Origin: Akkermansia muciniphila
GTDB lineage: Bacteria > Verrucomicrobiota > Verrucomicrobiia > Verrucomicrobiales > DEV007
Length of the DNA stretch: 32,561 bases
NCBI GenBank assembly: GCA_945883495.1
Contig: CAMCXS010000065.1
Location: 1 to 32,561, forward strand
Reading direction: 5' to 3'
In this document: one piece after another, positions 1-32,561 of the stretch
How the letters are laid out: the number at the start of each line of letters is the position of its first letter
Position numbering within the stretch: position 1 is the stretch's first letter
Notes under the pieces: generated by a model
The model's input: only the letters and a program-made list of their open reading frames with translations
The model's database searches: none
Told to the model about the DNA's origin: nothing
Translations under genes and position numbers: made by a program

Positions 1-2809
1 GCCCTGTCGCGCCGTTCACCGGCTGCCCACCACGGAGCCACTGATACTTCAGCGCCGCCCCCGTCGCCGTCACGCTGAAAGCGGCCGCTTGCCCCTCGTT
101 CACCAGCCGCCCCGCGGGTGGCACCGTAATCACCGGCGCTGCGTAAACCTCCACCTTGGCGGTGCGGCTCGTCGCGGAGCCCAGCGAATTTTGCACCGTC
201 ACGCGGTAGTCCCCCGCATCGGCCAAGGTCACCCCGGTCCGGCTGAGCACGGCGGAGGTCTCACCGCTGAGCGACTGATCCCCTTTGAACCACTGAAAGC
301 CCGGAGATCCCGCACGCGCTTGGACCTCTAATCGCAGTTCGCCGCCGGGGGTAACGGCTTGGTCACGGGGTTCCACCACGATCCGCGGCGCTCCATCGTA
401 GGTGGCCAAATTCGGATCATCACCATCGACCAGCCCGTCCACGTCGGCATCGCCCCCAAAACGCTCCCCCTGGCCGGGGAAAACTCCTTGAAAGACCACC
501 CCATCATCATCCCCAGTCAATCCTGCGAGCAGATCCGCCCGCGTGATCTCCCCTCCTGCCACACGGTCCGCCCGGTAAGTCGATGTTGCCTTCTGGAAGA
601 GCCAACGGCGCGCCGATCCCTTCCAAACGCCGCGCACTACCAGATCGCAATCGTTGGCGATCGCACGGGTTTCCAACAGACTCAATGCCGCCAACCGGCT
701 GCTTTCCGAGCGGGTGGAGGCATCCACGATCACTCCATGGCCTACGGTGGGCGCCGTTCCGGTGTCGAAGCACAGCAGAAAGGCGGTCACGTCGCGCAGC
801 TCTTTGGTGGTATTCAGATTGTCCAGCACGTATGGGTGGACGATCGGCATTTCCGATCCCGTGCCATCGTGAAGCAGGCCGAACCCCGAGAGCGATACCG
901 CCCCCGCCGCCGAGCTTAGATAGTTTCGCTGGTAAACGGTGCGGAGGTGAGGCGTTTTCACCGGTTGCGACAGGCCAGACTCTTGCGGCAAATCAATGTT
1001 GTTGTCCGTCCCCCCAGGGAACGCATGGCAGGTGATGCAGTGGGACTTGTTGTGACTGTTGTAAAGATCCCGGCCCGCGACCGGGTTTCCGGGCCCCAAC
1101 ACCGCTGGCAACGTCCGATCCAAATTCCGGTTCGGATTTGGGTGATGCCGCAGGGAAAGGAGGTAGGCTTCCAAGTCTGCCATGTCCTCTGCGGAGATCT
1201 GCTCTCCACCCATGAGATTCTCAAACGTAGGGTTAAAGTCCGCAATCCCCGGTTTATCGCCACGCCAGTGGAAGGGAGCTCCGCCCGCCATCCCGCGCAA
1301 CGTCTGCGTCGTCATCGGCCCCTTCATCGGGTGCATGACCCGCGGCCTTGGCGTGGTGTCGTGAACCGAGAGGTTCGCCCCCAGAACAGTCAGCAATTCC
1401 CCGTTTGGATCTCCCAGATCCCACGCCAATCCATCCCGGTCGGCATCAATGTGACAAATGCCGCAGGATCCCAGCCCATTGCCACTGAGCCGGGCGTCGT
1501 ATAGGTAGCCGCGGCCAGATTTGACATTCGGCGGCAGCGGCTCATGCGGACTCAACGCCACTTCGGCGACCACCGCCAGCTCAGGGGCCAATGATGTATC
1601 GATCACGCTAATGCTCTCCCTCAGCTTGTTCAGCACGTACAACCGACCCGTGGCCGCTTGCAGAGCCAAGCCGCGCGGCCCCCGCATCAACTCCGTCCCC
1701 TCTCCGGCCGGCCGGAGATCGACCCGCGCCGTCACCTCGCCATCAGTGGCCTGCACCCGGGCGACCCGGTCACTCGCGAACGCCGCGGTCCACACGTGCG
1801 CCCCGTCCGCTTCAAACTCCAAGGCGGTTGGCTGCGCCAAGGCAGCCGCCTGGGCCCCAGGATTCGGCAGCAAGTCGAAGTCCACACCCGGGTTGAGATC
1901 GATTGCGTCGACCGCCCCATTCGCGGCATCGAAGACACCGAGGCGGCTGAGGGCAAAGCGTCCATTCAGCTCTGGCTCAAACCGGATGAGGTTTTGAGCC
2001 TCAGTGTGGCTCACCCAGATTTCGGTGGACCCGGGCCGGGCTTGCACTCCCAACAGATTCGTACCGATCCCTCCCGCATACCGGCTCACCTGCAACGCTG
2101 CGGTGTCGATCTCGACCAAATCATGGTCCAACACTGTGTAGGGAATCCGCGAGTCGCTCGCAGGCACGATCATCGTCGTCTTCGGTGCCGGCGGCAGACC
2201 TGGTCCGGCCGCTGGAGGCGCTGGCGCCGAGTTGCGCCGCAGCACCGTCGTCCCATTCCCCGAATGGAGAAACGCGGCGTAAACCTTGCCCCCGTCCCCG
2301 CTCACCGTCAGCGCTGAGGGGCAGAGCCCTTGCAGCGCGATTTGAGCCACGGCGGCACGGGTTGCGACGTCGAAGACCCAAACCTCGTTCTCGCGGGCAC
2401 AGCTCACGAACGCTTTGCCATCCGCAAAGACCACATCGGCGGGTTCATCCCCAGTCTCGATCAGCGCCACGACGCGCCGCTGCGCCAGCGAAACGATGGA
2501 GATCGAGTCCGAGCCCTCATTGACCACCCACACCTCATCTTGGGTCCGGGGCCGGACGCTTGCGGGCTCCAGCCCGACCGGCACTTCCGCCCGCCAAACC
2601 GGAGCGGCGGCTTGGTCGCTGACATCATGAAGCGTGAGAGCGCCGGCCTCCGAGTGAAGTGCCAACAGAGTCTCCTGATCCAACGACAGCGACAAAGGAT
2701 GAGTGTGGCGGCTTTCATAGCCTGCATAGCTCCCTTGCGCCCACGCATGAGGGAGAGCAAGACTAACGACGAAGGTTGCCGCAAAAAGCAGATAAGATAA
2801 CTTTGACAT
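1..2809 (-). CDS. Secreted YVTN beta-propeller / di-heme cytochrome c / Ig-like protein (3' end beyond window)
   Basis: Reading the minus strand from the ATG at 2809 gives an uninterrupted frame of 936 codons to the window edge, so the C-terminus is missing. Residues 1-24 form a signal peptide ending ALPHAWA. Residues about 25-430 contain repeated propeller blades, with phrases such as DEVWVVNEGSDSISIVS and GRLYVLNKLRESISVID typical of YVTN/40-residue repeats. Two CxxCH heme sites follow, C449-GI-C452-H453 and C591-IT-C594-H595, in a region resembling di-heme cytochrome c peroxidase/MauG-type proteins. Near residue 787 is an Asp-rich DADVDGLVDGDD calcium-type loop, then at least two Ig-like domains (about 805-895 and 896 onward). 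It is probably a periplasmic or surface redox protein; its substrate cannot be told. A GAGGA Shine-Dalgarno 4 nt upstream supports the start. The small HPCxLC gene lies 223 nt upstream on the same strand. Confidence 0.9.
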   Translation of the reverse strand, partial: MSKLSYLLFAATFVVSLALPHAWAQGSYAGYESRHTHPLSLSLDQETLLALHSEAGALTLHDVSDQAAAPVWRAEVPVGLEPASVRPRTQDEVWVVNEGSDSISIVSLAQRRVVALIETGDEPADVVFADGKAFVSCARENEVWVFDVATRAAVAQIALQGLCPSALTVSGDGGKVYAAFLHSGNGTTVLRRNSAPAPPAAGPGLPPAPKTTMIVPASDSRIPYTVLDHDLVEIDTAALQVSRYAGGIGTNLLGVQARPGSTEIWVSHTEAQNLIRFEPELNGRFALSRLGVFDAANGAVDAIDLNPGVDFDLLPNPGAQAAALAQPTALEFEADGAHVWTAAFASDRVARVQATDGEVTARVDLRPAGEGTELMRGPRGLALQAATGRLYVLNKLRESISVIDTSLAPELAVVAEVALSPHEPLPPNVKSGRGYLYDARLSGNGLGSCGICHIDADRDGLAWDLGDPNGELLTVLGANLSVHDTTPRPRVMHPMKGPMTTQTLRGMAGGAPFHWRGDKPGIADFNPTFENLMGGEQISAEDMADLEAYLLSLRHHPNPNRNLDRTLPAVLGPGNPVAGRDLYNSHNKSHCITCHAFPGGTDNNIDLPQESGLSQPVKTPHLRTVYQRNYLSSAAGAVSLSGFGLLHDGTGSEMPIVHPYVLDNLNTTKELRDVTAFLLCFDTGTAPTVGHGVIVDASTRSESSRLAALSLLETRAIANDCDLVVRGVWKGSARRWLFQKATSTYRADRVAGGEITRADLLAGLTGDDDGVVFQGVFPGQGERFGGDADVDGLVDGDDPNLATYDGAPRIVVEPRDQAVTPGGELRLEVQARAGSPGFQWFKGDQSLSGETSAVLSRTGVTLADAGDYRVTVQNSLGSATSRTAKVEVYAAPVITVPPAGRLVNEGQAAAFSVTATGAALKYQWLRGGQPVNGATG

Positions 2810-2813
2810 AATA

Positions 2814-2818
2814 TCCTC
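2814..2818 (-). promoter_or_regulatory. Shine-Dalgarno site of the cytochrome/propeller gene
   Basis: GAGGA on the minus strand sits 4 nt before the ATG at 2809. It is one of the few clear ribosome-binding sites in the window, and it fixes the start just ahead of the signal peptide. Confidence 0.6.
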
Positions 2819-3032
2819 AGTTGAAACCAAAGGCGCGACGGATGATCACGCCGGGAGAAATACAGCTGGCGTAGCTGGTGGAAGCGACGCGAGATCGCCA
2901 GAACTCAAGCCCAGTTTCGACGAGCAACCGACGCAGCGGGGCGAAGAGGAAGCGGCCGAGCAGCCAAGCCGAGGCATCCCGATGGGCGCGGCGCCGAACT
3001 GGCTAGATGAGAGGAGCCAACAAGGCTCCCTC

Positions 3033-3416
3033 TTAGCAAACCTCAGGCGGAGGAGAGAGCGGGCGATGCGTGCGCCCAAACGCCTTGAAAGACTCCCAAA
3101 GGATGGGGAGACGCCCGCAGTGGGGATGCGGAAGCCGCAAAATCGAGGTCAAGAGCATCTCGGATTTGAACTTGCTCAGCTCTTTGATCGGAGCGAGCGG
3201 CTTCTGTTCGGTTTGCCGGCCTTTCGCCGCCAATTTACAAAGCTCACAAGGGTGCTCCCCGTCGAATGTCTTGACCAATCCCCGCCCGAAGGATCCCTCC
3301 TTCATCGAGTAGGTGGCCGCCATTTTGACCCAGGCAACCCCCTGGACAAGCATCCACGGCGCACCGATCTGAAGCATCAGTGCACTCACAAGGAGGAGCT
3401 TGGCGATATAACGCAC
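3033..3416 (-). CDS. Small secreted/membrane-anchored HPCxLC-motif protein
   Basis: This 127-residue protein starts at GTG 3416; the codon two before it is an in-frame TAA, so no longer form is possible. Residues 4-25 are hydrophobic (signal peptide or N-terminal anchor). The conserved core runs through TYSMKEGSFGRGLVKTFDGEHPCELC, with H55, C57 and C60 forming a likely metal or redox motif. From memory, small proteins of this build recur in Verrucomicrobiota and carry no assigned function; they recall DUF2946-type metal-associated proteins, but I cannot assign that family. The C-terminus is Pro-rich and ends PPPEVC. It lies upstream of the cytochrome/propeller gene on the same strand, which would suit a role in copper or heme handling, but that is inference. 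A TTGACC/TAATGT promoter sits 6 nt from the GTG. Confidence 0.75.
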   Translation of the reverse strand: MRYIAKLLLVSALMLQIGAPWMLVQGVAWVKMAATYSMKEGSFGRGLVKTFDGEHPCELCKLAAKGRQTEQKPLAPIKELSKFKSEMLLTSILRLPHPHCGRLPILWESFKAFGRTHRPLSPPPEVC

Positions 3417-3422
3417 GGTTCG

Positions 3423-3450
3423 ACATTAGATAGAAAGCCGTCACGGTCAA
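3423..3450 (-). promoter_or_regulatory. Sigma70-like promoter giving a probable leaderless transcript
   Basis: On the minus strand TTGACC (3450-3445) is followed by a 16-nt spacer, TAATGT (3428-3423), then 6 nt to the GTG at 3416. Transcription would be expected to begin at or within a base or two of the start codon, and there is no Shine-Dalgarno sequence. The leaderless reading is inferred from spacing. Confidence 0.55.
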
Positions 3451-3603
3451 GCGCGGAACCGGCTGATTTATACTCATGTAGAGCAATAAGCCTCTTCCGC
3501 TCAGCTGGATTCATCGTCCACTGAGCGCCAGATCTGCTTGATCCCCCGGAAGGTTTGCGCCCCCCCCATTCTTGGGCGTCGCCGACTCTGGCACGCCCAA
3601 TGC

Positions 3604-3632
3604 TTGCGCGGGGCCTTCCTCCGCTCAAAACT
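3604..3632 (+). promoter_or_regulatory. Possible promoter of the mgtE gene
   Basis: TTGCGC (3604-3609), a 17-nt spacer and AAAACT (3627-3632) precede the ATG at 3640 by 7 nt. The hexamers match the consensus only partly, but the geometry is the same as at 3423-3450 and 24992-25021, again pointing to little or no leader. Confidence 0.3.
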
Positions 3633-3639
3633 GCCTCCG

Positions 3640-4851
3640 ATGACCCGGGAAGAAATCGAATCGCTCGCCACGGACTTGATCCAACGCGCCCCACATGAGG
3701 CGGCGGAGCTACTGTCCCGGCACGAGGACGAAGACGCCCTCCGCGCACTGGAACAAGTCAATCCCTGGGTGGCGCAACAAATTCTCCAACAGGTCGAGCC
3801 CGAGCGGCGGGAGAGAATCCTGCTCGCCACTCCAAGTGAACGGGCCATACAGTGGCGGCGCAATCAGGCTTACCCGGAGGACAGCATTGGCTGGCTGATG
3901 GAACCTCCGGTGGCGGTGTTCCGGCCCCAGATGACGGTGCGGGAAACGGTGGAGGCTCTGCGCAAACTGACGAAACGGGCGTTCATCACCTACGGCTACG
4001 TCACCGATGCCGAGAACCGGCTCCTCGGTGGTCTGGTGTTTCGGGATCTCATGCTTGCAGCCCCAGAGCAGCACCTAGCCGAGGTCATGTTCACCGATGT
4101 CTTCTCTCTTTCCCCCGCGATGGCGCTCACCGAAGCCATGAAAGCCACCTTGAACCGGCATTATCCCGTGTATCCGGTTTGCGATGAAGCGGGTGGCTTG
4201 CTCGGCTTGGTGCGTGGCCAGACTTTGTTTGAAGCTCGGGCCATTGAGCTTTCCGCCCAGCCGGGCAGCATCGTCGGGGTCGATGAATCGGAACGCTTGA
4301 CCACGCCCGTGGGGCGGAGTTTGTGGCTCCGGCATCCCTGGCTACAGTTTAACCTCTTTACCGCGTTCTTTGCGGCAGGAATCATCGCGTTTTATCAGGA
4401 GACGCTGGACCGGGTGGTCATTCTCGCGGCCTTCTTGCCCGTGATGTCTGGTCAAGCGAGCAACACCGGTTGCCAATCCTTGGCCGTCTGTTTGCGAGGC
4501 CTCGCGCTGGGAGACTTTCGCTCCGGACAAGAGACTCCCCTATTCTATAAAGAGGCCATGCTCGGTCTCTACAACGGCCTTTTCACCGGATTGGTCGCTG
4601 CGGTCGGGATGGGTTGTTACGCCATCTGGCAGCCAGGCTCCGGAACCTCTCCCTGGCCACTGGCGGTCACCGTCTTCGCTGCCATGACCGTAAGCTGTGT
4701 CATCAGCGGAGTCTTCGGCGCCGCCATTCCACTCCTCCTCAGGCGGATGAATCTCGATCCCGCCACCGCCTCCGGCATCTTTTTGACGACCATCACTGAT
4801 TGCATCAGCATCGGTAGCTTCCTGATGCTGGCAAGTTGGCTGGTGCACTAG
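3640..4851 (+). CDS. mgtE: MgtE-type magnesium transporter
   Basis: The 403-residue protein has the MgtE order. An N-terminal helical domain (about 1-80) carries the ALEQVNPWVAQQILQQVEPERR pattern of the MgtE_N superhelix. Two CBS domains follow (about 85-145 and 148-205), then a transmembrane domain (about 232-403) with roughly five hydrophobic segments. The first membrane part holds PVMSGQASNTGCQSLAV, the conserved pore motif, and the last holds TTITDCISIGS, with the aspartate expected to bind Mg2+ in the pore. In the family the N and CBS domains sense cytoplasmic Mg2+ and gate an inner-membrane channel. The frame is open upstream to TTG 3538, but the extra 34 residues look unlike the family, so ATG 3640 was chosen. 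It converges with the sulfatase gene with 18 bp between the stops. Confidence 0.93.
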   Translation: MTREEIESLATDLIQRAPHEAAELLSRHEDEDALRALEQVNPWVAQQILQQVEPERRERILLATPSERAIQWRRNQAYPEDSIGWLMEPPVAVFRPQMTVRETVEALRKLTKRAFITYGYVTDAENRLLGGLVFRDLMLAAPEQHLAEVMFTDVFSLSPAMALTEAMKATLNRHYPVYPVCDEAGGLLGLVRGQTLFEARAIELSAQPGSIVGVDESERLTTPVGRSLWLRHPWLQFNLFTAFFAAGIIAFYQETLDRVVILAAFLPVMSGQASNTGCQSLAVCLRGLALGDFRSGQETPLFYKEAMLGLYNGLFTGLVAAVGMGCYAIWQPGSGTSPWPLAVTVFAAMTVSCVISGVFGAAIPLLLRRMNLDPATASGIFLTTITDCISIGSFLMLASWLVH

Positions 4852-4869
4852 AACTCGATGGCTCGTCGC

Positions 4870-6162
4870 TCAAAGCGTTCCCGGCCACCAACCATCCAGC
4901 TTTGCCCGCAACGCCTCGACCCGGCCGGCCTCCGCCCCCGCCAAGTTCTTTTCTTCCCGCGAATCGTCGGTCAGGTGGTAAAGCTCCGGCTCTCCCGTTT
5001 CGTTTTGCGGCGCGGGGACGATCAGCTTCCACCCGTCTTCCAGAATCCAGCGCCAACGCAGACTCGACGCGGGTTTCTCGATATCGACGAAGTTGTGGGT
5101 AAAACATTCTCCCGTTAGCGTGCGGCGAGCCGCCACCGCCGTCTCGTCGCTCAGGTCAATCCCAGGCAGTGTCTTCGGCAAGGGCACGCCGCAAGCACTC
5201 AGCAATGTCGGAAAGAGATCCAAACTGCTCACCGGCGTCTCGCTCATCCGCGGCGCAAACTTCGGGTTCCCCGCCCAACGCACCATGATCGGCGTGCGCA
5301 AACCACCGTCGTAGGGCGACTGCTTGGATTTCGGAGCGTACTTGCCATGCTCGGGATCGGTGATCCAGCCGTTGTCGGTGACGTAGACCACGATGGTGTT
5401 TTCCGCCAAGCCCTCGCGATCTAGGTAACCGAGGAGATCTCCACAAGTTTCGTCAAACCATTCCACCATGGCCCAGTATTTGGCGACGGGCAGACTGGTC
5501 GTTTTGTCGCGGTATTTCGCGAGGAGCCGCTCCGGCGGGGTATGGGGATCGTGCGGCATCATGGGGGCGTACCACACGAAGAACGGCTTGTTCCCCTGGC
5601 GGGCGGTGCCGATGAAATCGTAGATGGGCTGCATCGATTTACGGCCGATGTCGAGCCCTTCATCACCATGGCGGCCGCCCTTGGTCATGCCGTGGGTAAA
5701 CCCTCCGTGCGAGAAGTCGCCGAGCCACCATTTGCCGGTTTGCAGGCTCAGGTAACCGGCTTCCCCGAACAGTTTTGGAAGGGTTGGCCAAGCCTCCAAA
5801 TGCTCGGTCATGCGTTGGCGCCCCTGGAGAAACGCCGGGGACGACTGGAACGCAGCGGGCTTGATGCCCGGCGGCTTGGCTGGGTCATTGCTGGTGATGC
5901 GATGCTCGTGCGGGTAGCGGCCGGTGATGATCGTGGCCAAACTCGGGCAGCAGAGACTCGACGGGACATAGCCGGCCCGGAAGGTGAGGCTTTGCTGGGC
6001 CAAGCGATCCAAATGCGGGGTCTGAAGGTGCGGATGCCCCATGAATCCGTAGTCCTGCCAATGCTGGTCATCGGAGACGATCATCACAACGTTCGGAGGC
6101 GGCGCCCCGTGAGAGACGAGAGCGGGAGCGAAGAGGGCAAGGAGCAAAGCAATTCGATGCAT
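4870..6162 (-). CDS. Secreted sulfatase (arylsulfatase family, S1-like)
   Basis: The 430-residue protein begins with a signal peptide (about 1-20, ending SHGA), so it acts outside the cytoplasm. The first metal ligands are in VVMIVSDDQHW (D31, D32). The catalytic segment is SSLCCPSLATIITGRYP: C71-x-P73-S74 is the site modified to formylglycine, but the arginine that usually follows is Leu75. Further along, GEAGYLSLQTGKWWLGD, APMMPHDPHTPPE and VYVTDNGW match the sulfatase fold and the remaining Ca2+ and sulfate ligands. It should hydrolyse sulfate esters, probably of polysaccharides or glycans, and would need an anaerobic-type or FGE-type maturase, neither of which is in the window. Length is near the family norm. 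No Shine-Dalgarno is visible; a TAGCCT hexamer lies 5 nt before the ATG. Confidence 0.93.
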   Translation of the reverse strand: MHRIALLLALFAPALVSHGAPPPNVVMIVSDDQHWQDYGFMGHPHLQTPHLDRLAQQSLTFRAGYVPSSLCCPSLATIITGRYPHEHRITSNDPAKPPGIKPAAFQSSPAFLQGRQRMTEHLEAWPTLPKLFGEAGYLSLQTGKWWLGDFSHGGFTHGMTKGGRHGDEGLDIGRKSMQPIYDFIGTARQGNKPFFVWYAPMMPHDPHTPPERLLAKYRDKTTSLPVAKYWAMVEWFDETCGDLLGYLDREGLAENTIVVYVTDNGWITDPEHGKYAPKSKQSPYDGGLRTPIMVRWAGNPKFAPRMSETPVSSLDLFPTLLSACGVPLPKTLPGIDLSDETAVAARRTLTGECFTHNFVDIEKPASSLRWRWILEDGWKLIVPAPQNETGEPELYHLTDDSREEKNLAGAEAGRVEALRAKLDGWWPGTL

Positions 6163-6477
6163 GATACAGGCTATGGCCCAGGCTACACGGCTTCAGACAC
6201 ATCAAGCCTTTCAGATCCACGGCGGAGTTTTGCCCCTCGGGCTAGCCGTCCCCTTGGTCCCCCCGTCCCGGACCCAACGCGTGTTAGATTGCCGGCTCCG
6301 GGAAATCACCGGTTCGAGAAGCTTCCCGGCCGTTCTGGAAGACGTACCGTTCAATCTGGAGCCACTCCCCGTCGGCTCCGGAACACTTCCCGCCCACCCA
6401 ATCGACCCGGCCGGTAGATCCGGACGGTTGCCCGGTCAATCTGAAGCTTCGTCTTGCGCTAAGCAGGCCTAGGAGAC
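6163..6477. other. 315-bp gap between sulfatase and PLP-enzyme genes, no supported gene
   Basis: This gap should hold the sulfatase promoter on the minus strand, but I see no convincing -35 box to go with the TAGCCT near the start. One minus-strand frame is open from inside the PLP-enzyme gene down to about 6284 and has a coding-like third-position GC bias. It has no recognisable domain and no good start, so it is not called. Confidence 0.4.
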
Positions 6478-7497
6478 TCAGCTCGCAGGCGGAGGCAACG
6501 GAATCCGCGGATACCCCAGGACGCTCAAGCCACCACCTCCGTGAATCCATAGGCTTTGGCCGGGACGGCCGGGTCGAGCGCGGTACCAGAGATGGAGCTT
6601 GGCGCCATAAAGAGGATCAAGCAAACACCCGGTGGCGCAGGCAAACCCGGTCAGACCGCTCCAGACCTGCTGATTGACGGCCCCATAGGAACGAGCGGTA
6701 GGCGGCCGGTGGCACCGGAACGGCGGCAGCCATGCGGGGGCCTCGCCGAAAAGGCGCTCGCAGCGCTCCCTTTGCAAATTCAGTCCTTCGGCGAAGCCCG
6801 CCTCGTCTCCGGCACAGAGCAAGACTTCCACGGCAAGCTGGCGCCCGAGATATCCCAGCCCACAGATCAAGGCTTGGGCCGTCAAGCCGGTGCCCGCTTC
6901 CAGACAGACTTCGTCCAAGCGAATGCCGAGCCGCTCCTCCTGCACCACGATCTCCCAGGCCAAGGTGAGGGCTCCTGGGAGCGCCTCCGCGCAGTCGCCG
7001 CCCTCGGGAATGATGGCCCACTCGCCTTCCGGCGGAGGTTGTTCCTCTGCATACCGAGCGACCTGGCGGGCCACGTCCGGCCATTCGGCGCGGGACATCC
7101 AATGAATCCGCAGGCCGTCAAGCCAGAGTCGAAACAACTGATCGGTTCCTTGCTCGCGCCAGGGAGTCGATCGCAGCAAAAACAGCTCCAACGCCGCTTG
7201 CTGGGCTCTCGCTTCTTGCATGAGCGCCAGCAAAAACGCGGAACGCTGACTGCCCCAACTGAGCCAATGCTTGGAGCCGCCCGCGCGCAAACTTTGGCTC
7301 AGGCTGATTAGCTTCCGAAACTTGCTGCCGGAGACACTGAAACTGAGTTCGTCGTCCCGTTTCATCCACACGCCCGGGCCAAGATGCGGCAGGGGTTGCC
7401 AACGGCTGCGTAGCGTCCAAACCTCGCAGCCCAGCAACAATGGGGAACGAGCCAAATGGGGCTCCAGCATGGCGGCGAGGTCCTCGGTCGTCATCAT
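6478..7497 (-). CDS. PLP-dependent enzyme of the ACC deaminase / D-cysteine desulfhydrase family
   Basis: The 339-residue protein has the tryptophan-synthase-beta (fold type II) PLP layout. VWMKRDDELSFSVSGSKFRKLISL contains the expected Schiff-base lysine, K59, where relatives have GNKxRKL; here the asparagine before it is Ser58. Next come SWGSQRSAFLLALMQEA, aligned with the substrate-binding GGxxSNH segment, the acidic PEGGDCAEALPG segment, EAGTGLTAQALICGL as the phosphate-binding loop, and IHGGGGLSVLGYP near the C-terminus. Members deaminate or desulfhydrate small amino acids; the exact substrate is uncertain, and changes at the SNH-like segment suggest it is not a standard ACC deaminase. 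The frame extends upstream but loses family character, so the ATG pair at 7497/7494 is the start. The gene is divergent from the ThuA fusion. Confidence 0.82.
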   Translation of the reverse strand: MMTTEDLAAMLEPHLARSPLLLGCEVWTLRSRWQPLPHLGPGVWMKRDDELSFSVSGSKFRKLISLSQSLRAGGSKHWLSWGSQRSAFLLALMQEARAQQAALELFLLRSTPWREQGTDQLFRLWLDGLRIHWMSRAEWPDVARQVARYAEEQPPPEGEWAIIPEGGDCAEALPGALTLAWEIVVQEERLGIRLDEVCLEAGTGLTAQALICGLGYLGRQLAVEVLLCAGDEAGFAEGLNLQRERCERLFGEAPAWLPPFRCHRPPTARSYGAVNQQVWSGLTGFACATGCLLDPLYGAKLHLWYRARPGRPGQSLWIHGGGGLSVLGYPRIPLPPPAS

Positions 7498-7654
7498 CGA
7501 AATCGAAGGCGAAATCGGATTTCGACAACCTGAAATTGGGCCTGCAAAGGCGCCGCTACGAGAACGGATGGAAGCCTCCGCTACGAGGCATGGCCGAAAC
7601 GTCCAAAACTTTGTCCTGTTCCGGCATAGCGTTCTGGATCGCTTCTGCCATAGC

Positions 7655-10600
7655 ATGAGCACTGTCATGATCCCCCGTTTCCTCGTCGCCGTCCTTCTAG
7701 CCGTCACTGGCTCCCTCTGCGCCGCCGATTCCCGCCCGTTGCGCGTCCTGTTCTTGGGCCACGACAAAGAGCACCACAACTCCACCGCCTATGTCCCGAT
7801 CCTCATGAATGCCATGGGCCGGGAGGCGATTTACTTCGATTACTACACGACCCCCGATTGCCTCACCCCCGAGACGCTGGCGCATTATGACGCGCTGCTG
7901 CTCTACGCAAACCATGGTCAGATCAAGCCGGAGCAGTTTGACGCCCTGAACGCCTTCATTGAGGGCGGCAAAGGCTTTCTCCCGATCCACTGCGCCTCGG
8001 CCTGCTTCGGCAACGACCCGCGCTTTATCGCCATGGTCGGCGGCCGTTTCAAATCGCACAAAACCGGCGTTTTCAAGGCGACGATCGTGGATCGCGAGCA
8101 CCCAATCCTCAAGGGCGTCGACGAATACGAAACCTGGGACGAGACCTACGTCCACGACCAGCTCAATCCCCAAGCTCGGCACCTTTTGATGGAACGAGTC
8201 GAGGGAGAACACCGGGAGCCTTGGGCCTGGACCCGCACCCAGGGCAAGGGACGGATTTTCTACACCGCCAGCGGCCACGACGAACGCACTTGGCAGAATC
8301 CGGAATTCCAAAAGCTCCTGCGCAACGCCATCGTTTGGGCGGTGGGCGATTCCACACGGGCGGAGTGGGAGAAATTCCTCGCGAGCCGCGAGCCCGAGAA
8401 GCGCGAACCGCATCCGCAGGTCGCGAACTACGAGAAGCGTCCTCAGCCGCTCACCTTGCAACAACCGTTCACCCCGAAAGGCGCGATGGAGCGGACCCAG
8501 GTTCCGGCGGATTGCCGGTTGGAGCTCTTCGCCGCGGAACCGGAGATCGGCAAACCGATCGCTCTGGCCTGGGATGACCGGGGCCGGTGCTGGGTGGCGG
8601 AGACCAGCGATTACCCGCACGGGGTCAAGGAGGACGGCGTCGGCACGGACCTGATTCGCATTTGCGAAGACACCGATGGCGATGGGCGGGCGGACAAGTT
8701 CACCGTGTTCGCGGACGGCTTGAATATTCCCACGGGCTTGGTCTTCGCGAACGGGGGGCTCATCGTGAGTCAGCCGCCGCGCTTCCTCTTCTTAAAAGAC
8801 ACCAACGGCGACGACAAGGCCGACGTCCGCCAAGAGATCATGACCGGTTGGGGGATTGGCGACACCCACGCCCAAGCGAGCAACCTGCACCAGGGGTACG
8901 ACAACTGGCTCTACGGATCGGTCGGTTACTCCGGTTTCAAGGGCACGGTGGGCGGCCGCGCGTTGGATTTCAAGATGGGCACCTATCGCTTCCGGGCCGA
9001 TGGCTCCGCCCTTGAATTCCTCCATCAATTCACGAACAACACCTGGGCGCACAGCTACAACGACGCCGGGGATCAGTTCGGCGGCACGGCCAATGGCGCT
9101 CCGATCTTCTTCGGCGGCATCCCGGACTCTCTGAAAACGGACGGGATGCAGCTGATGACGGCCAAAAAAATCAATGTCGTCGATCCCGCGCACCCGATCA
9201 CCCCGAATTTCCGCCAGGTCGATGTCTTCGGCGGTTACACGGCAGCTGCGGGAAGTTCGTTTGTCTATTCCAAGGCGCTCCCGGCCCGGTTCCAAGGCAA
9301 AGCCCTGGTTTGCGAGCCGACCATGAAGCTGGTGTCGGTCATGGATGTCCGGCCGGACGGCGCCGGTTACAAGGCGTTCGATGGCATGAACCTCTTCGCC
9401 AGCACGGACGAGTGGACCTCGCCAGTCTATGCGGAAGTGGGGCCGGATGGCGCGGTGTGGATCGCTGATTTCTACAATTTCATCATCCAGCACAACCCGA
9501 CGCCGAGCGAAGAACGCGGCGGCTTCAAGGGAACGACCGGTGTGGGCGGCGCCCATGAAAACACGTTGCGGGATCATTCCCGGGGCCGGATCTACCGGGT
9601 CATCGCCAAAAACGCGAAGGCGGAACGCAAGTCCCTGGCCGGAGCAGACACGGCGCAACTCGTCTCCGCATTGAACGATGACGTCCAATATTGGCGTCTC
9701 CTGGCGCAGCACAAACTCGTCGAAGGCCGGACGGATGCGACGCCGGCGCTGGCCGCCATGGTCGCCGCCAACGACGGCAAGGTGGGCGCGATTCACGCAC
9801 TTTGGGCGTTGCAAGGACTCGGCACTTTGGATTCAGCTACCCATCGCACCGCGCTCCTGGCTAAGGATGCCCGGTTGCGCCGGAACGCCGTGCGAGCCTT
9901 GGGGACAGATCCCGCGTCGCAAACGCTGTTCTTCGGTGCGGGCGTGGTTTCCGATCCGGATCCGGCGACGCGCTTGGCGGCCCTGTTGAAGCTGGCGAGC
10001 TTCCCCACGACGCCGGAAATTCAAACTCTGGTCAAACAGCTCGGCGCGGACAAAAACATTCAGGAAGACGAATGGCTCAAGGAAGCAGGCCGCCTGCTCT
10101 CGAAGCGTCACAAGGTCGATCTCTACAAGGACGGCCCGAATCTCCTGGTGAACGGCGACTTGGAAAAAGTGGGGCCAGATGGCTTTCCGGAAGGGTGGAA
10201 ACGCCGCGACTACGGCGGCCCGAACCGCAAAGAAGGCAACGCCGGAGCCGAATGGAAACTGCTCGAAGACCCGAAAGCGGCACACTCCGGAAACCGCACC
10301 CTGCGCTGCATCACCCGGGCGGACGCCGATACCAGCTTCTTTCAAACCGTGCCGGTCAAACCCGGAGCGACCTATCGCTTGAGCGGTTGGATCAAAGTCC
10401 ACTCGCTGCGCGGCAAAGCCAGCTTCAACGACCACATCGGCCGGGCCGAAACCGAAAAAGTCACGGCCCGCGACACGAGCTGGGTGCAAGTGGAAGCGCT
10501 TTTCACCAACAAGGATCGTAAGGAGGCGAGCATTAACATCCTCCACGTCGCCAAGGGAGACGCCTTTTTTGATGACGTGAGCCTCTGCGAAGTGTTGCCG

Positions 10601-10912
10601 GTCGAAGATCCGGAGAGCAAGGTCTTGGCGGGCGATCCCAAGCGGGGCGAAGAAATCTTTTGGAAGCACCCGGTGGCGGCCTGCATGAATTGCCACATGC
10701 TCGGAGGCAAGGGCAGCCCGGTCGGCCCGGCCTTGGATGGCATCGCGGCCCGCAAGAACGAAACCTACATCAGCCAAAGCTTGCTGGAGCCGAATGCCAT
10801 CTTGGCGGAAGGCTACGTCGCCACGCCGATCAGCCCGATGCCGCCCATGGGGCTCATTTTGAAGCCGCAGGAAATCGCCGACATACAGGCATTCGTCCTG
10901 ACGCTGAAGTGA
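7655..10912 (+). CDS. ThuA / PVC-type dehydrogenase propeller / CBM-like / cytochrome c fusion
   Basis: This is a 1085-residue exported protein. The signal peptide covers residues 1-24 (ending SLCA). Residues about 26-235 are a ThuA-like (trehalose-utilisation, glutamine-amidotransferase-like) domain with VLFLGHDKEHHN, GFLPIHCAS and IFYTASGHDERTW. Residues about 280-650 are a soluble-dehydrogenase propeller (PVC/glucose-sorbosone type) starting PADCRLELFAAEPEIGKP. A HEAT-like helical stretch (655-815) follows. Next is a beta-sandwich resembling CBM4/9 domains (about 829-985, NLLVNGDLEKVGPDGFPEGW), then a cytochrome c domain with C1010-MN-C1013-H1014 and a likely distal Met in PMPPMG. The build suggests sugar or polyol oxidation, with electrons passed to the attached heme. 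The true start is ATG 7655 (or 7667); the frame is open upstream to 7271 but that part is non-homologous. A TPR gene follows on the same strand. Confidence 0.92.
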   Translation: MSTVMIPRFLVAVLLAVTGSLCAADSRPLRVLFLGHDKEHHNSTAYVPILMNAMGREAIYFDYYTTPDCLTPETLAHYDALLLYANHGQIKPEQFDALNAFIEGGKGFLPIHCASACFGNDPRFIAMVGGRFKSHKTGVFKATIVDREHPILKGVDEYETWDETYVHDQLNPQARHLLMERVEGEHREPWAWTRTQGKGRIFYTASGHDERTWQNPEFQKLLRNAIVWAVGDSTRAEWEKFLASREPEKREPHPQVANYEKRPQPLTLQQPFTPKGAMERTQVPADCRLELFAAEPEIGKPIALAWDDRGRCWVAETSDYPHGVKEDGVGTDLIRICEDTDGDGRADKFTVFADGLNIPTGLVFANGGLIVSQPPRFLFLKDTNGDDKADVRQEIMTGWGIGDTHAQASNLHQGYDNWLYGSVGYSGFKGTVGGRALDFKMGTYRFRADGSALEFLHQFTNNTWAHSYNDAGDQFGGTANGAPIFFGGIPDSLKTDGMQLMTAKKINVVDPAHPITPNFRQVDVFGGYTAAAGSSFVYSKALPARFQGKALVCEPTMKLVSVMDVRPDGAGYKAFDGMNLFASTDEWTSPVYAEVGPDGAVWIADFYNFIIQHNPTPSEERGGFKGTTGVGGAHENTLRDHSRGRIYRVIAKNAKAERKSLAGADTAQLVSALNDDVQYWRLLAQHKLVEGRTDATPALAAMVAANDGKVGAIHALWALQGLGTLDSATHRTALLAKDARLRRNAVRALGTDPASQTLFFGAGVVSDPDPATRLAALLKLASFPTTPEIQTLVKQLGADKNIQEDEWLKEAGRLLSKRHKVDLYKDGPNLLVNGDLEKVGPDGFPEGWKRRDYGGPNRKEGNAGAEWKLLEDPKAAHSGNRTLRCITRADADTSFFQTVPVKPGATYRLSGWIKVHSLRGKASFNDHIGRAETEKVTARDTSWVQVEALFTNKDRKEASINILHVAKGDAFFDDVSLCEVLPVEDPESKVLAGDPKRGEEIFWKHPVAACMNCHMLGGKGSPVGPALDGIAARKNETYISQSLLEPNAILAEGYVATPISPMPPMGLILKPQEIADIQAFVLTLK

Positions 10913-10968
10913 CGTGGGGGCGCGTCGCGTTCACCGCCACTTGTTTCCCTGGAGGATGCGGGTATTTT

Positions 10969-10997
10969 GGGCGCCTGCGTGCTCATCGCAGGCGTCC
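10969..10997 (+). other. Strong hairpin just before the TPR gene
   Basis: An 11-bp stem with one G-U pair (GGGCGCCTGCG with CGCAGGCGTCC) and a 7-nt loop ends 6 bp before the ATG at 11004. No T-run follows, so it is not a standard terminator. It could slow transcription, process the message between the two genes, or mask the start; only the stem itself is seen. It falls inside the coding frame if translation instead starts at 10956. Confidence 0.4.
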
Positions 10998-11003
10998 GCC
11001 CTC

Positions 11004-13502
11004 ATGTCGTCTCTTCGTCCGATCCTCGTGCTGCTTGCGCTGGCTTGGTCCGCTCCGGTCCATGGCCAACAGGCTCCGGCGGTGACGCAACAAGCGTTCT
11101 TCCAGCAGGCGTTGGAAGCACTACGCGACGAAATTCCTCAGGCGGCCGCCATCAAATTGGCCCGGGCCTACCCCACGGCGGCCCAAGCCTTCGGCCCAGG
11201 AGGCCAACGATTGATCGGCGAACGGCTCATTGAATCCCTGGTCCGCGCAGGCCAACCCGCCGAAGCGCTCGCCCGTTGCGAAGATCCCGCTTTGGCGGAC
11301 CTTCCCACGATTCGGTACTGGAGAGGTGTGGCCCTGGCCGAGGCCGGCCGGGCGTCGGAAGCGGTCGCCACCCTGCGCGCCGCAGCCTCCGATACAAAGA
11401 ACCCGCACGCAACCTTTGCCGCCCTCAGCTGCGCGAACATTCTGGTCCACGAACGTCAGGCGGCGGACGCCCTTCTCGTGCTGGCTTCCCTGCCCACCGG
11501 AGCGCCAAAACCCCTGATGCAGACGGCGTTGCTCCGTCGCGCGGAAATTCACTTGGCCTTGAATCAACCGGCGGAAGCGGCGCGCCTGACCCAGGAACTC
11601 GATCCGAAGCTCCTCCCCGCCGCTTTGGTCCTAAAGCATAAGTTTGTCGTGGCCAAGGTCGATTTGGCGCAAGGCAAACCCGGGATCGCCGTTGCGGCAC
11701 TTCCCTCGTTAATCGAGGCGACCCGGGAGGGCGACCAGCGCTTGCACGACGCCTCGCGAATTCTCTTGGCGCACTGCCTCGGCAAGATGAATCGGCGGGA
11801 GGATGCAGTCACGTCGCTGATCGACTTCATCGGCCAAAAACCGGAGAGCCCGCTCCTGGGCGAGGCATTTTTCCAATTGGAAAGACTCGGTTTTTTCACG
11901 GAGGCAACGCCTGTTTTGGAGATTTGGGAACAATCGACTACGCCGGCCCTAGCATCCCATGCCCTGCTCTACCGGGCCTCGTCCACGCCCGGTCCTGACG
12001 CCGTGAAGGGACTCCGGAAGTTTCTGGAGCGATATCCAAATCACGCCTTGGTGCCGCTAGCTACGTTGACCCTAGCTCAGCGTTTGCACCGGGACGCTCC
12101 CCAAGAAACCGTCCGCCTTCTGGAAACGTTGCGCAACAAGCCGCTGCGTCCCGAAGAACGGCGCTATGCCGCCGACCTCGCCGGGAGAGCGCGTTTCATG
12201 CAGGGTGATTACACGCTCTCCTCCACCTCGTTCCTCGCCGCTGGAGGCGATTCCCCCACTATCGCGGACCTCTACAACGCCACCGTGGCGGCCTTCCACA
12301 CCCGGGACATGGTGCTCTACGATGAACATCTCGCGGACATCCGCCTGCTGCCCGAGGGCAAAGAGCTCTCCGCCGGCCTCGAATTGGAACGCGCCCTCTT
12401 TCTCGCCGCGGGCAAGCATCCGGAAGCCCTGACCGCGCTCAAGGATTTCGCCCGGGATCACCCCGATCATCCGCGGATGTTGGAAGCCAGTTTGGCCATC
12501 GCGGAGTTTCACCTCCTGGAGTTTCCTCCACGCGTCGTCGCGGCACGCCGCCAGCTCGAATCTCTCCGTTCCACCCAATTGAGCCCCGCGCTTCAAGAAC
12601 AGGTGGATTACGTCGGTTTTTGGATCGAAATCGCATCGGAAAATGCGAGCGCGGCGGCCCAGGCCGGAGAGCGCTTCCTCGCTTCGTGGCCAGCCTCCTC
12701 GCGCCGGGCGGAGGTCCTGATGAAGGTCGGCGAGCTCTATTTCAACGCGGATGATTTCCCCAGCGCTCGTTCCAAGTTTGAAACCCTCTACAAGGAGGAT
12801 CCCTCGGGGCCACAGGCGGAAACGGCTCTCTTCTTTGCCGCCAAAGCCGCCATGTCCGCGCAGGATTCCAAGCAGGCCATCGCACTCTGGGCGGAGGTGA
12901 TCGACCGCAAAGGCCCGCTCGCCATGGAATCGCGGCGCCAGCAAGCGCTCTCCCTCATGCGCGAGGGTAATCCCGACAACGCCATCCGCGTGCTCGATGC
13001 CATTCTGCGCTCCACGGAATCGATCCCGGCGGATCTCCGGCTCGCCGCGCTACTCAACCGAGGCCAGGCGTTCCTGGAAAAATCACAGCAACAACCGGCA
13101 TCGCAGGAATCGCTAATCGCGGCCGTGGCGGCGTTTGATGAAATTATCGACGCCGCCGGCCCGGACCGGATGTGGCGCAACCAAGCGATGGTCTTCAAGG
13201 GCAAGTGCCTGGAACTGCTCAATGACGACAACCAAGCGCTCGAGGTTTACTACGACGTCATCACCCGCTCGCCGACCGAGGGCCTGCGCGCCGATCAAGT
13301 GCCGGAATATTCCTGGTATTACCGGGCCGGATTCGCCGCGATTGCCTTGCTGCAAGAGCAGAAGAACTGGCGCGGTGCCGCCAACCTAGCCGACCGTCTC
13401 GGACAAACCGAAGGTTCTCGCGGAGTGGAAGCCGCGGAACTGGCCAAGCGCATCCGGCTCCAACATTTTCTTTGGGGCGATGCCACGGATGCCCGCCCAT
13501 GA
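11004..13502 (+). CDS. Secreted TPR-repeat protein
   Basis: The 832-residue protein starts with a signal peptide (about 1-21, ending APVHG). The rest is Ala/Leu-rich helical repeats of tetratricopeptide character, with many blocks such as LVRAGQPAEALARCEDP, GRASEAVATLRAAA and YFNADDFPSARSKFETLYKEDPSGPQAETALFFAAK. It has no visible catalytic motif. TPR arrays of this length usually act as periplasmic or outer-membrane scaffolds, comparable to proteins with YbgF or BamD-type repeats, and this is probably such a scaffold. It follows the ThuA/cytochrome fusion by 91 nt and could be co-transcribed with it. The frame is open upstream; ATG 10956 sits directly after GGAGG (too close to serve) and ATG 11004 gives a clean signal peptide, so the latter was chosen. 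Confidence 0.85.
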   Translation: MSSLRPILVLLALAWSAPVHGQQAPAVTQQAFFQQALEALRDEIPQAAAIKLARAYPTAAQAFGPGGQRLIGERLIESLVRAGQPAEALARCEDPALADLPTIRYWRGVALAEAGRASEAVATLRAAASDTKNPHATFAALSCANILVHERQAADALLVLASLPTGAPKPLMQTALLRRAEIHLALNQPAEAARLTQELDPKLLPAALVLKHKFVVAKVDLAQGKPGIAVAALPSLIEATREGDQRLHDASRILLAHCLGKMNRREDAVTSLIDFIGQKPESPLLGEAFFQLERLGFFTEATPVLEIWEQSTTPALASHALLYRASSTPGPDAVKGLRKFLERYPNHALVPLATLTLAQRLHRDAPQETVRLLETLRNKPLRPEERRYAADLAGRARFMQGDYTLSSTSFLAAGGDSPTIADLYNATVAAFHTRDMVLYDEHLADIRLLPEGKELSAGLELERALFLAAGKHPEALTALKDFARDHPDHPRMLEASLAIAEFHLLEFPPRVVAARRQLESLRSTQLSPALQEQVDYVGFWIEIASENASAAAQAGERFLASWPASSRRAEVLMKVGELYFNADDFPSARSKFETLYKEDPSGPQAETALFFAAKAAMSAQDSKQAIALWAEVIDRKGPLAMESRRQQALSLMREGNPDNAIRVLDAILRSTESIPADLRLAALLNRGQAFLEKSQQQPASQESLIAAVAAFDEIIDAAGPDRMWRNQAMVFKGKCLELLNDDNQALEVYYDVITRSPTEGLRADQVPEYSWYYRAGFAAIALLQEQKNWRGAANLADRLGQTEGSRGVEAAELAKRIRLQHFLWGDATDARP

Positions 13503-13607
13503 ATTCCGAATCCCGGAGCGCCTTTCTCTCGTAAGAGTTGATCACTCCAGCCACAAATGCGCTGGACATCGCCCCGGACCTCTCCCAAACGTTCAGCGCC
13601 CTATTTC

Positions 13608-14684
13608 ATGTCCCACGCCAAATTGTTTATCCCCGGCCCCGTGGAGATTTCTCAGGAAACCTACGAGGCGATGTGCACACCGATGATCGGGCATCGCGGG
13701 TCCGAGTTTCAGCAACTCTATGCCGCGATCCAGCCCAGGCTTCAAACCCTCTTCGGAACCACCGGACCGGTTTACCTGAGCACTTCCTCCGCTTGGGGGA
13801 TCATGGAAGGCGCCCTGCGCAATACCGTGATCAAGAAAGTCCTCAACTGCTGTGGCGGAGCCTTTTCCGATAAGTGGTACGACGTCGCCAAGCGTTGCGG
13901 CAAGCAGGCCGAGGCTTTGCAGGTCGAATGGGGCCAGCCCATCCTCCCCGAACAAGTCGATGCCCGTTTGGCCACGGGACAGTTCGACACCGTCACGCTG
14001 ATCCACAACGAGACCTCCACCGGAGTGATGAACCCGCTCGCGGAAATCGCCGCCGTGGTCCGCAAGTATCCGGACGTGATCTTGATCGTCGATACCGTGT
14101 CTTCGTTTTCCGTGGTCCCGACGCCGTTTGATGAACTGGGCGTCGATGTTCTGCTCACGGGCAGCCAGAAGGCCTTGGCGCTGCCGCCGGGGCTGGCGAT
14201 CTTTGCGGTCTCGCCCCGCGCCATGGAACGCGCCTCCCAGCTTTCGGACCGAGGATACTACTTCGACTTTCACGAGTTCCACGAGAACCACACCAAGAAC
14301 ATGACGCCCTCCACCCCGTGCATCCACACGATCTACGGTCTGCGTCAGAAGGTGGAGGAAATCTTCGCGGAAGGCGTCGCTCAACGCTACGAGCGGCACG
14401 CCAAGCTCAACGCGATCGTCCATGATTGGGTCGCCTCTGAAGGGTTCCACCACTTCGCTCCCGAGGGTTACCGCTCCAAGTCTCTGACCTGCATCGCCAA
14501 CAACAAGGGAATCGACGTGGACAAGCTTCAAAAACTCATGAAGCAAAACCACGCGATCGCGATCGATGGCGGCTACGGCAAGATCAAGGGCAAGACATTC
14601 CGCCTATCCAACATGGGGAACGAGACGGAAGAGAGCATCACGATCCTCTTGAACGCCCTGGATGAAAGCTTGTCCCACCTCTGA
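13608..14684 (+). CDS. Class V PLP aminotransferase (alanine/serine-glyoxylate type)
   Basis: The 358-residue protein has the class V aminotransferase pattern. It begins KLFIPGPVEISQETYEAM and MIGHRGSEF, the substrate-binding start of serine/alanine-glyoxylate aminotransferases. VYLSTSSAWGIMEGALRN contacts the cofactor phosphate, HNETSTGVMNPL and DTVSSFSVVP include the aspartate that holds the pyridine nitrogen, and LLTGSQKALALPPGLA supplies the Schiff-base lysine K188. FRLSNMGN is near the C-terminus. It should transfer amino groups between alanine or serine and glyoxylate, or serve as a phosphoserine aminotransferase-like enzyme in serine metabolism; the substrate is not settled by sequence alone. 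ATG 13608 was preferred to the earlier in-frame 13557 because family similarity begins there. The next gene starts 4 nt after its stop, so the two are probably one operon. Confidence 0.88.
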   Translation: MSHAKLFIPGPVEISQETYEAMCTPMIGHRGSEFQQLYAAIQPRLQTLFGTTGPVYLSTSSAWGIMEGALRNTVIKKVLNCCGGAFSDKWYDVAKRCGKQAEALQVEWGQPILPEQVDARLATGQFDTVTLIHNETSTGVMNPLAEIAAVVRKYPDVILIVDTVSSFSVVPTPFDELGVDVLLTGSQKALALPPGLAIFAVSPRAMERASQLSDRGYYFDFHEFHENHTKNMTPSTPCIHTIYGLRQKVEEIFAEGVAQRYERHAKLNAIVHDWVASEGFHHFAPEGYRSKSLTCIANNKGIDVDKLQKLMKQNHAIAIDGGYGKIKGKTFRLSNMGNETEESITILLNALDESLSHL

Positions 14685-14688
14685 TGCC

Positions 14689-15207
14689 ATGAGTGCATCT
14701 TGGGAAACCGCTCTGCTGACGGTGTTTGATCGCTGGCTGGCACGCTATCGCGCTGGGGAAACCAACTGGGAAGCGTTCGCCAACGCCGATGATGAGGCGT
14801 TTCTGCGTTCCATCGGCTACAAGCCCCGCGAACTGTTCGACTATGTCGAGGACCACGCCAACTACGGGGAACCGGACGCTGGGACGATCATCAACATCGC
14901 CGGAGTCCGTCGCGAATACTTCCTCGAAGTTCAGGCAGGCAAGCCCTCCTCCCGCGTGATCAAGCCTTCCAATCTTCCAGCCAAAACCGACGCCATCGAA
15001 GGCATCCCCTGGCTCCCCCGCCTCATTGTGAAGGCCGAGGGCAAACTCCGCGGGGAGCTCGATCCAGACATCATGTATTGCTGTCCTGGCGATTGGGCGT
15101 TTTTTGACCTCCACGGCCTCGATGCGGTGGAATTCCTCCGCTTCGTCTGGGAGTGCGACGGCGATCGCGACCTGATCGTACAGCACGTTGTCGCCGCCGG
15201 GAACTGA
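14689..15207 (+). CDS. DUF5069-like protein
   Basis: This 172-residue protein looks cytosolic, with no signal peptide or membrane segment. The N-terminal half (1-80) is helical, with RSIGYKPRELFDYVEDHANYGEPD. The C-terminal half has GIPWLPRLIVKAEGKLRGELDPDIMYCCPGDWAFFDLHGLDAVEFLRFVWE, which resembles the DUF5069 pattern (LPRxxDKxRAxLxG, YxCPLD, FL, GID). The function of that family is unknown. It starts 4 nt after the aminotransferase stop, so translational coupling is likely and a shared metabolic role is possible. Its stop is 3 bp from the convergent SET gene. Family assignment is from memory of the consensus and should be treated as probable. Confidence 0.75.
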   Translation: MSASWETALLTVFDRWLARYRAGETNWEAFANADDEAFLRSIGYKPRELFDYVEDHANYGEPDAGTIINIAGVRREYFLEVQAGKPSSRVIKPSNLPAKTDAIEGIPWLPRLIVKAEGKLRGELDPDIMYCCPGDWAFFDLHGLDAVEFLRFVWECDGDRDLIVQHVVAAGN

Positions 15208-15210
15208 AAG

Positions 15211-15798
15211 TTAGGCGTCCACGAAAAGCATCGTGGTCACCGAGGCGAGCGGGCCCGTGCCGTTCGCGGCAGCTTGGAGTTCCCGCCAAACGGCAGGTTC
15301 CACCAGGCTATGAAGAGGCTGCGGCACCGTGGGAAAGTCGGTAACCGCGCGCCGAATCTTGTCGTCCCAAATTTGGTGACAACGCACTAGGTCGTCGGGT
15401 TGAACCACGTCGCGCCCGCCTACTTCTTCGCACGGCTGGAATGGCTCAATGATGTTGAAGCAACCGTAATCGTTGGTCAGCTCCTCGCCCGCGGCGATGT
15501 CGCGCACCGCAATTTCGACCCCGTAGGGCGTGAGCAGGCAGTTGGAATCAAAGCTGTGGTTCATGAACCGCGCGTGATCCCAGCAGAAGACGTAGTGCCC
15601 TTGCCGGTTACGGTAGCAATACTTGTCCAGGACATCGCGCAACAACTCCGGAAAGGTGGCTACCTCTTCCACGGGGAAGGTGCGATCCAGCCGGTCCTGC
15701 ACCCAGGTGATCGTGCCGCGCGGGATCGGACGCGTGGCGACCACACCATGGCCAACGATGTCATTGATAAAGCGAAGTGCCGTGTCGGGATGGATCAT
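15211..15798 (-). CDS. SET-domain protein lysine methyltransferase
   Basis: The 195-residue protein is essentially one SET domain. IVGHGVVATRPIPRGTITW (about 14-32) is the opening GxG strand, RFMNHSFDSNCLL (77-89) is the AdoMet-binding RFxNHS motif with N80-H81, and GVEIAVRDIAAGEELTNDYG (93-112) is the closing segment with the catalytic-type Tyr111. A Cys cluster, as in post-SET regions, is not clear. The enzyme would transfer methyl groups from AdoMet to a lysine of a protein or peptide. It starts 10 nt after the stop of the ATP-grasp gene, so it should be co-translated with it, and its substrate may be the product or partner of that ligase. A longer in-frame start lies within the upstream gene; ATG 15798 fits the domain edge. 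Confidence 0.87.
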   Translation of the reverse strand: MIHPDTALRFINDIVGHGVVATRPIPRGTITWVQDRLDRTFPVEEVATFPELLRDVLDKYCYRNRQGHYVFCWDHARFMNHSFDSNCLLTPYGVEIAVRDIAAGEELTNDYGCFNIIEPFQPCEEVGGRDVVQPDDLVRCHQIWDDKIRRAVTDFPTVPQPLHSLVEPAVWRELQAAANGTGPLASVTTMLFVDA

Positions 15799-15808
15799 GA
15801 CGGTCGGT

Positions 15809-17275
15809 TCAGGCACGAGCTTGCTCGATGCGGCGGCGGAAAGAACGGGCGACCCGGCGATAGAGCTCCATCCCAAGCGCGGCGTCCTCGATGCCGGTTT
15901 CCACGTTGGGATTGTCGTTCACCTCGATGACCATGATGCGGTTGCCCACCTGTTTGAGATCGACGCCGTAGAGCCCGTCGCCAATCAACTGCGCGGCGCG
16001 GCAAGCGGTTTCCACGACCTGCGGCGGCGCGAACTCCACGTGCAACGTCTCGTGCTTGCCTGCCCGGTGCTCCTGCTTCTCCGCTTTCCAGTTGTAGACC
16101 TGCCAGTGGCCTGCGGCCATGTAGTATTTGCAGGCGAAGAGCGGCTTGTGGTCGAGCACCCCGATGCGCCAATCGTATTCGCTCGGGGCGAATTCCTGAG
16201 CAAGAATCAGTTCGGACTCCTTGAGCATCGCCTCCAACTCCGTCCGCAGCTCCTCCCGGGAATCCACTTTCCGCACGCCACGGCTGAACGATGCGTCCGG
16301 GATCTTGAGCACGCACGGCAGTTGCACGCGTTGCAACCGCTTCTCGCTTAGATCATCCCGGGTCAAAATCGTTGTCGCCGGCACAGGAATCTTGGCCCGC
16401 GCCATCGACTCGGCCAGGTAGATTTTGTTGGCGCTTCGGAGGATCGACCACGGATCATCCATCACGACCAATCCTTCCGCGTGAGCCAGCCGGGAGATCC
16501 GGTAGGTGTGATGATCCACCCCGGTGGTTTCCCGGATGAAAAGGGCGTCAAACTCGGTCACCCGGTCGGAATCGGCCCGGGTGATCCGCTCCACGAAGAA
16601 TCCGACCTCGCGGGCCGCTTCGGTAAAATTCTGGAGCGCCTTTTCATCCGAAGGCGGCGACGGATCCGCCGGATTGACGAGGATGGCGAGGTCGAACAGG
16701 AAGCGCTGTTTCGGCACCTTGGACTGGTGCCGCTTCTTGAAGTAGCTCGTGGCGAATTCCGCGATCCGGTCCCGCTCCGCCTCGGGTAGCTGACTCAAAC
16801 TCAGCGGTGCCACGGAAACCAAGGTCCAACGCTTTTGCTTTAGGAATTGCGCCCGCAGCAGGGGCGAGGGAAACAGCCGATATAACTGCGTCCCCAGTTG
16901 CGCGTGGGCCCGGTCCAGGGTCTGTCCGAAGAAGATCTCCAGCGTAAACTCCGTCTTGTCCTCTTTTTTCAGAGTGTTCTGAATCGTCTCGTCGATCTCG
17001 TCCCCGAGCGAACGAGCGATCGCCTGAGAACGAAAGTCGCGCAGAGTTCCCACGCTGGGAATTGCGCGGTGGCCTCGTGCTTCCGCCAGCAGGGAAACGT
17101 AATAGCCGAGGCTCTGGTAGGAGTAGGACCGGCAAAGATTGAAGACCCGGGCGCCAGGATACTGCTGGACGGTGTCCGGTGAAAGATACTGCCGCGCGGA
17201 AATCACCTCAACGGATTCCAGGGGCAGATTCCAGTGGCTGGTGTTGGTAACAACCAGAAGGTTTGGAGTAGGCAT
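15809..17275 (-). CDS. RimK-like ATP-grasp ligase with RLAN-type N-terminal domain
   Basis: The 488-residue protein starts MPTPNLLVVTNTSHWNLPLES. Residues about 5-160 match the RimK-like ATP-grasp N-terminal (RLAN) domain, including ISARQYLSP, ARVFNLCRSYSYQSLGYYVSLLAEARGH and a D-R-S-type end. Residues about 275-475 are an ATP-grasp fold: VMDDPWSILRSANKIYLAE, VLKIPDASFSRGV as the ATP-binding lysine strand, ELILAQEFAPSEYDWRIGVL, and E451-VNDNP456, the Mg2+-binding ENxNP-type motif. Such enzymes join an amino group to a carboxylate through an acyl-phosphate, as RimK does when adding glutamate. Only one base separates the GNAT stop from its ATG, so the two are almost certainly coupled. RLAN/RimK genes are often found with acetyltransferase genes and are predicted to modify peptides or small metabolites; the substrate is unknown. 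Confidence 0.88.
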   Translation of the reverse strand: MPTPNLLVVTNTSHWNLPLESVEVISARQYLSPDTVQQYPGARVFNLCRSYSYQSLGYYVSLLAEARGHRAIPSVGTLRDFRSQAIARSLGDEIDETIQNTLKKEDKTEFTLEIFFGQTLDRAHAQLGTQLYRLFPSPLLRAQFLKQKRWTLVSVAPLSLSQLPEAERDRIAEFATSYFKKRHQSKVPKQRFLFDLAILVNPADPSPPSDEKALQNFTEAAREVGFFVERITRADSDRVTEFDALFIRETTGVDHHTYRISRLAHAEGLVVMDDPWSILRSANKIYLAESMARAKIPVPATTILTRDDLSEKRLQRVQLPCVLKIPDASFSRGVRKVDSREELRTELEAMLKESELILAQEFAPSEYDWRIGVLDHKPLFACKYYMAAGHWQVYNWKAEKQEHRAGKHETLHVEFAPPQVVETACRAAQLIGDGLYGVDLKQVGNRIMVIEVNDNPNVETGIEDAALGMELYRRVARSFRRRIEQARA

Positions 17276-17276
17276 G

Positions 17277-17840
17277 TCACTCGGGCCGCCGCTCGGGAGC
17301 ATCGGCCAGTTTCGCGATCATCCGCCAGGCATCCCGCCCTGGCGCATAGAAATCCTGCAACAAGGTTTCGCGGGTGAAACCAAGCCGCTCGTACCATTCG
17401 AGCAAATCCTGCCGTCCGGCATCCGCTTCCAGCCGCATCGTGCGCACGCCGCAGTCTTGGGCCCGGCACCTGGCAAAGTCCATCAAGCCGCGGCCCAATC
17501 CACTCCCCTGCCGGGAAGGATCCGTCGCCAGGGAATAAACGCGCAACGCGTTCAGGTGCCAACGGAGCACCAGCGTGGCCGCCAAACGTCCTGGCTCTGC
17601 CTTCAGATCAGGCTGCACCCAAACCTCGTGCCGGGGATTCTTCAAACTTTCGCGAATCATCCGGCGGCTGTCGCGCCTCCAATCCTCAAAACAGACCTCC
17701 TCCAGGCGAAGCAGCTCGTCGAGATCAGCGGCATCCGCCCGACGCAACACCGCAACAGGCGCCTTGGCGGCTTCCTTGGCTGCGTCAGAACGCAGACGTC
17801 CTCGCGATCCTCTCACCGCCGCGGCAGCAGTAGCCTTCAT
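17277..17840 (-). CDS. GNAT-family N-acetyltransferase
   Basis: The 187-residue protein has a basic, Ala-rich N-terminal stretch of about 25 residues, then a GNAT domain: VLRRADAADLDELLRLEEVCFEDW opening, LRVYSLATDPSRQGSGLGRGLMDFARCRA as the acetyl-CoA pyrophosphate loop (Q/RxxGxG/A), and MRLEADAGRQDLLEWYERLGFTRE closing. It should move an acetyl or other acyl group from CoA to an amine. It is the first gene of a three-gene set with the ATP-grasp ligase (1 nt gap) and the SET gene. In related clusters the acetyltransferase is sometimes fused to a C39-like peptidase domain; here it stands alone. An upstream extension of the frame to 17894 looks non-homologous, so ATG 17840 was used. Confidence 0.85.
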   Translation of the reverse strand: MKATAAAAVRGSRGRLRSDAAKEAAKAPVAVLRRADAADLDELLRLEEVCFEDWRRDSRRMIRESLKNPRHEVWVQPDLKAEPGRLAATLVLRWHLNALRVYSLATDPSRQGSGLGRGLMDFARCRAQDCGVRTMRLEADAGRQDLLEWYERLGFTRETLLQDFYAPGRDAWRMIAKLADAPERRPE

Positions 17841-17924
17841 TTGCGAGAATGGTTCACCGAGGCCCGACGTTCGCTGACAACTGCCACTGCGCAACGGAAA
17901 ACTTCGGCACCTTGGGGCAACCCC

Positions 17925-18653
17925 TCATAGGTACTCCGCCGCCATGCGCCGCCAGTAATGCCCCTTGTGGGCCCGGCCCTGCCAGACGTGCAAATCGTGC
18001 TCGATTCCCTGCCGGCGGAGAACGTCGGAAAACTGCCGGTTGTTTTCCACGAACGGATCCTCGTCCCCAATCACCAAGGTGATTTCCATGCGCCGGATGA
18101 GATTGAGAGTCTCCTCGCACTGCAAGTTCGGCAGGTAGTGGCTTGGGTTGTGGTAGTAAATGTCTTCGTCGTAATAGCCGTCAAAGAGGTCGCTGAACCC
18201 CTCCACCGCCCAAGTCAGATCATAGCGCCCAGAAAACGCGACCACCCTGGTGAACATCTCTGGATGCCGGAGCGCGATGTTCACCGCGTGAAATGCCCCC
18301 AAACTGCAGCCATGCGCCACGGTCCGCGGGTCCGCATTCCGCTCGTTGATAAACGGCATCACCTCCTCCAACACGTACCGTTCAAACTCGTTGTGGCGCT
18401 TCACCCGCCCCGCTGGTTCGCACCAAAAGCAGTAAAAGGACTCGTGATCAATGCTATCCACGCAAAACAACTGCAGCTCACCCGCTTCCAGTTTGGGAGT
18501 CACCGCTTCCACGATCCGGATATCCTCGTACTCGTGAAACCTCCCGTCCCGGGTCGGAAACACCAGCACTCTTGCGCCGGCATGCCCAAAAACCAAGAGC
18601 TCCATTTCGCGCCCCAGGTTCGGCGAATGCCACTGATGGTATTCCCGGTTCAT
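17925..18653 (-). CDS. Esterase-family alpha/beta-hydrolase
   Basis: The 242-residue protein belongs to the putative-esterase (PF00756-like) group. MELLVFGHAGARVLVFPTRDGRFHEYED is the core strand and oxyanion area, HGCSLGAFHAVN gives the nucleophile S117, VIGDEDPFVENN carries the likely acid (D197 or D199), and WQGRAHKGHYWRR the histidine (H229 or H232). It lacks a signal peptide, so it is probably cytoplasmic. Members cleave esters of small alcohols, sugars or lipids. Its first codon overlaps the end of the upstream hydrolase gene by 4 nt (ATGA), a strong sign of one operon and perhaps one pathway. Confidence 0.85.
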   Translation of the reverse strand: MNREYHQWHSPNLGREMELLVFGHAGARVLVFPTRDGRFHEYEDIRIVEAVTPKLEAGELQLFCVDSIDHESFYCFWCEPAGRVKRHNEFERYVLEEVMPFINERNADPRTVAHGCSLGAFHAVNIALRHPEMFTRVVAFSGRYDLTWAVEGFSDLFDGYYDEDIYYHNPSHYLPNLQCEETLNLIRRMEITLVIGDEDPFVENNRQFSDVLRRQGIEHDLHVWQGRAHKGHYWRRMAAEYL

Positions 18654-19603
18654 AAGTTCCCGAAAAAGGCTTCCAGTTCTCCCAACAGACGCCGCTCTTC
18701 CTCCTCGGCCCCCGCATAAGGAAAGTGCCCCGCCTGCAACAAGAAGAGTTCTCGTGGCCCTGACAAGGCATTAAAGATGGAAAATTGCCCAGGTGGCGCC
18801 ACTGCGGGATCAAACTCAGCCAACGCGCAATGCACCGGAATTCGAATTCGCCGCGCCGCCGTCGCGGCATCGTAGTAGGCAAGGGTCGGCATCGGATCTC
18901 GCCCACGCGCCGCGTACGACCGAACAGCCTCCCCACTCCCGACCGTCCGGCATTGCAGGCGCAGCGGGTGATTCCCAAAGCTCGGCACATTGAAGTGGGC
19001 CCGCGCCACTCGATCCTCCCAAGCCAGCGCCATCGCCCCGATTCCGCCGCCAAAGCTGATGCCCATGAATCCAATCCTCCCTGCGATTTCAGGATACAAC
19101 TGCAACAGGGCGGATACCGCGCACCAAATGTCCTCCATGCAGCCTCCATGGATATAGGACTCCTTCTCTTCGATCCCGTGCAACACATGCCCGTAGGGAT
19201 CCGCGGGCACTCCCGGCAGACGGCTCAGCGCCAAACCGCGCAAACAGGGAAACAAGAGCGCCGCATCGGCAAACGGAAGATGCGTGTCCGGCGCGGTCCG
19301 TCCGCCGTAGCCGTGGGCGACCACGAACCCGCGAGCAGGCGGCCGATTCCGAGGCACCAAAAGCCAGCCACGAATCTTCACCCCGCCAGTGGAACGAAAA
19401 GCGATTTGAAACCGCCGCCGTTCCCCAACGGGCGCCTCTTCCTCGATCTCGATAGCCGGATTGAGAGCGACCGCCTTCACGAATCTCTGGCGCCAGAAAA
19501 ACTCCTCGTCTCCGGGCGAATCGGGGGCGCCGATCCGTAGGAGATCTTCCCGGGTCATGCCGTAGCTCGGGTCGAAGGGGAATGGATGCTGAAAAACGGC
19601 CAT
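18650..19603 (-). CDS. Acetyl xylan esterase (AXE1)-like alpha/beta-hydrolase
   Basis: The 317-residue protein resembles AXE1/cephalosporin-C deacetylases. GWLLVPRNRPPARGFVVAHGYGG is the first half of the fold, DIWCAVSALLQLYPEIAGRIGFMGISFGGGIGA gives the nucleophile S183, CALAEFDPAVAPPGQ the acid D265, and LLQAGHFPY the histidine H293. No signal peptide is seen. It may remove acetyl groups from xylo-oligosaccharides or similar compounds; the reaction is inferred from the family. A clear AGGGGG ribosome-binding site lies 5 nt before the ATG, and the downstream esterase overlaps its stop. The tRNA-Lys gene ends about 40 nt upstream on the same strand. Confidence 0.83.
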   Translation of the reverse strand: MAVFQHPFPFDPSYGMTREDLLRIGAPDSPGDEEFFWRQRFVKAVALNPAIEIEEEAPVGERRRFQIAFRSTGGVKIRGWLLVPRNRPPARGFVVAHGYGGRTAPDTHLPFADAALLFPCLRGLALSRLPGVPADPYGHVLHGIEEKESYIHGGCMEDIWCAVSALLQLYPEIAGRIGFMGISFGGGIGAMALAWEDRVARAHFNVPSFGNHPLRLQCRTVGSGEAVRSYAARGRDPMPTLAYYDAATAARRIRIPVHCALAEFDPAVAPPGQFSIFNALSGPRELFLLQAGHFPYAGAEEEERRLLGELEAFFGNL

Positions 19604-19608
19604 CGAAG

Positions 19609-19614
19609 CCCCCT
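19609..19614 (-). promoter_or_regulatory. Ribosome-binding site of the AXE1-like gene
   Basis: AGGGGG on the minus strand, 5 nt before the ATG at 19603. It fixes the start and is one of the few clear Shine-Dalgarno sequences in the window. Confidence 0.5.
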
Positions 19615-19645
19615 CGGATCTCCGCCGGACACTACGGAAAGGGAC

Positions 19646-19718
19646 TGGACAGGCTGGGACTCGAACCCAGGACCAATTGGTTAAAAGCCAACTGCTCTAC
19701 CGACTGAGCTACCTGTCC
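19646..19718 (-). tRNA. tRNA-Lys (anticodon UUU)
   Basis: The 73-nt minus-strand sequence folds as a standard tRNA. The acceptor stem is GGACAGG with CCTGTCC plus discriminator A, the D arm is GCTCAGTCGGTAGAGC, the anticodon loop is CTTTTAA with anticodon TTT, and the T arm contains GGTTCGAGTCC. The 3' CCA is not encoded. It lies between the AXE1-like gene and the unknown gene at 19854; the preceding base run gives no clear promoter. Confidence 0.97.
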
Positions 19719-19838
19719 GTTAAAGGCTTTCCATACGGCCCGCTCAAGGAGGGACGCAGTAAATGGCTCATTCCGCTTTTTTCAAGCAGAGTTTTCCAGA
19801 AGCGAGTCGATCGCCCCCCGGGCTCACAAGAAATTTAC

Positions 19839-19855
19839 GACGGCGAAGCCCCGTC
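19839..19855 (-). terminator. Weak hairpin at the end of the 447-residue protein gene
   Basis: GACGG/CCGTC stem with a 7-nt loop, overlapping the stop codon and followed by a modestly T-rich GTAAATTTCTTG. It could act as a weak intrinsic terminator ahead of the tRNA gene; the short stem keeps confidence low. Confidence 0.25.
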
Positions 19856-21197
19856 AGTTGCCGTCCCCATCTGCTGCAAGGTCGCCAGCAGCCTGCCTCC
19901 GCGCCACCTCCATCGCGGCGATCAGGCTCCCGTGACGACTCACCGGCAACAAGCCTCCCTCCACCGTCTGCACCTCGCCAAAAGCGGTCGGAGCCGCAAC
20001 CTTAGGCTCCAACGTGGACCGGTCTTGATGCCGGACTAAGGTCCACTGCTCCGCGATGAAGTCTGCCAAGTGATCCAGTGAGTTGGCGCTGCACCAATCC
20101 TCAATGGTGGTGAAGTCTTCATCGCTCAGCGCCGTCACCCAACTCCACCAAACGTTGGCGTCTTCGGATGGGCCAGGCACTTCTTCTTCAACCCCGCCTT
20201 GATCGGCAAAATTACAAAGCTCGCTGATCGCGGCATCGCGCAGCATTTCAGCGGCCTCGCGTTTGCGCCGCAACGGGTGGCTGATCGGAACCTCTTGAAG
20301 AAAATCCGCCAGCGCCGTTGCCCAAACGCTGTGGGGATCAGGGATCGCTTCGATCACCCCCCGCAACGTCTCCGCGTCCTTCCAACTGCCGTGGGCCGCG
20401 GCGAACTGATAGACGCCCAAAGAAATGACGGACGCTTTTCTCAACTTCCGCTCCAAGGCGCCCAAATCCATTGGGCCCGCTACGTGCCGGATCCGCCGGA
20501 TATCCGCTTCCACGCTGTCCATCAGATCGTCCAGCTCCTCCATCTGCCCCAACGCGGCATGCTTATCCGTCGGCAATGGCACTGGCACGCTTACGCTGGC
20601 CGCCTCAATGGTCGGCGCCAAGGAAGACGAGCCCGGAGCGGAAACAACCGGCTGTGGTGACTCGACCTTCGGAGTCTCGCCGGCGTTCCGCTCCGCGGAG
20701 CTCTCCTGCACGGGAACCATCCACTGAGCCAATGCTCCATCCAGCAAGCCGCCGCGCAAGGCTTCCGTCACCAGACCGCCTTGGGGATGCCGCTGCAACT
20801 CTTCCGGTGGTTCTGGCTCGCCCAAGCCTTCAACTCCGGCCTCTTGCTTCGCCGTCTTAACCCACTCCGCGATCGACGCCAGCAAAACCGGATCACCTTC
20901 CGTCAAATACTTGGTGACCGCATCAATCAAGAGCGGCTCGTTGCCCTCCATGAGCAGGGTCTCGTCCAGCCTCTCCCGAAGTGGTTCGGTCGAACTTTCC
21001 TCAGCGACGCAACGCAAGATCTCGGCCGTATCTACGCCAGACTTCTTGAGCCAATTTTCAAAAAGATCGTGGGTGAAGCGTCGCCGCGCCGCGAACTTGA
21101 CGAACTTGGCCTTTTCCTCGGACGATAGCTGCCGGTAAGCCCCACGAAGACGCTCAATCGCGCCGACGTAGGATGGACTGGAGAGGGAAGGATTCAT
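19854..21197 (-). CDS. Protein of unknown function (447 aa)
   Basis: I do not recognise this protein. Residues about 1-120 are helical and charged (GAIERLRGAYRQLSSEEKAKFVKFAARRRF), residues about 120-215 are low-complexity and rich in Pro, Glu, Ser and Val (likely disordered), and residues about 215-400 are helical again, including DDLMDSVEADIRRIRHVAG and WWSWVTALSDEDFTTIEDWCSANSLDHLADFIAE. There is no signal peptide or membrane segment, so it is probably cytoplasmic. It starts 49 nt after the stop of the repeat-bearing gene on the same strand, so the two may be co-transcribed and work together. ATG 21197 was preferred to the upstream in-frame 21233. Codon use matches the GC-rich neighbours. 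Confidence 0.75.
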   Translation of the reverse strand: MNPSLSSPSYVGAIERLRGAYRQLSSEEKAKFVKFAARRRFTHDLFENWLKKSGVDTAEILRCVAEESSTEPLRERLDETLLMEGNEPLLIDAVTKYLTEGDPVLLASIAEWVKTAKQEAGVEGLGEPEPPEELQRHPQGGLVTEALRGGLLDGALAQWMVPVQESSAERNAGETPKVESPQPVVSAPGSSSLAPTIEAASVSVPVPLPTDKHAALGQMEELDDLMDSVEADIRRIRHVAGPMDLGALERKLRKASVISLGVYQFAAAHGSWKDAETLRGVIEAIPDPHSVWATALADFLQEVPISHPLRRKREAAEMLRDAAISELCNFADQGGVEEEVPGPSEDANVWWSWVTALSDEDFTTIEDWCSANSLDHLADFIAEQWTLVRHQDRSTLEPKVAAPTAFGEVQTVEGGLLPVSRHGSLIAAMEVARRQAAGDLAADGDGN

Positions 21198-21246
21198 GGG
21201 TCTGGGGATTCGCGCCACCCAGACTATACACAAGAACCGTTAATTA

Positions 21247-23340
21247 TCAATTTTCCGCAGCTTTACTTAAAATTTCTTCAGCAACATCGCCTTCCTCGAC
21301 ATTCAACCCCGATGCATCTGGTGTTTCGTTGGCGATCTCCGCAACCGCTTCGTCGGCGATCTCCGCAACCGCTTCGTCGGCGATCTCCGCAACCGATTCG
21401 TCGGCGATCTCCGCAACCGATTCATCGGCGATCTCCACAACCGATTCATCGGCGATCTCCACAACCGATTCATCGGCGATCTCCACAACCGATTCATCGG
21501 CGATCTCCACAACCGATTCATCGGCGATCTCCGCAACCGATTCGTCGGCGATCTCCACAACCGGTTCATCGGCGATCTCCGCAACCGATTCGTCGGCGAT
21601 CTCCACAACCGATTCGTCGGCGCTCTCCGCAACCGGTTCATCGGCGATCTCCGCAACCGGTTCATCGGCGATCTCCGCAACCGATTCGTCGGCGATCTCC
21701 GCAGCCGATTCGTCGGCGATCTCTTCAACGGATTCGTCGGCGATCTCCGCAGCCGATTCGTCGGCGATCTCTTCAACGGATTCGTCGGCGATGTTCTCAA
21801 CCACTTCGTCGACGCTCTCCGCGACACCGGCGTCTGCTCCCGGATCCACGTCGGAGTCGCCCTTCCGTTTTCCTTTCGGTTTTCCCTTTGGGGCGGCATT
21901 CTCCGAAGGCTGCACGCCCAGGAAAAGCGCGCTCGATGCATATTCGATGATGTAGCCTTCGTCGATGAGCCAATGCAGGTCGGATAGGACCGATGTTTCC
22001 TCCGGCGTGTATTCCCCCTGGGCCAGCTCGACGCCCGGTGCACGAGGGGCAATGGCAGCCACAAGATCCTTGACCAGCACCCCCGGGCTGGTGGTGACGC
22101 GTTCGGTGATCCGCCGGATCGACTCCGAGAGATTCACCGAAGGATCAATGGCCCGAGGCCGACTTTTGCAGACAAAGAGCTTTTTCCCATGTCGCTTGAA
22201 AATGCGCAGGCCCTTCGCCTCAAGCTGACCGCAAAGTACTTTGACCAACGGGAAAGGCCCGGTCCGCAAAGGCTCAACGGTTTGGCGCAGCAACGTCAGC
22301 AATCCCGGCGCCAGATGGTTACCCGGAATGTTCCCGGGAACCGATGCCTTGTTCACCTTCTGGACAATTTCATCGGAGAGCTGCGTCATTGCGTGCCGTT
22401 CCAAGGCTTCGATCGACTCCAGCCGGGTTTGAGTCTCCCCTTCCGCCACCTCTTTGGGATACAAATAGTGGGTAACCTTGCTTTCGGCCTCCTTCCACTT
22501 CGCGACCAGTTCCTCGTTCGTCTCGGTTTTGATCCGGGATTTGAAACGCTCGAACTGCATATTCGCGAACCGGCGTTTGTAGAGGCGTACCACGGCATTT
22601 TGAAAACTGTGATGGTTTGGCGGCCCCAGAATTACGCCGCTCATACCGCACACCGCGACGGCGCGGAATTCCCCTTTCGGAGGTTCCACCTCTTTGTTCT
22701 CCACCAGGTAGATGCTCTCCAAGTTTCCCTGCTCAAGGAAATGCCGCATCGCCTGCTCCTTGGAAAGCCATAATGACCCATCCGGTCGGCACCGGAAGAG
22801 CTGGACCGTCGCATCAGGCTCCACGGCGAATTCCACGACGAACCGCTCGCGTCCCGCCAACACAATCTTGGCCACGTCAAACAATCCGAAGGCACGGCCA
22901 GATTTCTTGATTTGCAGCACCAGGGCTTCCACCGCATGAGGCGAAGGCTTTACCAAGGCAGTCACACCGGCCGGCGGCGCTTCATGCCGGGCTTCACGGT
23001 CACGCTGCCCGCGGTCCTGATCACGTCCACGCCCGCGATCCCGGTCACGATCACGCCCGCCCTCGCGGCGCTCTCTGCGGTCGGGGCCACCACCACCATC
23101 GCGCCTCGGCCCGGCATCGCGTCGATCGCCGCCTCGGCCTCCAAATCCCTCGCGCCCACGTCCGCCATCTTTGCCCCAGTTTGATCGAGGTCCGGCCTGC
23201 CGCCCACGAGGTTGTTCCTCCTCTTCGTCGTACGACCGAATCACCGGCTTGGGCGCTGAGTCCAAGCTCACCACCCAGTCGGGCATTAGTTGCAACCCCG
23301 AAAGATCGATTTTGTCTATGGACTCCCCTGGCTCTGACAT
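21247..23340 (-). CDS. Unknown protein with Arg/Asp/Gly-rich region and acidic octapeptide repeats
   Basis: The 697-residue protein has four parts. Residues about 1-50 contain DLSGLQLMPDWV. Residues about 50-120 are a disordered Arg/Asp/Gly-rich segment (GRGGDRRD, GGRDRDRDRGRGRD), resembling the RGG/RD tails of RNA-binding proteins. Residues about 125-490 are a folded core that includes a winged-helix-like end (SVLSDLHWLIDEGYIIEYASSALFLGV). Residues 516-675 are about 20 tandem octapeptides of the form EIADESVA or EIADESVV, strongly acidic. I know of no characterised relative; a nucleic-acid-binding role is only suggested by the basic segment and winged helix. The frame is open upstream to 23442; ATG 23340, with GAGG just before it, was chosen. 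It is divergent from the protease gene. Confidence 0.8.
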   Translation of the reverse strand: MSEPGESIDKIDLSGLQLMPDWVVSLDSAPKPVIRSYDEEEEQPRGRQAGPRSNWGKDGGRGREGFGGRGGDRRDAGPRRDGGGGPDRRERREGGRDRDRDRGRGRDQDRGQRDREARHEAPPAGVTALVKPSPHAVEALVLQIKKSGRAFGLFDVAKIVLAGRERFVVEFAVEPDATVQLFRCRPDGSLWLSKEQAMRHFLEQGNLESIYLVENKEVEPPKGEFRAVAVCGMSGVILGPPNHHSFQNAVVRLYKRRFANMQFERFKSRIKTETNEELVAKWKEAESKVTHYLYPKEVAEGETQTRLESIEALERHAMTQLSDEIVQKVNKASVPGNIPGNHLAPGLLTLLRQTVEPLRTGPFPLVKVLCGQLEAKGLRIFKRHGKKLFVCKSRPRAIDPSVNLSESIRRITERVTTSPGVLVKDLVAAIAPRAPGVELAQGEYTPEETSVLSDLHWLIDEGYIIEYASSALFLGVQPSENAAPKGKPKGKRKGDSDVDPGADAGVAESVDEVVENIADESVEEIADESAAEIADESVEEIADESAAEIADESVAEIADEPVAEIADEPVAESADESVVEIADESVAEIADEPVVEIADESVAEIADESVVEIADESVVEIADESVVEIADESVVEIADESVAEIADESVAEIADEAVAEIADEAVAEIANETPDASGLNVEEGDVAEEILSKAAEN
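21316..21795 (-). repeat. 24-bp minisatellite encoding octapeptide repeats
   Basis: About 20 head-to-tail 24-bp units, in frame, translate as (E/N)IADE(S/P/A)(V/A)(A/V/E) octapeptides. Four consecutive units at 21421-21516 are identical base for base, which points to recent expansion by slippage or unequal exchange. Because 24 is a multiple of 3, gains and losses keep the frame; the same feature leaves the opposite strand open in two frames. Confidence 0.95.
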
Positions 23341-23508
23341 CACCTCTACGTTCCTCCCGGCAGCCAGTTTACAGCACGGCGCGTCCTCTGTCTTCACGGA
23401 ATTCATCGTGAACCTGCGATTCGTTCGACAGAATCGCCGCAACCTGCCACAATGACGGTCGCTGCGCCGTTCACCTCTTCGCCCCAGCTCCCTCCCGCTC
23501 CGCTCCTT

Positions 23509-24702
23509 ATGCCCGGTCCCTCCCGCTCAGCGGCCGTTCTCTTCCTTCGCCTTCTGCTTCTCGGAGCCAGCATCTTCACGATTGCCCCCATCCATGCCAT
23601 CGGCATGCGCCAAGACGTTCCGGAGTCCATTTATCTCGATCTCGCAAACAATGCCGGCGAGTTCACCGTCGGAAAGTTCCCCGATTTTCTGGCAGTCGCC
23701 GCCATCGGCCTCATCGACAAAGACGGTGAGTTCGAAGTCATCGGCTCTGGCACCCTGATTGCTCCGGAATGGGTTCTCACCGCCGCACACGTGGTGCTAT
23801 CCGGAAAGCGCGGGCAAGATTTCGAGGCCAACATGGAAGTGCGCTTCGGTCCCAGCGCTTCCTCGCCTCGCTCGCGGCATCCCGTGTCCGGGGTAGCGAC
23901 TCCTTTGGCGCCACGGGAGTTGCGTCCCCTCCTTCGCTCCGGCCCCCGAGTCTCCGAGAGCGATGTCATTCACGCGGAATTCCACGACCTCGCCCTGCTG
24001 CGCCTCACCGCCCCAGTGACCGGAATTGTGCCAGCCCTCCTCGATGAAACTGGCGAGCCTCTCTCTGGCAGACCGCTCTACATCGCAGGCTTCGGCGATG
24101 CCGCCACCGGCAACAACACCAAATCACGCACCTGGACCCCAGCCGACCGCAAGCGGGCCGCTGAAAACATGGTCGATCGCGAAATTCAGCGCAATCCCTA
24201 CAACCCCAATACCATTGGCGGCATCCTCCTCTTCGACTTCGACAATGGAACTCAGGATCGGAACAGCCTCAATCGTCGTTCCAAATCTTGGGATCATCTT
24301 TTTGGGGATGGTCAGAGCTCCCCCGAGCCGCTTCGGCTGGAAGGAGCTTCTTACCCGGGGGATAGCGGCGGCCCCGCCTTCGTCAAATCCGCGAAAGGCG
24401 CTTGGTGCGTCGTCGGAGTAAGCGGGTATGGCACCGGCTTCCCCCCAGACCGGCGCCGCACCAGCATTCAATTTGGCGATATCTTGGTTTACACCCGCGT
24501 CTGGCCCCACCTCGCTTGGGTGCGCCAGCAAATCGCCCCACCGCCTCCCACCAAACCTTCTGCCATCGTCTCCCCAGCTGGACCGGCGGCGGAAGTCGGC
24601 GCTCCGGAAACCTCCGCCCCCGTCACGGCCACAGCGACTCCAGCTCCGCCCGAGGAGCCATCAGCCATTTTCCGCACCTCAGTGCCCGCGACCTCGAATT
24701 AA
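23509..24702 (+). CDS. Secreted trypsin-like serine protease
   Basis: The 397-residue protein starts with a signal peptide (about 1-30, ending APIHA). It then has the chymotrypsin-fold triad: TAAHV (H94), FHDLALLRL (D160) and SYPGDSGGPAF (S286). Phrases such as IGSGTLIAPEWVLTAAH and LYIAGFGDA are typical of S1 proteases. The last 65 or so residues are Pro/Ala/Ser/Thr-rich, perhaps a wall- or membrane-spanning linker. It probably acts in the periplasm or outside the cell; targets are unknown. An earlier in-frame ATG at 23452 would put a 19-residue tail before the signal peptide, so 23509 is preferred but not certain. A terminator-like hairpin begins at the stop codon, so it is likely a single-gene unit, divergent from the octapeptide-repeat gene. 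Confidence 0.88.
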   Translation: MPGPSRSAAVLFLRLLLLGASIFTIAPIHAIGMRQDVPESIYLDLANNAGEFTVGKFPDFLAVAAIGLIDKDGEFEVIGSGTLIAPEWVLTAAHVVLSGKRGQDFEANMEVRFGPSASSPRSRHPVSGVATPLAPRELRPLLRSGPRVSESDVIHAEFHDLALLRLTAPVTGIVPALLDETGEPLSGRPLYIAGFGDAATGNNTKSRTWTPADRKRAAENMVDREIQRNPYNPNTIGGILLFDFDNGTQDRNSLNRRSKSWDHLFGDGQSSPEPLRLEGASYPGDSGGPAFVKSAKGAWCVVGVSGYGTGFPPDRRRTSIQFGDILVYTRVWPHLAWVRQQIAPPPPTKPSAIVSPAGPAAEVGAPETSAPVTATATPAPPEEPSAIFRTSVPATSN

Positions 24703-24740
24703 GATTTTTCTGGACATCAGGAGATCTTGATTATTTTGTC
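24701..24740 (+). terminator. Probable intrinsic terminator after the protease gene
   Basis: AAGATTTT-type arm pairs with the CAGGAGATCTT arm over about 11 pairs (two of them G-U, one bulge) around a 5-nt loop, and a T-rich GATTATTTTGTC follows. The stem overlaps the last bases of the TAA stop. Confidence 0.5.
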
Positions 24741-24991
24741 TAGCATTACTCTAAACGAAGACTCGAGCCACGATGCCCCCAGTTTCTCTCGATTGCCCAG
24801 TTGACGAATTGGTCGCGTTTCTCCCTCGCCAATCTGATCCCATGGCCACCATTGCCAATTCAGGCAGTGGGGATGAACCTAGCCAACTCCTCGGCAAGGT
24901 TCTCGAGTTCGACTTGACGGACCTCGGCTTTCCCGGATCCATGCACTGGCCTCCCGTGCGAAAGCGGTAGCCAAGCCCTGCGAGGGACGGG
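24741..24991. other. Gap between protease terminator and the HEAT/beta-sandwich gene
   Basis: About 250 bp with no gene I can support. A 65-codon plus-strand frame (24773-24970) starts at ATG but has no ribosome-binding site, no recognisable motif and no supporting neighbour. The right end leads into the promoter at 24992. Confidence 0.4.
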
Positions 24992-25021
24992 TTGACAACC
25001 GCGCACGCCGCCTCTTAGCCT
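24992..25021 (+). promoter_or_regulatory. Sigma70-like promoter giving a probable leaderless transcript
   Basis: A perfect TTGACA (24992-24997), an 18-nt spacer and TAGCCT (25016-25021) are followed by only 6 nt before the GTG at 25028. The start of transcription should fall at or next to the start codon, and no Shine-Dalgarno is present. It would drive the two-gene set 25028-27414. Confidence 0.6.
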
Positions 25022-25027
25022 GCCCGG

Positions 25028-26188
25028 GTGATCGTTCGCCCGCTCTTCTTTCTTCTCTTGGCGTCTGGCGCGCTCTCCGCCCCCGTGGACGAGCCACTCC
25101 AAAAGGTCCTCGCGGTGGGGCGCGAAGGCGAGGGAAACCCAGCTGCCGCCGAGGGAGTGGCCTCTCTGTCCGCCGCCGCGCTAGAGGATCTTCCCGCATT
25201 GATCGTAGCCCTCGGCCATGCAAACCCTCTTGCCTCAAACTATCTCCGAGCTGCGATTGATGCACTGGTCGATCGCGAAAGCGCCGCCGGGAAGCCTCTC
25301 CCGGTCGCGGCGCTCTCCGGCGTTTTGCTCGATCCGAAAGCTGGAGACCAACCGCGCAGTCTCGCCTTTGACTTGATCCGCCGCGTTGCCCCCAAAGCGG
25401 CTGAAGAGATGATCCCCGGCTTCCTCGCCGATCCCAACGTCGAGCTGCGCCGCCTCGCCGTCGAGCGCCTCATCCGATCCGCCGAGGCAGCTAGCAAAGC
25501 AGGAGAACAAGACGACGCCACCCTCCTTTACTCCCAAGCCTCATCCGCCGCTCGCGATGTGGATCAGATCCGCTCCCTGGCCGACATTCTGACCAAACGA
25601 GGCCACCCCGTCGATATCCCCAAGCGCATGGGATTTCTGATGCACTGGGACGTGATTGGCCCGTTCGATAACACCGGTCTCGCGGGCTTTGCCGCGGTTT
25701 TTCCGCCCGAGAACGAATGGAAAGCGGAAGCTGTGTATCCAGGCAAGTCGGGAGACGTCCGCTGGCAGCCGCTCGTCACCTCGGATCCGTATGGCAAAAT
25801 CGATTTCAACCAGCCTTACGGCATGCTCAAGGAGACCGTTGGCTACGCCCGGACCATCTTCAACTCGTCCCAGGAGCAACCCGTAGAGATCCGGCTCGGC
25901 ACCAAGAATGCCTGGAAGGTCTGGGTCAACGGTGAACTCCTCTTCGGCCGGGACGAGTACCACCGCGGGCAACGAATTGATCAGTACATTCTACCAACCA
26001 AGCTCCGCGCCGGACCGAACGAGATTCTCGTGAAGTGTTGCCAGAACGAGCAAACCCAGGATTGGACGGTCCAGTGGGAGTTCCAGCTTCGGGTCTGTGA
26101 TTCAACCGGCGACGCCGTACTCGCCAAGGATCGACCTCCCACGCCTCAACCCCAGGAAGCCCGGCGCCGCCCCGCCCCAGCCAAATGA
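25028..26188 (+). CDS. Secreted HEAT-like / beta-sandwich protein
   Basis: The 386-residue protein has a signal peptide (about 1-17, ending SGALSA). Residues about 20-190 are Ala/Leu-rich helical repeats of HEAT type (FLADPNVELRRLAVERLIRSAEAA). Residues about 200-360 form a beta-rich domain: MHWDVIGPFDNTGLAGFAAVFPPENEW, then KNAWKVWVNGELLFGRDEYHRG and KLRAGPNEILVKCCQNEQTQDW, resembling galactose-binding-like sandwiches seen in PVC secreted proteins. The tail is Pro/Arg-rich. It has no catalytic motif, so a binding or scaffold role is likely. It starts with GTG directly under a TTGACA promoter. Its stop overlaps the start of the PQQ-propeller gene by 4 nt, so the two should be co-translated and probably work as partners. 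Confidence 0.83.
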   Translation: MIVRPLFFLLLASGALSAPVDEPLQKVLAVGREGEGNPAAAEGVASLSAAALEDLPALIVALGHANPLASNYLRAAIDALVDRESAAGKPLPVAALSGVLLDPKAGDQPRSLAFDLIRRVAPKAAEEMIPGFLADPNVELRRLAVERLIRSAEAASKAGEQDDATLLYSQASSAARDVDQIRSLADILTKRGHPVDIPKRMGFLMHWDVIGPFDNTGLAGFAAVFPPENEWKAEAVYPGKSGDVRWQPLVTSDPYGKIDFNQPYGMLKETVGYARTIFNSSQEQPVEIRLGTKNAWKVWVNGELLFGRDEYHRGQRIDQYILPTKLRAGPNEILVKCCQNEQTQDWTVQWEFQLRVCDSTGDAVLAKDRPPTPQPQEARRRPAPAK

Positions 26189-27414
26189 CCCTCCCCATGC
26201 TTCACAATCTCCGCTCGCTCCTCGCTCTCGCGATTTTTTCGTCATTGCTTCATCCTTGCCGGGGAGCCGATTGGCTCCAATTCCGCGGGCCGTCCGGCAG
26301 AGGGGTCGCCGATGCCTCGGAAACCGGAGTTCCCGTGACGTTCTCCCCTTCTTCCATTGCTTGGAAACTGCCCCTGCCGGGAAGAGGACTCTCCAGTCCC
26401 ATCGTGACCGGAAATCACGTCATCGTGACCTGCTCTAGCGGCCCTGATCAAGATTGTCTGCACGTCTTCTCGATCGATGCCTCCACCGGAAAAGTCGAGT
26501 GGGAGCGCCGCTTCCGGGCCACCGGGAGAACGATGACCCATGCCAAGACGAACGTCGCCGCGCCCACCCCGTGCAGCGATGGAACCCAGGTCTACGCGCT
26601 GTTTTCCTCCAACGATCTTTTTTGCTTGGACCTTCAAGGCAACCTCCGGTGGCTGCGCGGTCTGACGTTTGATTATCCAAACGCCAGTAACAGTCTCGGT
26701 TTGGCTTCATCCCCCCTGGTGGCGGACAACACCTTGGTGGTGCAAAGCGAAAATGACAGCGAATCGTTCGTAGCCGGACTCTCCCTGAAGGATGGGCGCA
26801 ATCTCTGGCTCAAACCACGGCGCAAAGCAGCCAACTGGACCTCCGCCGTTGTCCTCGGCGGCGCCTCACCCACCGTGGCGCTTCAGTCAACCAGCGGCGT
26901 GCTCGGCATTGCTCCCTCCACAGGGAGCGAACTTTGGGAATATCGCGACGGAGCCTCCAGCATTCCCTCGTCAGCTCAGGCCGATGGCATCCTCTATGTC
27001 CCGTCGTTCGGCCTCACCGCGCTCCGGTGCGAAGGTGGAAACGTGACAAAACTCTGGCGCAACGAACAAGCGCGCCCCAAAACCAGCAGCCCCGTATCCG
27101 CAGGAGGAAGGATCTACTTCCCGGAAGGCGGCGTGTTGACGGCGTTGCAAGCGGATACCGGGGAGCGACTTTGGAAAATCCGGGTCCAAGGCGACTTCAG
27201 CGCTTCACCGGTCATCGCCCACGGCCATCTCTATCTTTTCAATGAAGCCGGAAGTGGATTCATTATCCCACTCGATCCCGAAACAGAGGAACCGTCCGTC
27301 GCTGCACAAATTGATCTGGGCGAGGCGGTCTTGTGCACGCCCGCGATTTCAGGCGGCGCCCTCTATGTGAGGTCTGACGGACACCTCTGGAAACTCTGCG
27401 GCAGCGGTCTCTGA
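26185..27414 (+). CDS. Secreted PQQ-type beta-propeller protein
   Basis: The 409-residue protein begins with a signal peptide (about 1-27, ending HPCRG; ATG 26197 is an alternative). After ADWLQFRGPSGRGV, a hallmark of PVC PQQ-like propellers, it has repeated blades: LHVFSIDASTGKVEWERRF, LFCLDLQGNLRWLRG, VLGIAPSTGSELWEYRDG and LTALQADTGERLWKIRVQG. These match the PQQ/quinoprotein beta-propeller repeat, but no clear PQQ-binding Trp-docking set or Cys pair is evident, so it may be a structural propeller (BamB-like) rather than a dehydrogenase. Its ATG overlaps the previous stop (ATGA). Its last 66 bp overlap, tail to tail, the response-regulator gene on the other strand. Confidence 0.87.
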   Translation: MTLPMLHNLRSLLALAIFSSLLHPCRGADWLQFRGPSGRGVADASETGVPVTFSPSSIAWKLPLPGRGLSSPIVTGNHVIVTCSSGPDQDCLHVFSIDASTGKVEWERRFRATGRTMTHAKTNVAAPTPCSDGTQVYALFSSNDLFCLDLQGNLRWLRGLTFDYPNASNSLGLASSPLVADNTLVVQSENDSESFVAGLSLKDGRNLWLKPRRKAANWTSAVVLGGASPTVALQSTSGVLGIAPSTGSELWEYRDGASSIPSSAQADGILYVPSFGLTALRCEGGNVTKLWRNEQARPKTSSPVSAGGRIYFPEGGVLTALQADTGERLWKIRVQGDFSASPVIAHGHLYLFNEAGSGFIIPLDPETEEPSVAAQIDLGEAVLCTPAISGGALYVRSDGHLWKLCGSGL

Positions 27415-27834
27415 GCTCTTCGCCGACCCGCGCCCCAATGCCCAATTCACCACCTTGACCAGCCTGTCCGCAGTGTAAGGCTTTGGCAAAATTCCCGTAA
27501 ATCCCCTGCGAAGAGCAGCTTGTGAAGCGGACTCATCAAAATAGCCACTGGACGCGATGACTCGAACACCGGTCTCCAACCTTTTCAAGTTCTCTAACAC
27601 CTCCAGACCAGTCATCCCCCCCGGCAGAGTCAAATCGAGGATGATCAACGAGATCTCACGCCCGGCCAACGCCTCTTCCCGGCAGATGGATAAGGCAACC
27701 TCACCACTGTTGGCGGGAATCACGGGAAACCCTGCTCCCACCAATATACCCCGGGTCATAGCAAGCACGGCAGGATCATCATCCACGACCATAATGCGAT
27801 ACTCGCTATTCGGAAAATAGAGCGCCGAGTTCAT
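27349..27834 (-). CDS. Single-domain response regulator (CheY-like receiver)
   Basis: The 161-residue protein is one receiver domain with a short tail. RIMVVDDDPAVLAMTRGIL has the acidic pair, LIILDLTLPGGMTGLEVL has the phosphorylated aspartate D67, VIASSGYFDESAS has the switch serine S95, and GILPKPYTADRLVKVV has the conserved K118. There is no output domain, so it should signal by protein contact as CheY does. The sequence resembles receivers found at the ends of hybrid kinases, but no kinase is present here. It starts 32 nt after the stop of the GspE/PilB gene on the same strand, so it may control the pilus/secretion ATPase. Its 3' end overlaps the convergent PQQ-propeller gene by 66 bp. 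Confidence 0.9.
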   Translation of the reverse strand: MNSALYFPNSEYRIMVVDDDPAVLAMTRGILVGAGFPVIPANSGEVALSICREEALAGREISLIILDLTLPGGMTGLEVLENLKRLETGVRVIASSGYFDESASQAALRRGFTGILPKPYTADRLVKVVNWALGRGSAKSSETAAAEFPEVSVRPHIEGAA

Positions 27835-27866
27835 CCTACGAGAGGGCGCGGTTCAACGCCCACCCT

Positions 27867-30011
27867 TTAGTAGGCCAGTCCGCGGATTTCGTCAAACGTC
27901 GTCTGTCCCGCGACCACCTGATGCAACCCTTCCTGGTAGAGGCTAAGCAACCCCCCACGCGATGCGGCCGCCCGAATCTGCGCCATCGGAGCATTGTCAG
28001 AGATCAGGTCCTTGATCTCCGCGTTGACTTCCGAGATTTCCATCAGCGCGATCCGTCCCTTAAAGCCGGTATTTAGGCATTCCAGGCAGCCCACCTTGCG
28101 ATACACTGGAGTATCGACCGGACCTCTGACAATTCCTTGACGCTCCAGAATCTCATACATCTCGTCCGTCATGGGCTCGGGACGCTTGCAATAATTGCAT
28201 AGCCTTCGCACCAACCGTTGCGCCTGCGAAAGCACTAGGGAATCCGCTAAAAGATAATTGGGAACGCCCATCGAGCAAATCCGCGAAATCGCTCGCAACG
28301 AGTCGTTCGCATGCAATGTCGTCAAGACCAAGTGCCCCGTCATCGCGGATGTCACAGCCGCCATCGCTGTTTCCTCATCGCGGCACTCACCGATCAGAAT
28401 AACATCAGGGTCGGAGCGCAACAGAGCACGGAGCCCCGTCGCAAAGCTGATCCGGTTCACCGGATCCGTCTGCGTCTGATTAATCCCCTCTATTCGATAC
28501 TCGATGGGATCCTCAATCGTGTGCAGATTCAGATTGTCGTCGTTGACACTATTTAGCAGTGCATACAACGTCGTGGTTTTCCCACTCCCAGTCGGCCCCG
28601 TGATCAAAACGAGCCCCTGATCACGAGCCATCGTCTGATCGAAGAGTCGGGTCTGCCGTTGGCTCAGATTCAAATCGACCAACGACTTCAAGCCTCCGTC
28701 CTTATCCAGGAAGCGCATGATCACCTTCTGGAACTCCCGTCGGCACGGAACCGCAGCGACCCGAACATCGATACGCCGCTTGCCGATCGACATCCCAAAG
28801 CGCCCATCCTGAGCTTCCTGACGGCTCTGCCCGAGGTTTGCGTAGTTCTTAATGATGGCCACGTATCGCAAGAGAAGCTCTTCCGACGCGGAATAAATCA
28901 CTCGCAACTCCCCATCGATCCGGGCACGAAACCGAACCGTGTTATAATACTTTTCCAAGTGAAGGTCGCTCGCCCGCATTTGCAAGGCGTGATACAACAC
29001 CCACTTTAACATCATCTCCGGAGGATTATTAACGTTCTTAGGATCAATGCTCAGAACATCCTCCGGCAAAATCTCCACCAGGGTCGCATCATCGGAAACT
29101 TCGTAACCGCCTTCATTGACCTCAATGGTATATGACTGACTTGCTGCGGAAAAGCGGGTGAGCGCTTTCCGAATCGAAGCTTGGTCTGCCAGAACCGGAA
29201 CGATGTCGACTGGCTCATGACCAGAAGATAACCACTCGTCCTCGAATAAATAAATGTCTGAATCAGAGGCGAGAAGATAGACTCGTTGCTTTCCGCAATA
29301 CACAGGATAGACCCCGTGCTTTTCCAACAGCGCCGGAGGGAACAAGTCTTGAGCCGGCGCCTCATCCGGATTGAACGCAAGAATAGGTCCGGATGAGGCA
29401 ATTACCTTCAGAGCGACTCCGAGGTGCTGTTGCAAACCATTAAAAGCGCTAACTCCTGGATTTACATCCCGATTCAGCAGATCCTTGTACGCCCGCTGAA
29501 GATTCGAGCGCTGGTTGTCGGCAAAGGGATACTCCTTCACCAACCACTCAAAGGCCCCCTTCAAATCACCTGCACCAATTGGAGGCCTCAACATTCCTTC
29601 GAAGGGGCTCCGATCTCGGATCGGACGAACCGACACGCGCATGACTAAGTCCTGCCTAATCGCTTCGTAATGCTCCGGTGAAATCACTACCTTAATCGAC
29701 AAAAAGTCCGGCACGCCCCAATTGTCCTCACAACGTGGATTGTGATGGGCAAGGATCACTAACGGCCCCAAGGTAGACACAGGAAGCCACGGAGACGCAG
29801 TGTGCGGAGCACGGCCTAGAAGACGCACCAATCCCTCCGCATCAGCCGTACAGCTCTGCCGCGGCAGCTCGACCGGGAGAATTCCGTATTGAACCGCCGT
29901 TCCCTCAATCGAAACTAGCAATTCGCCAGAAGGCTCGTCAGGCCCAAGAACGACTCCACTACCAGAAACTACCCCACCTCGGGATGACAGCGCAATGGAA
30001 CCGGAACTCAT
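27867..30011 (-). CDS. GspE/PilB-type secretion/pilus assembly ATPase
   Basis: The 714-residue protein has the full T2SS/T4P ATPase core. ASDLHLEKY (347-355) opens the core, the Walker A is GPTGSGKTT (472-480), the Asp box is HTIEDPIEY (497-505), the Walker B is RSDPDVILIGECRDEET (532-548), the His box is TGHLVLTTLHAND (558-570), and a zinc-type set C605, C608, C642, C645 follows in CNYC and CLEC. It should form a hexamer at the inner membrane and power pilin assembly. It is longer than most PilB/GspE proteins: residues 1-325 form an unusual N-terminal region with two repeated-looking halves. It starts 12 nt after the last prepilin gene. No platform protein or secretin is nearby. Confidence 0.93.
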   Translation of the reverse strand: MSSGSIALSSRGGVVSGSGVVLGPDEPSGELLVSIEGTAVQYGILPVELPRQSCTADAEGLVRLLGRAPHTASPWLPVSTLGPLVILAHHNPRCEDNWGVPDFLSIKVVISPEHYEAIRQDLVMRVSVRPIRDRSPFEGMLRPPIGAGDLKGAFEWLVKEYPFADNQRSNLQRAYKDLLNRDVNPGVSAFNGLQQHLGVALKVIASSGPILAFNPDEAPAQDLFPPALLEKHGVYPVYCGKQRVYLLASDSDIYLFEDEWLSSGHEPVDIVPVLADQASIRKALTRFSAASQSYTIEVNEGGYEVSDDATLVEILPEDVLSIDPKNVNNPPEMMLKWVLYHALQMRASDLHLEKYYNTVRFRARIDGELRVIYSASEELLLRYVAIIKNYANLGQSRQEAQDGRFGMSIGKRRIDVRVAAVPCRREFQKVIMRFLDKDGGLKSLVDLNLSQRQTRLFDQTMARDQGLVLITGPTGSGKTTTLYALLNSVNDDNLNLHTIEDPIEYRIEGINQTQTDPVNRISFATGLRALLRSDPDVILIGECRDEETAMAAVTSAMTGHLVLTTLHANDSLRAISRICSMGVPNYLLADSLVLSQAQRLVRRLCNYCKRPEPMTDEMYEILERQGIVRGPVDTPVYRKVGCLECLNTGFKGRIALMEISEVNAEIKDLISDNAPMAQIRAAASRGGLLSLYQEGLHQVVAGQTTFDEIRGLAY

Positions 30012-30022
30012 GATAAAATAGA

Positions 30023-30550
30023 TTACAGGCCACTTAGAGGAACGAAGTCACTGGCAAATACAACCGACGTCTTGAGATCAGATCCATCGAAGCTAACTTT
30101 CAAACCGGTCCCCTCGACGCCAGGCAATCGCAATTCAAAATATGAGCCATTCCAAACGAGCCTATGATCCGACCTACTTCCTGAAATAGGAGGATTGTAG
30201 TCTGTTCGCATAAACGGAGCACCTGGATCAGGTTCCGTGGGAGACACCCACTGAAGAGCCCGCAGAATCGCAACCTCTTCGCCCCCAGACGCATCGTTGC
30301 CAGCCACCAACTTCAGCTCCCCACCATGAATCTGGGTGTACTTAGAGACACTTAAGTTGATAGTCTCCAATACCTCGGCAGCAATGACATCCTTAGAACA
30401 TGGCACGACACGGCCAAGCGACGGAAGCGCAACGGCCGCAAGAATACCAATGATCGCGACCGTAACCAGCGTCTCGGCCAAGGAGAAAGCTTCAGTTGGG
30501 CGGCAACTCTCTGGCTTGCACCGACTAATAGTCAATTCGATTTGCATCAT
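30023..30550 (-). CDS. Prepilin-like protein 4 (Ala at the cleavage site)
   Basis: The 175-residue protein has a 20-residue leader, then PTEA|FSLAETLVTVAIIGILAAVALPSLG, the type IV prepilin signal and hydrophobic helix with Glu at +5. The residue before the cut is Ala, where Gly is usual. After the helix comes a beta-rich part with WVSPTEPDPGAPFMRTDY and a C-terminal strand region. It is the fourth of four prepilins in a row and most likely a minor pilin or pseudopilin. Its ATG lies inside the previous gene (26-nt overlap); the second ATG at 30547 is an alternative. The GspE/PilB gene follows after 11 nt. Confidence 0.82.
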   Translation of the reverse strand: MMQIELTISRCKPESCRPTEAFSLAETLVTVAIIGILAAVALPSLGRVVPCSKDVIAAEVLETINLSVSKYTQIHGGELKLVAGNDASGGEEVAILRALQWVSPTEPDPGAPFMRTDYNPPISGSRSDHRLVWNGSYFELRLPGVEGTGLKVSFDGSDLKTSVVFASDFVPLSGL

Positions 30551-30950
30551 CGTCCGTTGCACCGGGAGGCGCATGTAATTCAACCTTGGATAAATTAGCA
30601 ATACTCGTGGGCAATAGAATCTCGTAACTGCCTGGCATATAGTCCGCAAAGGCATTCGGTGCGAACGCAAGATACGGCTTTATCAGAGCATAGCGACCAG
30701 AAGAATCAGCCGCAGTGACCCAAGCGGAGGAAGCTGCACTTCTACCTTGAGCCTGAATCAAAGATGCAACCGCCATATTCACCGCCTCAGCACGCGCAAT
30801 CGCAAGATTCGCCTCACTGTCCTCCTTCATTCGAACAATATTAGGGACTGCAATGAACGAAAGAATACCTAGAAGCACCGTAGCCGTAAGCACTTCCACC
30901 AGCGAAAACCCCGCCCTACCGATCAAGAAGTCACCTATCCGCCTCATCAT
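30525..30950 (-). CDS. Prepilin-like protein 3
   Basis: The 141-residue protein starts MMRRIGDFLIGRAG|FSLVEVLTATVLLGILSFIAVPNIV, a standard prepilin leader with Gly before the cut and Glu at +5. The rest is Ala-rich (NLAIARAEAVNMAVASLIQAQG), then a soluble beta region ending DDDANRIDY. It probably acts as a minor pilin or pseudopilin. GGAGG lies 5 nt before ATG 30950, the best ribosome-binding site in this operon, which fixes the start over the earlier in-frame options. The next prepilin gene starts within its last codons. Base composition is lower in GC than the left half of the window. Confidence 0.85.
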   Translation of the reverse strand: MMRRIGDFLIGRAGFSLVEVLTATVLLGILSFIAVPNIVRMKEDSEANLAIARAEAVNMAVASLIQAQGRSAASSAWVTAADSSGRYALIKPYLAFAPNAFADYMPGSYEILLPTSIANLSKVELHAPPGATDDDANRIDY

Positions 30951-30955
30951 TCCCA

Positions 30956-30960
30956 CCTCC
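30956..30960 (-). promoter_or_regulatory. Shine-Dalgarno site of prepilin-like gene 3
   Basis: GGAGG on the minus strand, 5 nt before the ATG at 30950. It decides between several in-frame starts. Confidence 0.65.
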
Positions 30961-30981
30961 ATTTGAAAAAGAAAGATACAG

Positions 30982-31416
30982 TCAGTCCAAATCCACTTTA
31001 GGGTATGAGCCGCTACCCCAGTCTGGCAAACTAATATAGCGCCCCAATTTCCGGGTGGCAGATGACTCGACCCGATCTTCATTCGTCGCACTGCTCTGCT
31101 CGAAAAAGTGCCGATAGCTCAAATCATCAAGATATGCACTCACCAAGGCAAGTCTAGCCTCACTACCGACCTCCGAATTGTAGATAGCCCTCACCTCAGC
31201 GACAGTAACACTCCCACTTAACCTCCCACAAACCCACGCATTCACAGCACTTTGAATTGTTGCCTGTTGCTGCCGAGCCACCACTTCCCTAGCATCTGCA
31301 GCCCCGCTAGAGAAAGCACTAATAGCCAAAGCAGACATAATCCCGATTACCGCCACCACGATAATCACCTCGAGAAAGGTAAATCCACTCTCCTCACGTA
31401 GCGAAGCCCCACTCAT
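30982..31416 (-). CDS. Prepilin-like protein 2
   Basis: The 144-residue protein starts MSGASLREESG|FTFLEVIIVVAVIGIMSALAISAFS, a clear type IV prepilin leader. The soluble part has REVVARQQQATIQSAVNAWVCG and ends in WGSGSYPKVDLD. It has a single Cys, so no disulfide loop of the usual pilin type. It is probably a pseudopilin or minor pilin. ATG 31416 lies 7 nt after the stop of the first prepilin gene; an upstream in-frame start at 31461 lies inside that gene and is less likely. Confidence 0.85.
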   Translation of the reverse strand: MSGASLREESGFTFLEVIIVVAVIGIMSALAISAFSSGAADAREVVARQQQATIQSAVNAWVCGRLSGSVTVAEVRAIYNSEVGSEARLALVSAYLDDLSYRHFFEQSSATNEDRVESSATRKLGRYISLPDWGSGSYPKVDLD

Positions 31417-31423
31417 ACAGAAA

Positions 31424-31819
31424 TCAGAGACCCGAATTGTAACGCAAGATACCGTTCGCAATCGTTAAATAGCGAATAGCACTAGTCCGCTCCGGCGCAC
31501 TCAACCCCGGAACCCCGAAGAACTGGTTATAGAACGGACTTGTATTATCCTGAACAGTACTACCAGTAACAATAGAAGCAACAACCGCTTCCACATCAGT
31601 ACTTGTACCAACAAAGTTCAGCCCCGCCGCCGCGGCCGCACTGGAAACCGAAGACAACTGCTGCGCATTCCGACGATCCTTGGTATCCTCTGCCGCCTCG
31701 TTGATTCGACCGATATTCGGAACCGCGATAGCAGCCAAGATACCAATGACAGCAATGACAACCAGCATCTCAACAAGCGAGAAGCCCGCCTTCAACCCAT
31801 TAAACTTGATATTTTTCAT
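31424..31819 (-). CDS. Prepilin-like protein 1 (first gene of the pilin operon)
   Basis: The 131-residue protein starts MKNIKFNGLKAG|FSLVEMLVVIAVIGILAAIAVPNIG, the most typical prepilin leader of the four. Next come NEAAEDTKDRRNAQQLSSVSSAAAAAG and a short beta region ending IANGILRYNSGL. Being first, shortest and closest to consensus, it may be the major pilin or major pseudopilin of the set; that is inference. ATG 31819 was preferred to the in-frame 31867. A TTGATT/TATCTT promoter lies about 36 nt upstream. No Shine-Dalgarno is visible. Confidence 0.87.
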   Translation of the reverse strand: MKNIKFNGLKAGFSLVEMLVVIAVIGILAAIAVPNIGRINEAAEDTKDRRNAQQLSSVSSAAAAAGLNFVGTSTDVEAVVASIVTGSTVQDNTSPFYNQFFGVPGLSAPERTSAIRYLTIANGILRYNSGL

Positions 31820-31854
31820 GTAGTGTCGTGTATGTTGGACCTTGATCCAGTCAT

Positions 31855-31882
31855 AAGATATTAGCACCCAGGGCTAAATCAA
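31855..31882 (-). promoter_or_regulatory. Sigma70-like promoter of the pilin operon
   Basis: On the minus strand TTGATT (31882-31877), a 16-nt spacer and TATCTT (31860-31855) lie ahead of the first prepilin gene, predicting a leader of about 28 nt. No other promoter is obvious in the tightly packed downstream genes. Confidence 0.45.
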
Positions 31883-32561
31883 GACATTTTCAGAAAAATA
31901 TACTCAAGTTGCGTCCATTTTCTTCACCACGAAGAAAATTAACAATATTCTCACGATTGCCGCTTATTGTTGATTATTTTCTCTCGCATGACTGGCTTTT
32001 ATTGGTCCTGCATAGAATCATCTCGTCGCTACATCAATCAGAGCCCCCCCTCCCACATGGTTTTGCTTCCGCCCCCCATGTCGTTCCATGAATCAGAAGC
32101 CCCATGACCTCGCAGTATGCCTCGGCTACCTGGGGAAAGCCTATATGAATCCTGGTAATGAATAATCTTCTCCGTGTGCAAGGAGCAGACGCGTCCCGAT
32201 GGCAATGCCCCAGAACTCCTACTGGTGGTCAAAACCGCAATTAGAAGCAGGGCACATCCTCTACCCCATTCCACAGCCGAACATTCCGCTCATGCCACCA
32301 ATGGCAGCCTACGGGAGATGCAAACTCTTCTAGACCCAAGCCGTTTACCCTCTTGGCTCCCATTCGCAACCGCAGCATGATGGCAGTATCTGCCTTTAGG
32401 GACATTCTTTTACGGAGTAGCGTATCCTTCGAACGCCCTCCAATCAGAGATTCAGAGTCCTTCGGTGGTCACCAGCAACTGCCGACTACTCCCTGCTATC
32501 TCCCCAAAGCAACTCCCGTTCTGCACAAGGCAAAGACTACGATCCTCCTCAACAAGAGTCC
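31883..32561. other. Right end of the window, about 680 bp without a supported gene
   Basis: Base composition is mixed, with an AT-rich stretch at about 31880-32030. Short frames exist on both strands (plus 31909-32091 and 32174-32380, minus 32038-32274), none with a recognisable domain, start signal or coding-like pattern. The last 110 bp are open on the minus strand (a possible C-terminus entering from beyond the edge), but 36 codons are too few to judge. I see no repeat, RNA gene or terminator that I can support. Confidence 0.4.

Follow-up and report, generated by a model that had tools for sequence, protein, structure and literature searches.

The GNAT acetyltransferase, RLAN ligase and SET methyltransferase genes found in the window (the whole stretch of DNA analysed, 32,561 nucleotides) form a recurrent unit, which is not a chance grouping. 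Since the three genes share an operon, we place their products on one pathway. The reading that we consider most likely, although the scales are evenly balanced, is that this pathway would ligate, acetyl-cap and N-methylate a single substrate encoded in trans. The genes are the following:

17277..17840, minus strand: RimI-like GNAT N-acetyltransferase, first gene of the operon (187 aa; Pfam PF00583, E 1.4e-10)
15809..17275, minus strand: RLAN + RimK-like ATP-grasp ligase (488 aa; PF14401 and PF08443)
15211..15798, minus strand: small SET-domain methyltransferase (195 aa; PF00856, E 8.6e-13)

The order of the genes is GNAT, ATP-grasp ligase and SET, with spacers of 1 nt and then 10 nt; the coordinates and the Pfam matches thus bear out the cassette, with the same two gaps, that an earlier note on this DNA had described. 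In the ligase, the RLAN domain covers residues 27-173 (PF14401, E 8.3e-47) and the RimK domain residues 283-460 (PF08443, E 5.9e-9). The ATG at 17275 is the start that fits the alignment of relatives, while an alternative start at 17302, located 27 nt further upstream, was favoured by a simple gene caller. No NCBIfam model scored above its cut-off for any of the three proteins. In fact, the GNAT gave 36 bits with the rimI model (cut-off 86.4), and all the GNATs scanned, from the window and from its relatives, are RimI-like and lie beneath this cut-off. The ligase gave 59.2 bits with the RimK model TIGR00768 (cut-off 143.4) and 29.6 bits with NF007764 (cut-off 331), and its score was also far under the cut-off of the LysX model.

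Two esterase-like genes (17925-18653 and 18650-19603) are located upstream on the same strand, the nearer one separated from the GNAT gene by 84 nt. They were not counted as parts of the operon, because two same-genus relatives (L136, L137) retain them but no copy was found at two loci of a second genus (L283, L284). The 3' end of the SET gene is convergent with a plus-strand gene that has a weak DUF5069 match. A Pfam scan of nine proteins of the window (13557-23442) gave no match to C39, GCS2 or FGase, and no polyamine genes were found near the window operon. A precursor-peptide (graspetide) reading was considered and set aside, no small gene recurring next to the operon in the gene calls (ORFs of at least 50 aa).

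The SET fold and the GxG, NHS and Tyr motifs, which are the functional motifs of SET methyltransferases, are all present in the window SET protein, and residues G16, G18, N80-H81-S82 and Y111 are invariant in an alignment of 19 sequences. Its structural model (pLDDT 87) matches the SET domains of histone methyltransferases (ASH1L, Z 9.9, rmsd 2.9, 128 residues) and also BurB (Z 8.9, rmsd 3.4 over 124 residues, 18% identity). As for the ligase, D368-W369-R370, D439, E451 and N453 are invariant in an alignment of 20 sequences and correspond to the ATP/Mg-binding motif of the ATP-grasp family. H390-W391-Q392 is likewise invariant in these 20 sequences, and Pseudomonas RimK has other residues at the aligned positions. 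The ligase motif residues were read with the help of the DIRY and EVN motifs named for the ligase domain in the part of the TTLL12 report covered here (PMC3520985). In the AlphaFold model of the ligase (pLDDT 85), residues 194-487 superpose on ArgX (3vpb) with Z 28.3 and rmsd 2.3 over 267 residues, and ArgX, LysX and RimK all superpose on the ATP-grasp half with Z 24-28. Among the nearest folds, listed for residues 193-487, are ArgX together with the carrier protein LysW and a complex of RimK and RpsF.

The occurrence of the unit was analyzed in the window's own family and phylum. Among 58 genomes of the family, 11 contain a relative of the RLAN ligase (at least 40% identity), and in five of these SET adjoins RLAN: three belong to the window's genus and two to a second genus, g164 (L283, L284), where the order GNAT-RLAN-SET recurs. 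Two of the window-genus genomes were equated with L136 and L137 by matching coordinates; these show an identical gene order, the spacers measuring 1 and 10-15 nt. The remaining six comprise three of C39/GCS2 type, one with GNAT and without SET (L290) and two in which none of these partners was found (L285, L287). In a phylum sample of 288 genomes, which includes the window genome, RLAN was present in 37. The RLAN loci outside the window genome (37 loci in 36 genomes) have an adjoining or fused GNAT gene or domain in 20 cases and C39 or GCS2 in 10, and SET was found at none of them. Close SET orthologs, defined by at least 45% identity over at least 170 residues, were present in seven of the 288 genomes (any SET match, 32), and six of these seven also hold RLAN (Fisher p 2e-5; p 0.006 when the window genome is left out and one genus collapsed, relatedness being otherwise uncorrected). 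Among these six genomes the two genes are adjacent only in the window genome, whereas in the other five they are on different contigs; in one of the five (G206, L130) SET is divergent from an adjoining GNAT that belongs to the RLAN-linked subfamily.

A further set of operons was obtained from the class of Desulfopila aestuarii, which belongs to another phylum; here 144 genomes were sampled and a full-length SET ortholog was defined by at least 47% identity. RLAN was present in 51 of these genomes and the SET ortholog in 16, all of which also contain RLAN (Fisher p 1e-8, uncorrected for relatedness); an 83-residue SET fragment in a genome that lacks RLAN (G665) was left out of the 16. Thirty-five of the 51 RLAN genomes are without such a SET gene. 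In 14 of the 16, SET and RLAN are on one contig and one strand within about 2 kb, and the two exceptions (G686, G727) have them on separate contigs. The arrangement is RLAN-GNAT-SET in 13 of the 14 and RLAN-SET in the other (L282), and a 4-nt overlap between GNAT and SET, as in coupled genes, was observed in nine of the 12 operons with measured gaps. Desulfopila aestuarii DSM 18488 (L162) is a named strain with the full operon. In 10 of the 14 operons, the gene in front of RLAN encodes a citrate synthase; among the fetched loci, this neighbour is confined to the Desulfopila class. Citrate was considered as a substrate and not adopted. Polyamine genes were not found near 12 of the 14 operons.

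The combination is also present in further phyla. Among 246 genomes of Planctomycetota, the phylum to which the genome of L138 belongs, SET matches (E <1e-18) were found in 14, RLAN in 65 and both in seven (p 0.046), and in two of them (G899, G900; L405, L406) a GNAT-RLAN fusion is followed by SET. Apparent SET fusions in Planctomycetota, with frames of 400-600 aa, were not counted: their SET part begins at an internal Met, and the sequence ahead of it resembles GC-rich read-through. In Bacteroidia (247 genomes) RLAN exceeded the cut-off in 14, SET matches were found in 40 and both in two, which corresponds to chance level; in one genome (G401) the two are present and apart, and RLAN was absent from all 36 SET loci fetched in this class. 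In the other of the two, Draconibacterium aestuarii (L188, Bacteroidota), the order is GNAT-RLAN fusion, one gene, then SET. At L213, GNAT-nitrilase, RLAN, GCS2 and FGase stand in a single run with SET and an additional gene. One SET search of viral contigs gave no relative.

The neighbours of SET were also compared across lineages. At least 507 SET relatives are found in named genomes, and among the best 80 of these five have RLAN no more than four genes away from SET (L136, L137, L162, L188, L213), while a nitrilase-GNAT protein, or its GNAT part, is directly beside SET in another five (L138, L139, L140, L146, L150). RLAN was present in 18 of 40 genomes searched, taken from the same best 80 of at least 507 loci. 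In 146 loci from 45 lineages, the GNAT/RLAN cluster ranks first among the neighbour families, with 12 lineages and 39 genes, 38 of them on the SET strand; the next families reach five and four lineages. From this count the duplicates L298, L300, L156 and L169 and the non-orthologous L133, L134 and L135 were dropped, and at least one duplicate, L337, is among the loci kept. L144 was left out as well; its contig has very low coverage, and the GNAT next to SET is in broken pieces. Because the simple gene caller had missed RLAN or SET genes (for example in L034, L049, L287, L291 and L404), the neighbour counts were redone in six frames on 377 loci, 201 of which contain SET (153 distinct at 99%); these loci had been fetched for SET or RLAN and are a non-random sample. 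RLAN was found within 6 kb of 23 of the 153 distinct SET genes, always on the same strand (23/23), and nitrilase-GNAT within 3 kb of eight, all on the SET strand, whereas 122 have neither within these distances.

In a phylogeny of 67 RLAN proteins, eight changes are needed to account for the SET label, which is found in a clade of the Desulfopila class, in the window's family, in Planctomycetota, in Draconibacterium and in L213; therefore, the link originated, or was retained, several times separately. The RLAN-linked members are also spread out on the SET tree (147 rows), where the Desulfopila-class members and those from the window's family belong to one moderately supported clade (SH-aLRT 85-88). 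In Salinimicrobium and its kin (Flavobacteria), the SET ortholog is part of a biotin operon with the order bioD-bioA-SET-ketoacyl synthase, which indicates that SET has roles outside the GNAT/RLAN unit.

The linkage in the Desulfopila class, the recurrence in a second genus of the window's family, the lineage count, the gap pattern and the one-strand result of the recount together rule out a chance grouping. The earlier note had made this question depend on whether SET and ATP-grasp genes are adjacent in related genomes. This adjacency was found in some clades, namely the window's own family, the Desulfopila class and Planctomycetota, but within the 288-genome phylum sample it is limited to the window genome. 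Similarly, the recurrent association holds in that the three genes recur as a unit, but it does not extend to most RLAN genes, which are without SET, or to most SET orthologs, which are without RLAN nearby.

Some SET genes lie near genes of small-molecule metabolism. In the six-frame recount, polyamine-synthesis genes were found within 8 kb of six of the 153 distinct SET genes. In L186, SET is flanked by an arginine decarboxylase-like gene and by agmatinase, at distances of 1 and 7 nt; in L142 it is 4 nt downstream of speA; in L267 and L268 an RLAN-GNAT-SET operon adjoins speA and the genes of carboxynorspermidine synthase and decarboxylase. SpeA was singled out after many neighbour families had been inspected, and in L189, L268 and L335 the polyamine genes are at least 2 kb from SET. 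The best match of the nitrilase part of the L213 partner is N-carbamoylputrescine amidase (71.9 bits, cut-off 410); for the L138 partner this enzyme is only the third match (46.4 bits). GCS2, FGase and nitrilase-GNAT are found as partners in related RLAN systems.

In the one-operon pathway that we favour, the RLAN/RimK-like ligase would use ATP to convert a carboxylate into an acyl phosphate, which would be joined to an amine, most likely that of an amino acid; this step is proposed because of the fold and motifs of the enzyme and is modelled on RimK, LysX and ArgX. Our guess is that the RLAN part may choose the acceptor. The GNAT, judging from its RimI-like subfamily, would acetylate a free amino group, either on the acceptor or on the product. 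Finally, the SET enzyme, as its motifs suggest, would use SAM to methylate a primary amine, which could be the side chain of a lysine or an amine that resembles it. Because the operon has no recurrent gene for a substrate, precursor or carrier, the substrate is probably encoded or made elsewhere. The arginine decarboxylase, agmatinase and nitrilase-GNAT neighbours of SET, together with the action of BurB on free methionine, make a small-molecule substrate possible. The GCS2, FGase and nitrilase-GNAT partners of related RLAN systems, the six of 153 SET genes close to polyamine-synthesis genes and the activity of BurB speak in favour of small amines or peptides, and a short peptide or amine conjugate appears from the gene contexts as plausible as a ribosomal-type protein target, or slightly preferable to it. 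The more specific proposal, in which a small amine or peptide conjugate built by the RLAN ligase and acetylated by the GNAT is the substrate for methylation by SET, in a three-step pathway present in at least four bacterial phyla, is rather doubtful.

The three enzymes might instead modify a protein: the ligase would add amino acids to it, as RimK does to S6, the GNAT would cap them and SET would methylate a lysine on the same protein. SET domains act mostly on protein lysines, the window GNAT is RimI-like, and the presence of ArgX with LysW and RimK with RpsF among the nearest ligase folds is consistent with such a role, as is eukaryotic TTLL12, which joins a SET-like domain to a TTL domain of ATP-grasp type according to the part of the report covered here (PMC3520985). 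However, no target gene was found linked to the operon, the ligase scores 59 bits where the cut-off of the RimK subfamily is 143, and the GCS2, FGase and nitrilase partners of related RLAN systems suggest small molecules, so that this explanation is possible and tends towards the unlikely side. A pathway for amine or polyamine conjugates, in which SET would methylate a small amine that the ligase and the GNAT couple or acetylate, could account for the six SET genes near polyamine-synthesis genes and for the nitrilase match of L213, and BurB, according to the part of its report covered here, is a SET enzyme acting on a free amino acid (PMC12542666). This explanation appears improbable, since the window operon and 12 of the 14 Desulfopila-class operons have no polyamine gene that we could find, and the selection of SpeA and the distances in L189, L268 and L335 weaken the association. 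That SET is a housekeeping methyltransferase transcribed next to RLAN-GNAT operons without a common substrate would agree with the lack of RLAN near most SET orthologs and with the biotin operon of Flavobacteria, but is improbable in view of the recurrence in four phyla, the gene overlaps, the single-strand bias and the fact that GNAT/RLAN neighbours SET in more lineages than any other family.

Whatever its substrate, the operon ties a SET family to a peptide ligase and an acetyltransferase across several bacterial phyla, and this link is a testable handle on the function of such SET enzymes and on the products of RLAN ligases. A review of bacterial SET proteins, in the portion considered here, deals mainly with how they act on host chromatin (PMC3980110). 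If the one-operon pathway acts on a small amine or a conjugate, part of the SET family would shift from protein to small-molecule chemistry, which would account for the links of SET to arginine decarboxylase, agmatinase and nitrilase-GNAT genes.

Several known systems share elements with the window operon. N-acetylglutaminylglutamine (NAGGN) synthetase, in which a GNAT is joined to an ATP-grasp ligase and which makes an acetylated dipeptide, has the GNAT and ATP-grasp combination in common with it. No NAGGN model, one of which we take NCBIfam to include, was among the NCBIfam matches of the window proteins (E 0.01) or of two GNAT-RLAN fusions (E 1e-5). Human TTLL12 also combines a SET-like domain with an ATP-grasp-type ligase domain, but in a single chain that, in the part of the report covered here, is described as lacking critical residues and activity (PMC3520985), whereas the window has separate genes with conserved motifs. 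BurB is likewise a small stand-alone bacterial SET enzyme, with 18% identity to the window SET and a similar fold; it is described as a methionine S-methyltransferase that acts on free methionine in the DMSP pathway, and no RLAN ligase is mentioned in the part of that report covered here (PMC12542666). The window ligase is like RimK, LysX and ArgX in its ATP-grasp half, and differs from them by an additional RLAN portion, about 190 residues long, at its N-terminus. A further group is formed by the RLAN ATP-grasp amidoligase systems, which Iyer et al. reportedly predicted in 2009 in a C39-RLAN-GCS2(-FGase) type and a GNAT-RLAN type. They have the same RLAN and RimK-like ligase and, in one of their types, a GNAT partner, whereas the window operon adds SET and has none of GCS2, FGase and C39 found around it. 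The earlier note knew of no described system that adds a lysine methyltransferase to an ATP-grasp/GNAT pair, and this is in line with the titles and abstract starts examined, among which no paper pairing a bacterial SET protein with an ATP-grasp ligase was found; the 2009 work of Iyer et al. may list a SET neighbour. The addition of SET to the known ATP-grasp amidoligase theme points to an apparently undescribed pathway for the modification of peptides or amines.

In the six-frame recount, a neighbour count without gene calling over 377 loci with 153 distinct genes for the small SET-domain methyltransferase (SET), a nitrilase-GNAT gene was seen to adjoin SET in two further Planctomycetota loci:
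L399, 5811-8192, same strand, nitrilase-GNAT and SET
L404, 7215-9593, same strand, nitrilase-GNAT and SET

In Salinimicrobium and other Flavobacteria, a SET ortholog without the RLAN ATP-grasp ligase lies in a biotin operon, with bioA on one side of it and a ketoacyl synthase gene on the other, and bioA-like neighbours of SET numbered 13, spread over two lineages, in the neighbour count of 146 SET loci in 45 lineages. In a further locus, gaps of 1 and 7 nt separate SET from the two polyamine genes that flank it:
L149 and similar loci, 4497-9806 in L149, SET in the biotin operon
L186, 6587-9459, arginine decarboxylase-like gene, SET, agmatinase

In the window itself, translation revealed an ORF with a C-terminal part made up of short, near-identical acidic repeats strung together in a long run:
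window, 21247-23442, minus strand, ORF with acidic repeats

As for the ligase, locus L394 encodes at 5751-8675 a single 974-aa protein in which the RLAN ATP-grasp is fused to GCS2, flanked on one side by the C39 gene and on the other by the FGase gene; L391, L392, L393 and L395 resemble this arrangement in the six-frame view. A RimK-like gene was also observed near the SET ortholog in L400 (4470-8496) and L151 (2743-8615); with its flanking genes, which we take to be protease-like and AstE-like, it represents a different RimK system.
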